From contig NC_017583.1 in assembly GCF_000184345.1 (NCBI RefSeq), positions 1,798,001-1,862,000 of the forward strand: a stretch of 64,000 bases of DNA, in the 5' to 3' direction. The stretch is from Spirochaeta thermophila DSM 6578 (GTDB taxonomy: Bacteria; Spirochaetota; Spirochaetia; Winmispirales; Winmispiraceae). How positions within the stretch are numbered: position 1 is the stretch's first letter; the number at the start of each line of letters is the position of its first letter. The notes under the pieces are model-generated. The model was not told where the DNA came from. It worked only from the letters and a program-made list of their open reading frames with translations, and searched no databases. Positions 1 through 64,000 of this stretch are shown in pieces. A program made the position numbers and the translations under genes.

Positions 1-189
1 CTTCTCAGCCTCCCCTCGTGCATATCGTGGTCGTCCCACTGCCTCCTCTCTCAGCGTCTCAAGGAGGTGTTCCAGGTACGTCTTGTAGGTGTGGCGCACC
101 TCCTCCCGGAGTTGGGCCTCTACTTGCTTCATCAGAGCAGAGAGGGTATACTGTGTTTCAGTCAATGCGCGTGTCTTGCCGCGCTTCAT
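1..189 (-). CDS. Probable IS256-family (Mutator) transposase, N-terminus only
   Basis: Reading leftward from an ATG at 189, 63 codons stay open to the window edge. The start has a strong ribosome binding site (AAGGAGGA, about 9 bases upstream). The visible peptide begins MKRGKTRALTETQYTL and continues with a charged helical stretch ending in RPRYARGEAEK. Its basic, helical character and the start-proximal 'LTETQYTL' resemble the N-terminus of IS256/Mutator-type transposases, but the catalytic DDE core lies outside the window. The family call is therefore an inference; the open frame and RBS are seen directly. It lies just left of a cluster of HEPN/MNT modules, a setting where mobile DNA is expected. 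No terminal inverted repeat could be identified between it and the next gene. Confidence 0.5.
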   Translation of the reverse strand, partial: MKRGKTRALTETQYTLSALMKQVEAQLREEVRHTYKTYLEHLLETLREEAVGRPRYARGEAEK

Positions 190-370
190 GGGGTATCTCC
201 TCCTTAGGTGTGATGTTGGTGGGTGGGAGATACCCCTTATCTTTTTTCCCCGCCTTTTTCAACACTCGATGTTACAGTCCCTCAGAGCCCTCACGAGATG
301 ACATGTTGACGAGGCGACCTTTTTCCCCGCCATTGCCGGAACCCACCGGATACATTCCTCAATGTTCAGA

Positions 371-399
371 TTGACAGAGCCGCCCGGATCACAGAGAAT
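371..399 (+). promoter_or_regulatory. Sigma70-type promoter of HEPN/MNT module 1
   Basis: TTGACA (371-376), a 17-base spacer and GAGAAT (394-399) lie 36 bases ahead of the MNT start codon. The -35 box is a perfect consensus and the -10 matches 4 of 6. An AGAGGG ribosome binding site follows before the ATG at 436. Confidence 0.5.
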
Positions 400-435
400 G
401 TAGTTGGAGAAGACTAGAGAAGAGGGCTGAAACAC

Positions 436-726
436 ATGAGACCTCGAGAGATCCTTCATGCGAAAAAATCACTTATCCTTCGGATCTGTGAGTCCTATGG
501 GGCTTCCAACGTCCGGGTATTCGGCTCGGTCGCCCGCGGGGAGGCCACTGAGGCCAGCGATATCGATCTCCTTGTGGAATTCACACAGCCCGTCTCACTC
601 CTCGATCACGCCCAACTTGTGCGGGACCTGGAAAGGATCACAGGATGCAAGGTCGATGTGGTAAGCGATAAGGGGATAAAACCTCGCATCCGCGAAAGGA
701 TACTCAAAGAGGCCAGACCCTTATGA
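436..726 (+). CDS. mntA: MNT-domain nucleotidyltransferase antitoxin (module 1)
   Basis: This 96-residue protein is a minimal nucleotidyltransferase of the MNT/MntA family. The hallmark motif GSVARGEATEASDIDLLV (residues about 31-48) supplies the GS loop and the two metal-binding aspartates of the pol-beta fold. In characterised MntA-HepT pairs the MNT protein neutralises the HEPN toxin by attaching AMP to a tyrosine in its active site. The stop codon overlaps the start of the downstream HEPN gene (ATGA at 723-726), so the two are translationally coupled and almost certainly act together. Length is typical for the family and all key residues are present, so it is probably functional. An alternative annotation would be simply 'nucleotidyltransferase domain protein'. 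Confidence 0.9.
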   Translation: MRPREILHAKKSLILRICESYGASNVRVFGSVARGEATEASDIDLLVEFTQPVSLLDHAQLVRDLERITGCKVDVVSDKGIKPRIRERILKEARPL

Positions 727-1055
727 GGGACTCCCGAGAGTACCTTCGTGATATGTTGGATGCCATATCCAAGATAGAACGACATAGGGGAAAAGGATAT
801 GAGACATTTAAAGAAAACGAGCTCATTCAGGTATGGATGCTCTATCACCTCCAAATCATCGGTGAGGCCGCTGCACGGGTGGACAAAGACCTCCGGGCAC
901 GCACCCCTTTTATTCCATGGGAGAAGATAGTGGGCATGAGGAACCTCCTCGTGCACGAATATTTTGGAATAGATCTCGATGAAGTATGGTACACGGTGGA
1001 GCATGATATTCCCTCGTTGAAGGAATCCCTCGAGAGACTCCTTGACGAACGGTAA
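723..1055 (+). CDS. hepT: HEPN toxin, HepT/DUF86 type (module 1)
   Basis: This 110-residue all-helical protein belongs to the HepT-like (DUF86) HEPN ribonucleases. The catalytic R-X4-H-X-Y motif is visible as RNLLVHEYFG near residues 72-81, with the conserved IGEAA helix and the IPW segment before it. HepT toxins cleave RNA and are inactivated by AMPylation of the tyrosine of this motif by the partner MNT protein. The start overlaps the end of the MNT gene by four bases, the standard arrangement. Both motif and full length are preserved, making module 1 the best candidate for an active type VII toxin-antitoxin pair in the window. No separate promoter is seen. Confidence 0.9.
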   Translation: MRDSREYLRDMLDAISKIERHRGKGYETFKENELIQVWMLYHLQIIGEAAARVDKDLRARTPFIPWEKIVGMRNLLVHEYFGIDLDEVWYTVEHDIPSLKESLERLLDER

Positions 1056-1114
1056 GACAGAGGGTCTCCCCATCTCCACTCGCCGGATCGTTCACCAGAC
1101 CGTAAGGAGGCAGC

Positions 1115-1702
1115 ATGAACCTGTGGGCTACCATGATCACCCTTCTTCTCATCATGGATCCGTTCGGCAACATACCGGCCTTCCTCGCCGTGCTCAAGGG
1201 CTACACCCCCGAGCGACGCAGGCGCATCATCATACGGGAGATGTTCATCGCCCTGGGTGTGCTCCTCCTGTTCCTCCTCTTCGGCAACCTCATACTCGAC
1301 GCCATGCAGATAAAAAAGCCCGCCCTCGGGATTGCAGGCGGGGTGGTGCTCTTCTTCATCGCCATCCGCATGATCTTCCCCGGCACGGGCTCCTATGCCC
1401 AGGAGGAGTCGGAGCCGCTCATCGTGCCCCTCGCCGTGCCCTTCATTGCCGGGCCTTCGGCCATCGCCATGATCACCCTGCTCTCCACCCGCTACCCGAC
1501 CCACAGGCTCGAGCTCGGCTTGGCCCTGGGCGGGGCGTGGCTGGTGAGCGTGCTCGTGCTCCTCGCCTCCGAGGTCTTCCAGCGCCTGCTGGGAAAGAAC
1601 GGACTGGAGGCCGTGGAACGCCTCATGGGCATGCTCCTCACCGCCATGGCCGCCCAGATGCTCCTCGACGGGATCCGCGACTACCTCGCCCTCACGGGGT
1701 AG
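1115..1702 (+). CDS. MarC-family integral membrane protein
   Basis: A 195-residue protein with about six hydrophobic segments, matching the MarC/UPF0056 family of inner-membrane proteins of unknown transport role. The start is typical (MNLWATMITLLLIMDPFGN), including the conserved DPFGN motif around residues 15-19, and the second half has the repeated PLAVPFIAGPSAI signature near residue 105. A GGAGG ribosome binding site sits just before the ATG. The length is typical, so the gene seems intact. Its 3' half (from 1381) is duplicated downstream at 2731-3052. Despite the historical name, MarC proteins are not established antibiotic-resistance factors. Confidence 0.9.
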   Translation: MNLWATMITLLLIMDPFGNIPAFLAVLKGYTPERRRRIIIREMFIALGVLLLFLLFGNLILDAMQIKKPALGIAGGVVLFFIAIRMIFPGTGSYAQEESEPLIVPLAVPFIAGPSAIAMITLLSTRYPTHRLELGLALGGAWLVSVLVLLASEVFQRLLGKNGLEAVERLMGMLLTAMAAQMLLDGIRDYLALTG

Positions 1703-1765
1703 GCGTCGGCTACCCGGCCTCATCCAGGAGCCGCACCGCCTCCTCCACAAGGGATGCGAGGCGTC
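1381..1765. repeat. Direct repeat copy 1: marC 3' half plus HEPN gene tail
   Basis: This stretch matches 2731-3115 at a constant offset of 1350 bases with about a dozen mismatches by eye, mostly third codon positions of marC. It spans the 3' half of marC and, on the other strand, the last codons of the HEPN gene of module 3. Similarity stops sharply at both ends. Confidence 0.9.
1710..1765 (-). pseudogene. Remnant of the 3' end of the module 3 HEPN gene
   Basis: These bases are a near copy of the end of the HEPN gene at 3060-3482, including its TAG stop. The rest of that gene is missing here, because the match ends at 1765. It is a by-product of the 385-base duplication. The following 217 bases (1766-1982) hold no gene I can recognise; they contain only a spaced 7-base inverted repeat, ACGTTCC at 1792-1798 and GGAACGT at 1864-1870. 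Confidence 0.8.
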
Positions 1766-1982
1766 CCCGCAAATGGTCCAACAAAGGTCGCACGTTCCAG
1801 GGGCTTCACACCACACCCATTCACATGGGGAAAGGCATACCCCGTTCATCCCGCTCCTTATGTGGAACGTTCACAGGAAGGAACGCGTAAAGAAGAGGGC
1901 GATTCCCCACCTAGAGGGGCCCTCCGGTAACCAGGAAGGAGGAGTACCCAAGGATCACCTCTGCGCTCATTCGTCTCGTATG

Positions 1983-2324
1983 CTACACCACCCTCACTCC
2001 TCCCTCTATCATTCTCTCCACCACGTCTTTCACCTGCTCGTATTCGCTTCGTGCATAGACGTGGGGCTCCAGGCCTCTGAGGGGGAGAGTCCTCTTCACC
2101 AGTGTGTACGCATCGTGCCGAGGGGGATCCTGGTAGACCACGAGAAGATCGATATCGCTGAATGCGGTATTCGTGCCCTTTGCGTAGGACCCGAAGAGCA
2201 CTACGGAGAGCACCGGAAGCGCCTCTCTCAACAGAGGGAGGGATGCCCGTATGCGGTGAAGCACCTCCTCTCTACTGTACCGAGGATAAAAGACCTTTAC
2301 AGTAGTCGAAGATTTCCTGGGCAT
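1983..2324 (-). CDS. MNT-domain nucleotidyltransferase (module 2)
   Basis: A 113-residue minimal nucleotidyltransferase with the motif GSYAKGTNTAFSDIDLLV (residues about 45-62), which contains the GS loop and the paired metal-binding aspartates. It lies downstream of the module 2 HEPN gene and their ends overlap by 53 bases if the ATG at 2324 is used; a GTG at 2264 would remove the overlap but has poor RBS spacing. Family members commonly begin with a KVFYPRYSREE-like segment, which is present at residues 10-20 and supports the longer form. In this module the HEPN gene is first, the reverse of modules 1, 3, 4 and 6. The presumed role is neutralising the HEPN partner. Confidence 0.85.
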   Translation of the reverse strand: MPRKSSTTVKVFYPRYSREEVLHRIRASLPLLREALPVLSVVLFGSYAKGTNTAFSDIDLLVVYQDPPRHDAYTLVKRTLPLRGLEPHVYARSEYEQVKDVVERMIEGGVRVV

Positions 2325-2676
2325 AGGCGATCATCCTTTCGGCTTCCAGCCTCGAGTATCGGGTTCTGGGAGACCCGGAGGGAAGGGCATCGGGATACCG
2401 GGTGGGGATGTAGGCCTTGTCAAGCTCGAGAGCCATGTCGATGAGCCTCTCAGGTACTTCATAGAAGCCCCGCAGTTCCTCCAATAAATCGACCACCGAA
2501 TGGCCCCACGCTTCGGCTCCCATCTTCTGAAACACTGCCTTCACCGCCTTCTCGGCAGCCTGCTGAGAGGAAAAACAGGCCCAGTTGTAGAACCCTTTCT
2601 CCAGATCATGACGCGCGTGCTCGAGATCTCCTTCTGCGGCGTCAATCCAGTCCTGGCTCCGTTCCACAGCCTGCAC
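2272..2676 (-). CDS. HEPN-domain protein (module 2)
   Basis: A 134-residue HEPN protein of the PF05168-like type. Visible signatures are the helix with CFSSQQAAEKAVKAV (residues about 34-48), the GHSVVDLL motif near residue 58, and the YIPTRYPDALPSG segment near residue 90. The start is a GTG preceded by AAAGGAG. It heads a two-gene unit with the MNT gene that overlaps its 3' end. Such HEPN proteins are thought to be ribonucleases or RNA-binding toxins, but no R-X4-H-X-Y motif is obvious, so activity is inferred from family and pairing. A decayed relative lies at 28017-28376, and the similarity extends some 50 bases upstream of the gene. Confidence 0.85.
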   Translation of the reverse strand: MQAVERSQDWIDAAEGDLEHARHDLEKGFYNWACFSSQQAAEKAVKAVFQKMGAEAWGHSVVDLLEELRGFYEVPERLIDMALELDKAYIPTRYPDALPSGSPRTRYSRLEAERMIAYAQEIFDYCKGLLSSVQ

Positions 2677-2713
2677 GCTCCTTTGACATTACTCTAGCTT
2701 ATTTTTCCTTGAG

Positions 2714-3052
2714 ATGCAAAGCCTTCATTCCGGCACCGGCTCCTATGCCCAGGAGGAGTCAGAGCCGCTCATCGTGCCCCTCGCCGTGCCCTTCATTGCC
2801 GGGCCTTCGGCCATCGCCATGATCACCCTGCTCTCCACCCGCTACCCGGCCCACAGGCTCGAGCTCGGCCTGGCCCTGGGCGGGGCGTGGCTGGTGAGCG
2901 TGCTCGTGCTCCTCGCCTCCGAGATCTTCCAGCGCCTGCTGGGAAAGAACGGACTGGAGGCCGTGGAGCGCCTCATGGGCATGCTCCTCACCGCCATGGC
3001 GGCCCAGATGCTCCTCGATGGGATCCGCGACTACCTCGCCCTCGCGGGGTAG
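2714..3052 (+). pseudogene. Truncated duplicate of marC (3' half only)
   Basis: From 2731 the reading frame repeats the last 107 residues of the MarC protein encoded at 1115-1702, with a handful of substitutions such as T to A in the YPTHRL segment. The N-terminal half is absent, and the first few codons (MQSLHS) come from unrelated flanking sequence. Membrane segments 1-3 are missing, so a functional MarC protein is unlikely. Recombination between the two copies would delete 1350 bases and leave one intact marC next to the intact HEPN/MNT module 3. Confidence 0.85.
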
Positions 3053-3115
3053 GCGGCCGCTAGCCGGCCTCATCCAGGAGCCGCACCGCCTCCTCCACAA
3101 GGGATGCGAGGCGTC
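2731..3115. repeat. Direct repeat copy 2
   Basis: Second copy of the 385-base repeat described at 1381-1765. Here the HEPN end of the repeat continues into a complete HEPN gene, while the marC end is broken off at 2731. The left boundary lies a few bases from the sequence GATGCAAAG, which also marks the edge of similarity in the related HEPN remnant near 28.4 kb. Confidence 0.9.
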
Positions 3116-3482
3116 TCACCTCGCCGAGGAGGCGGGCTGAATCTTCATCGGTGTACTCCTGGCCGGGGATCCAGTCGTGCGCCCCGTAGAAGGCGAGCTC
3201 ACGTTCCTTCCTGAGGTCCCGCGAGAGACGTCTGATGAAGGGCATCTCCTCCCGGATGAGAGGGGGAAAGAGATCCCGATGCACCTCCATGGCGCGGGAG
3301 ACATCGTGCACCTTCGGGACATCGAGCCCCATCCGCATCATGAGGGCCTTGAGGAGGAGTTCCACCACCTCCTGGGCTTCCCTCACCACATCGGCGTGAT
3401 CCCCTTCGCTTCGGAAGAACTCGAGTGCCCTTATCCGGATGCGGGCCCGCATGAGGTAGTCCTGGACCAGCTCCTTCCTCAT
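3060..3482 (-). CDS. HEPN-domain protein (module 3)
   Basis: A 140-residue, strongly helical protein that begins at the ATG at 3482 and overlaps the upstream MNT gene by four bases. Conserved features of the HEPN subfamily it resembles are the REAQEVVELLLKALMMRMG helix (residues about 34-52), VPKVHDVS, and SRDLRKERELAFYGAHDWIP near residues 90-109. It is unlike the HEPN proteins of modules 1 and 2, so the three modules are separate acquisitions and not local copies. The role as the toxin partner of the adjacent nucleotidyltransferase is inferred from the pairing. Its last codons are part of the 385-base repeat. Confidence 0.8.
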   Translation of the reverse strand: MRKELVQDYLMRARIRIRALEFFRSEGDHADVVREAQEVVELLLKALMMRMGLDVPKVHDVSRAMEVHRDLFPPLIREEMPFIRRLSRDLRKERELAFYGAHDWIPGQEYTDEDSARLLGEVRRLASLVEEAVRLLDEAG

Positions 3483-3928
3483 GGGCGTATCCTCCAATAG
3501 CGTCTTCCTCCGAGACTGTGCGCCTCCACCTTGCCTTGCCTGAGGTATGCCTGCGCCTGTTGTTCCATGCGCGCAATGACGCCACCCGCATCGTAGAGCA
3601 CCCTGTGGGCCTCCACGATATCGAGCCACAGGGGGTGGAAGGTCTGTGCCTCTTCTACCGAGAGGATGAGGGGAGAGAGAGGTATGGGGAACCTGCCTTC
3701 GAGCACCTCTCCCACGCGCTCCCAGAAGAACGAAAGGCGCGCCCTATGGTCGGCTTCGCAGGGATTGAGCACCACGAGAAGGTCGAGATCAGAGGAGACC
3801 GAGAGATCGCCCCGTGCACCCGATCCGAACACCACGGCCGCCACCAATCGATCGCCATAGGCACGGCGCAGGGCCTCGGTGAGTGAGGGGAAATGACGGA
3901 CGACCTCGTGCCACACCGGTGTCTTCAC
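3479..3928 (-). CDS. MNT-domain nucleotidyltransferase (module 3)
   Basis: A 149-residue nucleotidyltransferase with GSGARGDLSVSSDLDLLVVL (residues about 34-53). It is longer than the minimal MNT proteins nearby, with an extra C-terminal helical region. I place the start at the GTG at 3928, because the family-like text begins there (VKTPVWHEVVRHFPSLTEALR) and the longer reading upstream looks non-coding. No Shine-Dalgarno sequence is visible, but a TACAAT box ends six bases before the GTG, which fits a leaderless message. The stop overlaps the HEPN start (ATGA). The pair is arranged MNT first, HEPN second. Confidence 0.8.
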   Translation of the reverse strand: MKTPVWHEVVRHFPSLTEALRRAYGDRLVAAVVFGSGARGDLSVSSDLDLLVVLNPCEADHRARLSFFWERVGEVLEGRFPIPLSPLILSVEEAQTFHPLWLDIVEAHRVLYDAGGVIARMEQQAQAYLRQGKVEAHSLGGRRYWRIRP

Positions 3929-4046
3929 GTGGTCATTGTACCACAGGGGGCGTGAAGATGCGAGCCTGAAAGGCCGGAGGGGGCAAGGGACGGAGCGAAG
4001 AGCTATGCACACAACACCTCTCTTACCCAGGTATATACCCGTCTCG

Positions 4047-4367
4047 CTATCTCCAACGTCCATTCAGCATCGTCCCCAAGGGGACTCCGTATGGAAGCAG
4101 GCCGAGATCAATGGGATACCGTGACCGATACACACTCATCAGGATCAATGCTTCCTCGTTGGTCATCGGAACAGTATATCCGGCCTCCTGCACAAGGGCA
4201 GCCACATCAAGTACGTTATGGGTCCGAGGGAACTCTATGGCTCTTTCTATGAGAATGGCTTTAAGGCTTTTTTCTACACATTCCTGAGCGTGATAACAGA
4301 CCATTCGATAAAGGCCATCATTGAGCAGCACCTTGGCGGCTTCATACACTTCTTCTGCAAGTTTCAC
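4047..4367 (-). CDS. HEPN-domain protein with damaged start (module 4)
   Basis: A helical HEPN protein of about 106 residues from a GTG at 4367. Family signatures are CYHAQECVEKSLKAILI (residues about 24-40), PRTHNVLDV, and YRSRYPID near residues 81-88. Eight further in-frame codons upstream (IRRDTEEW) read like the usual family N-terminus, but the place of the expected ATG is taken by ATA (4389-4391), with AAGGTGG a few bases before it. The original start therefore seems to have mutated. Translation from the internal GTG would remove the first residues of helix 1. With the nonsense codon in its MNT partner, the module is probably dying or silent. That reading is an inference from family alignment by eye. 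Confidence 0.75.
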   Translation of the reverse strand: MKLAEEVYEAAKVLLNDGLYRMVCYHAQECVEKSLKAILIERAIEFPRTHNVLDVAALVQEAGYTVPMTNEEALILMSVYRSRYPIDLGLLPYGVPLGTMLNGRWR

Positions 4368-4374
4368 CCATTCC

Positions 4375-4704
4375 TCAGTGTCCCTTCTTATACACCACCT
4401 TTCCGTGCGTGAACACCTCCCTCAAAAACCCATTCCCTTCTCAGAGAAGAAGATCACATTCCTCGGGGGTGTAGATGAAGAGATCGATCCCCACTCGTGG
4501 CTTAATGAGCCGGGCTACTTCCTGGATTCTCTCCAAAGGCCGTTTCGAAGTGCGCTTTACGATGAGCAGGTCTATATCGCTTCCCGGATGGATATGTCCC
4601 CCCACCAGCGAACCAAACACCACCACTTTTTCCGGCTCATACTCAGAGATGAGAAGCAAGGAGAATTCGGAGTAGTTCTTTCTCAACACGTGCCTTTCTT
4701 TCAC
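4375..4704 (-). pseudogene. MNT-domain nucleotidyltransferase with in-frame TGA (module 4)
   Basis: The intact frame encodes 87 residues with GSLVGGHIHPGSDIDLLI (residues about 31-48) and then meets a TGA at 4441-4443. Beyond it the same frame continues as EGNGFLREVFTHGKVVYKKG and stops at 4375. That is exactly the kind of C-terminal helix and strand expected for this family and gives the usual length of 109 residues. The nonsense codon therefore truncates a once normal gene. The motif also has GG where relatives have a basic residue before the glycine. Read through, the gene would overlap the ancestral HEPN start (4391) by 17 bases, as expected for a coupled pair. Recoding of UGA is possible but not supported by any structure I can see. 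Confidence 0.75.
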
Positions 4705-4857
4705 GAACTCTGGATATCACGTCTCCTCCCCAGCATCTGTCTACAGTAAGTGCGCTCCATCCAGTGTTCCATGTAAAGCCCCCCGAAAGGCTCCTGGAAC
4801 GGGGTGGCGGGCAGCCCGAAGGACAGGCGCAGGGGTGGGCGTGTGCCCCGGCGGGGC

Positions 4858-5973
4858 TCACCTTCCCGAGAAGGCGCGGTAGAGCTTGAGGAGGAGCGGT
4901 TCTTTGAGCTCGATGGCCTCGTGGGGGCAGTTCTCGTGGCAGCAGTAGCAGTAGATGCACCGGCTGTAGTCCCACCGGGGCAGGCTGTCCATGGTGATGC
5001 ACGAGACGGGGCACACGCGGGCGCAGTAGCCGCACCGCCTGCACCGGTCTGCGATCACCCGGGGGCGGGAGCGCACCCACCGGCTCGCGGCCATGCCGAG
5101 CCAGCCGGCCGGGCTGGAGGCGGGGAAGCGCATGGGGGCCTCGAGCAGGGGCGCGGCGTCTGGAGGGGCCTCGCCGGGGAGGGGGTCCACCAGGCCCCGC
5201 TCCTGCGCGAACCGCAGGTGGAGCACAGATGAGGGGTCGAGGCCCACGGCCCTGCAGCAGGCGAGGTCGAGGGAAGGGGCGTCGGGGGAGAAGGCGAGGA
5301 AGGCGGTGTGGCGGGGGGTGCCGGTGGGGCCGGGGCCGTGACCCTCCAGGGAGACCACCGCGTCCATGAGGGAGAAGAGGAGTTTGGGTTTGAGCGCGCT
5401 GTACAGGTCGAGGAGGAGGTGGGCGAAGGCGGAGGGGGTGGGGGCCTGGGCGTGGTACTGCTGCTTGATCCCGCCCGGCACGCAGCCGTACAGGTTCTTC
5501 ACCGCACCCGTGTAGCGGGTGAGCTGGTGGGCCTTGAGCTTGGGGAGGTTCACCACCCAGTCCACCTCTTCGATGAGCCCGGAAACCCGCACCCGGTCGA
5601 GCACCCTCCCCTGTGGCACCGGAAGATCCACCGCAGGCACATCCTCCAGGGGGAGCACCTTCACCGGGTACCGTCGCCCAAGCTCACTCATCCCCGCCAC
5701 CTCGAGCGCACGAGCCGTCCCTCTGTGCACCGGCATCCCGCTCGAATCCCCCACCCACACCTGAGCCCCTGCATCGAGCAGCACCCGTACCACCGCCTCC
5801 ACCACCACGGGGTTGGTCGTCACATGCTTCTCAGGCGGATACGCCCCCAGCACATTCGGCTTCACCAGTACCCTCTCCCCTCCCCCCACCCGTCCCCCTA
5901 CCCACCCCCGCACCACCCCCTCGATCGCTTCCACATCATAGTCGTTGACACGAAGAACCACTACATCACTCAT
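4858..5973 (-). CDS. DUF362 protein with C-terminal 2[4Fe-4S] ferredoxin domain
   Basis: A 371-residue protein. Residues about 1-290 are the DUF362 domain, recognised by VLVKPNVLG near residue 35, the VGDSSG segment, and VVNLPKLKAHQLTRYTGAVKN. The C-terminus carries two ferredoxin motifs, CRRCGYCARVCP and CIYCYCCHENCP (residues about 305-355), for two [4Fe-4S] clusters. The function of DUF362 is not established; these proteins are cytoplasmic iron-sulfur proteins often called uncharacterised ferredoxins. I chose the ATG at 5973 because GAGAGGAT precedes it and the text upstream is not conserved in character. It stands alone between the toxin-antitoxin island and the polysaccharide cluster. 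Cysteine spacing is complete. Confidence 0.9.
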   Translation of the reverse strand: MSDVVVLRVNDYDVEAIEGVVRGWVGGRVGGGERVLVKPNVLGAYPPEKHVTTNPVVVEAVVRVLLDAGAQVWVGDSSGMPVHRGTARALEVAGMSELGRRYPVKVLPLEDVPAVDLPVPQGRVLDRVRVSGLIEEVDWVVNLPKLKAHQLTRYTGAVKNLYGCVPGGIKQQYHAQAPTPSAFAHLLLDLYSALKPKLLFSLMDAVVSLEGHGPGPTGTPRHTAFLAFSPDAPSLDLACCRAVGLDPSSVLHLRFAQERGLVDPLPGEAPPDAAPLLEAPMRFPASSPAGWLGMAASRWVRSRPRVIADRCRRCGYCARVCPVSCITMDSLPRWDYSRCIYCYCCHENCPHEAIELKEPLLLKLYRAFSGR

Positions 5974-6115
5974 ACGATCCTCTCTTAGAGGGTCCCTTTT
6001 CACTGCTTATAGTTTATAGGGAAAAATCCAACAAACCTCCATCCCCAGACAGCCCGCTTCGTATTGGACTCCCATGGGGAGTTGATCGGGAAAATCCCAT
6101 ATTCCTCGCAGCGGA

Positions 6116-6919
6116 TCACAATTGGAGCTCAAGAATCTTATGGGCAGGCCTTCTCTGATCCTCAGGAGGCAGTTTCCAGTAATCCCCGTACATTCTCTCT
6201 AGATACTGATCCCACTCTTTTATCGCAAAGAATTTGCCGTCTTCAAACGAGATCTCTTCTACCTCGAAAAAGATACGCATGGGAAAGGGAGGCCTCCTGA
6301 AGAGCGGGATCTCAGCGTAGTCCGCATAGGTATACCCCTCTCGGCCCCCAGAATTATGACGTGTTCGTATATAGGTATCCATCTCATTGATTCTGTACAA
6401 ACCCAGAAGCCGGGCCAGGGGGAACAAGAGAAGCCTGAACATCCTTGCATATCTTCGAGAAGGAGCAAAACAACTTTCCAGCGTATAAGACCGCCTCAAT
6501 GCATGCAATATTCGCTTGGCGATATTATCCATCACCATGACACCGAAACGGGAAGCCGCTCTATCGACTGGGAAGATATCGATATAGACACCTTTCGTGA
6601 TGGGCAACTCACTCATTCCAAGCTCCACAAGAAAGGTGGTACTATCTACAAGCTTTGTGAAATAACCCACCGAACAGAGCTCGGTACGATAGTTCTGGAT
6701 TACCACGTGGGGAGACAAATGGGCGGGAGCTTCCCTCAGAAATCGCTCGTATTCCTCTCTCACCATCATTACATCGATATCGTCGTCCCACGGTATGTAT
6801 CCTCTATGGCGAACGGCTCCGAGAAGGGTTCCGGAACTCAAACTGTAAGGGATACCCAGGATCCTGCATACCCTATCGAATTCTTTGACAAGTGGCAAAT
6901 AATAATCACCCAGCTCCAT
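6116..6919 (-). CDS. LicD-family phosphotransferase
   Basis: A 267-residue protein of the LicD family, which transfers phosphocholine or related phospho-groups onto cell-surface glycans. The diagnostic nucleotidyltransferase-like block GTLLGAVRHRGYIPWDDDID lies near residues 30-50 and includes the catalytic aspartates. The start is the first ATG (MELGDYYLPLVKEFDRVC); an upstream TTG would add three residues, and no clear ribosome binding site marks either. It is the last gene of the minus-strand polysaccharide cluster and is separated from the flippase gene by about 200 bases in which no gene was found. The likely role is decorating the polysaccharide with a phosphorylated substituent; the substrate is not predictable. 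Confidence 0.85.
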   Translation of the reverse strand: MELGDYYLPLVKEFDRVCRILGIPYSLSSGTLLGAVRHRGYIPWDDDIDVMMVREEYERFLREAPAHLSPHVVIQNYRTELCSVGYFTKLVDSTTFLVELGMSELPITKGVYIDIFPVDRAASRFGVMVMDNIAKRILHALRRSYTLESCFAPSRRYARMFRLLLFPLARLLGLYRINEMDTYIRTRHNSGGREGYTYADYAEIPLFRRPPFPMRIFFEVEEISFEDGKFFAIKEWDQYLERMYGDYWKLPPEDQRRPAHKILELQL

Positions 6920-7127
6920 AGATATCAAGAGATGAACATCAAAACTCGTACTCTATGACCATACAAGCCCATCATGATACCAGGCATCAGTATCCGCCCC
7001 CTGTCCATTGATTCGATCACTGAGAGGAGATAGAGAGGAGCTCCCTTTTCTCAGGTCTCTTCCGATAATGACACTCAGTGGACAAGGGCACGTGGATATA
7101 CAGACACTATATATCATCGAAACTACA

Positions 7128-8603
7128 TCATCTCGAATCCGAGCCCTTCCTCATTATTCGAGATCGGAGTATCCCAATCCCAAGGGAGAACCCCTTTCTT
7201 ATTTCATGCACATATAGCACACCTAGCATCCCGATCCCGATCCCTGCGGCAGCCATCCCCCACAGGGACGGGAGAAAGGTATTCACAACGGCTGCACTCA
7301 TAAGGAGAATAACTCCGACAGTAAGCCTGCCCATCCCGTAGTCAACAGGGAACAATCGTCGGGAGACAATCGTCCTCATATAGAAAAATACGATATAAGA
7401 AACCCCCGTAGCGATGGCTGCTCCCTTTGCTCCGAAACGAGGCACAAGGAGATAATTCCCCACCAAGTTGACCACCACAGAAATACCCGAGACGACGACG
7501 TGCCAATGGGTCTGCTTCTTGAAGTTTATTCCCACCATTGTCACTTCAGAGAGCGTGTACATCGTGGGAACGAAAACCAGAAAGGGCATGACGCTCGCCG
7601 CCTCTCTATACTCTCCTGCGAGCAGAAGCACCACGAGATCCTTTACCAGGATCACTCCCATGGCCAAGAGGAGAAGGGAACCGGCCATTACGCCCGCGAC
7701 CTTCCCGAAAAATCTTGCATCCCCCTCCTCTTCGTACTTCTGGTACGCAACAGGGACCCAGAACATACTAAAACTAGTCCGCAATAGAAGAAGGGCAGAA
7801 AGCAGTTTGTTCGCTGCCGTATAAAGTCCGATTTCGGAAAAGGAGGAGAAACTCCGGAGTGCGATCTTATCCATGGAATTGAGCACCCACGTGAGAAGTT
7901 CGGCCGGCACAAGCGGGAGCCCGTAGAGAAACCCCTCTCGCATGAGAGAAGCGTTCAAAGTCACTCGTTTCCTGAAAAAACCGATCCATAACGTTCGTTC
8001 CACCAGGAGACTCGCCGCCAGAAAACTGAGGGAGAGCCCCCCCAGACGTCCCCAGACCATGGCATTGAAATCTTTTCTCACGAGAAGACTATAGCCGATG
8101 ATGAAACCCGCATTGGCCAGGGAATTTAGCAACGTGAGGAGCGAGAACACTACACCTTTCTGTTGCATTCTTACTATCAGAAGGGCAAATCTCTGCAAGA
8201 CTCCCACCAGAAGCAGAAGCCCCAGGAACAACATCATATTCCCGGCATTATCCGAAGTCCCAGTCAATAAGAAGGCGATCTCTTCTTTGAAGAATCCCAG
8301 CAACAAAGAAAAGAGAAACACCGTGGTAAGAGGCGTAACGAGAAAGGTAAAAAGAAGGGAGGAAGCCCTCTGCCTTGAGTCATTGTACTCATGGAAATAC
8401 CGTACATACGCGCCATCGAAACCGAGCAGGACCATGGTAATGAGCAATCCATATGCGGTAAGGAAAAGAGAGCCTCTCCCGAACTCCTCAGGCGAAAGCA
8501 ACCACGTGATGAGAGGCGTAGTGACAAACGCGACAAGAGCACTGAGCCATGGTCCGATCGAGAAAGAAAGAAAGCCCTTCACTAAGGATCTTCTTGATGA
8601 CAT
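7128..8603 (-). CDS. Wzx-type polysaccharide flippase (first of two)
   Basis: A 491-residue polytopic membrane protein with 12-14 hydrophobic segments, in the MATE/MOP-like polysaccharide transporter superfamily. The N-terminus (RSLVKGFLSFSIGPWLSALVAF) and the LSPEEFGRGSLF motif after the first loop are typical of Wzx proteins, which flip lipid-linked repeat units across the inner membrane. It begins six bases upstream of, and reads in line with, the glycosyltransferase gene at 8610-9503. A second, unrelated-looking flippase lies at 23264-24613, so the cluster may make two polymers or be a fusion of two clusters. The start has GTGAGAG as ribosome binding site. Confidence 0.9.
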   Translation of the reverse strand: MSSRRSLVKGFLSFSIGPWLSALVAFVTTPLITWLLSPEEFGRGSLFLTAYGLLITMVLLGFDGAYVRYFHEYNDSRQRASSLLFTFLVTPLTTVFLFSLLLGFFKEEIAFLLTGTSDNAGNMMLFLGLLLLVGVLQRFALLIVRMQQKGVVFSLLTLLNSLANAGFIIGYSLLVRKDFNAMVWGRLGGLSLSFLAASLLVERTLWIGFFRKRVTLNASLMREGFLYGLPLVPAELLTWVLNSMDKIALRSFSSFSEIGLYTAANKLLSALLLLRTSFSMFWVPVAYQKYEEEGDARFFGKVAGVMAGSLLLLAMGVILVKDLVVLLLAGEYREAASVMPFLVFVPTMYTLSEVTMVGINFKKQTHWHVVVSGISVVVNLVGNYLLVPRFGAKGAAIATGVSYIVFFYMRTIVSRRLFPVDYGMGRLTVGVILLMSAAVVNTFLPSLWGMAAAGIGIGMLGVLYVHEIRKGFSLGIGILRSRIMRKGSDSR

Positions 8604-8609
8604 ATACTC

Positions 8610-9503
8610 TCACAAAAACTGATACAGGTTGTAACAATCAAAGACTGCACGCAACATCACATCATTGAAGCCTTGAGCCACGTTTCGCTCTCTCAAGGCA
8701 CTCCTCTGGGAGAGTGATTCCTTGATTATGGGAAAGGAATAGGAATTCGAAAGTAACAATCGCTTTTTTGTGCCCTTGAGCAAGGCCATGGCATTGAACC
8801 ATATATCATCACCCGAAGGACACAGTTCCCGTATCCGGGACACATTGAATACCTCCTCGGCAAGAGAACCAGGGGGATAGAGCACGCCTCCTACCCCAGT
8901 AAAGAACAACCTTGAAGAGGGAGTCTTTGAAGAAGCATCATTCCACGTGTGATAGGGAGTCATTCTCCCTCTAGGATCCGTTTCCATCTCCCATGCCCTA
9001 TAAAAGCATATCTCCTCTGGATTATACGCACGAACCATCTTCTCCAGAAACCATGGAGGATAGAGAATATCATCATCACATGTTACGATTATTCCTCTTG
9101 GATAGCGCTTTAGAGCAGGCAGTAATTTGTTATAGGACCTCAGGTTTTCGTTTATGAGGGCGAATTCTATCCCGCTTCGTACAAAAAACTCAAATTCCGG
9201 GATCTGTTTCGAAAGATCTAAACCCTCTACCTCTTCCTCCGCAAGCCAGACGATCAATCGGTGAGGACGTACTCGTTGATAGAGTAGACTTTTGAGACAC
9301 AATCCCAGTACATTGAATCGTGCCGGAAAGGTGGTGAGGCTGATGATCACCTCATCAGACGAGGAATCAAGAGCAAGATGTACATCCTTTCTGACAAAGA
9401 TCTCTTTTTTCAATCGCAACAGATAAAACAGATATTGGATCTTCTTTTTTGTCCCCCTTCTTATTCTATGATACAGTTTCGTGAGAATTCGCATCTTACT
9501 CAT
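8610..9503 (-). CDS. Glycosyltransferase, GT-A fold
   Basis: A 297-residue predicted glycosyltransferase. The chain EVIISLTTFPARF (near residue 50) and VTCDDDILYPPWFLEKM (near residue 140) give a GT-A nucleotide-sugar binding fold with a DDD metal motif. The later segment GVGGVLYPPGSL and the GDDIWFNAMAL helix fit the acceptor and catalytic side. The start at 9503 overlaps the stop of the upstream gene (ATGA), which suggests translational coupling; a reading from 9566 would overlap that gene by 67 bases. The donor sugar cannot be predicted. It is part of the Wzx/Wzz segment of the polysaccharide cluster. Confidence 0.85.
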   Translation of the reverse strand: MSKMRILTKLYHRIRRGTKKKIQYLFYLLRLKKEIFVRKDVHLALDSSSDEVIISLTTFPARFNVLGLCLKSLLYQRVRPHRLIVWLAEEEVEGLDLSKQIPEFEFFVRSGIEFALINENLRSYNKLLPALKRYPRGIIVTCDDDILYPPWFLEKMVRAYNPEEICFYRAWEMETDPRGRMTPYHTWNDASSKTPSSRLFFTGVGGVLYPPGSLAEEVFNVSRIRELCPSGDDIWFNAMALLKGTKKRLLLSNSYSFPIIKESLSQRSALRERNVAQGFNDVMLRAVFDCYNLYQFL

Positions 9504-10465
9504 CTCCCGGTATAAAAACGAGATTCTCTCTTCATATTGGGGAGGGTTTTGGTAATCTTCTCCCACACAAACGAGGGGGTGATCAATCTCCAGCTCACAA
9601 TTGGGACGCCCGATCTGATAAAACGAAACCAGGTGGATAAGAAATATGTAACACCTATCCTTCTTGCAGCATTCAGCAATCCGAGACTCCGCTTGAACGC
9701 TCGACTAAGGAATACGTATCGTGCATCCTTCCCCGGAAGATACGACTTGAGAAACTGGACATATCGTATATGAGTATCTATCCTGGCCTCGATCACCTCT
9801 CTCGACTTGCGCATGACCAAGCTTCCATGCCTCAACATCACACAATAGATGGTCTCGGGAGAAACCTGGAATCTCTTCATGTGATAGCCGAGTTTTGTCG
9901 CAAACATCACATCGTTGGAGGCGAGAACCTCATCGAAACGAAGCCCATGCATCTCTATGAAGTCCCGCCGTATGAGTTTCGACCACGGTGCTGCAATGTA
10001 GTACCGGACCAGGAGCTCCGACTTGTGGTCCCTCTCCTTTAGATAGCGCAAGAGAATACCCGCATCCGCCTCGTGCCGGAAACCAAGCTCTCCGGAATCG
10101 GAATATCTGCTGGTGGGAACGAAAAAGATCACCTCCTCTTCAGCGGTGAAGTACTTCGCCACAATGGAATAGAACCCCGGGAGGAAGATATCGTCGGCAT
10201 CCGCAAATATCACCCACCTGCCCTTCGCGTGCTCGAGGCCTATGTTCCTGCAGGTGCCCGCACCCTTTTTCCCCGAGGTATTCTCGTAATACACGACATG
10301 GGGAAACCTGGAGAGGCTGGAGGGATCCGGCTTCTTCTCACTGTTGTCGTCCACGACGATCACCTCCACCCCCGGATGCGGGGGAATAGTGGAGAGAAGC
10401 CTATAAAGCAGGTCTGGACAGTCGAAATGAGGGATGATGACAGAGAGATCCAGTGAAGACTCCAT
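9500..10465 (-). CDS. Family 2 glycosyltransferase
   Basis: A 321-residue GT2 enzyme. The N-terminus LSVIIPHFDCPDLLYRLLSTI and VIVVDDNSE (residues about 7-45) form the nucleotide-binding Rossmann half, GAGTCRNIGLEHAKG precedes the FADADD metal motif near residue 90, and a helical C-terminal part follows. It lies between the chain-length regulator and another glycosyltransferase, in the same direction, with a ribosome binding site AGGGCGG ahead of the ATG. Its job is probably adding one sugar to the lipid-linked repeat unit on the cytoplasmic face. Specificity is unknown. Confidence 0.9.
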   Translation of the reverse strand: MESSLDLSVIIPHFDCPDLLYRLLSTIPPHPGVEVIVVDDNSEKKPDPSSLSRFPHVVYYENTSGKKGAGTCRNIGLEHAKGRWVIFADADDIFLPGFYSIVAKYFTAEEEVIFFVPTSRYSDSGELGFRHEADAGILLRYLKERDHKSELLVRYYIAAPWSKLIRRDFIEMHGLRFDEVLASNDVMFATKLGYHMKRFQVSPETIYCVMLRHGSLVMRKSREVIEARIDTHIRYVQFLKSYLPGKDARYVFLSRAFKRSLGLLNAARRIGVTYFLSTWFRFIRSGVPIVSWRLITPSFVWEKITKTLPNMKRESRFYTGR

Positions 10466-10474
10466 CGATCCGCC

Positions 10475-11599
10475 CTATAGCGATTCCCGCTCTGCTTCCC
10501 GGAGTTTCTCTCTGAATCTGTTCCAGAACTCGAGGAAGAATACCAGAAAGAGTCCCCCAAGAATCCCTGCAACCAGACCTATCCCTGCAATAAGCTTTCG
10601 GGTGGGCCAGCTTCGCTTCTCAGGCACCCTGGCGTACTCCAACACGGGCACCACGTAGACCTCGTTCATCTCTTCGAGTTTGGCCTGCTCGTATTGAGTG
10701 ATGAGGAATGTATATACCGCTTCCTTCACTTTCACTTCCCGCATGAGGTCGGCCAACACTCCACTCAACCCTGCGATACGCTTCAGTTCTTCCTGATATC
10801 GCGTTATCGCGTCATCATAGGCGGCTATCCTGCTCCGCTGGACACTGTCCCCGGGACCGGCACTTCCCAGGAGCTTCTGTTCGGTGTTGAGGCTCAGCAA
10901 CAGACGCTCCTTCTCAACCGAAAGTTCGGTCACCTCTTCTATGAGCTTCGAAGCCTGCTCTTCCACATCCCACAGGAGGTACGTCTCCTGGAACTCCTTG
11001 AGTTTTCTCTGAACATCATCCAGTTCCTGTTTCACCTTCACCAGCTTATCTTCCAGGTAAGCGAGTTTTCTGCGTGCCGGACTGGCCTGCACTTGTGCCA
11101 CCAATTTTTCGAGGGCTTCCACAAAGGCGTTCACGATGTCCGCGGAAAGCTCTGGATCAGGGGTGGTGGCCTCGATGATCACTCTTCGGCTATAGGAATC
11201 GGCATGGATTCTCACCCTGTCTCGAAGTGCCTTTATCCTGTCCTCCGTGGTCTCTCCTTTGAATAATTCGTACTGGGAAAGGTCGAGCTTCTTGTATACA
11301 TAGAGTGCCGCCGTGTCACTCTCCAGGACATTGGGATAGAGGATCCCCTCCAGCGGAGCAGCCCTCCCACCCAGTCCTAGAGAGGAAAGTTGATCCATAA
11401 CTGCACTGGAAAGGCTGCTCGTGGAGCTGGAGACGCTCTGGGTGAGCACTACGGCCTGTGCAGTATAGAGATGCCTCGCGAGTAGAGCATAAGCGATTGC
11501 TACGATAATGCTCAGAAAAAAGACGAGCCAGAACAACTTGATTCTCGAACGGAAAATCTGTATCAGGGTGATCAAAGAAAGATCCTGGTCTCTCTGCAT
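10475..11599 (-). CDS. Wzz-type polysaccharide chain-length determinant
   Basis: A 374-residue protein with the classic two-membrane-segment topology. The N-terminal hydrophobic helix (LFWLVFFLSIIVAIAYALLA) is around residues 23-42, a long, mostly helical periplasmic region covers about 45-335, and a second helix follows (AGIGLVAGILGGLFLVFFLEF). A PTRKLIAG motif precedes the last helix, as usual for the Wzz/PCP family. There is no C-terminal tyrosine kinase domain. It controls the length of the polymer made by Wzy. It is the first gene after a good promoter (11629-11657) and starts with GGAAGGG before the ATG. Confidence 0.9.
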   Translation of the reverse strand: MQRDQDLSLITLIQIFRSRIKLFWLVFFLSIIVAIAYALLARHLYTAQAVVLTQSVSSSTSSLSSAVMDQLSSLGLGGRAAPLEGILYPNVLESDTAALYVYKKLDLSQYELFKGETTEDRIKALRDRVRIHADSYSRRVIIEATTPDPELSADIVNAFVEALEKLVAQVQASPARRKLAYLEDKLVKVKQELDDVQRKLKEFQETYLLWDVEEQASKLIEEVTELSVEKERLLLSLNTEQKLLGSAGPGDSVQRSRIAAYDDAITRYQEELKRIAGLSGVLADLMREVKVKEAVYTFLITQYEQAKLEEMNEVYVVPVLEYARVPEKRSWPTRKLIAGIGLVAGILGGLFLVFFLEFWNRFREKLREAERESL

Positions 11600-11628
11600 A
11601 ATCCCTTCCAGATGCTGGCAGTAGGAAT

Positions 11629-11657
11629 ACTATATCAGAATCCACATCCCGCTGCAA
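11629..11657 (-). promoter_or_regulatory. Promoter of the wzz-glycosyltransferase-flippase segment
   Basis: On the minus strand, TTGCAG (11652-11657), 17 bases, then TATAGT (11629-11634) preceded by TGA, giving an extended -10. It lies 30 bases before the wzz-type start. The match is good and there is no competing promoter for this direction in the gap. Confidence 0.6.
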
Positions 11658-11661
11658 TCCA

Positions 11662-11681
11662 GGGAGGTGTCCCCACCTCCC
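11662..11681. promoter_or_regulatory. Inverted repeat between divergent glycan genes
   Basis: GGGAGGTG and CACCTCCC (perfect 8-base arms, 4-base spacer) sit between the minus-strand promoter and the plus-strand glycosyltransferase gene. It could be an operator for both, or a hairpin in an upstream transcript. No T-run follows on either strand, so it is not an obvious terminator. Confidence 0.35.
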
Positions 11682-11727
11682 CTGATATCTTGACATTCCC
11701 GTCTCTGTCTTTGAAGCTCCACTTTGT

Positions 11728-12984
11728 ATGATACGACTCTTGTTCGATGTGACCCGGCTGGGAAACGTGTGGACCGATTATCTTCCCCGGGGGAAGAGAG
11801 GTATCTTCAGGGTGATAGAAGAACTAGTGAAACATCTGGGCCCAGACAGTGAGGTCTCTCTCACCCTCACTTCTCTTGCGGGAAAGGGACTGTGCGGTGC
11901 CTCATACTTCTATACGAGAAGGCTGTCGGCTGCACGCCGGATACCCTTTGCCTTCCCCTCTTCCAAGCTCCCTGCGTACGCTTCTGCCCTCATATTGAAG
12001 ATGGGACGTCCATTCCACGACATCTACAAACGCTTCACTCGGAAATCGTGGGGAACCTCTTCTTCCATCATGGAGATCCCTCCATCGTTCTTTACGCCTT
12101 ACGACATACTCCACCTTCCTTCTTTCATCGGGCCGAGTATACCCCCCCTTCCCATCCCTATGGTTATCACCGTGCACGATCTCATACCTTTGTTCCTCCC
12201 CTCAGGAGAAGACCCGCTTTTCAGGAGGTTTCTCATCCGGAAGCTCGGTGAACTCCGTCCCCGAGACTGGATCCACTGCATCTCCGAAGCCACGAAAAAG
12301 GATCTTCTCACCTACGCACCTCATCTCGATCCGGACCATGTCTTCGTGGTTCCCAACGGGGTCTCCCCTCGTTTCTTCCGGGAAACCGACACGTCGGTCA
12401 TAGAGAAAACACTCAGATGCTATGGGCTCGAGGTGGACACGCCCTATATCGTCTCCCTCAGCACACTTCAGGAGAGGAAAAACCTCCTCACCGCACTCAG
12501 GGCGTTCGCTGCAACGAAAAAAGAAATCCCCGAACTGAGGTATGTGCTCATCGGCTACACCCGTAGAGAGGAACGAGAAAAGATCCTCACGGTGCTCAAC
12601 GAACTCGGTATCGCTTCACACGTCATCATTACAGGATTTCTTCCGGACGACAGGGTGAGAGCCCTTTACTCCGCGGCAAAGGCCTTCGTCTTTCCCTCCC
12701 TCTATGAAGGATTCGGCCTTCCTCCACTCGAAGCCATGGCCTGCGGCCTTCCCAGCATCTGTAGCAATACCTCATCGCTCCCCGAAGTCGTAGGAGACGC
12801 GGGGATCCTCCTCGATCCGTATGATATCCATGGCTTCTCGGAAGCGATATGTAGAATCGTGACGGATTCCGAACTTCAGCAATGGCTCTCACAGAAGGGG
12901 TTGGAACGAAGCGCTTCTTTCACGTGGAGGCACACCACAGACAAACTGGTGGAGATGTACAAGTATATCCTCGAACACGCTTAA
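11728..12984 (+). CDS. Family 4 glycosyltransferase (only plus-strand gene of the cluster)
   Basis: A 418-residue GT4 enzyme. The C-terminal donor domain shows [18 protein letters not shown] near residue 245 and the EX7E-like block [18 protein letters not shown] near residue 325, followed by [14 protein letters not shown]. These features match mannosyltransferases of the WbaZ/RfaB kind. The ATG at 11728 has no visible Shine-Dalgarno sequence; a TTGACA lies at 11690-11695 but its -10 is weak. It is the one gene in the cluster that reads rightward, and its 3' end overlaps the next gene tail to tail by four bases (12981-12984), so it was probably inverted or inserted here. Confidence 0.9.
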
Positions 12985-14120
12985 CCATTCGAACCCACCT
13001 GTTCGTATACCTCGAGCGTCTCACGGGCGGCTTTTTCCCATGAGAAGTCTTTGGCCCGTGCATAGCCTTTTTCCCTCAAGAGGGCATGCAACCCCGCATC
13101 CGTGGCAAGCACGTACATCTTCCGGGCGATATCCTCGGGATCATATGGAGAGACGGTGAGACACGCGTCGCCTCCAATCTCCGGCATGGAAGAGACATTG
13201 GAGGTGATCACCGGTATTCCCGCCTCCATCGCCTCAAGAATAGGAATGCCGAATCCCTCGTAGAAAGAAGGGAGAAGGAACCCATACGCATGCCGGTAGA
13301 GTGTAGGAAGATGCTCATCGGGAATGAATCCTGTGAATACCACGTCGTCTCGCCCCCACTTCAGTCGAGTCATCCTCGCCCTGTAAGAAGGATGGACCTT
13401 TCCGGTGATCACAAGGTGGAAGGGATCTCGATACATGTGCCTGAAGCGTTCGAAGGCCTCAATCACACCTTCTATATTCTTGTGGGGGCGATGCTCACCG
13501 AGGAAAAGGAAATACGGTCTCTTCACCCCATATGTCTCGAGGATACGCTCTCCCTGTTCAGGGACATTCGAAGAGGCTGAAAAGAGACCTCCCGCCTCGT
13601 GAATGACCACGATACGATCAGGATCGGGGATGGAGAAGAGGTCGACGAGGTCTTTTTTCGTGGCATGGGAGACAGCGATCACCTTTGCGCATCGCGTGGC
13701 TGCAGTCTTGAATACCAGCTCGAGGTAGCGAGTCTTGAGCCACCAGGCTCTTCCCATGAATCTCGGATACTTGAGGTACTTTACATCATGAATGGTCACC
13801 ACCCCTTTTGAATGATGGAAACCAAGGGGATAATTCGAGTTCAAACAGTGATACACATCGAAATCCAACCTAGCGAGAGATCTATACCTTATATCTCTTT
13901 TCGGTCCAACCGGAGGAATATCCGCCTTCATCAGGGAAAAGTTGGCACAGCCCTCAAGTCTCTGTATCAGGGGGTGATCTGGAGATAAAGAAGAAGGCAC
14001 CAGGACCCTGTATGAGTTTTTCTCATCTACGCGGGCCAGGTGGGTAAGAAGCTGAAACGCATACCGTGATACCCCTGTCATGTGCTCCACTACCGCGAGG
14101 GCGTCCACGAGGATGTTCAT
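12981..14120 (-). CDS. Family 4 glycosyltransferase
   Basis: A 379-residue GT4 enzyme with a short N-terminal acceptor domain beginning MNILVDALAVVEHMTGVSRYA. A donor domain follows with LGEHRPHKNIEGVIEAFERF near residue 205 and SFYEGFGIPILEAMEAGIPV near residue 290. The SNVSSMPEIGGDA stretch binds the nucleotide. It is similar in layout to the oppositely oriented gene at 11728-12984, suggesting that both use related donors, perhaps GDP-mannose made upstream. A TGAGG ribosome binding site precedes the ATG, and the neighbour at 14130 ends only nine bases upstream. Confidence 0.9.
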   Translation of the reverse strand: MNILVDALAVVEHMTGVSRYAFQLLTHLARVDEKNSYRVLVPSSLSPDHPLIQRLEGCANFSLMKADIPPVGPKRDIRYRSLARLDFDVYHCLNSNYPLGFHHSKGVVTIHDVKYLKYPRFMGRAWWLKTRYLELVFKTAATRCAKVIAVSHATKKDLVDLFSIPDPDRIVVIHEAGGLFSASSNVPEQGERILETYGVKRPYFLFLGEHRPHKNIEGVIEAFERFRHMYRDPFHLVITGKVHPSYRARMTRLKWGRDDVVFTGFIPDEHLPTLYRHAYGFLLPSFYEGFGIPILEAMEAGIPVITSNVSSMPEIGGDACLTVSPYDPEDIARKMYVLATDAGLHALLREKGYARAKDFSWEKAARETLEVYEQVGSNG

Positions 14121-14129
14121 ACCCGTGCC

Positions 14130-15242
14130 TCAGCTTCTCCTCTCTTCTTCCAGGACGTGCTGGTAGAGGTCGAGCGTCTCGTTCAGCATCCTCTCGAAGG
14201 TAAAATGGGTTTCGTACCGTGCTCTTCCGGCCCTGCCCATGGAAGCTCTCAATCGGGGATCAGCGATCAATCGCTCGAGCCTGTCGGCAAGGGTATGCAT
14301 ATCCCCCCTGCCTACCACATACCCCGTAACGCCATCTTGCACGGCTTCTTCCACTCCACCTACACGAGAGGCCACGACAGGGAGCCCCGCCCTCATGGCC
14401 TCGAGGATACTCCTTGGAAAGCCTTCCCAATGGGTTACCAGCACATAGATCTGCGCTCGGGAGAGAATCGTCTCCACGTCACTGCGAAATCCGTGGAAAG
14501 ATATTTTCTCCCCCAGTCCGAGGCTGGAAGCCAGTCGCTTCATCTCCCCTAGAAGCGGACCATCTCCCACACACTCCATGTGCCATTCCATGTGGCGCAG
14601 CTTCGAGAGCGCGAGGAAGAGCGTCCTGTGATCCTTCTGAGGCTCGAATCGAGCTAACATCACCATGCGTGGAGGAAGAACTTCTGGCCTCGCATGGAGT
14701 TCTACAGGAATATCCGGCATCCCGTTGTGGATGGCAACCAATTGAGAGGGGTTCCCCACTTTCCCCTTGAGGGCGATCTCTCTATCGAACTCGGACACCG
14801 TGATGATCTTTCGAGCACAGGGAGCCACGATCCGCTCCACCACGCGATAGATCCACCGGGAAGCGGGAGGTACCCCTTCCGTGAAGGCCCAGCCGTGGGC
14901 CGTAAAGACCACGGGGATGTCGAGGGAACGCGCCGCCAATCTCCCGAGGACACCGGCCTTCGACGTATGGGTTGAGACGAGATCCGGACGGAGATCCTTC
15001 AAGACCTTCCGAATCCTCAAGAACGCCTCGAGGTCCTTGAACGGGGAAATGCTTCTCTTCAATGAAGGTATTACCACGTAGGGAATACCACATTCGGCAA
15101 GTTCATCGAGGAAAATCCCTCTCCCACCCACAAGCACGGTACACCGATGCCCCAGAGCCATGAGCGCCTTGCAGAGATCACGGACATGGACCTGAACTCC
15201 GCCCCTGGTGTCGGACCTGGTAAGGACATACACTATGTGCAT
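14130..15242 (-). CDS. Family 4 glycosyltransferase, paralogue A
   Basis: A 370-residue GT4 enzyme starting MHIVYVLTRSDTRGGVQVHVRD. The glycine-rich acceptor loop is at residues 12-18, HTSKAGVLGRLAA near 96-108, and the donor motif HWEGFPRSILEAMRAGLPVVAS near residue 272, followed by RVGGVEEAV. It closely resembles the product of 16563-17672, and the two flank the Wzy-like gene, so a duplication is likely. The start overlaps the 3' end of that Wzy-like gene by ten bases. Its likely role is a cytoplasmic sugar transfer during repeat-unit assembly. Confidence 0.9.
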   Translation of the reverse strand: MHIVYVLTRSDTRGGVQVHVRDLCKALMALGHRCTVLVGGRGIFLDELAECGIPYVVIPSLKRSISPFKDLEAFLRIRKVLKDLRPDLVSTHTSKAGVLGRLAARSLDIPVVFTAHGWAFTEGVPPASRWIYRVVERIVAPCARKIITVSEFDREIALKGKVGNPSQLVAIHNGMPDIPVELHARPEVLPPRMVMLARFEPQKDHRTLFLALSKLRHMEWHMECVGDGPLLGEMKRLASSLGLGEKISFHGFRSDVETILSRAQIYVLVTHWEGFPRSILEAMRAGLPVVASRVGGVEEAVQDGVTGYVVGRGDMHTLADRLERLIADPRLRASMGRAGRARYETHFTFERMLNETLDLYQHVLEEERRS

Positions 15243-16570
15243 TCCGGTTCCCTCGCTTTCTCCTCCTTATCCGTTCCCACCCCTACTATAGTGAAAAAGA
15301 TCAGCATCCAGTGCCATATGGGAGTACGATACCGAACTGCGGCTCCGAGATTCTGGTAAGAAATGACGGCGTACGCCCCTCCCCAGATGGTGACCACCAC
15401 CAGTGCCAGGAAGAAAAGCCTTCTTTCTTCTTTCGTCATTCTCTTGAGCCTTCCCAAGGAAAAAAGGAAATACGCGAGAAGGCCGGTATTCACCAGGGCC
15501 GCATAGGCGGCAAACATATTGTGCGCATCCCACAGGAGAGGCCTGAAGAGAGCCGTGAACCACATCCAGGGATACACTCGCGCAAGATCTCCCCAGGAGG
15601 TAATCGTCACCCTTTGTGCTGCTCCCCCGTGAGCCCAGGCTTGAGACTTTTTTATGATAAAACCCAGAAATGCATTCAGGTTGCTTATCTCAAATAACCT
15701 AAAGACGACCAACGCCCCTCCTACTGCCACTACACCACCCAGCACCGCCCCCACCACCCGTTTCCTCCCACGCGTATACACCACCCAGAGCACATAGAGC
15801 ACCGCGCCATAGATGGCCACGTACCAGAAACGGAAATACATGAAAGGCACCAGGGAGAGCAAGACCCACACAGCCTTCTTTATACTGGGTTCCCGCGAAA
15901 AACGATAAAGAAGAAGAGAAGTGACTACGGAAAACACATAGAGAATAGGATCCTTCCCGTAGTGGCTCGACCACAAGAGGAACATGGGCTCAAAGAACAG
16001 AAGCACTTCGAGAAGATGCTTTCGCAGATCCTCCTTTATCTTGCTGAGGAGCACTCTATCGAACATTATACTTGCCCACCAACTGAGCGTACCGAATATC
16101 ACGATGACCAATCGATAGGAAGGACCAAGGAAAGCATGTATCCAGGACACGACTGACTCTATGCTAAGAGTCGCAGCTCCAAAGACAAGCGAAGGTCGGA
16201 ATCGCCATATCCCTTCTGAATAAAAAATAAACGCATCGAATGTTTCAAAATATGTTGATTCATATATAGGAAAAAGAAGAAAAATGATTATCATTCTCCA
16301 CATGTAGGCAAATACATAGAGACTCTTGTACCAGTTGAGATAATAGAGACCCACCATTGAAACAATGAAAAGGATCCCAGCCCAGACGAGCGGATACACG
16401 AACTCCCAGAAGGGATCCATACCCAGGTACCTATACCGCCAGAACTCCCAGTAGAACACACCGGCAGATCTGAAGATCACAGGAAGCGCTATCCCTATCA
16501 ACACAAGAGAGAGGAGTACAATCCCCATTTCCTGTAATCGCTCCCTCTTCCCACCCCACCACTTATTCAT
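15233..16570 (-). CDS. Probable Wzy-like polysaccharide polymerase (membrane protein)
   Basis: A 445-residue protein with about ten hydrophobic helices, starting MNKWWGGKRERLQEMGIVLLSLVLIG, and several larger loops. No family motif is firmly recognisable, but the size, topology and position between glycosyltransferase genes of a Wzx/Wzz cluster are what is expected of a Wzy O-antigen-type polymerase, which is always poorly conserved. It overlaps both neighbours (16563-16570 and 15233-15242), so it is part of a tightly packed operon. Another possibility is a membrane glycosyltransferase of the GT39 or EpsG type. Confidence 0.6.
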   Translation of the reverse strand: MNKWWGGKRERLQEMGIVLLSLVLIGIALPVIFRSAGVFYWEFWRYRYLGMDPFWEFVYPLVWAGILFIVSMVGLYYLNWYKSLYVFAYMWRMIIIFLLFPIYESTYFETFDAFIFYSEGIWRFRPSLVFGAATLSIESVVSWIHAFLGPSYRLVIVIFGTLSWWASIMFDRVLLSKIKEDLRKHLLEVLLFFEPMFLLWSSHYGKDPILYVFSVVTSLLLYRFSREPSIKKAVWVLLSLVPFMYFRFWYVAIYGAVLYVLWVVYTRGRKRVVGAVLGGVVAVGGALVVFRLFEISNLNAFLGFIIKKSQAWAHGGAAQRVTITSWGDLARVYPWMWFTALFRPLLWDAHNMFAAYAALVNTGLLAYFLFSLGRLKRMTKEERRLFFLALVVVTIWGGAYAVISYQNLGAAVRYRTPIWHWMLIFFTIVGVGTDKEEKAREPECT

Positions 16571-17672
16571 GCCGGCTCTCCGTCAACTCCATGTAGAGAT
16601 CGAGTAGCTTCTTCATCATATGATCAAAGGTGAAATGGGCCACAAACCGCTCACGACCCGCCCGGCCCATCCTCGCTCGCTTGCCGGGATCGAGGATAAG
16701 CTCGCGCAACCGCTCGGCAAGAACCATGTGATCACCCCGCGGTATGAGGTAGCCCGTCTCACCTTCAACCACAGATTCCTTACACCCCCCCACATCGGAA
16801 GCCACTACCGGAAGCCCGGCGCGCATGGCCTCCAGGATACTGATGGGGAACCCCTCCCATCTGGAGGTGAGTACGAAGATCTGAGAAGAGGCGAGTACTC
16901 CCTCCACGTCCTCGCAGAAACCGAGGAATTGTACCCTGTCTCCAATACCCAATACCTTCGCCTCTTCCTTCATCGATTCAAGGAGAGGACCATCACCCAC
17001 ACAGACAAGATTCCACTCGAGGTCTCGCAGCAGCGAAAGGGCCTTGAACAACAACGAGTAATCTTTTTGATAATCGAATCTCGCCACCATCACAAGCTGG
17101 GGAGGATGGAGAAAAGGATCTGAGAGCTGTGTTGGCGACACATCAGGAATGCCATTGTGAATGGTGATTGTTTTCTCAGGCTTCACAACCTTCTCTCTAA
17201 TCGCAAGGCCCCTGTCATATTCAGAAACTGTAACGATTTTCGATGCGAAGAAAGCGGCGATTTTTTCTATCTTCCTATACTTCCTCCTTAATCGCGGCGG
17301 AACTCCCTCCGAAAACGCCCATCCGTGAACCGTAAACACCACGGGCAATCTGAGACACCAAGCCGCCACACGTCCGAGCACTCCGGCCTTTGAAGTATGC
17401 ACACATACAAGAGCGGGCTGCAATCTTCTAAAAAGACGCATGAGAGAGAAAAAGGCTATAACATCTTTTCTGAAAGAAATTTCCCGATGGAGAGAAGGAA
17501 CCACATGATAGGGAATACCGTATTGCTCAAGCTCTCTCAAGAAAGGCCCTTCTCCTCCTATAAGGACCGTCACTTCATGCCCACGCTTCACCAACTCACA
17601 TGCTACATCCCTCACATGAACCTGAGCCCCTCCTCTTGTGTCGGATCTGGTGAGAACATAAACTATATGCAT
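16563..17672 (-). CDS. Family 4 glycosyltransferase, paralogue B
   Basis: A 369-residue GT4 enzyme whose first residues, MHIVYVLTRSDTRGGAQVHVRD, differ from paralogue A (14130-15242) at a single position. Shared blocks include HTSKAGVLGRVAA, VVFTVHGWAFSEGVPPR and the donor motif RWEGFPISILEAMRAGLPVVAS near residue 272. The recent duplication has diverged more in the middle of the chain, so the two probably add the same or similar sugars to different acceptors. It is followed by the Wzy-like gene with an eight-base overlap. The gap of 59 bases upstream contains no gene. Confidence 0.9.
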   Translation of the reverse strand: MHIVYVLTRSDTRGGAQVHVRDVACELVKRGHEVTVLIGGEGPFLRELEQYGIPYHVVPSLHREISFRKDVIAFFSLMRLFRRLQPALVCVHTSKAGVLGRVAAWCLRLPVVFTVHGWAFSEGVPPRLRRKYRKIEKIAAFFASKIVTVSEYDRGLAIREKVVKPEKTITIHNGIPDVSPTQLSDPFLHPPQLVMVARFDYQKDYSLLFKALSLLRDLEWNLVCVGDGPLLESMKEEAKVLGIGDRVQFLGFCEDVEGVLASSQIFVLTSRWEGFPISILEAMRAGLPVVASDVGGCKESVVEGETGYLIPRGDHMVLAERLRELILDPGKRARMGRAGRERFVAHFTFDHMMKKLLDLYMELTESRHE

Positions 17673-17731
17673 CTCGATCTACTCTCCATGTGTGTTTCAA
17701 CTCTACAGATATTTATGTATCGATGCAAGAA

Positions 17732-18793
17732 TCAGGGGAGGAGCATCTCAAATCTGCTCTTCTTCATTTTCTTCTTTATACACTTCACGAGGAAATCGGG
17801 AAGGATTCGCTGAATCCCGACCTTGACCAATTGAAAAGCAAAACTCAGATACGCTTTCCATCGTGGCTTCCCATGGGCAACAGCTATTCTCATAAATTCT
17901 TCATTGGCACCAATCGAATCACTGATGCCTCCTCCTCTCACCTTCCCTATCACACGTTCGACATATACTGGAATGAATCCTCTCTTTATGATCCGAAGCG
18001 CCATGTCATGGTCGGCCGCAATCCTGTATCTTGTATCAAAAAGACCTGTTTTTTTGTACACCGATCTCCTGAAAAATGCTCCTATGTGGGGATACGGCAT
18101 CTCTTGATATATCTTATTTGAGGAAAGGGGAAAGATAGGCTTCATGAGAATCTTTTGATCTATATGGATCACCGCTCCTATGCTATAATCCACACCTGAG
18201 GAGAGAATGGCTCCCACACTCTCTTCTACAGCACGGGGGAGATACTCGTCATCAGCATTCAAAAACCCTACGATCTCGCCCCTGGCGAGCAGAAGCCCCT
18301 TGTTGAAGGCATGATAGACCCCCTCATCAGGCTCACTCAACCAGTAATCAAGAGAACACGAATACTCTTCAAGGATCCGAAGGGTCCCATCACTGGACCC
18401 ACCATCGATCACGATATATTCAACATTAGGATACGTTTGAGAGAGCACACTCTCCATCGCATCGCGGAGATGTTTCTCAGCGTTGTATGTCACGGTGATA
18501 ACCGTGACAAGAGGAAGCATACCCTCAAAGGGAGAGAGAATCCTTCCTTCCACTTGGAAAAGAAGTACACCTTTTTCCACCGCCCACCATTTCCCATCTT
18601 CCTGGCGGAAGGAGTATTTATAGAGACCGTTTTTTCTGAGACCATCTTCTCTTTTCCGAGAAGGATGGGGGGGAAGGGAAAGAAGAGTAGAAAAGGCTTC
18701 TTCCGTCGAAGGAATATCGATCTGTGGAATGCGTCGGATGAGATAACGAGTAGTGCTCAACCTGCCAAGAGAGAGAACCTGCTGTGATTTCAT
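17732..18793 (-). CDS. Family 2 glycosyltransferase with N-terminal extension
   Basis: A 353-residue protein. The GT2 domain begins only at residue about 92 with LPLVTVITVTYNAEKHLRDA and shows YIVIDGGSSDGT and FLNADDEYLP (the metal-binding DD region), as in WcaA/WcaE-type colanic acid transferases of about 250 residues. The first 90 residues are an extension with no recognisable motif. The long start is supported by a four-base ATGA overlap with the upstream gene, but an internal ATG (MLPLVTV) would give a standard-length enzyme. The C-terminus is basic and hydrophobic, possibly membrane associated. Confidence 0.8.
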   Translation of the reverse strand: MKSQQVLSLGRLSTTRYLIRRIPQIDIPSTEEAFSTLLSLPPHPSRKREDGLRKNGLYKYSFRQEDGKWWAVEKGVLLFQVEGRILSPFEGMLPLVTVITVTYNAEKHLRDAMESVLSQTYPNVEYIVIDGGSSDGTLRILEEYSCSLDYWLSEPDEGVYHAFNKGLLLARGEIVGFLNADDEYLPRAVEESVGAILSSGVDYSIGAVIHIDQKILMKPIFPLSSNKIYQEMPYPHIGAFFRRSVYKKTGLFDTRYRIAADHDMALRIIKRGFIPVYVERVIGKVRGGGISDSIGANEEFMRIAVAHGKPRWKAYLSFAFQLVKVGIQRILPDFLVKCIKKKMKKSRFEMLLP

Positions 18794-20043
18794 GACACCA
18801 GATCCTCCAAGAGAGCGAGATAACGCGGGACGACCTTCTCGAAAGAGAAGTGCTCAACAACCTTTCTCCTTGCGTTCCGCGAGAGGCTCTCATAATCAGC
18901 TTCGTAAAGCACCCACTCTATCCCTCGCGCGAGATCCTCTGGATCATAGGGACGAGCGAGGTAGCCGTTGTGTTGATGATCAATCATGTCACTATTTCCT
19001 CCTATCTTAAATGCTACAATAGGAGTAGCACAGGACAAGGCTTCCATAATTGTATTTGAGAGATTCTCTTGCAAACTAGGCACTACAACCACGTCCACAG
19101 CATTGTATAATGCTATAAGAGCAACATCATCATTTACGTGGCCTACGTAGTGGATAGGAAAGTCCTCCCATAAAGAAGGACCACTTGAGCTACCAAAAAC
19201 CACGAGTAAAATATCATCCACTTTCCTAGCGGAATGGCGTAATTTCTCTAAAGCGCCTAACAGTTGCTGAAACCCTTTATTGGGATCCAGAGTCGCAGAT
19301 ACTGCTCCAAAAAGGATTAATTTTTTATCATCCGGTAAATTCCACAACTCTCTTGCAAAACGTTTCTCTACAGACTTATATATTGATACATCAATGGGAT
19401 TAGGTAGTATCTCTATAGGACACTCCTTTAGGAGAGCACTCTTTTGGGCACAATGTACTAACCAATGACTTGGGCTTATGATATATATCTTGTGAGCAAC
19501 AGCTTTAAGTGTGCGCTGTTTCCTCGAAAACACTGAATTACTCAGATCCTTCTCTCTCTCACTCTCAAGCACAGGGCACTTCCCGCATACAACCTCATAT
19601 GCCCGGCACTCTCCGGTGAGATGGCAACCTCCGCTGAAAGGCCACATATCATGCATAGTCCATACAAGTGGTCTTTTTATTTTTTTGAGATCCTCAATTC
19701 GAAGAAAACCACCTGTGATCCAATGCAAATGGACCACATCGGGATCCAGTTCATCTATAATCTCAAACACGTAGCGCGGCGAAGGCACCCACGAAGGACT
19801 GAAAAGAGTAGTCGATTTATAGTTGTATCTTCTTAGCGGTAACTGATCGAGAAAGGAGCGAAGCAAAGCTGTTCCCTTCTCCCACCTCGTTCGCGGACCT
19901 ACCACTGATGGATCATCCCCCATCTTCTGCTGCACCAGCATCCAGCTTTCCACTCCTGCTCTCTGCAGCCCTTTATGCAACCTGTACGCAGCCCGAGCTG
20001 CCCCACCGAAGATGTCATTTGTGTTTATGTGAAGAATTCTCAT
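18790..20043 (-). CDS. Family 4 glycosyltransferase
   Basis: A 417-residue GT4 enzyme. It starts MRILHINTNDIFGGAARAAYRL with the acceptor-domain glycine motif, has WTMHDMWPFSGGCHLTGEC near residue 130 (a cysteine-containing block typical of WcaC/WbbL-like transferases), and a donor domain with SLQENLSNTIMEALSCATPIVA near residue 325. I place the start at 20043, where the ATG overlaps the TGA of the upstream gene; nine more codons upstream look like read-in from it. It ends with a four-base overlap into the next gene. Base composition becomes clearly AT-richer here than in the flanking DNA. Confidence 0.9.
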   Translation of the reverse strand: MRILHINTNDIFGGAARAAYRLHKGLQRAGVESWMLVQQKMGDDPSVVGPRTRWEKGTALLRSFLDQLPLRRYNYKSTTLFSPSWVPSPRYVFEIIDELDPDVVHLHWITGGFLRIEDLKKIKRPLVWTMHDMWPFSGGCHLTGECRAYEVVCGKCPVLESEREKDLSNSVFSRKQRTLKAVAHKIYIISPSHWLVHCAQKSALLKECPIEILPNPIDVSIYKSVEKRFARELWNLPDDKKLILFGAVSATLDPNKGFQQLLGALEKLRHSARKVDDILLVVFGSSSGPSLWEDFPIHYVGHVNDDVALIALYNAVDVVVVPSLQENLSNTIMEALSCATPIVAFKIGGNSDMIDHQHNGYLARPYDPEDLARGIEWVLYEADYESLSRNARRKVVEHFSFEKVVPRYLALLEDLVS

Positions 20044-20954
20044 CTGTCTTTTATCTCCGAATACGCCCATTTCACTTTTCTAACTATCTGTAGGAAAAGA
20101 CTCCCTCGCCTCTGCCGGTAGAATCTCTTGATCCGAGCTACCGCAAGTGAATTTTCTTCAATCATTGAGGGAAAATCTATCTCTTTCTTCATGTTTAAAG
20201 AAGTATCAAACCAATGAGTATGTCCGCAATGCATTCCCGAACCATCAAGGCCAATATTTTTTACATATGAGACAGAAGGATTAAGACATAATCCCTGATG
20301 TTGGAAAATTGTGGCATACCAGAAAATTGCCCATGTATCCAACTTTCCATGAAAATTATCCAGGACCTGTCTCCAGAAATTCTCAACTCCGTCTAGATTA
20401 AATTTGCGGATATCCTTCTTAGAGAAAAGGGTTATTAGTTGTTGGGGATCTTTCTTATAATAAGTCCAGCGATCAGCCCAGGTACCCCACCCCCAACAAT
20501 TCATTACTCTCCAAAAAAAGGCATCTTCCATTCCTGTAGTATCTATAGGATAATTCCATCCACTTATGTGCCATACTTTAGGTTCGTCTTCATACCGTTC
20601 AAGTGTAGCTTTCATAAAATGAAGAAAATAAGGGCTCGTCACTAAGTCATCCTCAAGAACAACTACTCTCCCATGCTCGTTAATCACAGAAGTGACACCG
20701 TCAATGATATTACGCGCAAGTCCCCAATTTTCCTCCCGTTTGATTATTATTATCTCTTTAAAACCTTTTGCCTTTTTAAGGAGTTCTCTTACTTTATTCA
20801 CCTTAACCTCATCGTTAGAAGTCCGAGGCCCATCAGAGAAAATATATAAAACGCTATCTTCGATCCCTTCGTTCTCACAGATTGAGAAAAGTGTCTGCTG
20901 AGTATGATATGGACGATTATATACAAACATCACCACAGGTGTCATTCTTTTCAT
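20040..20954 (-). CDS. GT-A glycosyltransferase
   Basis: A 304-residue sugar transferase beginning MTPVVMFVYNRPYHTQQTLFSI. The Rossmann-like start, LYIFSDGPR near residue 40, NWGLARNIIDGV near residue 80 and VVLEDDLVTSPYFLHFM near residue 97 (the EDD metal site) place it among GT-A enzymes similar to the GNT-I-like and GT2 families. A WGWGTWADRW segment near residue 155 probably contacts the acceptor. Both ends overlap neighbours by four bases. The gene is AT-rich. Substrate is unknown. Confidence 0.85.
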   Translation of the reverse strand: MKRMTPVVMFVYNRPYHTQQTLFSICENEGIEDSVLYIFSDGPRTSNDEVKVNKVRELLKKAKGFKEIIIIKREENWGLARNIIDGVTSVINEHGRVVVLEDDLVTSPYFLHFMKATLERYEDEPKVWHISGWNYPIDTTGMEDAFFWRVMNCWGWGTWADRWTYYKKDPQQLITLFSKKDIRKFNLDGVENFWRQVLDNFHGKLDTWAIFWYATIFQHQGLCLNPSVSYVKNIGLDGSGMHCGHTHWFDTSLNMKKEIDFPSMIEENSLAVARIKRFYRQRRGSLFLQIVRKVKWAYSEIKDR

Positions 20955-22252
20955 GAATAAATTCCTCCAGTTTTATTCGCTATGTAGCTTATAAACTCAG
21001 AGATTGGAAATTCTTCTTGCAATTTTTTTATGCGCTCTTGAAGAGAAGTTACCAATTCATTTCTAAAATGTGGGTCATAATAAAGGGATTTTACTCTATT
21101 TAAAATCTGCTCGCATATTCCTGGTTCACCAATATCAAAAGCAAAATCTTCAATACCAAGTAGTTCAAAAAGATCCTCATATTTATGAGCCCATCCTGTA
21201 GCAATACTCGGGATATAATTTCTCAATGAGACTACGAGTCCATGATATCTGCCACTTACTACTACAGCACCGTACGATTTGATTATCGTTTCAATCTCAT
21301 TAGGAGACAACTCCTTATCAAACGGAAAGAGAAAGCGATTGTGATCCAAGAATTCAGTCTTTAGCAGTAGGAATATTGGAGCATCATCTAAACTATGCAT
21401 GAGCAGTATCGTAGGAATTTCAAGAGCAATTAATCCTTTCAACAATGACTTATAAAAAGACTCTACTATTTCCGATGGATAGTAATCATACAGTCTCATA
21501 TTGGGAATGACGATAACATGTTTATTCCGAGGGAAATACCAGCGCAAAGGGGAAATTACATCTTTTGATTTAAAAGAATATAACAAACAAATATCAGGCC
21601 AGAGAATAGCCTCTATACCCAACGATACCAGCGCTTCTAAAGATGTGGTCTCTCGTGCAAAAACCACACTCCTTGATAGGTGTTTTTGTATTCGCTTTAC
21701 AATTGGATTCTCTCCTCTCACCTCAAAAGGACCAAAAGACTGTGGGAAAAAAACATACGTACTTTTTTTGAATAACTTATCAAAACTCAGTTGAATAAAA
21801 TTCATAATATCGTAATCGTTTCCTTTGATCTTATAACCATATCCAGAGATATCTATGACCAAGACCACTTCTTTCTTTACTCGTAAAAGGTAAAAGACAT
21901 TCTTGATGTCAAGTATTAATCTGAGTGACAAAATTCTTTTCATAAAAAACTTTATATTTCTGATCAGTATTTTTATATTTCCACTTATATTTATATCTGA
22001 GTCAAACAAGATGTAACAAAAATTATAAATATAGGGAATTTGTAAAATGCGATGTTCCCTATAGGATTTTCTTACTCGGATAGGAAAAGAATCTACAATA
22101 TACTTTTCCATATAGGGATAATAGGAAGACAAGAGAGCAAGGGTGGTGTCCAGAAGAAGTTGAGCTCCTTTATTCACAAAGTTACCCCCTATTATGACTA
22201 TACTCCCCTTCTGATATCTGGTTTTTGCCGTTGCTTTCTCTTTACAGATCAT
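20951..22252 (-). CDS. Polysaccharide pyruvyl transferase family protein
   Basis: A 433-residue protein of the CsaB/WcaK/AmsJ family, which adds pyruvate ketals to surface polysaccharides. Signatures are the N-terminal IGGNFVNKGAQLLLDTTL (residues about 21-38), YVFFPQSFGPF near residue 150, and the C-terminal AVVVSGRYHGLVVSLRNYIPSIA block near residue 330. The start overlaps the stop of the nitroreductase-like gene upstream (ATGA), so the two proteins are made together. The gene is markedly AT-rich, supporting recent acquisition. Some members of this family are not pyruvyl transferases, so the exact reaction is uncertain. Confidence 0.85.
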   Translation of the reverse strand: MICKEKATAKTRYQKGSIVIIGGNFVNKGAQLLLDTTLALLSSYYPYMEKYIVDSFPIRVRKSYREHRILQIPYIYNFCYILFDSDINISGNIKILIRNIKFFMKRILSLRLILDIKNVFYLLRVKKEVVLVIDISGYGYKIKGNDYDIMNFIQLSFDKLFKKSTYVFFPQSFGPFEVRGENPIVKRIQKHLSRSVVFARETTSLEALVSLGIEAILWPDICLLYSFKSKDVISPLRWYFPRNKHVIVIPNMRLYDYYPSEIVESFYKSLLKGLIALEIPTILLMHSLDDAPIFLLLKTEFLDHNRFLFPFDKELSPNEIETIIKSYGAVVVSGRYHGLVVSLRNYIPSIATGWAHKYEDLFELLGIEDFAFDIGEPGICEQILNRVKSLYYDPHFRNELVTSLQERIKKLQEEFPISEFISYIANKTGGIYS

Positions 22253-23277
22253 CTTATCTCCAGAATTTCCTCTATCGTTTTTCTAACCGAAAGAGCCACT
22301 CGAGACTCCATCTCTCTATACCCCAAAGCAATACTTGTTACCACAGTTTCATATGGCTTCAAAGCTAAGAGAGTCTCTAACCTCTGACTGAGATTATAAT
22401 CACGAGGCCAGTTCATAAAACATGAATCAACGCCTTGCTCATGCAGAGCTAATACAAAAGCCAAAGAGGCTAGAGCACTATCCACATATACTTCATGGAA
22501 CGATCTTGTTGTAGGAAAGGCACTATAATCCCCAATTACAAAAACAACAACGGGTGCATCAAATGCATTTCCTCCTCCACCTGGCGGCAATGCCGCTACC
22601 TTTTTGAGCAATTCTTTATCGTTTTTAATGATAACAAATCTATATGGTTGCCTGTTACAGCCAGAAGGGGCTTGAAGAGCGCATCTTATTGCATATGTGA
22701 GAACTTCATCACTTGGGACTTCTTTAGAAAACACACGAATACTACTCCTGCTACAGAGAAAAGAGAAGAAAGAGGAGTCATCATTCGGACACCTCTCTTC
22801 TTCTGGGATCTTCTCAACAGCATGACCCGCCTTCAATTCAGTAAAAATCTCCATTGCTCTAATATATCTCTCATCATCACTGTGTGTTCTAAAGAAATAC
22901 TCTTCAAGTACCCTCAAGGAATATTCAAAGAAAGAGGGATTTTCTTCATGAAGGCATGGAGCGAGATTTTTTAGTGTCATTACTGTCTCAAGAATATACG
23001 AAAGTGCAAATTCGGAACGAAACTCCTTTTGCGTCAACCCTTTTTCAATTCCATGAAGACGTCGGCGTAAAGAATACTCATTGCTATTTAATCTTTCTAA
23101 TCTATTATACTTGTACAAACCTCTTAGATATCTCACATACTCCCATATTAATTGTTTATCTAATATGAGGAACAATACTAGAAATAGTCTGCTTTTTGAT
23201 GCCCATAGCATACTTTTTCTCCAAATGCTTGCCCTTATTTCTCTATAAATTTTTTTTAAGAGACTAATTCCCCCCAC
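22249..23277 (-). CDS. Nitroreductase-family flavoprotein with long N-terminal region
   Basis: About 342 residues from a GTG at 23277, which is preceded by GGAGG; a longer reading from 23361 would overlap the flippase gene by 98 bases. The C-terminal half is a nitroreductase domain: CSRSSIRVF near residue 180, LQAPSGCNRQPYRFVII near residue 205 (the FMN-binding serine/asparagine/arginine block), and the MNWPRDYN and ALGYRE elements at the end. The N-terminal 130 or so residues are helical and lack known motifs. It sits between a flippase and a pyruvyl transferase, and overlaps the latter. What an FMN oxidoreductase does in a glycan cluster is not established; modifying a sugar or the acyl or ketal donor is a guess. 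Confidence 0.8.
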   Translation of the reverse strand: MGGISLLKKIYREIRASIWRKSMLWASKSRLFLVLFLILDKQLIWEYVRYLRGLYKYNRLERLNSNEYSLRRRLHGIEKGLTQKEFRSEFALSYILETVMTLKNLAPCLHEENPSFFEYSLRVLEEYFFRTHSDDERYIRAMEIFTELKAGHAVEKIPEEERCPNDDSSFFSFLCSRSSIRVFSKEVPSDEVLTYAIRCALQAPSGCNRQPYRFVIIKNDKELLKKVAALPPGGGGNAFDAPVVVFVIGDYSAFPTTRSFHEVYVDSALASLAFVLALHEQGVDSCFMNWPRDYNLSQRLETLLALKPYETVVTSIALGYREMESRVALSVRKTIEEILEIR

Positions 23278-24613
23278 TCTTCTCGCCTCCTCTACTGAGT
23301 CTTTTAAACAGGAACAAAGGAAAAAGTAAAGACCTAAAAAACATTGAATTAAGATGACCATACTTCGTATAGATAATAGGGATCAGAAAGAATGAGAGAA
23401 ACCTACTCAATAAAGTAGCCCATGCAGCCCCTACGAATCCGGCCATTTTTATAAATGAATAATTTAGAAATATATTTGCACACATACCAATCAGTGTAGA
23501 AACCATTATTACATGTGTAGATTTATCAGCAATCCAGTAACGTCCTCTCACATAAGAAAGCCCCACCAAGACTCCTACCCAGACGTATAAGCTCAAAACC
23601 TCTGCAGATTGGCTGTATTCTGATCCGAGAAGAAACGAAACAATCTCCTCAGATGCTATAGAAAACATAACACAAATGCTTATACCAAACCAGAAGAGTA
23701 AATCATGTAAATATTGCAACCTTTGCTTCGAAACCGATTCACTATTTTTTTTCGCTGTTATCATCGCTGGGAATAAAGAGTTGACTATAGTTACAGGTAC
23801 AAAATACCAAGATTCAGCCACTCTCACCGCTGCAGAATATAATCCAACAGACTCTACGTTGAGCAGTGATCTAATCATAAGTTGATCTATTCTCATATAG
23901 ACAATTACCGAAAAAGACGAAAAGATTAAAGGCCAACTTTCAGCAATAAGCCTTTTCCCTATTTTCCAGGAGAAATCTTGGAGTGACATGAGTTTATCAG
24001 AAGTAAGCGAAAAAAAGAGAAAAAGGAAAATTCCTTTGACTACCATTTCTATTGCAACCACGATAGCGAAATAGAATAAAGAACCATTAAAGAGTATGAA
24101 CAAAACCTTGAGAGCTGAACTCAATAGAAGGGCAACCATCCCCGCAATACCTGAGTATATGCCTTTTAATTTTGCTCTGAAGAAAGCATCAAATGTTTCG
24201 AAACTTGAGAAAAAGAGACTTACTCCTACAAGTATCACCACTACTTTTTCAATGAATGCCAAATCAAGAATCAGCACAAGTAGCACCAAGATTAAGAAGG
24301 CAACCGCTCCCGCTATTGTACGGATAACCATCGAGGTGCTTATAATAGTGCTTGTGAGAGGAGGATTCTCTACAACCTCTCTGACAACGATATCATCCAA
24401 TCCCAGCTTGGCAACTACTCCCAAAAGAGCCACTAAACTAAGAGCAAAACTCAGAATCCCATAGTTCTCCGGTCCAAGATATCTAGCTACCCATACCCCA
24501 ACAAGAAAACCAAGGAATAGTCTTAATACTTTATCAAAAAGTAACCAAGAAGTATTATGAAAATACTTTATCGCTCCACTATGATTTTTCAGTTTCAGAA
24601 CTTTCTCTCGCAT
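23264..24613 (-). CDS. Wzx-type polysaccharide flippase (second)
   Basis: A 449-residue, AT-rich gene for a protein with 12-14 hydrophobic helices. The start NTSWLLFDKVLRLFLGFLVGVWVARYLGPENYG is the classic N-terminus of Wzx proteins (residues about 20-53). It would move lipid-linked repeat units to the periplasmic face. The distance from the other flippase (7128-8603) and the low similarity in the N-terminal region argue against a simple duplication. A GAGGG ribosome binding site precedes the ATG, and its stop overlaps the GTG start of the nitroreductase gene. Confidence 0.9.
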   Translation of the reverse strand: MREKVLKLKNHSGAIKYFHNTSWLLFDKVLRLFLGFLVGVWVARYLGPENYGILSFALSLVALLGVVAKLGLDDIVVREVVENPPLTSTIISTSMVIRTIAGAVAFLILVLLVLILDLAFIEKVVVILVGVSLFFSSFETFDAFFRAKLKGIYSGIAGMVALLLSSALKVLFILFNGSLFYFAIVVAIEMVVKGIFLFLFFSLTSDKLMSLQDFSWKIGKRLIAESWPLIFSSFSVIVYMRIDQLMIRSLLNVESVGLYSAAVRVAESWYFVPVTIVNSLFPAMITAKKNSESVSKQRLQYLHDLLFWFGISICVMFSIASEEIVSFLLGSEYSQSAEVLSLYVWVGVLVGLSYVRGRYWIADKSTHVIMVSTLIGMCANIFLNYSFIKMAGFVGAAWATLLSRFLSFFLIPIIYTKYGHLNSMFFRSLLFPLFLFKRLSRGGEKSGGN

Positions 24614-24633
24614 TCTATTCCCTCTTTATCCCC

Positions 24634-25743
24634 TCAACTACCCATCTCTAGAGAAGAGACATACCACTCATACAACCTCTCCACCCCTTCTCTTAACCCC
24701 ACCGAGTGCCGCCAGCCGAGGGAGTGGAGTCTTGAAACATCGGTTCGCTTCACCGGTGTACCATCGGGTTTCTCGGGATTAAACACAATATCTCCTTTAA
24801 ACCCCACCACCTCTTTCATGAGCTCGGCCAAGTCTCTGATACTAATGTCTTCACCTGTGCCTATATTGATATGTGTGTTCCTAATCTCCTGTTGACCGCC
24901 TAGGAACTTTTTTACTATGTCCTCAAAATCAACGTGCTCCATAAGAAATACGCATGCATCAGCGAGATCATCCACCCAGAGGAACTCTCGTCTGGGTCTC
25001 CCAGTACCCCATATTTCAACCTCTACTCCATGGGATGACTTTCGTACTCCGTACTTCTCCAGTAAGGTTAAAATCTCGCCTTCTGAGATATCATCCCCTC
25101 TCTCTTCAAGAGGTCGACGGGAGAGATCGGCCCGAATAAGCTCCCAATTTTCTTGCTGGAGGGCCTTTGCGAGGTGGAACTTTCGGAGAAGGGCAGGAAG
25201 CACATGCGAGGTCTCTAGATCGAAGTTGTCATTGGGACCATAAAGATTGGTGGGCATTACGGAGATAAAATTAGTACCATACTGGAGGTTGTAGCTCTCG
25301 CACATCCTCATGCCAGCAATCTTTGCTATGGCGTATGGTTCGTTGGTATACTCGAGTTCGCCGGTAAGAAGGTACTCTTCTTTCATCGGCTGGGGGGCAA
25401 GACGTGGATAAATACATGTGGATCCAAGGAAAAGGAGTTTCTTCACCCCATGAAGATAGCTCTGGTGAATGACGTTGCTCTGAATCATGAGGTTCTGGTA
25501 GATAAACTCTGCTCTGTAGAGGTTGTTCGCCCAAATTCCACCCACCTTTGCTGCGGCAAGGAAGACATACTCTGGCTTCTCGTTCTCAAAGAAACGAGAG
25601 ACTGCCTCCTGATCAGTGAGGTCAAGTTCGCTATGGGTTTTGGTGAGGATATTCGTATATCCCTTCTTCCTCAACGCCTGCACGAGCGCTGCTCCCACAA
25701 GCCCCCTGTGTCCAGCTACATATATCTTACTCTCTTTTTCCAT
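24634..25743 (-). CDS. fcl: GDP-L-fucose synthase
   Basis: A 369-residue extended short-chain dehydrogenase that converts GDP-4-keto-6-deoxymannose to GDP-L-fucose. Diagnostic features are [12 protein letters not shown] (NADP-binding glycine motif, residues 9-20), [16 protein letters not shown] near residue 105 with the conserved serine and cysteine, and [19 protein letters not shown] near residue 135 with the catalytic YxxxK. It is longer than the usual 310-320 residues because of an insertion around residues 200-250 ([20 protein letters not shown] and following), also seen in some family members. The gene follows gmd directly, so GDP-fucose is a likely building block of the polymer. Confidence 0.95.
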
Positions 25744-25759
25744 AGGTCTTCCTCGAGGC

Positions 25760-26896
25760 TCACCCCATAGTAAGGGTATTTTGAGTCCACAAGATATCGT
25801 GATCCTTCAAGATTTTCAGACCCTCTCCCGGAGATGTCAACCCCACACGCTCCATGTCTGCATCTACCATGATTCTTACCAGCTGGGTGAAAGCCACCCG
25901 AGGCTTCCAACCCAATTTTCTTTCAGCCTTGGTAGCATCGGCCAGAAGCACATCCACCTCTGTGGGACGGAAGTATCTCGGATCTATCTCTACCACCACA
26001 TCGCCCGGAGCTATTCTATCTGACCACTCCTCCCTCACTGATGTTACTATCCCTTTTGTCTCAACTCCTCTTCCTTTCCATTCGAGCTCCACGCCAACAT
26101 AAGTGAATGCTTCCTCAACAAACTCTCTCACGCTGTGGGTCTCTCCCGTGCCTATCACATAGTCGTCAGGTTCCTCTTGCTGGAGCATGAGCCATTGACA
26201 CATCACATACTCGGGAGCGAAGCCCCAGTCCCTCCTTGCATCAAGATTACCAAGGTAGAGCTTCTTCTCTTTACCTGCAAGGATATGGGAGAGTCCTCGG
26301 GTGATTTTACGAGTCACGAAGGTTTCACCTCGCCTAGGAGATTCATGGTTGAAGAGAATGCCATTGCAGGCGAAGAGCCCGTAGGCTTCCCGGTAGTTTA
26401 TCGTCATCCAGTAGGCGTACACCTTGGCAGCAGCATAAGGACTCCGGGGATAGAAGGGAGTGGATTCGTTCTGAGGGGGTGGTGCGGCTCCAAACATTTC
26501 GGAGGACGAGGCCTGATAGAATTTGGTTTTCACCCCGCTACGGCGTATGGCCTCGAGGAGACGAGTAGTTCCGAGCCCAGTAACCTCACCTGTATATTCC
26601 GGCATATCGAAACTCACGCGGACATGACTCTGAGCACCCAGATGGTATACTTCATGTGGCTGTACTTCATAGATGAGGTTGGTGAGTTGACCGGAATCCG
26701 ATAGATCTCCATAATGCAGAAAAAAGCGGACTCCTGGATTGTGAGGGTCAGTGTAGAGGTGGTCTATACGATGAGTATTGAAGGTGCTTGCTCTTCTAAT
26801 GAGTCCATGTACCTCATAGCCTTTAGAAAGGAGAAATTCAGCGAGGTATGATCCATCCTGTCCTGTGATGCCGGTGATGAGTGCACGTAGAGCCAC
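25760..26896 (-). CDS. gmd: GDP-mannose 4,6-dehydratase
   Basis: A 378-residue enzyme that makes GDP-4-keto-6-deoxymannose from GDP-mannose. Seen directly are [19 protein letters not shown] (residues 4-22, the NADP fold), [12 protein letters not shown] with the RRxS motif, [17 protein letters not shown], and the catalytic [15 protein letters not shown] near residue 155. The GTG start has GGAGG upstream. It lies between a GT4 gene and fcl, with a 16-base gap to fcl. Together gmd and fcl supply GDP-L-fucose. The product could also feed other 6-deoxysugars, but the adjacent fcl makes fucose the obvious choice. Confidence 0.96.
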
Positions 26897-26898
26897 GG

Positions 26899-28014
26899 TC
26901 AGCCTCCCTCCGGGGTAAGAATGAGCTCAGCGAGCGTCTCCCACTTCGGGTATTCTCCCTTTTCCATGAACCGCACGACGTTCTCTCTTTTCTCTTTGAG
27001 CATGTCCCTATTATGGAGCACCGTGAGGATACAACTCAAGAGCGCATAATCGTTCGCGGCTTCCACCACGAACCCAAGCCTTCCGAATTGTACCTGCTCA
27101 GGCAATCCCCCCGTGGCGGTCACCAGTACAGGTTTTCGGTAATGAAAAGCGATAGGGACAACCCCCGACTGAGTGGCATGAGTATAAGGAAGCACCACGA
27201 GATCGCACTGTTTCATGAGTGAGCAGATATCGTCTTCTGAAAGCCATCTGTTGACAAGCGAGAAGGAAAGAGATTCATTATATTTCTTGATAAGTCGCCT
27301 TGACACTCTATCGAGACGCCCCGTTCCTGCGAGTGTGAGGTGGACTCTCTTACGGACCTCCGAGGGAAGAAGATCGAACGCACGAAGGAGATAGGGAATC
27401 CCTTTGTATTTGTCAAATCGTCCCAGGAAAAGAAGCCTGAGCGCTTTCTCTTCAGCCGGAGGGGCAGCGAGTTCCATCGAACAGGAAGAGCCCCCCAGCG
27501 GAAGCAAGGGATGAGGATGACACGCGATGTTTTTCCATCCTTTTCGCAGAAGATAGTACTTGAAGTTCTCGCTCAAGACGATACGTCTGTCGTATCTCTT
27601 CATCTCCAGATGCTGAAGCAACCGTACCCACACGCGTTCCCCACGATGAGGGATGGGGTCATGGATGATCCCCGTAACCAAAGGCTGATGGATGCTGCGT
27701 CGTTTTAATTGTGAAATGATGTACCAGTTCAACGGATGGGTCATCGTGAACAACACGATCTCAGGTGCGAAATCGAGCACTGCGTTGGCGATGGTTTTTG
27801 CCCTTGAGAAGAGAAGGAAGAAATCATTAAAAGGTTTGCCCGATGAAAACACCCGGAACGTCTCCACCGACAAACCGGTCCACGAGGCAAGTCCTTCCAT
27901 GTTCTCAGCTACGTAGCAACGCAGATCGGCACGCTCATGAAGCCGTTTCGCAAGTTCCAGGGTGAATATCGGTCCTGCTCCTTTTCTACCGAGATATACG
28001 AGAGCGACTTTCAT
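26899..28014 (-). CDS. Family 4 glycosyltransferase
   Basis: A 371-residue GT4-type enzyme beginning [25 protein letters not shown]. The glycine motif GRKGAGP is at residues 9-15, [23 protein letters not shown] near residue 195 opens the donor domain, and [39 protein letters not shown] near residues 290-328 carries the nucleotide-sugar contacts. The start at 28014 is supported by GAGGTGAAC just upstream; readings from 28068 run into the HEPN remnant. It overlaps nothing but lies two bases from gmd. Its donor could be GDP-linked. Confidence 0.85.
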
Positions 28015-28016
28015 GT

Positions 28017-28376
28017 TCACCTCATGAACACCTTTTGGTGACAACCTGAAAAAGCCGTTTTTTCCCAAGGAAAACCAGAGGGAAGAGCATCGGGTATCGT
28101 GTGGGTATGCATGTAGGCCTTATCGAGCTCGAGCACCTTCTCGATGAGCTTCTCAGGTGCCTCATATGGACGACAGAGTTCTTCCACCAGATCGATCACT
28201 GAATGGCCCCAGCCGTGGGCTCCTGGCTTTTGAAGCACTGCCATCATTCCCTTCCCGACCACATGCTGAGAAGAAAAACAAAACCTGTTGTAGCCCCCTT
28301 TCTCGAGATCATCACGCGCATGATCGAGAGCTCCTTCTGCTTCGGTAATCCGGTCCTGACTCTGTTCCACAGCCTG
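28017..28376 (-). pseudogene. Decayed HEPN gene (relative of module 2)
   Basis: The reading VEQSQDRITEAEGALDHARDDLEKGGYNRFCFSS... aligns with the module 2 HEPN protein from its fifth residue to the DALPSG segment, with conserved GHSVIDLVEEL. Three signs of decay are visible: the GTG start of the relative is CTG here (28374-28376), the RYPDA block is altered, and the last 36 or so residues are replaced by unrelated sequence leading into the glycosyltransferase gene. No MNT partner is present. The similarity also covers the 50 bases upstream, ending at GATGCAAAG (28417-28425). It sits inside the polysaccharide cluster, between two of its genes, as a relic of an inserted module. Confidence 0.7.
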
Positions 28377-28454
28377 CAGGCTCCTTTGGTCATTACTTTA
28401 TATCATTCTCGCAGAAGATGCAAAGGCTTCCTCCCCTCGGCAGGCGGACCACAC

Positions 28455-29390
28455 TCATCCTCTCGGATGTAAGGGGTCTTCCTGTGTACTGAACCACTCA
28501 ATAGTACGCTGTAGGCCTTCTTCAAATCCTATCAGAGGCACAGAGAGGGATGTGATCCGGTCTACATCTGCGTATGAATAGCGCACATCGCCGGGGCGTG
28601 GGTTGGTGTATACTATTGAGGCTTCAGTCCCGCAGAGAGAGATAATGGTGCGCGCAAGCTGATTGATCGTGATATAGGTGCCGTATCCTATGTTGTAGAG
28701 TCCCTCGCCTTCTTCAGCCAGTGCGATAAGATAAGCGACTAAATCTTTGACGTAGATGAAATCTCTCGTTTGCTCTCCATCACCAAATATGGTGAGAGGA
28801 TCTCCTTTAAGGGCCCGGCTTATAAAGGCCGGCACTGCGGCGGCATAGCCTGAAGAAGGGTCCTGGCGTTCGCCGAAGACATTGAAGAACCGAGCTGATA
28901 CACCTCTAATACCGCAGAGACGCTGATACATAGCAACATAGTATTCTCCTGCAAGTTTCGTAATGGCATAAGGGGAAACGGGCTGAGGAATCATATCGAG
29001 GCGCTTGGGACATTCAGGGCTGTCTCCATATACCGCGGCAGAAGAGGCAAAGACTACCGTACTTACGTTATGCAACTTCGCCGCCTCGAGCACATTGAGG
29101 GTACCTCTTACGTTTATCTCTTCTGTAGTAAGGGGATCTTCAATACTCGCTGGAACGCTGATCTGAGCTGCAAGGTGAAATATCGTATCCACACCATGCA
29201 AAGCCCGGACCACTTCGTCAGGATCTCTGATATCTCCCTCATACAGCTCCACATCCAGGTGTGCAATGTTTTCTTTTCTCCCTGTGGAGAGATTATCGAG
29301 CACCTTTACAGTACACCCTTTTTCTACAAGGGCCTCTACAAGGTGTGAACCAATAAACCCACACCCTCCTGTCACACATACTGTTCGCAT
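28455..29390 (-). CDS. NAD-dependent sugar epimerase (UDP-glucose 4-epimerase-like)
   Basis: A 311-residue extended short-chain dehydrogenase. It has VCVTGGCGFIGSHLVEALVEKG (NAD-binding motif, residues 4-25), VLDNLSTGRKENI, IFHLAAQISVPASIEDP, VVFASSAAVYGDSPECPK, and the catalytic SPYAITKLAGEYYV (YxxxK). The FFNVFGERQDPSSGYAAAVPAFI block is typical of GalE-related enzymes of polysaccharide clusters, including UDP-GlcNAc 4-epimerases (WbpP/Gne type). I chose the ATG at 29390; the GTG three codons earlier overlaps the GGAG ribosome binding site. It lies just after the initiating transferase and probably supplies its UDP-hexose donor. Confidence 0.9.
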   Translation of the reverse strand: MRTVCVTGGCGFIGSHLVEALVEKGCTVKVLDNLSTGRKENIAHLDVELYEGDIRDPDEVVRALHGVDTIFHLAAQISVPASIEDPLTTEEINVRGTLNVLEAAKLHNVSTVVFASSAAVYGDSPECPKRLDMIPQPVSPYAITKLAGEYYVAMYQRLCGIRGVSARFFNVFGERQDPSSGYAAAVPAFISRALKGDPLTIFGDGEQTRDFIYVKDLVAYLIALAEEGEGLYNIGYGTYITINQLARTIISLCGTEASIVYTNPRPGDVRYSYADVDRITSLSVPLIGFEEGLQRTIEWFSTQEDPLHPRG

Positions 29391-29414
29391 GAGATTCACT
29401 CCTCTCGTAGGGAT

Positions 29415-30695
29415 CTAACGAGCTCCAAAACCGGTGAGAATTGTTCTGATTGTAAGGAACAGTACGTAGAGATCGAGAAACATACCCTGGTTTTTTATGT
29501 AAAAGAGATCGTACTCCAACTTGGTCCGCGTATCCTCCACACTCGCCGCATACCCGTGCTGAACCTGGGCCCAGCCAGAAATTCCAGGTGGAACAAGATG
29601 CCGGTATGAGTAGAAAGGAATCTCTCGCTTGAACTCCTCCACAAAGGGCTTTTGCTCAGGACGTGGGCCCACGATGCTCATTTCTCCCTTGAGGACATTC
29701 CAGAACTGAGGGATCTCATCGAGTCTAAACTTTCTCAAGAACTTCCCCGTGCGAGTGATTCGGGTATCATTATTCTGAGTAAAACTGGGGCGAGAAGAAT
29801 CGTTTCGCATGGTCCTGAACTTCACCATTTTAAAGAGGCGTTCCCGTTCCCCTACCCTTTCCTGGATGAACAAAATGGGCCTTCCTGCATCGATGAGTAC
29901 CACAAGGCCTGTACATATCAGAAGAATAAGGAGCACTGGAGCGATGGCAAGAGTGATGATGATGTCCGCTACTCTCTTTACTACTCGGTACGGTCGGTTT
30001 CGTGTGGCAATAGGGAGGAAGACTTCTTCCTTTACGTAATCGAGAGGTACACGTCCAGTAAACTGTTCATACATAGAGACTGCATGATAAATAGGAGTGC
30101 CCTTCAAAGACTGCTGGGCCACAAAAGAGAGCCATTCTTGAGGAAGAGGATAGTGGAAATCCACTACAAGCGCCTCCACCTTTGGGAGACTTCCTGTGGG
30201 ATCGTTAAGCACCTCCCATTCTATATGACTGTTCCAGGAGAGGAGTTTCTCTGCTATACCTAATGGAACAACCGCGAGTTTCCTCTGCTGGGCGTTAGGA
30301 GGTTTGAAGAGAAAAGGAATAAGAAAGAGAAAGGCATACATCCCTCTGAGTTTCCATGCAATATGACTGGAGATGAAAAATCTTTCATCTCCAGTCACGC
30401 CCAAGAGACCGGTCATCAAAAAAGCACCGAGGATGGCGAACAGAAAAGCCTTGAGGGACGAGATCCAAAACGACTGAGAGAGAAACGGCCAGAGAAAGAC
30501 CATGAGAAGGAATCCCAGTATCCAGAAACCCATGAGGTGTAGGCCTATACTCTCACTCATCTCCCATAGCGAAAGGGAGGATCCCGCAATATACAACAAG
30601 AGAGGGATACTGATGAGCCCCTCGAAAATCAGGAGAAACACACGTTTCCTGAAAATCGAAAATTCGATTACCACAGGAGATTCATTTTCACGCAT
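29415..30695 (-). CDS. Initiating sugar-1-phosphate transferase (WbaP/WcaJ-like)
   Basis: A 426-residue membrane protein of the polyprenyl-phosphate sugar-1-phosphotransferase family, which loads the first sugar onto the lipid carrier. The N-terminal half has about four to five hydrophobic helices. The C-terminal catalytic domain starts after another hydrophobic segment (IIITLAIAPVLLILLICTGLVVLI) and contains VKFRTM, KFLRKFRLDEIPQFWNVLKG and MSIVGPRPEQKPFVEEF, then PGISGWAQV. All signature residues are present. It heads the transferase genes, right after the Wzi-like gene, as expected for the first step of repeat-unit synthesis on the inner membrane. Confidence 0.93.
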   Translation of the reverse strand: MRENESPVVIEFSIFRKRVFLLIFEGLISIPLLLYIAGSSLSLWEMSESIGLHLMGFWILGFLLMVFLWPFLSQSFWISSLKAFLFAILGAFLMTGLLGVTGDERFFISSHIAWKLRGMYAFLFLIPFLFKPPNAQQRKLAVVPLGIAEKLLSWNSHIEWEVLNDPTGSLPKVEALVVDFHYPLPQEWLSFVAQQSLKGTPIYHAVSMYEQFTGRVPLDYVKEEVFLPIATRNRPYRVVKRVADIIITLAIAPVLLILLICTGLVVLIDAGRPILFIQERVGERERLFKMVKFRTMRNDSSRPSFTQNNDTRITRTGKFLRKFRLDEIPQFWNVLKGEMSIVGPRPEQKPFVEEFKREIPFYSYRHLVPPGISGWAQVQHGYAASVEDTRTKLEYDLFYIKNQGMFLDLYVLFLTIRTILTGFGAR

Positions 30696-30729
30696 CGGCT
30701 GTCACACCACTCCTTATGGGGTTTCTCTC

Positions 30730-32235
30730 TCACTTGCTCCATACCCTCTTCCACGAGATCCCTGCGAACCAGCGCCACTCGGCGCCAGCCACCATGCGTC
30801 CCCAGAGGCTAAACTCCCGCCACGAGGCCTGGAGCGTGAGGATGTGGTAGACCTGGCCGGGGCCAGGAGGAAGGGCGGAGGGGTCGACCTTGGTCGTATC
30901 GGCACTCCGCACGCTCTCAGGCCAGCCGTCCCAGAACCACTTCCACCGCACCTCGTCTCCATCCTTCACCGTCCCTTTTATTAACACATTATACACCAGG
31001 CCGCAAGCGATTTCCGTACCGTTGAAGGATCCTCCCACCGAGGCCATCTGGGCGTCAGGGCCGTAAGTGAACCCCAGGGGGTAGTCCACCAGTATCCTGC
31101 TCGGGCTGGTGTAGTTGTCGATGTAGAAGTGGCGCACGTTCACATGGAGGTAGGGAAGATAGCTAGTGACGTACATCCACTCGCTGGTGTAGTCATACTC
31201 GGCCCACACCTGCCATCCTGGCTGGTTCCACTCAAGACCGAAGTTAAAGCCGTAGGCGCCGGGCTTGTAGTCCACCCCGGCCTCGGTGAGGGGCACGTCA
31301 GCGTCATCGAACGAGGCCTCGCCATAGATGGTGAGGGAGTCCCACAGCGTGAGGTCTCCATCAAGGGCGAAGACCACGTTGGAGTACCCTTCGCCATAGG
31401 TGTTGTGGTAGTACATGAGGGGGCTTACGTCGAGGAGATCGGGCGCCTTTCCGCCGATGATGTTGATCTCACCCACCCCCACCCGCCATAAGGGGCCCAA
31501 GAGGTCGAGCCTGTGGGCTGCAATGGTCTTGTAGGGGTCGGAGAAGATCCGTCCCTCCGAGAGATAGTCATAGCAATGGGTCTGAATATCCTCTTCGCTG
31601 TTTCCAAGAAGCGGAGACGAGGAGATCACGTGAAAGGTATACCGGAAGGCGCCGCCCTGCCAGCTCGCGGTGAGGTTGTCCTGATAGGTGGAGGGGGAGA
31701 TGGTGAGGGGATACCGGGCCCTCCCCCACTTGAGGGGGAAGCGTCCTGCGGCGAAGTAGAACGGCTCCGAGGCGTAGTAGAGGTAGGCGGTGTGGGGGAA
31801 GGTCATGTCAAAGGAGTAATGGGTGATGTCAAAGGCACCGGCGAGCGAGTCGGAAAGATAGTTGGTGGAAGGATAGGTGGCACGGGAGAGGTATTCTTTC
31901 TGGACGGGGATTTCGATATGGAGGCCGAAGGGGCCGGCGTGTCCCGAAACCTGAAGCAGGAGAAACGGAGGGATGTGATCGGAGAGGTAGAAGAGGTGCT
32001 CGGCGGGATTTACGGGTACGCCTGCGGCCCAGTAATCACCTCTCACCAGATCCACCGGCCAGTCGCCCACTCCAATGAAAGGCTGAAACCGAAGGGAAAG
32101 GCCGTCCGTACGGGGGAGCCCCACCCACTCCACCGGGACGGGCGAGGCGAAGGGGTGGTCCGTGAGCTGGGCATGGATCGGCAGGGAGACAAGGAGGGTA
32201 GAGGCGAGGCACAGGGAGTGTATGAACGTGCGCAT
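30730..32235 (-). CDS. Wzi-like outer-membrane capsule assembly protein
   Basis: A 501-residue exported protein. It begins MRTFIHSLCLASTLLVSLPIHAQ, a clear signal peptide with an AQ cleavage site near residue 23. The rest is rich in alternating aromatic strands, which fits a large beta-barrel. Segments such as YFAAGRFPLKWGRARYPLTISPSTYQDNLTASW recall the Wzi/Caps_assemb_Wzi family, where the barrel anchors surface polysaccharide. Family assignment is by layout and is not certain. It is the first gene of the polysaccharide cluster in transcription order, with GGAGGAG before the ATG and an extended -10 (TGCTATAGT) 18 bases upstream of the start. Confidence 0.65.
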   Translation of the reverse strand: MRTFIHSLCLASTLLVSLPIHAQLTDHPFASPVPVEWVGLPRTDGLSLRFQPFIGVGDWPVDLVRGDYWAAGVPVNPAEHLFYLSDHIPPFLLLQVSGHAGPFGLHIEIPVQKEYLSRATYPSTNYLSDSLAGAFDITHYSFDMTFPHTAYLYYASEPFYFAAGRFPLKWGRARYPLTISPSTYQDNLTASWQGGAFRYTFHVISSSPLLGNSEEDIQTHCYDYLSEGRIFSDPYKTIAAHRLDLLGPLWRVGVGEINIIGGKAPDLLDVSPLMYYHNTYGEGYSNVVFALDGDLTLWDSLTIYGEASFDDADVPLTEAGVDYKPGAYGFNFGLEWNQPGWQVWAEYDYTSEWMYVTSYLPYLHVNVRHFYIDNYTSPSRILVDYPLGFTYGPDAQMASVGGSFNGTEIACGLVYNVLIKGTVKDGDEVRWKWFWDGWPESVRSADTTKVDPSALPPGPGQVYHILTLQASWREFSLWGRMVAGAEWRWFAGISWKRVWSK

Positions 32236-32252
32236 GTTGGTCTCCTCCTGCA

Positions 32253-32258
32253 ACTATA
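32253..32258 (-). promoter_or_regulatory. Extended -10 promoter of the polysaccharide cluster
   Basis: TATAGT preceded by TGC forms an extended -10 just ahead of the GGAGGAG ribosome binding site of the Wzi-like gene. No good -35 is visible at the usual distance. It is the only promoter candidate for the long minus-strand cluster in this 173-base gap. Confidence 0.4.
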
Positions 32259-32369
32259 GCAAAGACGGGGAAGAAAATACAGCCTCATAAAACACCTCAA
32301 TCATGGTGGGGCCACTGTGCCCCTCCTTCGAGCCGGGGCTCATAGGAACGAGTCAAGGATCAGTCTGAT

Positions 32370-32678
32370 CTACTGCTTCACACTAGGTAACCGCTGTGTA
32401 ATAGTCTTTCATACGAGATGATAATCCACTCCAAAATAGGCATGAATCAGTTTATCCCGCATTCCCGCCATCTCTTTCCAGGGGATATGGGGATATCTCT
32501 CTCGAAGCTCAAGAGGTATTTGTTTCGCAGCTTCTCCTATTACCTCGAGTTTTCGAAGAACAGCGCTCGATGTCTTATCGTCAGTCATAAACTCATTGAT
32601 ATCCATTCCTTCGATGAAGGATTCTATACTCTCTATGGCAGCAGAGATATCCTTCATGTAGAGGGTATAATCTCTCAT
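32370..32678 (-). pseudogene. HEPN toxin, HepT/DUF86 type, truncated by TGA (module 6)
   Basis: The open frame gives 89 residues with the IGEAAKQIP helix and a complete R-X4-H-X-Y motif, [10 protein letters not shown] (residues about 74-83). It ends after VDYHLV at a TGA (32409-32411). The same frame then continues KTITQRLPSVKQ to a TAG at 32370. Relatives have a tryptophan at the stop position, so a single TGG-to-TGA change has removed the last 13 residues. The shortened helix packs against the active site in HepT proteins, so activity may be reduced or lost. The start overlaps the MNT gene by four bases (ATGA), so the pair is still coupled. Confidence 0.7.
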
Positions 32679-32986
32679 ACAAAAACAACGTCCTTACGCA
32701 CGCTTTCTTGGAGGTTCTCCCCGAGGGCTCTAGAGGATACAAGATCGACAGGACGGTGGAGGTGCTTTTCAAGATACTGTGAAGCCCCCACAAGATCAAA
32801 GAGATCTGCCTCTTCCTCGAACTCCACGAGCAAGTCAATATCACTCGATTGGGTCTGCTCATCCCTGGCAAAAGATCCGAACAATGCGATGCTCCGGATT
32901 CGATAGCGGTCTTCGAGCACAGGTTTAAGGGTTCTCAAGAGACTGATGAGTTCCTGTCGGTTCATCTTCTCATTCTTCATAGGCAC
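32675..32986 (-). CDS. mntA: MNT-domain nucleotidyltransferase antitoxin (module 6)
   Basis: A 103-residue minimal nucleotidyltransferase with [20 protein letters not shown] (residues about 37-56) and the VDLVS strand near residue 81 that ends the core. Its order, MNT first and HepT second with an ATGA overlap, is the same as module 1, and it is a MntA-type antitoxin. The start could be the GTG at 32986 (GGGGG five bases before it) or the ATG two codons later. All catalytic residues are intact, although its HepT partner is truncated, so the antitoxin may outlive the toxin. Confidence 0.85.
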
Positions 32987-33064
32987 GAGTTCCCCCGCCC
33001 CTTGTGCTGTTTCTTCTTCGATCTTTCTTTAAAACATACACCACCTGCCATCCTCTTCACCACT

Positions 33065-34150
33065 CTACCCCTCCCCTCGCGCATCCTGTACGGCCACGTG
33101 TCGCACGCGTCGTCGCCTCCGCCGTTTCCGCCGCCTCTTGCGCAGCACCCGCCTGAGCGCCGCATCCACGTCGCGGTTGGGGGGAGTGAAGGGCCTGAGG
33201 AACTCCTTGAAGGCCCGGTAGAGCTCCTTGAAGGGGAGATCCCTCATCCCGTCTCGCTCCACGAAGAGCCGGGCGAAGGGCAGGATGAGGACGTCGCGGT
33301 CCACTTCCCCTTCCCGCACCAGTCTGTCGAGCCGCTCGAATTCCTCGTGCCACCGAGCGAGGGGTATCCCCGGCCCGGCAGCACCCAGCACCTCATGCAC
33401 GTGAGGCAGCAGGTGGTCGAACAGATGGAACCTCTGCAGGGCTTCCCACACCGACGACGCCTCGCCGCAGGCCAGGATTTTGTAGATCTCCTCGGTGAGC
33501 CGCGAGGTCGAGACTTCTTCGAGCCGCCAGGCATCGTCCCGTATCTTCCGCACGAGCTCTTTGGGCATCTCGAGCTCCATCCGGGCGTGATACTTCACGG
33601 CCCTGAGCATGCGCACCGGATCCTCCTCGAAGATCCGATCGAGCGGAATGATGGGGACAAGCCTTCGTTCCCTCACGTGGGTGAACCCGTCGACGAAATC
33701 GAGGATCTCCTCGGAGAAGGGATCGTAGTAGAGGGCGTTCACCGTGAAGTCCCTGCGGAAGGCGTCTTCCTCGATGCTGCCGTACGCGTTGGGGTCGTCG
33801 GCTCGGGCCGATCGAAACGTGGTCACCTCCACGTACTCGTCCTTCGTCACGTACACGTGGACCAGCCTGAATCTGCGCCCTATCACCCGCGCATAGGGGA
33901 AGAGTCGCTTGATCCTCCCCGGGGTGGCGCACGTGACGATGTCGAAGTCCTTCGGGTGCTTTCCCAGGAGGAGGTCCCTCACCGCGCCGCCCACCACGTA
34001 GGCGGTGTGCCCCGCCTTCCTCAGTCGGCGTATCACCATGAGGGCATGGTGATCGATCGCCTCCCGCCGTATGCCATGCTCCTCGACTCCGTACACCTTT
34101 GCAAACGGGATCGGTGTCCCATCATCGGTCATTCGATAACGTATCCGCAC
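33065..34150 (-). CDS. pcnB: tRNA nucleotidyltransferase / poly(A) polymerase
   Basis: A class II nucleotidyltransferase of about 361 residues. The head domain shows AYVVGGAVRDLLLGKHPKDFDIVTCATP (residues about 50-77, with the DxD catalytic pair), then SIEEDAFRRDFTVNAL and DRIFEEDPVRMLRAVKYHARM. The C-terminal end is a basic tail, RKRRRKRRRRRRVRHVAV, typical of RNA-binding poly(A) polymerases (PcnB). The enzyme adds A residues to RNA 3' ends or repairs tRNA CCA ends; the basic tail favours PcnB. I use the GTG at 34150, because RIRYR is the usual family start; a TTG three codons upstream is also possible. It is divergent from hisS. Confidence 0.88.
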   Translation of the reverse strand: MRIRYRMTDDGTPIPFAKVYGVEEHGIRREAIDHHALMVIRRLRKAGHTAYVVGGAVRDLLLGKHPKDFDIVTCATPGRIKRLFPYARVIGRRFRLVHVYVTKDEYVEVTTFRSARADDPNAYGSIEEDAFRRDFTVNALYYDPFSEEILDFVDGFTHVRERRLVPIIPLDRIFEEDPVRMLRAVKYHARMELEMPKELVRKIRDDAWRLEEVSTSRLTEEIYKILACGEASSVWEALQRFHLFDHLLPHVHEVLGAAGPGIPLARWHEEFERLDRLVREGEVDRDVLILPFARLFVERDGMRDLPFKELYRAFKEFLRPFTPPNRDVDAALRRVLRKRRRKRRRRRRVRHVAVQDARGEG

Positions 34151-34253
34151 GTTGCCCAAGCCTTCCCTTTATTCACACAGAAATATATGATACACAGGAG
34201 TATCTTCCACATTCTATACGAAAAGATGGGAAAAACACAAGGAGAGAGGATTC

Positions 34254-35567
34254 ATGATACAACCTCGTGTTCTCAAAGGATTTAGAGACTTCCTTCCCGA
34301 TCTCGAGGCGAGGAAGAAGTCCATCGTCCGCACCCTCGAGGAGGTGTTCACTTCGTTCGGCTACCTTCCCATCGATACTCCGGTACTCGAGTACGCGGAG
34401 ATCCTCCTGGGGAAGTCGGGGGGCGAGACCGAGAAACAGGTGTACCGCTTCACCGACCACGGAGGAAGGGACGTGGCGCTCAGGTTCGATCTCACGGTGC
34501 CTTTCGCCCGGTTCATGGCCCAACACATGGCCGAGCTCTACCTTCCCTTCAGGAGGTACCACATCGCCAAGGTGTTCCGTGGAGAGAACACCCAGCGGGG
34601 CCGCTACCGGGAGTTCATGCAGTGCGACTTCGACATCGTGGGACCCGACAGCACGTCGGCCGATCTCGAGGTGCTCCTCATCATGCAGAAGGCTCTCGCT
34701 TCGCTGGGGATGGAGCGGTTCACCATCCACCTCTCCCACCGGGGGGTGCTCCAGGACTTCCTCGCCCGGCTCGAGGTGTCTGAACCGGTGGAGGTGTTGC
34801 GCACCGTGGACAAGATCCGCAAGATCGGCCGGGAGAAGGTGCGGGAGACGCTCGCACAGCTTTCCGACGAGGAGCGGGCCGGGCGTATCCTCGACTTCAT
34901 CGCTCCTGGTTCGGAGCCGGAGGAGGCGCTCTCCCGCATGGAGGAGGGGGTGGGTGCCGACAACCCACACCTCGCGAGACTCAAGGAGATCTGGGCGGTC
35001 ATAGGCGAGTTGGGACTCGCCAGATTCTTCACCATCGACCCCTCCATCACGAGGGGACTCGACTACTACACGGGGGTGGTGTTCGAAACCTTTCTTTCGG
35101 ATCTGCCCGACATAGGTTCGGTGTGCTCCGGCGGACGGTACGACAACCTGGTGGGGCTCTACAGCGCCCAGTCCATGAGCGGGGTGGGGGCGTCTATCGG
35201 GCTCGACCGGCTCATGGCGGCCATGCAAGAGCTGGGCATGCTCGAGGCGATCCCCACCATGGCGCCCGAGGTGCTGGTGGTGTGCATGGAGGAACGGTTC
35301 CTCGCCCACTACCATGGGGTGGCCGCAGCCCTGCGGGCCCGCGGTGTACGGACCGAGGTATACCCACAGGCACGCAAGCTGGGGCAGCAGTTCTCGTATG
35401 CCGAGAAGAAGGGGATACCGTTCGCCCTCATCATGGGTGAAGATGAGATCGCCGCCGGCGCCATGGCACTGAAGGATCTCGCCGCCCGCACCCAGCGCGT
35501 GGTACGGGGCCTCGAGGAGGTGGTGCACGCGGTGGAGCACCGACGTGAGGGTGTGCATCCGTCCTGA
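34254..35567 (+). CDS. hisS: Histidyl-tRNA synthetase
   Basis: A 437-residue class II synthetase charging tRNA-His. Motif 2 is the block YHIAKVFRGENTQRGRYREF (residues about 102-121), the histidine-binding GLDYYTGVVFETF is near residue 268, and motif 3 appears as GVGASIGLDRL near residue 305. A C-terminal anticodon-binding domain follows from about residue 335. The ribosome binding site AGGAGAGAGG precedes the ATG. Length and motifs are all normal. The downstream helicase gene begins 45 bases later in the same direction. Confidence 0.97.
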   Translation: MIQPRVLKGFRDFLPDLEARKKSIVRTLEEVFTSFGYLPIDTPVLEYAEILLGKSGGETEKQVYRFTDHGGRDVALRFDLTVPFARFMAQHMAELYLPFRRYHIAKVFRGENTQRGRYREFMQCDFDIVGPDSTSADLEVLLIMQKALASLGMERFTIHLSHRGVLQDFLARLEVSEPVEVLRTVDKIRKIGREKVRETLAQLSDEERAGRILDFIAPGSEPEEALSRMEEGVGADNPHLARLKEIWAVIGELGLARFFTIDPSITRGLDYYTGVVFETFLSDLPDIGSVCSGGRYDNLVGLYSAQSMSGVGASIGLDRLMAAMQELGMLEAIPTMAPEVLVVCMEERFLAHYHGVAAALRARGVRTEVYPQARKLGQQFSYAEKKGIPFALIMGEDEIAAGAMALKDLAARTQRVVRGLEEVVHAVEHRREGVHPS

Positions 35568-35612
35568 ATATGTGTATGTTTGTCACAAGAATTTTCGATC
35601 ATGGAGTAACAT

Positions 35613-38132
35613 GTGTCTATGGATCCCAAAAAGCTGCCGGTATATCAGCAAAAGGACAAGATTCTCGAAGCACTGCAGACGCACCAGGTGATCGTGGTCG
35701 AGAGCCCGACGGGTTCTGGAAAGACCACCCAGCTTCCCATCATCCTCCATGAGGCGGGGTACACCCACGAGGGGATGGTGGGTATCACGCAACCGCGACG
35801 GATCGCCGCCGTATCGGTGAGCGACTTCATCGCCAAGGAGCTCGGCACGAGTGTCCCCGGCCTGGTGGGCTACAAGATGCGGTTCGAGGACATGACCACC
35901 CCGGCCACACGCATCAAGGTGATGACCGACGGTATCCTGCTCCAGGAGCTCAAAGGGGACTACGAGCTCTCACAGTATTCAGTCCTCATCGTGGACGAGG
36001 CCCATGAGCGGAGTCTCAACATAGACTTCATCCTGGGACTCCTCAAACAGATCGTGCAGGTACGGCCCGAGTTCAGGGTCATCATCTCCTCGGCCACCCT
36101 CAACACCCGGATCTTCTCCGAATACTTCTGGGACTGCCCCATCATCTCCATAGATACCCGCACCTATCCGGTGGAGGTCGTCTACGATCCCCCCGATCCC
36201 AACCTGGGCGAAGATGCGGTGTACGACAAGATCGTAGAGATCGTGGAAAAGGTGGTGGTGAAAGAGGAGCGGGAGGGGGATCTCCTCATCTTCCAGCCGG
36301 GGGAGGCCGACATAAAGGCGACCATCGGCGCACTCCTCTCCACCCCTTTCGCCCACAGGCTCTACGTCCTCCCTCTCTATGCGCGACTCAGCAAGGAGGA
36401 ACAGGAGGCGGTCTTCCCTCCCGCCCCTCCGGGCAGGACGAAGGTGGTGGTGGCCACCAATATCGCGGAGACGAGCGTGACCATCGACGGGATCACCACG
36501 GTGATCGATCCGGGTACGGCCAAGATCAACTACTACAACCCCAAAACCTTCACCTCCTCCCTGATACAGATGCCCATCTCCAAGGCGTCGGCCGAGCAGC
36601 GACGCGGGAGGGCAGGGCGTACTAGGCCGGGGGTGTGCTACCGCCTCTATACGGAGGAGGACTTCCAGAACCGGCCCGCCTTCACCATGGAGGAGATCTA
36701 CCGTACCGACCTCTCCGAGGTGGTGCTCCGCATGGCCGACCTGGGGATACGCGACTTCGCCTCGTTCGACTTCATCTCCCCGCCGGAGCGCGCCGGCATC
36801 ATCTCTGCAGTGGAGACCCTCCACCTCCTCGACGCCCTCGACGAGGGGAACAACCTCACCCCCATCGGCCAGATGATGGTGGAGTTTCCCCTCCTGCCAC
36901 GGCACTCGCGCATGATCCTGGAGGCGGCCTACCGCTATCCCGAGGTGATGCGTGAGGTGCTCATCGCCGCGTCGTTCCTCACCACTAAGAATCCCTTCCT
37001 CCTCCCCCAGGACGAGGAACTGGAGGCCCGGAGCGCCCACCACAGCTTCAGGGACAAGCTGGGTGACTTCGTCTCGTATCTCAAGCTCTTCCGCGCCTAC
37101 CAGGCCGCGCGGGACAAGGAGCGGTTCTGCCGGCGCTACTACCTCGACGAACGGGTGATGGACGAGATCCTCAACATAGAGGGTCAGCTCGAGCAGATCG
37201 TGGTGGACCTGGGGCTCCCCCTTCAGGAAGGAGGCCCCCTCAAGCACTACCTGTGCGCCGTGGCGCGCGGCCACATCCAATTCGTGTGCATCCGTTCGGG
37301 GAAGAACACGTACCGTACGCTCACCGCCGACAAGATAGAGATACACCCCGGGTCGGTCATGTACCGGGAGCGGCCGGACTACATCGTGGCCGGCGAGATC
37401 GTGCGGACGAGCAAGACCTTCGCGCGGTCGGTCTCCCCCCTCAAGGAGGAGTGGCTCGACGAGATCGCCCTGGGACTCGCCCAGAAGCTCGCCGAAAAGG
37501 CGAAGAAGAAGGCACTGAAAACCGAGAAGGGAAGGAGGAGGAAGGCCGAGCAGGAGATCACCCTGGGACGCCACACCTTCCCCCTCGCCACGTCCAAGAG
37601 CAAGAAGAAGATGGTGATCCTCCCCTGGAAGGAACTCAGGGAGGCCGTGGTTCGGGAGGGGGCCGTGCTCCCGCACTTCTATCGTGATCTCAAGGGCAAG
37701 ATCCTCTACCAGGACTACGAGATCATGTCGGGAGAGAAGCTGGAAGAGCTCGTGGAGGTCGCGCGGCTCGTGCGCCTCCCGCACGACTTCACCGAGCGCT
37801 GGCCCCGGGGGAAGAACTTCTCCGTGCCCCGTATGCTGAAAGACCTGGTGAAGCACCTTCCCCTCGTGCTCAAGGTGGCACCGGTGAAGAAGCAGGGCAA
37901 GCGCCTCGGGTTCCTCGCCCTCAGGACCGACGGGATAGGGACATTCTGGTTCTCTGCGATGCGGAACTACCTCATGGCGGCAGAAGAAAGCCTCGCAGCC
38001 CTGGAGTACCTCATCGACCAGCTCGCCTCGGTAGAGGACCCGGCGATACACGAGACCGTGAACAGGATATACCGCAAGCTCTCGAAGGCCGTGCTCCTGG
38101 AACAGGAACCCGTGGAGGGGGAGGAGGAGTAG
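35613..38132 (+). CDS. hrpA: HrpA-type DEAH-box ATP-dependent RNA helicase
   Basis: An 839-residue helicase of the DEAH/HrpA family. Walker A is ESPTGSGKTTQLP (residues about 29-41), motif II is VDEAHERS near residue 127, SAT motif III is ISSATL near residue 155, and motif VI is QRRGRAGRTRPG near residue 330. The ratchet/winged-helix (HA2) and OB-fold regions follow. It is shorter than E. coli HrpA (about 1300 residues) because the long C-terminal part is missing, and a basic segment KAKKKALKTEKGRRRKAE near residue 630 is unusual. The start is a GTG with GGAG six bases upstream. Its stop codon is directly adjacent to that of the convergent aroB gene. Confidence 0.93.
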   Translation: MSMDPKKLPVYQQKDKILEALQTHQVIVVESPTGSGKTTQLPIILHEAGYTHEGMVGITQPRRIAAVSVSDFIAKELGTSVPGLVGYKMRFEDMTTPATRIKVMTDGILLQELKGDYELSQYSVLIVDEAHERSLNIDFILGLLKQIVQVRPEFRVIISSATLNTRIFSEYFWDCPIISIDTRTYPVEVVYDPPDPNLGEDAVYDKIVEIVEKVVVKEEREGDLLIFQPGEADIKATIGALLSTPFAHRLYVLPLYARLSKEEQEAVFPPAPPGRTKVVVATNIAETSVTIDGITTVIDPGTAKINYYNPKTFTSSLIQMPISKASAEQRRGRAGRTRPGVCYRLYTEEDFQNRPAFTMEEIYRTDLSEVVLRMADLGIRDFASFDFISPPERAGIISAVETLHLLDALDEGNNLTPIGQMMVEFPLLPRHSRMILEAAYRYPEVMREVLIAASFLTTKNPFLLPQDEELEARSAHHSFRDKLGDFVSYLKLFRAYQAARDKERFCRRYYLDERVMDEILNIEGQLEQIVVDLGLPLQEGGPLKHYLCAVARGHIQFVCIRSGKNTYRTLTADKIEIHPGSVMYRERPDYIVAGEIVRTSKTFARSVSPLKEEWLDEIALGLAQKLAEKAKKKALKTEKGRRRKAEQEITLGRHTFPLATSKSKKKMVILPWKELREAVVREGAVLPHFYRDLKGKILYQDYEIMSGEKLEELVEVARLVRLPHDFTERWPRGKNFSVPRMLKDLVKHLPLVLKVAPVKKQGKRLGFLALRTDGIGTFWFSAMRNYLMAAEESLAALEYLIDQLASVEDPAIHETVNRIYRKLSKAVLLEQEPVEGEEE

Positions 38133-39176
38133 TCACTCCACGAACCGCTTCACGATTTCTGTGAGGACGGCCTCCTCCGGGTCCACCAGGAGGGTGTCTC
38201 CCATTCGACGCTGGACCACACACCGGATCTTCCCTCGCTGTTTCTTCTTGTCCATGCGCATGGCCTCGAGAAGAGCGGGAGGGGAGATCCCTCCGTCCAC
38301 GGTGGAAGGATACCCATAGGCATCGAGGAGGGCCGTGATCCTCTCCGCATAGGCCGCATCGGTGAGGCCGAGCCTGCTCCCCAGCTCCAGGGCACAGCGG
38401 ATACCCCAGGCCACGGCCTCGCCGTGCGTGAAACGGGAGAAACCGGTGACCGACTCGAGGGCATGACCGAACGTGTGTCCAAGGTTGAGGAATGCCCGCC
38501 TCCCCCCTTCTCTGAAGTCCGACTCCACCACCTCGGCCTTCACCCTCAGAGCCCGTTCCACCATCTCCTGCACGAGGGCCTTCTCCCGTAGGAGGATCCG
38601 CTCTCGTTCCCTCTCAAGCACGCGGAGGAGATCCTCATCGCCCAGCATGGCACTCTTTATCACCTCTGCGAGTCCGCTCCGGTACTCCCGCTCGGGCAGA
38701 CTCGCCACGAACGGCACCGCAAGGCGCACTTCCCGGGCGGGATAGAAGGTGCCCACCATGTTCTTGTAGGAAAGGAAGTCTATGCCCGTCTTCCCGCCGA
38801 GAGCCGCATCCACCATGGCGAGCAAGGTGGTGGGGACGAGCACCACCTCTATCCCCCGCATGTAGAGCGAAGCGGCAAAGGCGGTCACGTCGGTGACCGC
38901 ACCCCCTCCCACCCCCAGGAAGACCGCATCCCTGCCGAAACCTCGGGAGAAGCCTTCCCCGAGGATTCGCTCCACGCTCCCCCAACGTTTCCCCTGCTCC
39001 CCGGGGGGAAGGATCACCTGCGGATACCTGAGGGTGGGAGGGAGGAGCGCCCCGACATGCTCGTCGGTCACGAGCAGCACGTCCCTGTCTTCGAAACCAG
39101 AGAAGACCTCATCGAGCGAACTGCGGACCACTGTGGTGGTGAACTCGCCGAGCCGAACGGAAAACAAAACATCCAT
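38133..39176 (-). CDS. aroB: 3-dehydroquinate synthase
   Basis: A 347-residue enzyme of the shikimate pathway that converts DAHP to 3-dehydroquinate with NAD and a divalent metal. Seen are LPPGEQGKRW near residue 55, VFLGVGGGAVTDVTAFAASLYMRG (glycine-rich NAD loop, near residue 85), PTTLLAMVDAALGGKTGID, and GHTFGHALE near residue 235 (metal-binding histidines). I take the ATG at 39176 as the start: a TATACT box ends seven bases upstream and no ribosome binding site exists, pointing to a leaderless message. The longer reading from 39218 looks non-coding. The 3' end abuts the helicase gene with no gap. Confidence 0.95.
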   Translation of the reverse strand: MDVLFSVRLGEFTTTVVRSSLDEVFSGFEDRDVLLVTDEHVGALLPPTLRYPQVILPPGEQGKRWGSVERILGEGFSRGFGRDAVFLGVGGGAVTDVTAFAASLYMRGIEVVLVPTTLLAMVDAALGGKTGIDFLSYKNMVGTFYPAREVRLAVPFVASLPEREYRSGLAEVIKSAMLGDEDLLRVLERERERILLREKALVQEMVERALRVKAEVVESDFREGGRRAFLNLGHTFGHALESVTGFSRFTHGEAVAWGIRCALELGSRLGLTDAAYAERITALLDAYGYPSTVDGGISPPALLEAMRMDKKKQRGKIRCVVQRRMGDTLLVDPEEAVLTEIVKRFVE

Positions 39177-39183
39177 GGAGGGG

Positions 39184-39212
39184 AGTATAACAGGGACTAA
39201 AAAGACGCACAA
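39184..39212 (-). promoter_or_regulatory. Leaderless promoter of aroB
   Basis: On the minus strand, TTGTGC (39207-39212), 17 bases, TATACT (39184-39189), then only seven bases to the ATG at 39176. Transcription would begin at or next to the start codon. Confidence 0.5.
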
Positions 39213-39255
39213 CGGCACCCCACCTCGAAATTATCACGAATTTTGCCTTTCCCCC

Positions 39256-39284
39256 TTGACCCTTACTCATAAAAAGAGTACTGT
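39256..39284 (+). promoter_or_regulatory. Promoter of the RRM protein gene
   Basis: TTGACC (39256-39261), 17 bases, TACTGT (39279-39284). This leaves an untranslated leader of about 125 bases before the ATG at 39416, long enough for post-transcriptional control; such leaders are common in cold-inducible genes, but no structure was worked out. Confidence 0.45.
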
Positions 39285-39415
39285 ATATGCGAGTTAAGGA
39301 AACGGCAGAAAGCAAGGGTCATTTTACACCTTTTCCTTCCTGAACATTTCCCCATACTCCTCTATCGTAGATAGAGTCACTGTTCACTCCCTTCGGGGAA
39401 AGAGGATTTTTTTGT

Positions 39416-39721
39416 ATGTCTTTCAAGATTTACGCGGGTAATCTCAATTACCAGACCACAGAGGACACGCTCCGCCAGCTCTTCGAGCAGTACGGAGAGG
39501 TCGAGTCGGTGAAGATCATCACCGATCGTGATTCGGGTTTTTCCAAAGGCTTCGGTTTCGTGGAAATGGCGAGCGAAGAGGCGGGCGAAGCTGCTATCAG
39601 CGCGCTCAACCAGCACGAGGTCGACGGCAGGCAGCTGAGGGTCAACAAAGCCCATGAGCGAGGAGGCCGATCCTCATTCGGAGGCGATCGCTCACGTGGC
39701 TCTTCATATCGTTACTACTAA
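39416..39721 (+). CDS. RRM-domain RNA-binding protein
   Basis: A 101-residue protein made of one RNA recognition motif. RNP2 is KIYAGNL (residues 4-10) and RNP1 is KGFGFVEM (residues about 44-51), each with the aromatic RNA-stacking residues. A short tail rich in glycine, serine and arginine (HERGGRSSFGGDRSRGSSY) ends the chain. This is the layout of the small RbpA-like proteins of spirochaetes and cyanobacteria, often cold-induced and thought to act as RNA chaperones. The ribosome binding site is AGAGGA nine bases upstream. A strong terminator follows, so the gene is probably expressed alone. Confidence 0.93.
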   Translation: MSFKIYAGNLNYQTTEDTLRQLFEQYGEVESVKIITDRDSGFSKGFGFVEMASEEAGEAAISALNQHEVDGRQLRVNKAHERGGRSSFGGDRSRGSSYRYY

Positions 39722-39741
39722 AGAAAACGAAATGACGTCAC

Positions 39742-39769
39742 AAAGGCCGGCTGGAGCCGGCCTTTTTTC
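39742..39769 (+). terminator. Rho-independent terminator of the RRM gene
   Basis: AAAGGCCGGC, loop TGGA, GCCGGCCTTT: a perfect ten-base stem followed by a run of T. It begins 20 bases after the stop codon. Confidence 0.95.
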
Positions 39770-39833
39770 ATTCCAGGGGAAGGGAGCCGTCGAGGGCTGT
39801 CAAGATGGAGTGTATAAAGGCCCTGCACGGGGA

Positions 39834-39865
39834 CAGGAGGAACGCGCACCTACCGGTTCCTCCTG
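39834..39865. promoter_or_regulatory. Perfect inverted repeat upstream of the SLBB gene
   Basis: CAGGAGGAAC and GTTCCTCCTG (ten bases each, perfect) separated by 12 bases, located 35 bases before the SLBB promoter. It has no T-run, so a protein-binding site or transcript hairpin is more likely than a terminator. Confidence 0.4.
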
Positions 39866-39899
39866 CCTCGTCGTCAGACGCGTGGTCGACGGCGCCCGG

Positions 39900-39928
39900 T
39901 TGACCCCGCTTTTCGGCTCTGTTAGCAT
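39900..39928 (+). promoter_or_regulatory. Leaderless promoter of the SLBB export gene
   Basis: TTGACC (39900-39905), 17 bases, TAGCAT (39923-39928), then six bases to the ATG at 39935. No ribosome binding site precedes the start. Confidence 0.5.
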
Positions 39929-39934
39929 GCTCGC

Positions 39935-41407
39935 ATGAGAAGAAGCCTGCTTTTCCTTATGGTGTTGTTTCTTGGGGGAAGCATCACCGTTTCCGCTCTC
40001 GACAAACAGGAGATCGCTCAGAAGATACAGCACATACCCGACTATGAACCCGTGCCGGGCGATGTCTATACCCTCACCCTGGGGCTGGGAGGACTCATCA
40101 ACGGTGGAGAGGTGAAGACCATCCAGATCCCCCTCCAGCAGGACTACACCATGGAAGTGCCCTTCCTGGGGACCATCAGCGCCCGTGGGAGGACCTTCCA
40201 GGATCTCCGGAAGACAGTCCTTCAAGGAATAAAAAACCGAGTCTCACTCCAGTACGTGGACTTCACCCTCACCGTGCCTGCGGTCTTCGATGTAGTGGTA
40301 TACGGTGCGGTGAACACTCCCGGCAAGACCACGGCATACTCCCTCATGACCCTCTACGAGGCTCTCGGTGCGGCTGATGGCCCACGGGAGGGGGCGAGCC
40401 TGAGGCATGTGCAGCTCGAACGGAAGGGCACCGTCACCTCATACGACCTTCTCGCCTTTCTCGCCTTCGGGGACGAGACCCAGAACCCCCGTCTCAAGCC
40501 CGGGGACAAGATCCACGTGCCGGTGGCTCAACAGGGAGTAAAGATACAGGGCGCGGTCCTCAATCCCGGATCGTTCGAGCTCGTGGAGGGTGATACACTC
40601 ACGACCATGCTCTCCTTTGCAGGGGGTGTACTTCCCACTGCCTCACCCGATGTCACGGTGCTCAGACTCGACGAGGGGGGCCAGTACCGCACCCTCACGA
40701 CCTCCCTCGATGAGGCGGACCGCTTCGTGCTTCAGAACGGTGACGTCATATCGATCTCCTCCCGGCTCGAACAGGCGGGTTCCGTCGTGGTGGAAGGGGC
40801 ATTCTTTGGAAAGAGCGCGGAAAAGCCCGAGGCGCGTTCCATCCCCGAGGCCCCCGTCAGGGTGAGTATCCCCTATCACGAGGGCATGAGTGTCCTGGAG
40901 GTCCTCAAACTGGTGGGAGGACCCACGCCGTACGCCGCCGCCGAGAAGGCGCGTATCATCAGGAAAGACGGGTCCAGCCTCGCCCTGCCCCAGCTCTCCG
41001 CACTCTGGGAGACCGGTGATGCAGGGATGGATGTGCCTCTCAAGCCGGGTGACTACTTCGTGGTGCCCATGAAACCGCTCAAGGTCTTCGTGGGAGGCAA
41101 CGTGAACAGCCCCGGTTCTTTCCCCTTCGCGGCGGGGTACACCGTAGGAGAGTACCTCGCTCTCGCCCACGGCCTCGACCCAAAGACCGGGAGTCCTGAT
41201 GCACTCTACTTCGTCTCCGCCGACGGTACGGCCACCAAGGTGGACCTCACCACGGTGGTGGAGGAACCGGGTACGGTGATCTACGCGGGCAACAATGCCT
41301 GGAAGTACACCACGGACACCATGGCGGATGTCTCCGTGGTGGTGGGCTTCTTCAACACCCTGGTGAACTTCGGGATAAACGTACTTGATCTGATCGGAAG
41401 ATTCTAA
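39935..41407 (+). CDS. SLBB-domain polysaccharide export protein (Wza-related)
   Basis: A 490-residue exported protein starting MRRSLLFLMVLFLGGSITVSA, a signal peptide without a lipobox. The Poly_export domain is seen around residues 35-115 (DYEPVPGDVYTLTL and YTMEVPFLGTISARGRTF), and three SLBB-type repeats follow (VVYGAVNTPGKTTAYSLMTL, IQGAVLNPGSFELVEGDTL and VFVGGNVNSPGSFPFAAGYT). Such proteins form the outer-membrane or periplasmic channel for polysaccharide export with a Wzz/Wzc partner. It is not next to the polysaccharide cluster (which ends about 7.7 kb away), but may serve it. The start is leaderless by sequence, and a terminator follows the stop codon. Confidence 0.88.
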   Translation: MRRSLLFLMVLFLGGSITVSALDKQEIAQKIQHIPDYEPVPGDVYTLTLGLGGLINGGEVKTIQIPLQQDYTMEVPFLGTISARGRTFQDLRKTVLQGIKNRVSLQYVDFTLTVPAVFDVVVYGAVNTPGKTTAYSLMTLYEALGAADGPREGASLRHVQLERKGTVTSYDLLAFLAFGDETQNPRLKPGDKIHVPVAQQGVKIQGAVLNPGSFELVEGDTLTTMLSFAGGVLPTASPDVTVLRLDEGGQYRTLTTSLDEADRFVLQNGDVISISSRLEQAGSVVVEGAFFGKSAEKPEARSIPEAPVRVSIPYHEGMSVLEVLKLVGGPTPYAAAEKARIIRKDGSSLALPQLSALWETGDAGMDVPLKPGDYFVVPMKPLKVFVGGNVNSPGSFPFAAGYTVGEYLALAHGLDPKTGSPDALYFVSADGTATKVDLTTVVEEPGTVIYAGNNAWKYTTDTMADVSVVVGFFNTLVNFGINVLDLIGRF

Positions 41408-41422
41408 CAAATAGAGCTGATC

Positions 41423-41466
41423 CGGGAGGCGCTCTTCTTGAAGAGGAGAGGGCCTCCCGTCTCTTT
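41423..41466 (+). terminator. Terminator after the SLBB gene
   Basis: CGGGAGGC and GCCTCCCG pair perfectly, with an inner CTCTTC/GAAGAG helix, then a T-rich tail (TCTCTTTTATT). It lies 16 bases after the stop. Confidence 0.85.
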
Positions 41467-41496
41467 TATTATTCGTCGATCCTTCCGATCATGCAC

Positions 41497-41829
41497 TCAA
41501 CTGCGGGAAGTCATGGATGTCCCTCCCTCTCGAGTCAAGATGAGAGAGAGAAGCTCCTTCACAAAGGGATCTATGAGGGAATATGTACGTTTGTTGCCTT
41601 TCACATCGGCCCGGACTATGCCGTGTTCCTTCAGCACCGCCAGATGCTGCGACACCACCGGCTGAGGTTGCTCGAGACAAGTCCACAGATCGGAGACACA
41701 GGGTTCCTCCCCTGTGGCGATGAGGCACAGCAACTTGAGGCGCACGGGATGCCCGCAGGCCTTCAACTTCCTCGCGTACTGTTCCACGAGCTCTTCCTCG
41801 AAACAGAGCAACTTTCCCTTCTCGTCCAT
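41497..41829 (-). CDS. ArsR-family transcriptional regulator
   Basis: A 110-residue winged-helix repressor. Residues about 20-40 (ARKLKACGHPVRLKLLCLIATG) and the recognition helix CLEQPQPVVSQHLAVLKEHGIV (near residues 53-74) are classic ArsR. A cysteine next to the helix (EEPCVSDLWTC) could bind metal or thiol reagents, as in ArsR/SmtB sensors. I use the ATG at 41829, with GGAG six bases upstream. The likely target is its own promoter region, since the gene stands between the SLBB gene (convergent) and the cysteine desulfurase gene (divergent). The sensed ligand is unknown. Confidence 0.9.
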   Translation of the reverse strand: MDEKGKLLCFEEELVEQYARKLKACGHPVRLKLLCLIATGEEPCVSDLWTCLEQPQPVVSQHLAVLKEHGIVRADVKGNKRTYSLIDPFVKELLSLILTREGGTSMTSRS

Positions 41830-41841
41830 GATCCGCTCCAC

Positions 41842-42138
41842 ATGATTACCGCATTAAGAAATAGCACTCGGCCTATGACTGAGACGCATCTCCAGGATAC
41901 ACAATTTCTCCAAAAATTGCAAATGTTTTTTCGAAGAAGAATGGCTCAAAGGAGATTCCATACACGGATCCGTATGAATCATATTCCTAATATACCGACA
42001 TCCCGGTCAAACGTACAACGGGCATGGGAATCGACTCTTTTCTCTTGATTGGATCTCGAACCAGAAGAAGCCCCGCGGATTCCCCCCTCGTTCCCGGCGC
42101 TCGTCCGCCACGGACGGTCCCCGCATGAGCGGTTCGGC
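41842..42138. other. Intergenic stretch between the ArsR gene and the cysteine desulfurase gene
   Basis: About 350 bases without a gene separate the two divergent starts. I see no RNA gene. One spaced palindrome, CAATTT and AAATTG (41902-41907 and 41914-41919), could be an ArsR operator, but it is short and weak. The right half is GC-rich and ends in the cysteine desulfurase promoter (42139-42167). Confidence 0.5.
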
Positions 42139-42167
42139 TTGAAGGAGGATGCCCTTTGAGGTATAGT
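42139..42167 (+). promoter_or_regulatory. Leaderless promoter of the cysteine desulfurase gene
   Basis: TTGAAG (42139-42144), 17 bases, TATAGT (42162-42167), then nine bases to the ATG at 42177. The GGAGG seen in the spacer is too far from the start to serve it. Confidence 0.5.
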
Positions 42168-42176
42168 TGAGCCACT

Positions 42177-43331
42177 ATGAGGGTATACCTGGACTGGGCC
42201 GCCTCTTCCCCACCCGATCCCGAGATCCTCGACCTGCAACGACGGGTTGCGGAAGACATGTTCGCCAATCCCTCCTCCCTTCACACCATGGGCCGCAAGG
42301 CCCAGGAGGCGCTCCACCAGGCACGAGAGAAAGCGGCCCTGTCCCTCGGGACCACGACGGAACGCATATACTTCACCTCCGGGGCCACGGAGTCGAACAA
42401 CATCGTTTTCACCTCGCTGCTCCTCAGACGGAGAGACGGCCATGTGGTGACCTCCGCCATCGAACACTCCTCGGCCTGGGAGCCGGCCCTCCTCCTCAAG
42501 CGCCTGGGTTACGAGGTGACGAGCGTGCGGCCCCGATCGGACGGGATACTCACCCCCGAGGATGTCGTGGAAGCAGTGAGACCCGACACCCTCCTCGTGA
42601 GCGTGATGTTGGTGAACAACGAGACGGGGGCCATCCAGCCGGTGAGAGAAATCGCGGAGGCGGTGCGGGAGCGGGCAGGAAGACGAGTCCACATCCACTC
42701 CGACGTGGTCCAGGCGGTGGGTAAGATACCGGTAGACCTCGAGGCACTGGGGGTGGATTCGGCCTCGGTGAGCATGCACAAGTTCAGAGGGCCGCGAGGA
42801 GTGGGGATACTCTATCTCGCCCGACAGATAGAGGTGCTCTACGCGGGCGGCGGTCAGGAGTGGGGGATGCGGCCGGGCACAGAGAACCTGCCCGGCATCG
42901 TGGCGGGTTCGGAAGCCCTCGTCCGGGCGGTACGCCGACGTGAGGAAGGGGCGGAACAGGCCTCCCGCCTCATGGGCCGCCTCATCGAAGGTCTGTGCGA
43001 AATGAAGGGGGTGCAGATCCTTCCGGAGGAACGGCTCACCGTGCCGGAACGATATTCCCCTTTCATCCTCACCGTGAGTTTTCCCCCCGTCCCCGGCGAG
43101 GTCATACAGCGGGTGCTGAACGATGCCGGATTCGCGGTCTCCACCGGATCGGCCTGTGCTTCCCACAAGGGCAAGGGGAGAAGGGTGCTCGATGCGATGG
43201 GTATACCGGAAGAGGTGAGCTTCTCGAGCATCCGCATTTCCATCGGCCCCGACACCACGGAGGATGACATCGAGGAGTTCCTGCGATATGCGAGGAAGGA
43301 ACTCCCACTCCTCATGAAGGTGGCCCGATGA
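42177..43331 (+). CDS. Cysteine desulfurase (NifS/IscS family)
   Basis: A 384-residue PLP enzyme that takes sulfur from cysteine for tRNA thiolation or iron-sulfur clusters. The PLP lysine is K202 in SMHKFRGPRG, and the persulfide cysteine is C327 in STGSACASHKGKG. The FTSGATESNN motif near residue 65 binds the cofactor. It starts with the typical YLDWAASSPP. The ThiI gene lies 94 bases downstream in the same direction, so its best supported role is sulfur supply to ThiI, as in NifZ-ThiI of Bacillus. The start is leaderless by sequence. Confidence 0.93.
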   Translation: MRVYLDWAASSPPDPEILDLQRRVAEDMFANPSSLHTMGRKAQEALHQAREKAALSLGTTTERIYFTSGATESNNIVFTSLLLRRRDGHVVTSAIEHSSAWEPALLLKRLGYEVTSVRPRSDGILTPEDVVEAVRPDTLLVSVMLVNNETGAIQPVREIAEAVRERAGRRVHIHSDVVQAVGKIPVDLEALGVDSASVSMHKFRGPRGVGILYLARQIEVLYAGGGQEWGMRPGTENLPGIVAGSEALVRAVRRREEGAEQASRLMGRLIEGLCEMKGVQILPEERLTVPERYSPFILTVSFPPVPGEVIQRVLNDAGFAVSTGSACASHKGKGRRVLDAMGIPEEVSFSSIRISIGPDTTEDDIEEFLRYARKELPLLMKVAR

Positions 43332-43425
43332 TCTCGAGCCGGAGCAAGACCGCCTCATGCGCATAGGCCTCTCGAATCCACGGAAGCCGGTGGAACCATC
43401 AAGCTGAGACCGAAAGGAGTACGGG

Positions 43426-44610
43426 ATGAGGAAGGTGTTCATCGTGATGTGCGGCGAACTCACCCTCAAGGGCGAGAACAAGGGTTTCTTCGAGGAGACG
43501 CTCAAGAGGAATATACTCCAACGCATCGGTGGAGACGTCCAGATCGAGCACAAACACCAGCGGTTCTACATCGCCTGCAGCCCCGATCGGGAGAGCAGAG
43601 TGAGAGAGGCTCTCGGCTCGACCTTCGGGATCGTGAAATACGCACCCGCCCTCGAGCTTCCCAAGGAGATGGAGGCCATAAAGGGAGCCGCCCTCCTCCT
43701 GGCCCGGGAGGCGGTAGAGACCACGGGGACTACCGTCTTCAAGATAGAGGCCAAGCGTACCGACAAGAGCTTCCCCCTCACCTCCTACGACATCGCAAAA
43801 GAACTCGGCGCCCTCCTCCTCGAACACGATCCCAGACTCTCCGTTCGGATGACCCGCCCCGACTGGAGCATCAAGGTGGAGATCAGGGACAAGGCCTACC
43901 TCTTCTGGGAAGAAGTGCCCGGTCCCGGGGGCCTGCCGGTGGGATCGAGCGGGACCGGCATGCTCCTCCTCTCGGGCGGCATCGACTCCCCGGTGGCCGG
44001 CTATCTCATGGCCAAGAGAGGCCTCTCCCTCCACGCCGCCTACTTCCACACCTATCCCTACACCTCGGACGACGCCCGCAAGAAGGTGGAAACCCTCGCC
44101 GCCATCCTGAGCCGGTGGACGGGGCGGGTGGTGCTCCACGTGGTACCCTTCACCGAGGCCCAGATCCACATCAATCGGCATGCCCGGAAGAACGAGATCA
44201 CCCTCCACATGCGGGCAGCCATGGTCCGCATCGCCACCATCCTCGCCGGACGCGTGGGTGCATCCTGCCTCATCACGGGAGAAAGCCTGGGACAGGTTGC
44301 GAGTCAGACCGCAGAGAGCATGAGGTTCACCCAACACACCACCGATCTGCCCATCTTCCGCCCCCTCGTGGGGATGGACAAGCAGGAGATCATCGCCCTC
44401 GCGCGGCGAATCGGAACCTTCGAGACATCCATCCTCCCCTATGCGGACTGTTGCACGCTCTTCTCTCCGGAACATCCTCTCATCCGGCCTCACTTCGAAC
44501 CGATGAGAGAGGCCTATAAAACGCTCGAGATCGACCCACACCTCAGGGAAGCTGCAGACAAGGCCGAACACCTCGTCTTCGAGCTTGGACAGCAGCGTGA
44601 GAAGGCATAA
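43426..44610 (+). CDS. thiI: tRNA 4-thiouridine synthetase ThiI
   Basis: A 394-residue enzyme that adenylates U8 of tRNA and inserts sulfur. The N-terminal ferredoxin-like and THUMP region is residues about 1-165 (CGELTLKGENKGFFEETL is the usual start). The PP-loop, LLSGGIDSPVAGYLMA, is near residue 184, and ITGESLGQVASQT near residue 285 completes the ATP site. There is no C-terminal rhodanese domain, so an external desulfurase must transfer sulfur directly; the gene just upstream is the natural donor. The ribosome binding site AAGGAG precedes the ATG. Confidence 0.95.
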   Translation: MRKVFIVMCGELTLKGENKGFFEETLKRNILQRIGGDVQIEHKHQRFYIACSPDRESRVREALGSTFGIVKYAPALELPKEMEAIKGAALLLAREAVETTGTTVFKIEAKRTDKSFPLTSYDIAKELGALLLEHDPRLSVRMTRPDWSIKVEIRDKAYLFWEEVPGPGGLPVGSSGTGMLLLSGGIDSPVAGYLMAKRGLSLHAAYFHTYPYTSDDARKKVETLAAILSRWTGRVVLHVVPFTEAQIHINRHARKNEITLHMRAAMVRIATILAGRVGASCLITGESLGQVASQTAESMRFTQHTTDLPIFRPLVGMDKQEIIALARRIGTFETSILPYADCCTLFSPEHPLIRPHFEPMREAYKTLEIDPHLREAADKAEHLVFELGQQREKA

Positions 44611-44632
44611 AAAATCGGGCCATTGGCCCGAT
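44611..44632 (-). terminator. Terminator of the FmdB-type gene
   Basis: On the minus strand ATCGGGCCA and TGGCCCGAT form a perfect stem, followed by TTTTTTA. It lies 21 bases past the FmdB-type stop. It may also help end transcription from thiI, although there is no T-run on the plus strand. Confidence 0.8.
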
Positions 44633-44653
44633 CTCACTGACACATTCACACCC

Positions 44654-44893
44654 TCACGCTGCAGAGTCCTTGGCCTTCTTCTCCTCTTTCTTTTCCGGCT
44701 TGGAGGAGGAGCTCTTCTTCGAATCCGTCACATAGAACCCGCTCCCCTTGAAGATGATCCCTGTTCCGCCACTGATGAGGCGCCTCACGGTATTCCCGCA
44801 CTCGGGGCATTCGCGTATCGGCTCTTCCGAAATCGATTGAAAGGCCTCGAACACATGTCCGCAACTCGTACACTCGTATTCGTACGTGGGCAT
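44654..44893 (-). CDS. FmdB-family zinc-ribbon protein
   Basis: A 79-residue protein. Two CxxC pairs, CTSC (residues 8-11) and CPEC (about 29-32), form a zinc ribbon, and the FmdB signature [16 protein letters not shown] starts it. [21 protein letters not shown] follows, then a lysine- and serine-rich low-complexity tail. These proteins were first named as regulators of formamidase genes in one organism; the general role is unknown, perhaps nucleic-acid binding. A GGAGGG ribosome binding site precedes the ATG. It is convergent with thiI and ends at its own terminator. Confidence 0.93.
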
Positions 44894-44995
44894 AGCACCC
44901 TCCTTCTCCCTTCATACTCGTCGTCTAGGTGGGAATCATCACGAACCACGCTTTGTAGGGAATATACTATAGGGGGAAACCCCATGGCAAGAGGG

Positions 44996-45781
44996 TCAGG
45001 CTTCCGAAGGGATGCCGTCCATCCGGACGGGAATCCCCTCAGAGGCGAGGTACCGCTTGATCCCGGGGATGGTGTACGTCCCGTAGTGCACCATCGAGGC
45101 GATGAGGGCAGCATCCGCCTTTGCCTCTGCGAAGACATCTCTGAGGTGTTCGGGACGTCCGGCTCCTCCCGAGGCCACCACCGGGATACCCACCGCCTCC
45201 GAGATCATCCGCGTGACCACCAGTTCATACCCCTCCTGTGTCCCATCGGCATCGATGGAGTTGAGCACGATCTCACCTGCTCCCAACTGTTCGGCCTTCC
45301 TCGCCCACTCGAGGGCATCGAGATCGGTGGGGGTCCTTCCTCCGTCGATCACCACGCGATACCCCGAGGGCATTGAGGGGTCCTTGAGCACGTCCATCCC
45401 CAATACCACGCACTGGCTCCCGAAGAGGCCGGCTCCTTCCTCTATGACGGCAGGATTGCGCACCGCCTGGCTGTTCACGCTCACCTTCTCCGCCCCGGCG
45501 AGAAGCACCGCCCTCATGTCCTCCACCGAGCCGATCCCTCCCCCCACGGCAAAGGGGATGAAGATCTGCTCTGCCACCCGTGCCACCACGTCGATCATGA
45601 TCTTCCTGCGCTCTGCAGAGGCGGTGATGTCGTAGAACACGAGCTCATCGACCCCCTGCTCGTAGTAGCGCCTCGCCATCTCCACCGGGTCCCCGATGTC
45701 CACGTTCCCCTTGAACTTCACCCCTTTGGTGGTCTTTCCATCCTTCACATCGAGGCACACGATGATGCGCTTCTTGAACAT
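44996..45781 (-). CDS. hisF: Imidazole glycerol phosphate synthase, cyclase subunit
   Basis: A 261-residue (beta/alpha)8 barrel that closes the imidazole ring of histidine with ammonia from HisH. The start [20 protein letters not shown] contains the catalytic aspartate of CLDVKDG (residue 11), and the second catalytic aspartate is in VVLGMDV near residue 131. [14 protein letters not shown] and [13 protein letters not shown] form the phosphate-binding loops. The length is a little above the usual 250. It follows hisH with a nine-base gap, as expected for the two subunits of the complex. Other histidine genes are not seen nearby. Confidence 0.97.
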
Positions 45782-45790
45782 ACCCGCCCC

Positions 45791-46405
45791 CTAGAGACTG
45801 AAAAAGTTCTCGAGGAGCCTGAGCCCGTAGGGACCCGACTTCTCAGGGTGAAACTGCACGGCGAAGAGATTATCCTTTGCGAACGCCGAGGCGAAGCGCA
45901 CGCCGTACTCCGTGGTGGCCACGATGGATTCCTTCTCCTCCGGGACGGGATAGTAGGAATGCACGAAGTAGAACGATGCACCGGAGGGGATACCCTCGAA
46001 GAGCGGATGCGGTTTCACCTGTTCCACCCCGTTCCACCCCATGTGCGGCACCTTGAGCCCGGGTAGGGAGGGGAATCGCACCACGCGCCCCCTGAGGAAG
46101 CCCAGCGTATCGGTCTCCCGCTCTTCGGAGAACTCGAGCACCAGCTGGCACCCTATGCAGATTCCCAGGAAGGGACCCCCCCGCTCCACCACCTCCCGCA
46201 ACGCCTCATCCAGCCCCCGCTCCCTCAACACCCCCATACACGCCCTCGCCTCCCCCACCCCCGGCACCACCACCCGGCCCGCGCGCCGCACCACCTCCGG
46301 ATCCCCGCTCACCACGTACCGCACGCCCAGAGCCGAGAGGGCCGTCTCCACCGACCTCAGGTTCCCGGCCTCGTAATCCACCACCACCACGTCGACATCC
46401 CGCAT
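45791..46405 (-). CDS. hisH: Imidazole glycerol phosphate synthase, glutaminase subunit
   Basis: A 204-residue class I glutamine amidotransferase supplying ammonia to HisF. The nucleophile is C83 in GICIGCQ, and the catalytic H186 and E188 are in FAVQFHPEKSG. The oxyanion region VPGVGEARACMG lies near residue 48. The start at 46405 is set by GGAGG eight bases upstream and by the first family-like residues (MRDVDVVVVDYEAGNLRSV). A longer reading to 46837 would run through low-complexity sequence and the lipoprotein gene and is not credible. It forms an operon with hisF downstream. Confidence 0.96.
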   Translation of the reverse strand: MRDVDVVVVDYEAGNLRSVETALSALGVRYVVSGDPEVVRRAGRVVVPGVGEARACMGVLRERGLDEALREVVERGGPFLGICIGCQLVLEFSEERETDTLGFLRGRVVRFPSLPGLKVPHMGWNGVEQVKPHPLFEGIPSGASFYFVHSYYPVPEEKESIVATTEYGVRFASAFAKDNLFAVQFHPEKSGPYGLRLLENFFSL

Positions 46406-46449
46406 CAGGCATACCTCCTCGTACATCTCGTACTCCCGCGGAGCGTGCG

Positions 46450-46496
46450 CCCCACGCCCCACAGCCCCACAGCCCCACAGCCCCACGGCCCCACGG
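46450..46496. repeat. Tandem repeat of an 8-base unit
   Basis: CCCCACAG (three copies), CCCCACGG (two copies) and a leading CCCCACG form six near-perfect head-to-tail copies between the lipoprotein gene and hisH. Such repeats slip easily. The array lies in a very GC-skewed stretch and could change spacing between the two genes. Confidence 0.9.
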
Positions 46497-46502
46497 CCCG
46501 CC

Positions 46503-47321
46503 CTACTCCCCCCAGCCGAACCACCCCGCCAACGCCCGCTCCAGCTCCCCCTGCGACACCACCGGCAACCGCACCCCCAACGCCCCCCCCTCCTCCGTGA
46601 ACTCCAACGCGTTCCACGTATCGAGAAAATCCCTCTCGAAGACCGCCGCGAACATCCCGGGAAGCACCAGGCGGAGGAGCGCACGCACACCCCGTGCCGA
46701 CACCCCCTCCCCGTACTCCCACCGCATCCCGTGCTCCCACACACCCTCCTCCTCCACCCCCCACCAGCGCACCCGCTCCATCCCCGCGAGCGTCCCCACC
46801 ACCGGCACCGCCCCCGCATCCCACACCACCTCCGCATCCCGTGTCGGCCAGGCGAACACCTCCCGCACCTCGCGCCACCTCACCCCCTCCCACCCCTGCT
46901 CCGCATACCCCACCGCCGCCCGCCCCACCAGCACCACCCCCCCGCCGTCCTTCCCCTCGAACCACTCCACCTCACCCACCCCGGGATAGTCCAGCACCCC
47001 CCCCCTCTCCCACCCCTCGACCCCGAGCCCCAACCTCCACAACGTCCCCGGAAACCCTCCCACGCACCACACGAACCACCCCCCATCGCCCCTCACCAGG
47101 AACACCTCCCTGCTCCGTCCCAACACCTCCCGCACCACCTCCCCCGCACCCATCCTCTCCACGAACCACCCCGCCAACGCCCTTCCCCCCGGCCTCGTCA
47201 CATCCACCCGCACCGACGCACCCCCTTCGGGCACGTACACCCGTTCGAGCACCGCAGGCCCGGTGGCACACCCGGCGAAGACCAGCACGAAGAGGAGACC
47301 CCAACCTGCCCGCCTGTGCAT
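46503..47321 (-). CDS. Predicted lipoprotein of unknown function
   Basis: A 272-residue protein with a lipoprotein signal: MHRRAGWGLLFVLVFAGC, lipidated cysteine at residue 18. The rest is unusually rich in glycine, valine, tryptophan and arginine, with repeated GGxxWF-like elements and no known domain. The coding strand is extremely G-rich, unlike its neighbours. The start ATG lies two bases after the ileS stop and has GGAG upstream, so the two are cotranscribed, with hisH-hisF further down. It could be a structural envelope protein; nothing supports a specific role. Confidence 0.7.
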   Translation of the reverse strand: MHRRAGWGLLFVLVFAGCATGPAVLERVYVPEGGASVRVDVTRPGGRALAGWFVERMGAGEVVREVLGRSREVFLVRGDGGWFVWCVGGFPGTLWRLGLGVEGWERGGVLDYPGVGEVEWFEGKDGGGVVLVGRAAVGYAEQGWEGVRWREVREVFAWPTRDAEVVWDAGAVPVVGTLAGMERVRWWGVEEEGVWEHGMRWEYGEGVSARGVRALLRLVLPGMFAAVFERDFLDTWNALEFTEEGGALGVRLPVVSQGELERALAGWFGWGE

Positions 47322-47323
47322 CC

Positions 47324-50300
47324 CTACTCCTCCACCCGCTCCACCACGAGCCCGCACTCCGCATCACCGCAGGCCACCCGCTCGAGCCCCTGCCCATCAT
47401 CCCTCGGGACGAGCGCCACCGCGAGGGTCTCGTTCATCACATACTCCTTGAAGGCCTCGATCGCCTCCGCGAGGTCGTCCGGCACCTGGTAGTGGAGCCG
47501 GATCCGATCGGTCACCTCGAGCCCCTTCTCCTTCCGAAAGTTCTGCACCACACGCACGAAATCCCGTACCAACCCCTCGCGGACGAGCTCCGCAGAGAGC
47601 TCGGTATCGAGCGCCACCGTGAGCGACCCCTCGTTGAGCACCTTCAGCCCCGCCTTCTCGATCCGCTGCACCACGATCCCCTCACTCGTGAGCTCGAGCC
47701 GCTCGCCGTCGAGGTCGAGCACCAAGGTGGCCCCGTCGAGCAACCCCTTTATCTCCTCCATCGAGAGCGCCTCGATACGCCGAGCCGCCTTCTTCATGAG
47801 CGGCCCGAGCCGCTTTCCGAGCACCGGATAGTTGGGCTTGGCCCGGTATTCCACCACATCGTCCTCGTTCTCGCGGTAGACCACCTGCTTCACGTTCAGC
47901 TCTTCGCGGACGATGTCCTCCATCTCCATGAGGACCCTCCGCTCGTGCTCGTCCCTCGTCACCAGGTAGATCGTCCTGAGCGGCTGACGCGTCTTGATGT
48001 TGTGCTCGCTCCGGAGGGCCCTGCCCAGACTCACCGCCCGCCGCACGATCCGCATCTTCTCCTCGAGCACCGTATCCCTGCGCCGCTCGTCCACCTCGGG
48101 CCAGTCGCAGAGGTGGACCGATTCGGGCATCTCCTCGGTGCGGAGGTTCCGGTAGATCTCCTCGGTGATGAACGGGACAATCGGCGCCGCCACCTTCACC
48201 AGGGTCATGAGCACGGTCCAGAGCGTGGCATACGCCTCCCGCTTGTCCGCATCGCTCTCCGACTTCCAGAACCGGCGACGCGACCTGCGGATGTACCAGT
48301 TGTTGAGGCTGTCGATGAACGCCACGATCGGGTCGATGGCCCGCACCAGATCGTAGCGGTCCATCTCCTCGGTCACCGTGAGCACCAGACGCTGCGCCTC
48401 CGAGAGGATCCAGCGATCGAGCGGATGGGCCGGATCCTCCGGCGGAGCGGTGGGCCGGATACCGTCTATGTTCGCGTACGTCACGAAGAACGCATACGCA
48501 TTCCAGAGAGGGATGAGCACGTTCTTGAGCACCTCGCGCACCCCCTCATCGGAGTAGCGCAGCTCCTCGGCCCGCACCACCGCCGAATGCATGAGGAAGA
48601 GCCTGAGCGCATCCGCCCCGAAGGTCTCGATGACATCCTTGGGATCGGTGTAGTTCCGCTCGGACTTGCTCATCTTCTTCCCGTCGGCCGCGAGCACCAG
48701 TCCGGTGGTGATGTTGTTGAGGAACGGCGGCTCGTCGAAGAGCGCCGTGGAGAGCACGAGGAGGGTGTAGAACCAGCCCCTCGTCTGGTCGATCCCCTCG
48801 CAGACGAAGTCGGCCGGGAAGTGGCGTTCGAACTTCTCCTTGTTCTCGAACGGATAGTGATTCTGCGCATACGGCATGGCCCCCGACTCGAACCAGCAGT
48901 CGAGTACCTCGGGGATCCTGCGCATGGTCCCCCCACACGACGGACACGGATAGGTGATCTTGTCCACGAAATGCTTGTGCAGGTCCTCGGGCCACACCCC
49001 GCTCTTCTCCTTAAGCTCCTGACGCGAACCGATACACTCGGTGTGACCGCACGCCTCACATCGCCATATCGGGAGCGGATTCCCCCAGTAGCGGTTCCGC
49101 GAGATGGCCCAGTCGCGCGCGTTCTCGAGCCACTTGCCGAACCTACCGTGCTTGATATGGGAGGGCATCCAGTAGATCTTCTCGTTGTTCGCGATCATTC
49201 TCTCCTTTATCTTCTCCACGGCGACGAACCACGAGGAGATCGCCCGGTAGATGAGCGGCGACTTACACCGCCAGCAGTGCGGGTAGGCGTGGAGGTACTG
49301 CTCACGCTTGACGAGCTTCCCCTCCTCCTTGAGCCGCCGGATGATCTCCTTGTCGGCATCCTTCACGAAGAGCCCCTCGTAGTCGCCCACCTCTCCGGTG
49401 AATCGACCCTCGGCATCCACCGGACAGACCACCGGGAGCCCCGAATCCTTGAGGAGATGGTAGTCGTCTTCGCCGAATCCGGGCGCAATGTGGACGATGC
49501 CGGTACCCTCCTCCGTGGTCACGAACTCGCCCGTCCAGGTACGGAAGGCACCCTGGTCGGCCAGATCCGCGAAATAGGGGAAGAGCGGCTCGTAGGGGAT
49601 CCCCACCGCATCCTTGCCCGTGAAGGTCTCCACGATCTCGTACTCGTCCTCGCTCCGGTAGTAGGTCGACAGACGCTCCTTCGCGAGCACGTAGTACTCC
49701 TCACCATCCTTCACCCGCACGTACTCGATGTCGGGGCCCAGGGCGAGGGCGAGATTGGAGGGAAGGGTCCAGGGCGTGGTGGTCCAGGCGAGGATGTAGG
49801 TATCCTTCCATCCCTTCGGGTTGTCGTCCTTCACGCGGAACCGCACGGTGATGGCGGGATCGTGCACGTCCTGATACCCGCCCAGATTGAGCTCGTGGTT
49901 GGAGAGCACGGTGGAACACCGCGGACAATACGGAAGGATGTAGTACCCCTCGTAGAGGAGCCCCTTCTCCCACAGCTGCTTCATCACCCACCAGATCGTC
50001 TCCATGTAGTCCGGGTCCATGGTCTTGTAGTCGTTGTCGAAGTCGACCCAGCGACCCATCCGGGTGACGATCTGGCGCCACTCCTTCACGTACCTCAAGA
50101 CGATGGAGCGACACGCCTCGTTGAAGCGCGCCACGCCGTACTCCTCGATCTGGCGTTTCCCCGAGATCCCCAGCTCCTTCTCCATCTCGTACTCAACAGG
50201 GAGACCGTGGCAGTCCCATCCGAAACGACGCTCCACCTTGTAGCCCCGCATCGTCTTGTACCGGGGAAAGATATCCTTCACGGTACCCGGAACGAAGTGC

Positions 50301-50470
50301 CCGAAGTGGGGAAGCCCTGTGGCGAACGGAGGACCGTCGTAGAACACATACTCCTCCGCTCCCGCACGCCGGGCGATGGACTTCTCGAAGATACCATGCT
50401 CCTGCCAGAACGCGAGGATGTCCTCTTCCATCTTGGGGAACGATACTTTGGGATCGACAGGCTTGTACAA
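47324..50470 (-). CDS. ileS: Isoleucyl-tRNA synthetase
   Basis: A 1048-residue class I synthetase charging tRNA-Ile. The HIGH motif is HFGH at residues 55-58, in the block PFATGLPHFGHFVPG. The KMSKS motif is in DGKKMSKSERNY near residue 597. The CP1 editing domain lies between, with TTPWTLPSNLALA near residue 230, and the C-terminal part holds the anticodon-binding helices. The length and the eukaryote-like HFGH and WTLPS features fit the longer IleS2-type enzymes. The start is a TTG with GGAGG six bases upstream. It heads an operon with the lipoprotein and hisH-hisF. Confidence 0.96.
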   Translation of the reverse strand: MYKPVDPKVSFPKMEEDILAFWQEHGIFEKSIARRAGAEEYVFYDGPPFATGLPHFGHFVPGTVKDIFPRYKTMRGYKVERRFGWDCHGLPVEYEMEKELGISGKRQIEEYGVARFNEACRSIVLRYVKEWRQIVTRMGRWVDFDNDYKTMDPDYMETIWWVMKQLWEKGLLYEGYYILPYCPRCSTVLSNHELNLGGYQDVHDPAITVRFRVKDDNPKGWKDTYILAWTTTPWTLPSNLALALGPDIEYVRVKDGEEYYVLAKERLSTYYRSEDEYEIVETFTGKDAVGIPYEPLFPYFADLADQGAFRTWTGEFVTTEEGTGIVHIAPGFGEDDYHLLKDSGLPVVCPVDAEGRFTGEVGDYEGLFVKDADKEIIRRLKEEGKLVKREQYLHAYPHCWRCKSPLIYRAISSWFVAVEKIKERMIANNEKIYWMPSHIKHGRFGKWLENARDWAISRNRYWGNPLPIWRCEACGHTECIGSRQELKEKSGVWPEDLHKHFVDKITYPCPSCGGTMRRIPEVLDCWFESGAMPYAQNHYPFENKEKFERHFPADFVCEGIDQTRGWFYTLLVLSTALFDEPPFLNNITTGLVLAADGKKMSKSERNYTDPKDVIETFGADALRLFLMHSAVVRAEELRYSDEGVREVLKNVLIPLWNAYAFFVTYANIDGIRPTAPPEDPAHPLDRWILSEAQRLVLTVTEEMDRYDLVRAIDPIVAFIDSLNNWYIRRSRRRFWKSESDADKREAYATLWTVLMTLVKVAAPIVPFITEEIYRNLRTEEMPESVHLCDWPEVDERRRDTVLEEKMRIVRRAVSLGRALRSEHNIKTRQPLRTIYLVTRDEHERRVLMEMEDIVREELNVKQVVYRENEDDVVEYRAKPNYPVLGKRLGPLMKKAARRIEALSMEEIKGLLDGATLVLDLDGERLELTSEGIVVQRIEKAGLKVLNEGSLTVALDTELSAELVREGLVRDFVRVVQNFRKEKGLEVTDRIRLHYQVPDDLAEAIEAFKEYVMNETLAVALVPRDDGQGLERVACGDAECGLVVERVEE

Positions 50471-50525
50471 GGCGCGCCTCCGTGAGAGTCCAGGATCTTT
50501 CTCTGTGGTATCGAAAAGATACCCA

Positions 50526-50555
50526 ATTTTATGGATCCGAAAAAGCCCCTGTCAA
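50526..50555 (-). promoter_or_regulatory. Promoter of the ileS operon
   Basis: On the minus strand, TTGACA (50550-50555), 18 bases, TAAAAT (50526-50531). The first bases of the message would form a small hairpin, GGTATC and GATACC (50507-50523). No T-box-like structure was seen. Confidence 0.6.
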
Positions 50556-50746
50556 GGCGCACCTCTATTAGGTACTGTACCATTGAGTGCAAAAAAGCAG
50601 GGAGAGAGAGACGGATCTTCCCCCCTCCTGCTCCCGCTTAGCATAGCACACATGAATTCACTCAATCTCTTCCTCCCCTTCAGCGACACGCACTCCTCGG
50701 TGATCCAAATGCCCGGCCCTTTTGACTATTCTATTTCCCTATTTCC

Positions 50747-51520
50747 TCACAGTGCCGCTAAAATCCCCCCATCCACATAAATAATCTGCCCATTGATGAA
50801 GTTTCCCGCATCACTGGCGAGGAGAAGAAGCGCCCCCACCAACTCCTTTGGATCCCCCCACCGTCGGGCAGGAGTTCTGTTTATGAGCCAGTCATTGAAT
50901 GAGGGATCTTCCGCCAGAGATTTTGTCATCTCCGTGATGAAGTATCCTGGACCGATCCCATTGACTTGAATATTGTACTGAGCCCACTCCACGCACATGG
51001 ATCCCATCAGCATCCGTACTCCCCCTTTTGCAGCAGCGTACGGCCCTGTAGTGGGACGACCCAGCTCAGACATCAAGGAGCAGATGAAGATGACCTTTCC
51101 CCGCTGTCGCTGAATCATACCCCGGGCCACTTTTCGAGTCACCAGAAAGGCTCCAGTCAAGTTCGTAGCGAGTACCTCGTCCCAGATTTCATCCGTCACT
51201 TCGTGTAGTGGAGCTCGTCGCTGGATACCCGCATTATTCACGAGAATGTCAATGGGTCCTATCTCTGACTCGATTCGTTCGACGGCAGTATCTATTTCAT
51301 GGCGTTTCGTGATATCAAAGGCATATCCGCAAGCATCATACCCTTCACTAAGGAACTCCTCTACTGCTCTTTCCAGCTTCTTCGGATCTCTCCCATTGAG
51401 CACCACTCGGGCTCCAGCGGAAGCCAACCCCCTAGAAAGCATCTTCCCCAGTCCCTGACTGGATCCAGTCACAAGAGCCACACGACCATCAAGACGGAAA
51501 AGACTATGTACATCCATCAT
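50747..51520 (-). CDS. SDR oxidoreductase (gluconate 5-dehydrogenase-like)
   Basis: A 257-residue classical short-chain dehydrogenase. The NAD(P) motif is LVTGSSQGLGKMLSRGLA (residues about 16-33), NNAG is in ILVNNAGIQRR near residue 88, and the catalytic YAAAK is in GPYAAAKGGVRML near residue 155. Similarity to gluconate 5-dehydrogenases/2-deoxy-gluconate dehydrogenases of sugar-acid operons is judged from NGRDPKKLE and the overall length. I start at the first ATG after GAGG (51520). It is the last gene of the TRAP/GntR operon and probably oxidises or reduces the substrate that the transporter imports. Confidence 0.85.
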   Translation of the reverse strand: MMDVHSLFRLDGRVALVTGSSQGLGKMLSRGLASAGARVVLNGRDPKKLERAVEEFLSEGYDACGYAFDITKRHEIDTAVERIESEIGPIDILVNNAGIQRRAPLHEVTDEIWDEVLATNLTGAFLVTRKVARGMIQRQRGKVIFICSLMSELGRPTTGPYAAAKGGVRMLMGSMCVEWAQYNIQVNGIGPGYFITEMTKSLAEDPSFNDWLINRTPARRWGDPKELVGALLLLASDAGNFINGQIIYVDGGILAAL

Positions 51521-51591
51521 ATGAACCTCACTACGCATGGTTTTTCAAAATGTTGTAAAAGTGCACCAGAGAAAAACTTTTCCATCGTTAC

Positions 51592-52323
51592 TCATTCAAG
51601 GGATTTAAACATCTCACCTCTGATCATGTTCTGTTTACACGTTATGAGATGTCGGCGAAGCACTTCTATGCACTGTTCCGAGTTTTCGGATAGATACTGG
51701 AAGAGAGATCTATGATCGTTGTGCACCTGCTCCAAGTCTGGGGTTACCCCTGCAGCGAACGTCAGTGCAATATTCAAGTGGAGGAGCGCGTACCGATGAC
51801 TATTCACCACATACTCATTACCCGTAAGAACACAGATTTCTCGATGAAAGAGCTGATCGTACTTCACGTATTCTCTCATTTGATCAGAATCGTACCATCC
51901 TGGAACACATTGCTCCATCCTTTCCAGATACTCCTTCATGTTCTCCAGATCTTTTGGCCTAACAGTCCGGTAGATCTTATCCAGAGAGGCGATCTCTAAG
52001 ATAGACCGAAGCTCGAAGGCATTCAGCATGCTTTCCTGTGTAGGGATTCTGACGTAGCATTTGCTTTGCGGCCGCACCACCACGAGACCTTCGCTCTCTA
52101 GCCTCTTGATAGCATCCCTGACCGGCATGGGGCTCACCTGCAATTCCTCGGCAATCTGCTTGATGTTTAGAGAATCCCCATACCGGATAGATCCCTCAAT
52201 GATTCTTTCAGTGATCAGATCATAGATCCGATCACTGAGACGGATAGACCCTAACTGTTTTTCACTCCAGCCATTTTTGATGGAGGTTTTGCTGTTCACT
52301 GCGCTACTCCCAGGATAGATCAT
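51592..52323 (-). CDS. GntR-family transcriptional regulator (FadR/FCD type)
   Basis: A 243-residue regulator. The winged helix-turn-helix lies at about residues 31-95 (LSDRIYDLITERIIEGSIRYGD, then LQVSPMPVRDAIKRLESEGLVV). The helical FCD ligand-binding domain follows, with ELRSILEIASL near residue 105, DQLFHREIC near residue 155 and HNDHRSLF near residue 200. Such proteins respond to sugar acids. The start is uncertain: ATG at 52323 or a GTG at 52356 immediately after the preceding stop. It is in an operon with transporter and dehydrogenase genes, and its likely operator is the 18-base palindrome at 57235-57252. Confidence 0.9.
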   Translation of the reverse strand: MIYPGSSAVNSKTSIKNGWSEKQLGSIRLSDRIYDLITERIIEGSIRYGDSLNIKQIAEELQVSPMPVRDAIKRLESEGLVVVRPQSKCYVRIPTQESMLNAFELRSILEIASLDKIYRTVRPKDLENMKEYLERMEQCVPGWYDSDQMREYVKYDQLFHREICVLTGNEYVVNSHRYALLHLNIALTFAAGVTPDLEQVHNDHRSLFQYLSENSEQCIEVLRRHLITCKQNMIRGEMFKSLE

Positions 52324-52356
52324 ATTCTCAACAAGTCGAATGATCAACAGTACCAC

Positions 52357-53337
52357 CTACAGGGTAACGGGTTCACCCTTCGCATCCGACTCAAGCACTG
52401 CATCCAGCACCTGCATGGTCTTCAGGATTTCTCTCCCGGACGCAAGGGGTTCTCGCTTTTCCTCGATGGCTTGGATGAACTCTGAAAGCTGGTTCGTGTA
52501 CAGGCTCGGAATCTGCTCCTCTTCCAAGACCTTTTCTCCATTCACCTCGAGCTTGTAGGAGAATCCGTACACCTTGTTGGTGGGGTACTCATACAATCGT
52601 AACGAACCCTTATCCCCAACCCACACCAATTCATGGAGGTATGGCTCTGTATTAAGTGAAAGATGAATGGAAGCGAGTCCCGAGTCGAATTCCAGCAGAA
52701 TGTCGGATTCATCTTCTCCGCCAAAGGCTGGATTGATCCGTTTCGACACAGAAAACACCTTCCTAGGCAGTGTGCCAAGTAACCACACAACTGTATCAAT
52801 CGAGTGACTCCCCTGTAGCAGGATGATCAGATGTCCCGCCTTCCTCTTGTCTGTCCACCATGGCGTAGCAGGAGCTGGGAATTTGACAAGAAAACTGACA
52901 TCCAGTCTAAACGGTCCCCCTATTTGTGTCCTCGCCTTTCGAGCCTCCTGAATCGCACGTGAGAACCTACGGCTTTGTCCTACCATCAGGGCAACCTCTT
53001 TCTTTTCTGCTGCCTCAACCATCTTGCGAGCTTCAGCCAAGTTCATTGCCATTGGTTTTTCGACCAGGACATGTTTTCCAGCTTCCGCGGCCCGAACAGC
53101 TGACTCACAATGCAGATGGTTTGGCAAGCAAATGATAACTGCTTCCACATTCGGATCTTTGAAGAAAGAGTCATAGTCGGTATAAACTTTCTTCGCCTGA
53201 AACTCCCCTCCCACGCTCCGGGCTCGATCTTCATTCACATCGCAGACCGCCTCCAATATCACACGATCCGATAGATTCTGGATGGCTTCCAGGTGAGCTC
53301 TCGCCACTCTCCCTAGTCCTAACACTCCAATACGCAT
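52357..53337 (-). CDS. Gfo/Idh/MocA-family oxidoreductase
   Basis: A 326-residue NAD(P)-dependent sugar dehydrogenase. The nucleotide-binding region is MRIGVLGLGRVARAHLEAI (residues 1-19), and the family lysine is in HVLVEKPMAMNLAEARKMV near residues 90-108 (the EKP motif). The substrate domain includes LQGSHSIDTVVWLLG near residue 175, with the catalytic histidine region. The family oxidises inositols, sugars and sugar acids, and some members are dehydratases. Its position between dctM and the GntR gene suggests the first catabolic step on the imported substrate. The exact substrate is not predictable. Confidence 0.9.
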   Translation of the reverse strand: MRIGVLGLGRVARAHLEAIQNLSDRVILEAVCDVNEDRARSVGGEFQAKKVYTDYDSFFKDPNVEAVIICLPNHLHCESAVRAAEAGKHVLVEKPMAMNLAEARKMVEAAEKKEVALMVGQSRRFSRAIQEARKARTQIGGPFRLDVSFLVKFPAPATPWWTDKRKAGHLIILLQGSHSIDTVVWLLGTLPRKVFSVSKRINPAFGGEDESDILLEFDSGLASIHLSLNTEPYLHELVWVGDKGSLRLYEYPTNKVYGFSYKLEVNGEKVLEEEQIPSLYTNQLSEFIQAIEEKREPLASGREILKTMQVLDAVLESDAKGEPVTL

Positions 53338-53364
53338 AGCAATGTTCCTCCCTACAAAGTAGTT

Positions 53365-54642
53365 TTATTTCACCACCAGGTTTGGAATAAACATCACCAG
53401 TGAAGGTATATAGGTAATCAGCAATAACACAACAATGGAGGCAAAAATGAATGGAAGACATGATAGTACAAGACGCTCCACAGATACCCCTGCAATGGGA
53501 GCAGAAACAAAGAGGCATACCCCCAATGGAGGAGTCACCAATCCGATATTGAGCGCCACCACCATCATTACCCCAAAGTGAACAGGATCAAGCCCTATGC
53601 TCTGGGCGAGAGGGAGCAGCACAGGGGTAAGCAATATGACGGAGGCAAGAGTTTCCATGAAGGTACCAACTATCAGGAAAAGAATATTTATGAGCAAGAG
53701 TAACAAGAAACGATTGTTTGTAATATGAATGAAAACCTGTGCCACTTTATCGGGAACATCCTCTGCGGAAAGAATCCAGCCGAACAGGTGGGCAAAGGCG
53801 AGAATAAACAATATCGTTGCAGTGACCAGCGCCGTTTCGTATAAGGAGTGAAACAATTTCTTCAGATTCAATTCCCGAAACACAAAAAAGCCCACCACCA
53901 CTGCATACAGCACGGAGACTCCCGCAGCCTCTGTTGGAGTGAATATTCCGGATAATATTCCTCCGAGTAGGATCACCGGCATCAGCAATGCGAGAATGGC
54001 GTCCTTCAAACCTCGAGTTATACCGGCAAAAGAAATATTCCTCGCCTTGACAGGAACATCATGCTTTTTGCTATATACGTATGCGACAATTAACTGTGCT
54101 ATGCCGATGAGTATCCCGGGGATAATCCCTCCTAGAAATAACTTCGCAATAGAGACCCCCGCACTCGCTCCATAAATCACCATGGCAATGCTTGGAGGAA
54201 TTGTAGGACCGATGATAGAGGCTACGGCTGTCACTGCTCCGCTATACTCAGCCGAATATCCCTCTTTCTTCATCGCAGGAATCATGATGGCTCCAATAGC
54301 TGCGGCATCCGCCGCTCCTGCCCCTGTGATACCTGCAAAGAAAAGACTCGCCACGATAGTGATATAGGCTAATCCACCCCGGATATGGCCCAGGATCATG
54401 TTAAAGAAATCCACCAGCCGTCGGGTAATCCCCGACTCGTTCATGAGCTTCCCTGCTAAGATAAACATAGGTACAGAGAGAATGAGATAATTGGTAACAC
54501 TCACATAGAACCTCTGGGCTAAAAGAACCAGAGGCATTCCCTCTCTCAGGATGTATACTAAACTACTGATTCCGATAACAAAGGCAATAGGAATCCCTAG
54601 CAGGAGAAGGATGATAAATACGATGAACATAACCCTTGTCAT
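53365..54642 (-). CDS. dctM: TRAP transporter large permease (DctM)
   Basis: A 425-residue inner-membrane protein with about 12 hydrophobic helices and the DctM signatures LSVPMFILAGKLMNESGI near residue 55 and IVASLFFAGITGAGAADAAAIGAIMIPAMKKEGYSAEYSGAVTA near residues 100-143. It is the secondary transport subunit that moves the substrate with sodium or protons. In the ancestral operon its ATG lay nine bases after the dctQ stop, with GGAG between. The IS1595-type element now separates the two genes by almost 1 kb, so dctM must be transcribed from within the IS or by readthrough. Confidence 0.94.
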   Translation of the reverse strand: MTRVMFIVFIILLLLGIPIAFVIGISSLVYILREGMPLVLLAQRFYVSVTNYLILSVPMFILAGKLMNESGITRRLVDFFNMILGHIRGGLAYITIVASLFFAGITGAGAADAAAIGAIMIPAMKKEGYSAEYSGAVTAVASIIGPTIPPSIAMVIYGASAGVSIAKLFLGGIIPGILIGIAQLIVAYVYSKKHDVPVKARNISFAGITRGLKDAILALLMPVILLGGILSGIFTPTEAAGVSVLYAVVVGFFVFRELNLKKLFHSLYETALVTATILFILAFAHLFGWILSAEDVPDKVAQVFIHITNNRFLLLLLINILFLIVGTFMETLASVILLTPVLLPLAQSIGLDPVHFGVMMVVALNIGLVTPPLGVCLFVSAPIAGVSVERLVLSCLPFIFASIVVLLLITYIPSLVMFIPNLVVK

Positions 54643-54688
54643 AACAGCTCCTCATTCACTACGCCTTTGAGGTTTCTCCTCTTTTGAA

Positions 54689-54696
54689 TTACTTAA
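54689..54696. repeat. Target site duplication, left
   Basis: TTACTTAA at 54689-54696 repeats at 55632-55639 on the other side of the IS. Eight bases is the length expected for IS1595-family insertions. Confidence 0.9.
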
Positions 54697-55631
54697 GGTG
54701 ATTACCATTTTTGAGCCACCTGTGGTATAATGTGGTATAATACCGAAGAGAGAGGTGGCACGGATATGGACGTCGTAAGTCTTTCAACACTTGCAAGCGA
54801 TAGAGAGAAAACGGTCTCCTATCTGAGAGAGAAAGGACTCCTCGTCACGTACACCCGGTGTCCCTTCTGTGGAAGTGAGCATATAGGCGAGGTGAGACGA
54901 GAGAAGTACAAGTGCTACCAGTGCAGGAAAGAGTGGAGCATACGACGAGGGAGCATCTTCGAGGGGATGAAGCTCTCCTGGGAGAAGATCCTGTGGGCAA
55001 TGAAGCTCTTTGAGATGGAAGTTACCGCCCACAAGGCGGCTTTGCAGTTACGGCTCTCCTATGAGGTGACGCTGAGGCTCTACACATTGTTTCGGAAGGC
55101 GATATGGGTCCACACCCAGAAGGAGGGGAAGAGCCTGCTCGAAGGTGAAGTAGAGATGGACGAAAGTTATTTTGGAGGAAAGAGAAAGGGGAAGAGGGGG
55201 AGAGGGGCGGCAGGGAAGATTCCTGTGTTTGGGATTCTTGAGCGAGGGGGAAAAGTGCAGGTGGAAGTGGTGGAGCAGGTAAGTGCGGAGGAGCTTGTAC
55301 GACTGGCAGTGGCCAAAGTGAAGCGGGGATCGCTTGTGTATACCGACCGGTTCAAGAGCTATGATGGGCTTGTGAGCTATGGATTCAGGCACAAGCGGAT
55401 TGATCACGGGAAGCGATTTGCGAATGGGAAAGTGTACATCAATGGGATAGAGGGGTTTTGGAGTTATGCGAAAGGGCGGCTGCTCCAGCATCACGGGGTG
55501 AGTGTAGAACGTTTTCCGCTGTACTTGAAAGAATTGGAGTGGCGGTATAATCATAGGGAGGAGGATCTATTCGAGCTTCTGCTGGATGTGCTTAGAGAAT
55601 ACTCTCAGGTGGCAGATAATAGATAATCACC
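54697..55631 (+). mobile_element. IS1595-family insertion sequence
   Basis: A 935-base element with imperfect terminal inverted repeats. The left end starts GGTGATTACC and the right end, read inward, starts GGTGATTATC; a second match (GCCACCTG) follows about 20 bases in from each end. One transposase gene fills it. Flanking 8-base duplications prove recent transposition. The element lies in the last codons of dctQ and points against the TRAP operon. Two copies of the 10-mer TGTGGTATAA, each forming TATAAT, lie upstream of the transposase gene and could be its -10 region. Confidence 0.93.
54766..55626 (+). CDS. IS1595-family transposase
   Basis: A 286-residue transposase. An N-terminal zinc ribbon is formed by CPFCGS and CYQCRKEW (residues about 33-58), followed by the DDE core: MDESYFGGKRKGKRG near residue 123, VYTDRFKSYDGL near residue 192, and NGIEGFWSYAKGRL near residue 225, in the ISXO2/IS1595 style. 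I use the ATG at 54766, with GAGAGAGG upstream; 12 more codons are open but the ATG at 54730 lacks a ribosome binding site. No frameshift or stop is seen, so the enzyme is probably active. It is transcribed opposite to the surrounding operon. Confidence 0.92.
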   Translation: MDVVSLSTLASDREKTVSYLREKGLLVTYTRCPFCGSEHIGEVRREKYKCYQCRKEWSIRRGSIFEGMKLSWEKILWAMKLFEMEVTAHKAALQLRLSYEVTLRLYTLFRKAIWVHTQKEGKSLLEGEVEMDESYFGGKRKGKRGRGAAGKIPVFGILERGGKVQVEVVEQVSAEELVRLAVAKVKRGSLVYTDRFKSYDGLVSYGFRHKRIDHGKRFANGKVYINGIEGFWSYAKGRLLQHHGVSVERFPLYLKELEWRYNHREEDLFELLLDVLREYSQVADNR

Positions 55632-56122
55632 TTACTTAAAAACAAGTCCAGGAGTCTTAGAAACAAAAAGAGAAGTACTAACAAGAAACCAAGCTGGAAG
55701 ACTGTATAAACAAGACTCATCGGTATCGCCAGAGCCGGCGTTATCGTTTTCGTGATTACAGCTTTTCTCACCAGTTCTTCTGAAGCCACTACACAAAACA
55801 CGAGAAAGACCAGAATAAGTATTGCGGAAAGTAATGACACCACCTTCTGGATCGAGGTTGGCCATATCGAGATAAAAAACTCTACTTTTGTAAACATGTG
55901 CTTCCTAATCGCCGGAGCAGCCGCCAAAAGAACGGTTAAAACAAGGAGCAGTTCAGGCAACTCCGTGGACCAGGGAAGGGAAGTCTTGAGTATGTAACGG
56001 GAAATCACACCGACATTAATGATGAGTGCGATACCACCTAGAGTAAATGTTGCTATGATACGGAGGATCTCCTCTAGGAGATCCCCCGCTTTTTGCACAA
56101 ACCCTAAAATCTTCATGGCCAT
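55592..56122 (-). CDS. dctQ: TRAP transporter small permease (DctQ), 3' end altered by IS
   Basis: A 176-residue inner-membrane protein with four hydrophobic helices and the typical start region (AGDLLEEILRIIATFTLGGIALIINVGVISRY) and LPWSTELPELLLVLTVLLAAAPAIRKHMF, with the conserved WSTE motif. The last 13 residues (KVIIYYLPPESIL) are read from the inserted IS. Removing the IS and one duplication restores NSKEEKPQRRSE and a TGA nine bases before the dctM start. The four helices are intact, so the protein may still work. It follows dctP with a nine-base gap. Confidence 0.93.
   Translation of the reverse strand: MAMKILGFVQKAGDLLEEILRIIATFTLGGIALIINVGVISRYILKTSLPWSTELPELLLVLTVLLAAAPAIRKHMFTKVEFFISIWPTSIQKVVSLLSAILILVFLVFCVVASEELVRKAVITKTITPALAIPMSLVYTVFQLGFLLVLLFLFLRLLDLFLSKVIIYYLPPESIL
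55632..55639. repeat. Target site duplication, right
   Basis: Second copy of TTACTTAA, directly abutting the right end of the IS. It lies inside the dctQ reading frame. Confidence 0.9.
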
Positions 56123-56131
56123 CTCTCCGGT

Positions 56132-57217
56132 TTAGTAATTAGCGTACCAGTCTCCCTCCACTATACCCTTGGACGTTGCCCTGATTTTAGCAATCATTTC
56201 CCGGGCCCAACTCGCAAGTTCAGGATCTTGTTGCTCGAGTTTGTTAAAGAAATTCTCATATACCGGAGCCGTAGCTTCAATGAAAGAAGTGAGGTCATCG
56301 ACTGTTGTGACCTCTAGCCCTTTCGCTTTCATCTCCTCGATGGCGGCCCCTCCTTTCTCCAGCGCATCCCGATCCATCACCTGTTTCCAGGTATCTACCG
56401 CCTTCAGTACGGCTTCCTGCTGACTCTTAGACATCTTATCAAAAGTCTCCTTGCTCATCAGAAGGATGCCCCCATTGGAGACCACAGGCAAGATCACAAG
56501 ATACTTCTGCACTTCATAGAAACGATTACCCAGCAACGCCAGTGGCCCATTCTCGCACCCATCCACGACCTTCGTCTGCAAAGCAGTGTACAGCTCTCCA
56601 AAAGCTAGAGGTACTGGATCTGACCCAAGAGCCTTATACGCCTCCATATGTTCGGGCACCTGCATAGTTCGAATCTTCAACCCTTTAAAATCATCTATGC
56701 TCTTAATGGGGCGCACATTATTCATAGGAAGTCGGAAATCAGGAGCAGCAATAGCAAGCACTTTGAGTCCGATACGTTCTCCTTCCTTCTGAGCTCTCTC
56801 CAACAGTTCCTTCCCAACAGGTCCATTCATCACTGCCATCCAGTGCTTCGGCCCTGTAAACAGGAACGGAAGATTGAGAATCTGGATCGAAGGTACAAAT
56901 GTTCCTGTGACACCAATAGAGGATGCCTGAAAATCAATCGCCCCAAGCTGTAATGCCTCTGTCACGTCCCGTTCGCCACCAAGTTGCCCTTGAGGATACA
57001 ATTTAATCTTCACCATTCCATTGGTAAGCCGCTCAACTTCTTCAGCAAATGCGAGACCTGCTGTGTGGTAGAAATAAGCCGGCACATTGGAATGGGCATA
57101 CCGAAGCTCCATTACAGACTCTTCCTCTGGTGACGATTCATTCGTACCACCAGCGTACACCTGTAATGGGAACAAAACCATGGAAAGCAGCATCAGTAAC
57201 ACCGTGTACCGTTTCAT
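56132..57217 (-). CDS. dctP: TRAP transporter substrate-binding protein (DctP)
   Basis: A 361-residue periplasmic protein with a signal peptide (MKRYTVLLMLLSMVLFPLQVYAGG, cleavage near residue 22). DctP features follow: LRYAHSNVPAYFYHTAGLAFAEEVERLTNGMVKIKLYPQGQLG (residues about 38-80), GLKIRTMQVPEHMEAYKALGSDPVPLAFGELYTALQTKVVDG near residues 180-221 (with the arginine that binds the carboxylate), and the ENGPLALLGNRFYEVQKY segment. TRAP systems import carboxylates, here probably a sugar acid because dehydrogenases and a GntR regulator share the operon. It is the first gene, behind a strong promoter and palindrome, with AGGAGG before the ATG. Confidence 0.95.
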   Translation of the reverse strand: MKRYTVLLMLLSMVLFPLQVYAGGTNESSPEEESVMELRYAHSNVPAYFYHTAGLAFAEEVERLTNGMVKIKLYPQGQLGGERDVTEALQLGAIDFQASSIGVTGTFVPSIQILNLPFLFTGPKHWMAVMNGPVGKELLERAQKEGERIGLKVLAIAAPDFRLPMNNVRPIKSIDDFKGLKIRTMQVPEHMEAYKALGSDPVPLAFGELYTALQTKVVDGCENGPLALLGNRFYEVQKYLVILPVVSNGGILLMSKETFDKMSKSQQEAVLKAVDTWKQVMDRDALEKGGAAIEEMKAKGLEVTTVDDLTSFIEATAPVYENFFNKLEQQDPELASWAREMIAKIRATSKGIVEGDWYANY

Positions 57218-57234
57218 ACCCGTCCTCCTATAGG

Positions 57235-57252
57235 TGATATATTAATATATCA
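57235..57252. promoter_or_regulatory. Perfect 18-base palindrome, candidate GntR operator
   Basis: TGATATATT and AATATATCA form a perfect palindrome immediately downstream of the dctP -10 box (57256-57261), covering the start of transcription. Position and symmetry fit a repressor operator, most simply for the GntR-type protein of the same operon (51592-52323). The regulator link is inferred. Confidence 0.6.
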
Positions 57253-57255
57253 GTT

Positions 57256-57284
57256 ATAGTATAACACAAAATCCTCCTTGTCAA
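57256..57284 (-). promoter_or_regulatory. Promoter of the TRAP operon
   Basis: On the minus strand, a consensus TTGACA (57279-57284), 17 bases, TACTAT (57256-57261). It lies about 40 bases ahead of the dctP start codon and is overlapped on its downstream side by the palindrome. Confidence 0.7.
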
Positions 57285-57311
57285 CCGAAAAATTTCTGAA
57301 CTCTTCGTTTG

Positions 57312-57340
57312 TTGACAGCCCGCGGGGTGCTGGGTAGAGT
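57312..57340 (+). promoter_or_regulatory. Leaderless promoter of the CDP-alcohol phosphatidyltransferase gene
   Basis: TTGACA (57312-57317), 17 bases, TAGAGT (57335-57340), then seven bases to the ATG at 57348. It is back to back with the TRAP operon promoter, about 30 bases apart. Confidence 0.55.
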
Positions 57341-57347
57341 AGACCCG

Positions 57348-58157
57348 ATGAAAAAAGAGACGTACATTCCCATCGCCCACATCTGTGGCACGGTACTCTT
57401 CCTGGGCCTCATCCAGTGGCTCGGTATGCTCCTCGTGCTCTGGCTCTACGACATCGGATTCGACGACCGCATCCTCCTCTACTACATCCTCTCGGTGCTC
57501 TTCCACCTCATGCTCGCCGGATTCCTCATCATCCAGCGGAAGGACTTCTACAATCTCTCCCACCGACGCTTCCTCCTTCGGATCAATATTCCCAACTACC
57601 TCAGCCTCTTCAGGATAAGCTCAATGCCCACCCTCGCCATCCTCCTGGTGATCACGTGGGACTATCCCTCCCTCGCCGTGCTGGTGGTGGTCTTCACGGC
57701 CCTCGTCTTCCTCTCCGACCTGCTCGACGGCTTCATCGCCCGCAGGACCGGGGAAATCACCAAGATAGGGACATACCTCGACAGCATGAGCGACTACACC
57801 GTGCTCATGGTGATCTCCATCGTGTTCTACACCTACCGCCTCATTCCCATGTGGTTCCTCTGGGTGGTCCTTATACGTCTCTTCACCCAGGGCCTCGGCA
57901 TGGGGATCATCCTGCTCATCAAGGGAAAGGTGAAGGTGGAGACATCGCTCCTCTCCAAGACGAGCATCTTCGCCATCATGGTGGTCTACGGACTCCACAT
58001 CCTCAACCTCTTCATCTCCTCACGACTCCTCTCAAGGACCATCCTTCCCGCCGTGGACGTGGCCGCGAGTGTCATCCTCGCCGCCTCGCTCGCCGAGAAG
58101 CTCGTCAAACTCTGGCAGTACGCCCACGAGGAGGAACCGGTGCTTCCGCAAGAGTGA
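57348..58157 (+). CDS. CDP-alcohol phosphatidyltransferase family membrane protein
   Basis: A 269-residue inner-membrane enzyme of phospholipid synthesis with about six hydrophobic helices. The family motif D-G-x2-A-R-x8-G-x3-D-x3-D is complete in DGFIARRTGEITKIGTYLDSMSD (split here as DGFIAR, GTYLDSMSD; residues about 126-148). It transfers an alcohol phosphate onto CDP-diacylglycerol, as in phosphatidylglycerol-phosphate, phosphatidylserine or inositol phosphate synthases; the alcohol is not predictable. Two extra N-terminal helices precede the core. The start is set by the leaderless promoter; the reading upstream from 57309 has no support. Confidence 0.88.
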   Translation: MKKETYIPIAHICGTVLFLGLIQWLGMLLVLWLYDIGFDDRILLYYILSVLFHLMLAGFLIIQRKDFYNLSHRRFLLRINIPNYLSLFRISSMPTLAILLVITWDYPSLAVLVVVFTALVFLSDLLDGFIARRTGEITKIGTYLDSMSDYTVLMVISIVFYTYRLIPMWFLWVVLIRLFTQGLGMGIILLIKGKVKVETSLLSKTSIFAIMVVYGLHILNLFISSRLLSRTILPAVDVAASVILAASLAEKLVKLWQYAHEEEPVLPQE

Positions 58158-58270
58158 GTCTTCCCTCACTTCCCTAAGGTGGTATTCGCTCGCTTCATTC
58201 CCACCCCCCTCGCCACCGAGTATGTCGCAGGGGCGGTACTCCTGGGTGCAGCCCAACGCGAGATGGCCGA

Positions 58271-58784
58271 CTATATCCGAGAGAGGGATTTCTTGAAGAC
58301 CGCGATACGATAGTCATGCTCAGGAAACTCACCGAGGCAGGTATATCCATTCCTCCGAATAGAATGCCCTGAGGATCTCGTTGCCGGCCCAGCAGTCCAA
58401 CCGTATCTCCTCGACCCCTTGATCGAAGAGGAACTCCTCGATGCGCTCGAGCACCTCAGAGCCGAGGCCCTTCCCGAACCACTTCTTGCCGAGCGCGAAC
58501 CTGTAGAGATACACAGCCCCATCTCTGAAATCCGTCTCATCCGGCGGCCAGTAGTATTTTCTCCGGCGTATGGAGAACGTGGCGAGGATCCGGTCTCCTC
58601 TCCTTACCGCGTGCACCTCACCCGCCCGGATTTCGTCCAGCAACACCGCCCTGTCGGTGGGGCTCCGCCATTGCGGTATCCCCTTCTCCAGAAGGAATGA
58701 AGAGACCCCGTCGAGAAGATCGGCTATCCGATGAAGATCGGAATCTCGTGCCTGGAATATCTCATACCCCGCAGCACGTTCCAT
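58271..58784 (-). pseudogene. GNAT acetyltransferase with a frameshift near its C-terminus
   Basis: The first frame encodes 151 residues of a GNAT protein: YEIFQARDSDLHRIADLL at the start, LYRFALGKKWFGKGLGSEVLERIEEF near residues 93-118 (acetyl-CoA loop G-K-G-L-G), and LDCWAGNEILRAFY near residue 132. It then ends after SEEWIYLPR. In the next frame the DNA continues NGYTCLGEFPEHDYRIAVFK to a stop at 58271. This is the standard GNAT ending, so one extra base in the run at 58351-58356 has shifted the frame. The truncated product lacks the last strands. Sequencing error is possible and should be excluded. Confidence 0.75.
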
Positions 58785-58851
58785 CAATTGTCATCCTACA
58801 CGAGGACTTTCTAACCGTCAACATCGGATGTCCGGAAACGCATCGGAGAAA

Positions 58852-58880
58852 GGGAAAGGCGCCTTCAAGGCGCCTTTCCC
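58852..58880 (-). terminator. Terminator of the GH57 gene
   Basis: GGGAAAGGCGCC and GGCGCCTTTCCC form a perfect 12-base stem with a five-base loop, 28 bases past the GH57 stop on the minus strand, followed by TTTCTCC. The T-run is short but the stem is very strong. Confidence 0.75.
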
Positions 58881-58908
58881 GTATACCTACGTGCTGTACG
58901 GAACCTCT

Positions 58909-61900
58909 TTATTGCGCAGGCCTCTCCACGGTGTAGGCCTGTACCCTGCCCCTGGAGAGCTGTTCCTCCTGGGAGGGCGTCCCGTCCCACACCAGGTCGA
59001 TCACCCGCGTGGGGGTATCTCCTTGCGCGCCGCCGAAACGCCACTGGGCCGCCTCGGCCTGTACGTCGCGCACCCTCCTCACCCCGGCCGAGGGGAAGCC
59101 GTCCTGGCTGAGGACGCACGCAGCCACGCGGAAGGACCGCGCATCCCTGAGGATGCGCTTGGGCACGCGGATGGAGACCTTCCCGGCACCCGCCTGGACG
59201 AGCACCTGGGGCTTCACCTCGGTGGACTCCACGAACCCCGACTCGGGATCGTTAGGATCGGCCGGCACGAGCACCTTCTGGTTCCACCCCTCCACCCAGA
59301 CGGCATAGTCCCACAGGAAGTCGCCTTCTGTGGTGAGGTTCCGCCCCTCGAGGAAGTTCGCCGCCCCCTCTCCCGGGACCACGTCGAGGTACACGTCGAA
59401 GGTCTGGAGCGAGAGCCCTATGGGCGAGTTCCACGGATTGGCGATGGGGCTCGCCATGCGGAAGGTGAAGATGAGATCCTCAACCCCCTCCGCCACCGAG
59501 AACTCCACCACGTCGAAGGAACCCGGGGCGAACACCGGATCGAGGGGATAGGTGTAGGAACCCGGTCCGTGGTCATCGCCCTCAGGGTCGGCCACATCGA
59601 GGAGGGTCGTGGTCTGCCCCGTATCGGGGAGCACCGCGCGGACGTGGCCGTCCTGGGGAAGGGCATCCCTCGTCCCCTCAGGCCCCACGAGGAAGGTCTT
59701 GATCCTCACCTCCTGGCCTGTCTCCATGGGAGGGAGTCCCACATAGGGAAGGAGGATTTCCAGGTTCCGCCCCGCCCGTGCCGCCAGAGCCGCGTACTTC
59801 ACCTTCTCCCAGCCCTTCTTCTCATCGGCCTGGTACCATGCGAGGGCTGTACCGTCGTACAACAAGGCGTGGGACGCGGGGAATCCCACGGCATGCTTCC
59901 CGTCGAGCCTGAACACAGAGGTCACGGGGGATCCCGGAAGCTGGAAGTACACCTCCATGCTCGCATCCGTGAAGATGGTGTCCCACGGATTCCGCGAGGT
60001 ATAGGCGAGCACGAGCCCTTCCTTGCTCACCCCATACCGCACCTCGGAGAGCTCTGCATGGGCGGCCGCCTGGACACCACCCGGCTTCACGTACCTCCCC
60101 GCCCCCTTCCATTCGGCTGCTTCAATCCTTCCGTCAATCGCAGGCTCTATCGCAGTCTCGAGGCTCGCGCTCTCCATGACGGGCCGCTCGGCGATCACGG
60201 GCACCTCGAGGAGAGCCGGCACCGGATCGCCCAGGGTCTCATAGACCCGCTCGAGGAGGGTCCTGAAGGCGTGGTCGAAGTACTCGTCCACCCCCGAATC
60301 CTGGTCAGCACCGTACCACCAGAACCAGTCCGAGCCCTCCGCGAGGTACATGTAGTCCAGGGCCTTCTCCAGCACCTCCGGCGGCGCCTCCCGGTAGTGG
60401 TACATGTCGTACTTCGCGAGATGGGCGCGCACCATTCCCAGGAGGTTCCAGGCCCTGTTCTCCTCCTCCTCGCCTATCCACGTGCTGAAGTCGGGGGTGA
60501 ACCAGCAGCCGGGCCAGAGATCCTCGATGGTCTCCTGCTCGGGGAACCGCCTGAGGAACTCGGAGGGGGTGATGGTCTTCACCCATGGCGTCTCGGAGAG
60601 CCTGCGGTAGAGCTCGTGGAAGAAGTCTTTTCCGTCGTTCTTGTAGTGTTCCCACGCATTTTCGCCGTCGAGGATGATCGAGACGAGATACGGGCCCTTC
60701 CCCCCCTTGCCCTTGAGCTTCTGCCTGATACGGGAGAGCCTGTTGAACAGGTCGTCCACCGCGGCCTTGCCGCTCATCCCCGAATACTCGAACCCGACCA
60801 GATCCGAGAGCCTGTTGTCCCGGAAGACGACGGCCACCTTCTCGCCCTTCGGCCCCTTCACATAGTAGGGCCGGTAGAGGAGATCGGCCTGCTCCACCGT
60901 ATCATTCGCATCCCTCGTGAACCCCTCCAGTCCCAGCGACTTGGCGAGGACCTGCTCGCCGGAGGCCATCCAGGAGAACCCCGCCCTCGCGACGAGAGGC
61001 ACGATCTCCTGGGAGACAGACCCCTCGGCGGGCCAGAGCCCCACGGGTTCTCTCCCGAAGTGGGCCTTGTAGACCTCGCGGGCCTTCTCGAGGTGGGCGA
61101 TCGCATCGTTGGGATAGGAGAAGTGCTCAGGCATGGGTGAGCCCGGATCGTTCTTCTCCATGATCTTCGTGGAGTAGATGAGCGGGAGGATGGGGTGGGC
61201 GTAGGGCGTGGTGATCACCTCGATCTGCCCCCGCGCCATGAGCTTCTTGTGTACGGGCACCACCTCCTCGAGGATGCGGGAGATCTCATCGAAGAGGACC
61301 TTCTTGTCTTCTTCCGAGAAGTTCCGGCCTTTGGCCACGAGCGAGGCGAGCGGCTCCTGTGCCCTCAGATCGGGATCGCACCAGGCGAGCTGGAACCACA
61401 CCTGGAGGTCCCTGAAGTCCTGCTCGGTGAAGAGATCGATCGCCCGATCGATGCTTCCCGCCGCATCCCGCTTCTTCATGAGCTCCCAGTAGCGGGGGAA
61501 GGGGCGAATGAGGTTGTCGTGGTTGGCGTCGAAGAACCGCTCAAGGATGAACCGCTTCTCCTCCCTGGTGATCTGGGAGGCCGGCTTTTCCCCAAGGACC
61601 CAGTACGTGTCCTTCGCCCCTGCGATGAAGTCGTCGAGCTGGCGAAGGAGCACAGGGGTGAGGTTGAAGGTGACATGGACGTCGGGATACTGCTCAAGTA
61701 TGGCGGCCATGTCGTAGTAGTCCTTGGTGGCATGTACCCTCACCCACGGGCGGGAGTATACATCCTCCTCCTTGTAGTAGAGGGGCTGGTGCTGATGCCA
61801 CACGAGGTTCACGTAGAGCACATCCTCCTCGGCCTTACCCCCTGCCCATAGCCCCAAGAGGGGAATGAGGAGGAACAAGGCGAGGAGAGTCGATCTCATG

Positions 61901-61911
61901 CTATACCGCAT
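58909..61911 (-). CDS. Secreted GH57 amylopullulanase-like glycoside hydrolase
   Basis: A 1000-residue exported enzyme of glycoside hydrolase family 57, acting on starch-like alpha-glucans. A signal peptide is at residues 1-24 (MRSTLLALFLLIPLLGLWAG after the start). The five GH57 motifs are visible: WHQHQP (38-43), TTPYAHPILPLI near 225, GLWPAEGS with the nucleophile E296, ILDGENAWEHY with the acid D415, and GSDWFWWYG near 527. From about residue 760, the segment GDDHGPGSYTYPLDPVFAPGSFDVVEF is a glucodextranase C-terminal-type domain, a surface or carbohydrate-binding module. The start at 61911 follows AGAGGAG by five bases. The family is common in thermophiles. Confidence 0.93.
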   Translation of the reverse strand: MRYSMRSTLLALFLLIPLLGLWAGGKAEEDVLYVNLVWHQHQPLYYKEEDVYSRPWVRVHATKDYYDMAAILEQYPDVHVTFNLTPVLLRQLDDFIAGAKDTYWVLGEKPASQITREEKRFILERFFDANHDNLIRPFPRYWELMKKRDAAGSIDRAIDLFTEQDFRDLQVWFQLAWCDPDLRAQEPLASLVAKGRNFSEEDKKVLFDEISRILEEVVPVHKKLMARGQIEVITTPYAHPILPLIYSTKIMEKNDPGSPMPEHFSYPNDAIAHLEKAREVYKAHFGREPVGLWPAEGSVSQEIVPLVARAGFSWMASGEQVLAKSLGLEGFTRDANDTVEQADLLYRPYYVKGPKGEKVAVVFRDNRLSDLVGFEYSGMSGKAAVDDLFNRLSRIRQKLKGKGGKGPYLVSIILDGENAWEHYKNDGKDFFHELYRRLSETPWVKTITPSEFLRRFPEQETIEDLWPGCWFTPDFSTWIGEEEENRAWNLLGMVRAHLAKYDMYHYREAPPEVLEKALDYMYLAEGSDWFWWYGADQDSGVDEYFDHAFRTLLERVYETLGDPVPALLEVPVIAERPVMESASLETAIEPAIDGRIEAAEWKGAGRYVKPGGVQAAAHAELSEVRYGVSKEGLVLAYTSRNPWDTIFTDASMEVYFQLPGSPVTSVFRLDGKHAVGFPASHALLYDGTALAWYQADEKKGWEKVKYAALAARAGRNLEILLPYVGLPPMETGQEVRIKTFLVGPEGTRDALPQDGHVRAVLPDTGQTTTLLDVADPEGDDHGPGSYTYPLDPVFAPGSFDVVEFSVAEGVEDLIFTFRMASPIANPWNSPIGLSLQTFDVYLDVVPGEGAANFLEGRNLTTEGDFLWDYAVWVEGWNQKVLVPADPNDPESGFVESTEVKPQVLVQAGAGKVSIRVPKRILRDARSFRVAACVLSQDGFPSAGVRRVRDVQAEAAQWRFGGAQGDTPTRVIDLVWDGTPSQEEQLSRGRVQAYTVERPAQ

Positions 61912-61951
61912 ACACACTCCTCTTGATCATGGTATTCCTATGAAATAAAGA

Positions 61952-61982
61952 ACACAGTGGGGAGCGACGCCCCCCACTGTGT
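61952..61982 (-). terminator. Terminator after the lipoprotein gene
   Basis: ACACAGTGGGG and CCCCACTGTGT are perfectly complementary, with a nine-base loop. On the minus strand the stem is followed by TCTTTATTTC. It separates the lipoprotein gene from the GH57 gene. Confidence 0.85.
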
Positions 61983-61993
61983 CAGGAGGGAAC

Positions 61994-62584
61994 TCACAGG
62001 TCCTGAGCAAGCGCACAATTGATCGTAATGCGGACCTTGTGGCCTGTGGGAATATCACCGAAGTCGAGGAAGAAGTTGCCGTCCTTCCCCTCCTTTGCGT
62101 CATCCCAACACCCGACCTTCCTGTCCCAGGTGCCGGCCTCGAACACAGCGAAGGAGACATCGACATCGGCGGTGACCCAGGATCCCCTCCCCCAGTTCTC
62201 GAACCCGGAGGAGGGCATCACCGCAAAGGTGTAGGTGGCCGTACCTCCACTCAGGGTGAAGGTGAGGTTGTCTCTCGAGGTTCCCCACATGTCCCCGGAA
62301 TCATAGTAGGTGGCGGCCCCATTCTCGATCTTTCCCAGGATCTGACCTGCGAGCGCGAGCTCGGTCTCTCCGGGCCAGAGGGCGTTCTCGATCACCAATT
62401 CCACCTCGTAGCCGCCCTGGAGATCGACGCTGCTGGGACCCAAGTCCTCTATGGTGGCCTGGACCTCACTGTTGGGGATCCAGTAGACGTCCGCGGTGAG
62501 CAGATTGTGCAGGTCGCCCTCACAGGAGGCGAGGATGGCTATACTCATAGTCACGGCACATAGTATTCCTATTGTCCGTTTCAT
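61994..62584 (-). CDS. Predicted lipoprotein of unknown function
   Basis: A 196-residue lipoprotein, lipobox LASC with the cysteine at residue 21 of MKRTIGILCAVTMSIAILASC. The mature part is a mainly beta, immunoglobulin-like or carbohydrate-binding-like domain (LFTLSGGTATYTFAVMPSSGFENWG-type strands, GDIPTGHKVRITINCAL at the end) with aromatic residues that could stack on sugars. No family is recognised. It follows the outer-membrane barrel gene by 18 bases in the same direction and precedes the GH57 gene after a terminator, so glucan binding at the cell surface is a reasonable guess. Confidence 0.6.
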   Translation of the reverse strand: MKRTIGILCAVTMSIAILASCEGDLHNLLTADVYWIPNSEVQATIEDLGPSSVDLQGGYEVELVIENALWPGETELALAGQILGKIENGAATYYDSGDMWGTSRDNLTFTLSGGTATYTFAVMPSSGFENWGRGSWVTADVDVSFAVFEAGTWDRKVGCWDDAKEGKDGNFFLDFGDIPTGHKVRITINCALAQDL

Positions 62585-62602
62585 GGTTACCCCCTCATGA
62601 CA

Positions 62603-64000
62603 TTAGAAATCCCATCTCAGTCCACACACAAACCTGGCGCTTCCCCCGGTTGCCAGGTTGGAGGGACGATACTCGTCAAGATTGAAGACCTCATCCTTTC
62701 CATCCTTCCCATAAGGATGGAAGTTGTATTCTATGTTGGCGAAAATCACAGGATTTTTGAGAGAAGAGGACGGGACGGCCCAACTCGCTCCCATGGTCAT
62801 GCCGAAGGGTACGAGCGTGGGATCGTCCTCTTCCTTGAGATTGGTGCGCAAGATGAGACCTGTGGTAAGCCCCACCTGCCGGGAAAGTGATGCATCGATG
62901 AGGAGACTGTTGTAGAGCACCTCGGCAGGGTACTTCTTTTCGAGTATGTCATACTCGCCGTATTCCAGGGCCAGGGCATAGTAGACATCCAATCCAGGAA
63001 GGAACTCAGCGAGATTCCTGAGTGAGGTCTTGGTTCCCACATCCATGAGCTTGAAGCCGAGATCGTTGTCCTCACCAATGAAGTCCGTCTGCATCCGTGT
63101 GTAAAGCGAGGTCGTGAAGGGCATACCTGCCCACCGGGAGAGATCAGCATCGATCTGTGGCTTGTAGTAGAAGGACTTGTTCTCTTCACCGATCTTATCG
63201 AACTCGTGTGCGAAGGTAGCGTTCGCAGTGAGTGAAAACTTTACGGGCTGTATCTGCACCCACGGAGAGAGCTCGAGAAACAGATTTCCCGGCTTCACGG
63301 TATCGTCATCTCCATAGATGGTGGTTGCCTGAGGACCTGCGATTTTCGTGGTGAGGCTCACCCCGAAGGTATCGCGCTGGTACGATCCTTCAAGCCCCCA
63401 TGCCATACTGTCATCGGTCAGGTCCTGGAATTCCTTGTCCAGCACCTGGTAGGAGAGGAGGTATGCTGCCTTGAGGGAGAGGCCTTCGAGAGGCTCGGCC
63501 CCTATTCCCATCGAGAACATACCCCTGTGGTTCCTGGTGTAATTGAAGAGACGCTCCTCCTCCGTCACGGAGTTGAAGGCGAGATCGAGTGTGTAAGCAT
63601 CGTCGTAGGTGGTGGTGAACCAACTGTACACCCCATCCGTCCCCAGACGCTTATTGGGAGCCACCACGACATCGAGGCTCACCCGATCTCCGATCGATGA
63701 GAGCTTCTCACCGAGAGAGAGCTCGGTGAACCCGGCGTTCGCATCGTTGTCGTCGGCATTGGAGGTATTGAAGAGAAAGACGTGTTCCGTCCCCTTCGAC
63801 CACTTGTAGCCCGTATAGATGTTCACATAGGGATTGGTGATGCGGACTTTGAAATGACCGAGCACCGGCGAGGTGTCATTGAGCCATGCGTCAGCAGGAT
63901 GGAAGGCCGACTCCAGCACATCCTCCAGGCCCTCTTTGAAAGGCACCTCGGGTTCTTCCCCTTTCACCGTACTCGCCTTGTAGAGATACTTGCTCGCTTC
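62603..64000 (-). CDS. Outer-membrane beta-barrel protein, 5' end outside window
   Basis: The reading runs leftward from the right edge of the window (EASKYLYKASTVKGEEPEV...) for 465 residues to a stop at 62603. Alternating hydrophobic and aromatic strands, many YxxF- and LxLxLxY-like patterns, periplasmic-turn residues and a C-terminal phenylalanine (CGLRWDF) mark it as an outer-membrane barrel, perhaps a porin or substrate channel. The signal peptide lies beyond the window. It is the first gene of a unit with a lipoprotein and, further on, the GH57 enzyme, which suggests uptake or capture of glucans. No specific family is recognised. Confidence 0.7.
   Translation of the reverse strand, partial: EASKYLYKASTVKGEEPEVPFKEGLEDVLESAFHPADAWLNDTSPVLGHFKVRITNPYVNIYTGYKWSKGTEHVFLFNTSNADDNDANAGFTELSLGEKLSSIGDRVSLDVVVAPNKRLGTDGVYSWFTTTYDDAYTLDLAFNSVTEEERLFNYTRNHRGMFSMGIGAEPLEGLSLKAAYLLSYQVLDKEFQDLTDDSMAWGLEGSYQRDTFGVSLTTKIAGPQATTIYGDDDTVKPGNLFLELSPWVQIQPVKFSLTANATFAHEFDKIGEENKSFYYKPQIDADLSRWAGMPFTTSLYTRMQTDFIGEDNDLGFKLMDVGTKTSLRNLAEFLPGLDVYYALALEYGEYDILEKKYPAEVLYNSLLIDASLSRQVGLTTGLILRTNLKEEDDPTLVPFGMTMGASWAVPSSSLKNPVIFANIEYNFHPYGKDGKDEVFNLDEYRPSNLATGGSARFVCGLRWDF

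Follow-up and report, generated by a model that had tools for sequence, protein, structure and literature searches.

CsaB, Pvg1, WcaK and ExoV, polysaccharide pyruvyl transferases of Pfam family PF04230, form pyruvate ketals. Another decoration, the 1-carboxyethyl (lactyl) ether, is present in bacterial polysaccharides of several kinds (O-antigens, capsules, exopolysaccharides), among them those of Salinivibrio and Klebsiella K22; the O-antigens of Escherichia coli O58, O124 and O164 and of Shigella dysenteriae 3 and 5 are further cases. In NMR spectra the lactyl CH3 gives a signal near 1.4 ppm (1.40 in Salinivibrio), the ketal CH3 one near 1.5–1.6 ppm (1.57 in Cobetia). No published enzyme assignment for these ethers was found in the literature searched. 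Here we describe a transferase of this family (PPT) that, unlike the ketal-forming enzymes, has a dedicated flavoenzyme partner (NTR), and we lean towards a reading in which NTR yields a lactyl ether by reducing an enolpyruvyl intermediate supplied by PPT.

Such a route would resemble that of MurA and MurB, in that a PEP-derived enolpyruvyl ether on a sugar would be reduced by a flavin to a lactyl ether. It would differ in its parts: NTR and PPT fall in PF00881/PF14512 and PF04230 and not in the MurA (EPSP synthase) or MurB families, NTR has the FMN nitroreductase fold instead of the fold of MurB, and the proposed acceptor is a lipid-linked repeat unit. Comparable gene sets are found in Escherichia coli O150 (PPT with NTR) and O69 (PPT with an FrhB-type flavoprotein). 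NTR also shares its FMN domain fold with CLA-ER and other nitroreductase-fold C=C reductases, which are not known to have such an N-terminal helical domain or a PPT partner.

The gene pair and its operon

The window, by which we mean the whole 64,000-nucleotide stretch of Spirochaeta thermophila DSM 6578 that was analysed, encodes the pair on the minus strand. The two genes have four bases in common (22249–22252, within ATGA), as the first-pass annotation had noted.

20040..20954, minus strand: glycosyltransferase; 4 bp overlap with PPT
20951..22252, minus strand: PPT, polysaccharide pyruvyl transferase, 433 aa; PF04230; ATGA overlap with NTR
21239..21256, minus strand: SGRYHG, R-x-H motif of PPT, placed by eye against CsaB R306/H308
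22249..23277, minus strand: NTR, 342 aa from a GTG start (reading frame open to ATG 23361); flavoenzyme of the nitroreductase fold, extended N-terminally by a helical region
22252..22791, minus strand: FMN nitroreductase-fold domain, residues 191–370 of the long form; PF00881 and predicted structure
22648..22668, minus strand: PSGCNRQ in the nitroreductase domain of NTR; matches PSxCNRQ, a motif of the family
22804..23172, minus strand: N-terminal four-helix domain, residues 64–186 of the long form; in all 74 aligned relatives
23035..23055, minus strand: HGIEKGL, the family motif HxxEKGL, in the NTR N-terminal domain
23264..24613, minus strand: flippase (Wzx-like); 14 bp overlap with NTR

Although the longest NTR reading frame opens at ATG 23361, GTG 23277 is the likely start, as the first-pass annotation had it, because it lies 8 nt behind GAGGAGG. 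That annotation also took the overlap to mean that the two proteins are made together. The overlap is real, but it is weak evidence, because most neighbouring junctions in this one-strand operon overlap too: flippase/NTR by 14 bp, PPT/glycosyltransferase by 4 bp, and further junctions by 31, 4, 8 and 10 bp. NTR and PPT have a G+C content of 36%, against 54% for the window, and the A+T-rich composition of the operon core suggests that it was acquired from elsewhere.

PPT matches PF04230 (68 bits, cut-off 25.3) over model positions 1–278 of 280 and no other Pfam family. It scored well below the curated cut-offs of the CsaB equivalog TIGR03609 (46 versus 213.1) and the WcaK equivalog TIGR04006 (19.7 versus 727.1). 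Its SGRYHG was matched, by motif and by eye rather than by structure, to the PEP-binding R306 and H308 of CsaB. The window pair sits in a side branch of the NTR tree whose PPTs carry SR[FY]HG or SGRYHG, like WcaK and CsaB, whereas the O150 enzyme carries TDSFHG/C; NTRs pair with several PPT motif types. No polysaccharide structure for the window organism was found in the literature searched, and we know of none for this side branch or for the organism.

A flavoenzyme with a conserved helical extension

NTR belongs to the nitroreductase superfamily (PF00881, 75.9 bits, gathering cut-off 23.5), and PF00881/PF14512 were its only Pfam families. The predicted structure of residues 193–370 superposes on 3ge5_B (Z 20.7, rmsd 2.3, 170 aligned), and the model also superposes on the enone reductase CLA-ER (4qlx; Z 18.9, rmsd 2.3, 152 aligned). 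NTR is a putative FMN-binding flavoenzyme. Searches against named nitroreductase-fold families gave no match at E ≤ 1e-5, with scores of 14.5–22.7 bits, far below the NCBIfam cut-offs, for BluB, malonic semialdehyde reductase, the FbiB C-terminal domain and Acg. What the protein does share with a PPT-linked family is HxxEKGL, PSxCNRQ and an adjacent PPT.

We aligned the window NTR with 73 of 80 relatives (alignment A3, 74 sequences; a second alignment, A4, combined the window protein with 59 of these 80). Within the nitroreductase domain, R205, R209, P232, S233 and C235–Q238 were invariant in 74 of 74; in HxxEKGL, H103 and E106 were invariant and K107 and G108 were present in at least 90%.

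In the long form the nitroreductase fold starts near residue 191. This confirms the extra N-terminal region of the first-pass annotation, although with about 165 residues rather than about 130. It consists of a conserved four-helix domain bearing HxxEKGL, found in 74 of 74 aligned relatives. That annotation saw no known motif there, and our searches agree: no Pfam family matched at E ≤ 0.01 (best match E 0.34, chance level) and Foldseek with the four-helix domain alone returned nothing at E ≤ 0.001. Neither search thus assigned the region to a known unrelated domain, the outcome that the annotation would have counted as a refutation. VIA-align placed the domain on unrelated helical proteins with Z up to 9.9 (rmsd 3.8, 98 aligned); such matches are within chance for helical bundles, and missing matches do not show a new fold. 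The domain, which ordinary nitroreductases lack, probably serves to dock NTR to its partner PPT or to the acceptor.

A large, conserved extension would also suit an NTR that assists PPT in some non-catalytic or regulatory way, for example as a scaffold or redox sensor. The invariant residues of the nitroreductase domain argue against such a role, which we consider improbable.

NTR is paired with PPT across bacteria and archaea

Five seeds, all from PPT-linked plasmid loci, retrieved 213 NTR relatives; the best 80, from named genomes, were analysed, and the other 133 set aside. Among these best 80 of 213, a PPT lay within about 9 kb of NTR in 76 and was adjacent or fused in 52. In the neighbour test, PPT stood beside NTR in 53 of 75 cases, against 13.4 expected. 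All 13 further genomes with NTR, found with the same model as the main scan, had a PPT. Fused PPT–NTR proteins occur in Gemmobacter, Paracoccus and Loktanella and group together in the NTR tree. The fused or adjacent pairs that the first-pass annotation proposed to look for were thus both found, across many phyla of bacteria and archaea.

The overlaps common in the window operon would fit two genes that merely happen to lie together in a polysaccharide island rich in genes. The counts above, with the neighbour test, the 13 new genomes and the three fusions, rule this out, leaving it hardly any probability: the pairing is non-accidental, and NTR/PPT is a recurring, sometimes fused, enzyme pair.

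Exceptions were few. Four of the 80 NTR loci (best of 213) showed no PPT (L088, which is cut 130 bp past the gene, L111, L113 and L123), as did a Ruegeria NTR, and the PPT of L051 scored only 26 bits. Ordinary nitroreductase loci had a PPT in 1 of 28, there beside an apparent diverged member of the PPT-linked family. In the other direction, 0 of 30 Spirochaetota PPT loci, a set outside which the window pair and its sister lie, showed a PPT-linked NTR in flanks of about 1.5 kb, and 1 of 30 had an FrhB gene; our PPT model missed 2 of these 30 PPTs. The first-pass annotation would have counted homologues occurring without each other against a link. This was borne out on one side only, as PPT is often alone whereas NTR almost never is, an asymmetry that fits NTR acting on the product of PPT. 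FrhB and NTR shared a locus in only 2 of the best 80 of 213 (L067 and L104), which suggests that they are mostly alternatives, as judged with an FrhB model built from one sequence that may miss distant members. Neither phages nor viral contigs (single-protein scan) contained a relative.

Flavoprotein exchange and polysaccharide structures

The E. coli O150 cluster reads rmlBDAC–NTR–wzx–PPT and the O69 cluster rmlBDAC–FrhB–wzx–PPT, with an FrhB-type flavoprotein in NTR's position. Given this common layout and PPTs that are 48% identical, one flavoprotein type stands in for another. We take the O150 O-antigen to contain a 1-carboxyethyl ether and, less surely, that of O69; no text on either structure was found in the literature search. 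The colanic acid cluster has the PPT WcaK and neither NTR nor FrhB, and colanic acid carries a pyruvate ketal. O150 differs from the window in its PPT motif type, in the wzx between its two genes and in its NTR motif, HRIEKAF in place of HxxEKGL.

That an FrhB-type protein can occupy NTR's place might again be read as a scaffolding role; replacement by an unrelated flavoprotein instead suggests redox chemistry. The chemistry could in principle run in reverse, NTR being a flavin-dependent oxidase or desaturase on a pyruvyl or lactyl group, and the superfamily has many flavin-dependent oxidases (PMC10404671). Three points make this quite unlikely: PEP has the oxidation level of pyruvate from the start, the ketal-forming colanic acid cluster manages without NTR, and the end product that we take O150 to have is reduced.

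In Klebsiella, a survey of 79 capsule types reports 35 PPT genes, PPT but no pyruvate in K8, K22, K37 and K66, and only two nitroreductases and one F420-hydrogenase-like gene among the loci surveyed (PMC4616057). Another source gives an acetyltransferase frameshift as the sole difference between the K22 and K37 loci and cites a title according to which K22 has 4-O-[(S)-1-carboxyethyl]-D-glucuronic acid (PMC3857182). From these counts we infer that the two nitroreductases are those of K22 and K37. K8 is a case for which the lactyl-ether reading does not account. The published K22 primers had no match in the collected NTR/PPT loci or in E. coli, where the search is insensitive for 20-mers; the L141 and L142 pairs had none in E. 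coli, and no close GalF (and no Enterobacteriaceae) appeared among 24 and then 75 genomes gathered around a Vibrio genome.

The first-pass annotation had a flavoenzyme act on the sugar or on the pyruvate-derived group. In one form of this, the ketal made by PPT is an ordinary one, and NTR works independently of it, oxidising or reducing the sugar or a nucleotide sugar that belongs to the same repeat unit. The R-x-H motif found in ketal-forming relatives is indeed retained by the window PPT, and nitroreductase-fold oxidases such as TyzC exist (PMC10404671). We think this unlikely: PPT is almost always NTR's neighbour or fusion partner, the variety of PPT motif types with which NTR pairs suggests that its target is the pyruvate-derived group and not a particular sugar, and four Klebsiella types, including K37 and the lactyl-ether-bearing K22, have PPT and no pyruvate. 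The pyruvate-derived group is the best target found, and its reduction to a 1-carboxyethyl ether is likelier than a change made to a ketal that has already closed; 'ketal-forming', as the transferase was first described, is probably too simple for such pairs.

A proposed route to lactyl ethers

In the route that we favour, a Wzx/Wzy-type exopolysaccharide cluster would contain NTR and PPT as a decorating module of two enzymes. PPT would move the C3 unit of PEP onto one sugar hydroxyl of the lipid-linked repeat unit; the result, formed before a ketal can close, would be an enolpyruvyl ether or the equivalent oxocarbenium. The FMN of NTR, reduced by NAD(P)H, would then put a hydride across the C=C, yielding the 1-carboxyethyl (lactic acid) ether. 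An enolpyruvyl ether or a ketal adds 70.005 Da to the acceptor, a lactyl ether 72.021 Da. We infer this chemistry and step order from the pairing and fusions, the NTR/PPT asymmetry, the O150/O69 exchange, the colanic acid cluster without a partner flavoprotein, the lactyl ether cited for K22, and a fold that includes an enone reductase. Weighing against it are the ketal-type motifs of the window-branch PPTs, the divergent O150 NTR motif, the NTR loci without PPT, and the reliance on O150/O69 structures taken as background and on Klebsiella counts. The same product in the window organism would be an extrapolation from other branches.

More broadly, the odds seem to us even that PF04230 transferases have been turned from ketal to ether by a dedicated flavoenzyme (NTR or FrhB-type), a general, unrecognised lactyl-ether route that would be a second invention of MurA/MurB chemistry from unrelated parts, spread horizontally through bacteria and some archaea. 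If so, gene content alone would separate ketal from lactyl ether, serotype structures would become predictable, and glycan engineering would gain a flavin-dependent step.

As a minor observation, the NTR/PPT genes have a flippase gene as neighbour not only in the window but also in E. coli O150 and on an E. coli plasmid.

A flavoenzyme and a pyruvyl transferase in an exopolysaccharide cluster

From ~30.7 kb down to ~13 kb on the minus strand, gene calls and family searches reveal a gene set that reads as an exopolysaccharide cluster: polyprenyl glycosylphosphotransferase, GDP-mannose dehydratase-like, GDP-fucose synthase-like, flippase, and then the two genes considered here, followed by glycosyltransferases.

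22249-23277, minus strand, nitroreductase-fold flavoenzyme with an N-terminal extension (NTR)
20951-22252, minus strand, polysaccharide pyruvyl transferase (PPT; PF04230), 433 aa

This PPT is the only PF04230 protein in the genome (one contig, 2,560,222 bases). The first-pass annotation took a four-base overlap of the two genes to mean joint production; the overlap is real (a shared ATGA) but tells us little, because overlaps occur at 6 of the 7 junctions from the flippase (14 bp into NTR) down to the gene at 15233-16570.

NTR probably starts at a GTG at 23277, 8 nt after GAGGAGG, giving 342 aa; residue numbers follow a longer form read from ATG 23361. In the predicted structure (pLDDT 84.9), residues 191-370 form a nitroreductase fold (match 3ge5_B, Z 20.7, rmsd 2.3, 170 aligned), to which enone reductases also belong (4qlx, Z 18.9, rmsd 2.3, 152 aligned), and the part before residue 191 is helical. 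Residues 64-186, modelled alone, form four helices (pLDDT 88.8). The N-terminal region had been described as lacking a known motif, and this holds: no Pfam or NCBIfam model covers it at the thresholds used, and Foldseek with the 64-186 model returned no match at E<=0.001. Across 74 aligned sequences, HxxEKGL is invariant at H103 and E106 and PSxCNRQ at C235-N-R-Q.

NTR accompanies PPT across distant phyla

Adjacent or fused pairs in other genomes, proposed earlier as a check, were both found. Among seven plasmid loci opened, PPT adjoins NTR in three (E. coli p30COLEC-2, Pseudorhodobacter and Acuticoccus), lies one gene off in Lactiplantibacillus and is fused to NTR in Gemmobacter and Paracoccus; the Ruegeria locus has no PPT. 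A scan across named genomes gave 213 NTR relatives, and the best 80 of these, used for neighbourhood counts, span Bacteroidota, Cyanobacteriota, Actinomycetota, Bacillota, Pseudomonadota, Planctomycetota, Spirochaetota, a Woesearchaeota bin and others. PPT is present in the stretch at 76 of these 80 loci (in 51 it lies on the same strand within 300 bp, in 1 it is fused, in 15 it is one gene away, in 8 it is further off and in 1 it is on the opposite strand), and directly adjoins NTR in 53 of 75, where random placing among locus genes would give 13.4. A further order-wide sample contained NTR in 14 of 247 genomes, one already counted; all 13 new genomes have PPT, which lies on NTR's strand and no more than 130 bp away in 11, 582 bp off in one and ~6 kb off on the other strand in one.

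By comparison, only 1 of 28 control loci with ordinary nitroreductases from Spirochaetota has PPT (locus L019), and its nitroreductase has the top NTR-model score of the 28. Conversely, NTR occurs within ~1.5 kb of PPT at 0 of 30 Spirochaetota PPT loci, and FrhB, another flavoprotein type, at 1 of 30. Because PPT is at nearly all NTR loci and NTR at none of these PPT loci, the dependence is one-way, of NTR on PPT.

The L019 nitroreductase is diverged, adjoining PPT although it lacks the HxxEKGL and CNRQ motifs. An archaeal (Candidatus Woesearchaeota) bin carries the pair as overlapping ORFs (L116, 1431-3708). On the Ruegeria sp. B32 plasmid (L040, 474-14756), NTR, ATP-grasp, HAD, glycosyltransferase and export genes form a mirror-image duplication, in opposite orientation around a formyltransferase, with identical protein accessions in both copies; PPT is absent from this stretch. 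E. coli plasmid p30COLEC-2 (L041, 2724-11776) has an IS-flanked O-antigen-like cluster with one NTR and two PPT genes 86% identical; of 5426 E. coli genomes, 3 carry this NTR gene, plasmid-borne every time and once partial. Eight Spirochaetota stretches (L165, L171, L173, L175, L176, L178, L179 and L181) have PPT domains within open frames of ~790-870 aa without a match to the NTR or FrhB model, and are probably other PPT fusions.

A candidate route to lactyl ethers

A DNA search with one NTR–PPT pair from other loci reached E. coli O150, whose cluster runs galF-rmlBDAC-NTR-wzx-PPT-glycosyltransferases-wzy-gnd; 8 of 5426 E. coli genomes carry its NTR gene, and those 8 also carry the O150-type PPT. 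The O150 O-antigen is reported to contain 2-acetamido-4-O-[(S)-1-carboxyethyl]-2-deoxy-D-glucose, a lactyl (1-carboxyethyl) ether. E. coli O69 has the O150 layout, with an FrhB-type flavoprotein (PF04432 105 bits, PF04422 37 bits) in NTR's place and a PPT 48% identical to that of O150; its O-antigen probably carries a comparable ether. Relatives of FrhB, BciB among them, reduce a vinyl group. Colanic acid of E. coli is a pyruvate-ketal polymer, and its cluster contains the PPT WcaK with neither NTR nor FrhB.

We propose that PPT would join a sugar hydroxyl and PEP into an enolpyruvyl ether, the double bond of which the flavoenzyme would reduce, yielding a lactyl ether. On balance, we lean towards this reading of the NTR–PPT pair. 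The order wzx-FrhB-PPT is found in E. coli IAI1 (L158, 7948-11677; also in AHM9C68I) and on Klebsiella aerogenes plasmid p35_D (L160, 341-4412), and these clusters may mark further lactyl-ether antigens.

A Klebsiella capsule survey lists 35 PPT genes across 79 types, and 28 of these types are pyruvylated; K8, K22, K37 and K66 have PPT but no pyruvate (PMC4616057). The whole set includes two nitroreductase genes and one F420-hydrogenase-like gene, and K22 and K37 share the same genes apart from an acetyltransferase frameshift (PMC4616057). A title cited in PMC3857182 places 4-O-[(S)-1-carboxyethyl]-D-glucuronic acid in K22. We infer that K22 and K37 are the types that carry the two nitroreductases. 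In the accessible text of open-licence papers, this survey was the one relevant source for a nitroreductase with a pyruvyl transferase, listing both and drawing no link, and searches on carboxyethyl groups turned up no assigned enzyme. As the search covered open-licence papers only, the link may already have been proposed in print elsewhere.

Chemistry and origin of the S. thermophila pair

In a quick tree, the S. thermophila NTR groups with L040, L046 and L144-L153, all stretches from other genomes or plasmids (SH-aLRT 91), on its own long branch. All 12 members of this group of 13 that have a PPT have R-x-H partners (SR[FY]HG or SGRYHG), and the partners in the larger NTR group are mostly TDSFHG-like, as in O150. 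In ketal-forming CsaB, docking puts the R-x-H arginine in contact with PEP (PMC10435577). The first step of the S. thermophila pair may therefore keep ketal-type chemistry, judging from these motifs, and what the pair makes is less sure than in O150.

The pair looks acquired: its G+C is 36%, where the whole window has 54%, and a six-frame search through 392 genomes from the phylum found a single full-length close relative, in the sister genome (88% identity). Positions 19000-25000, spanning the flippase, NTR, PPT and one glycosyltransferase, form a sharp G+C dip (36-39% at the centre, 50-55% in the flanks).
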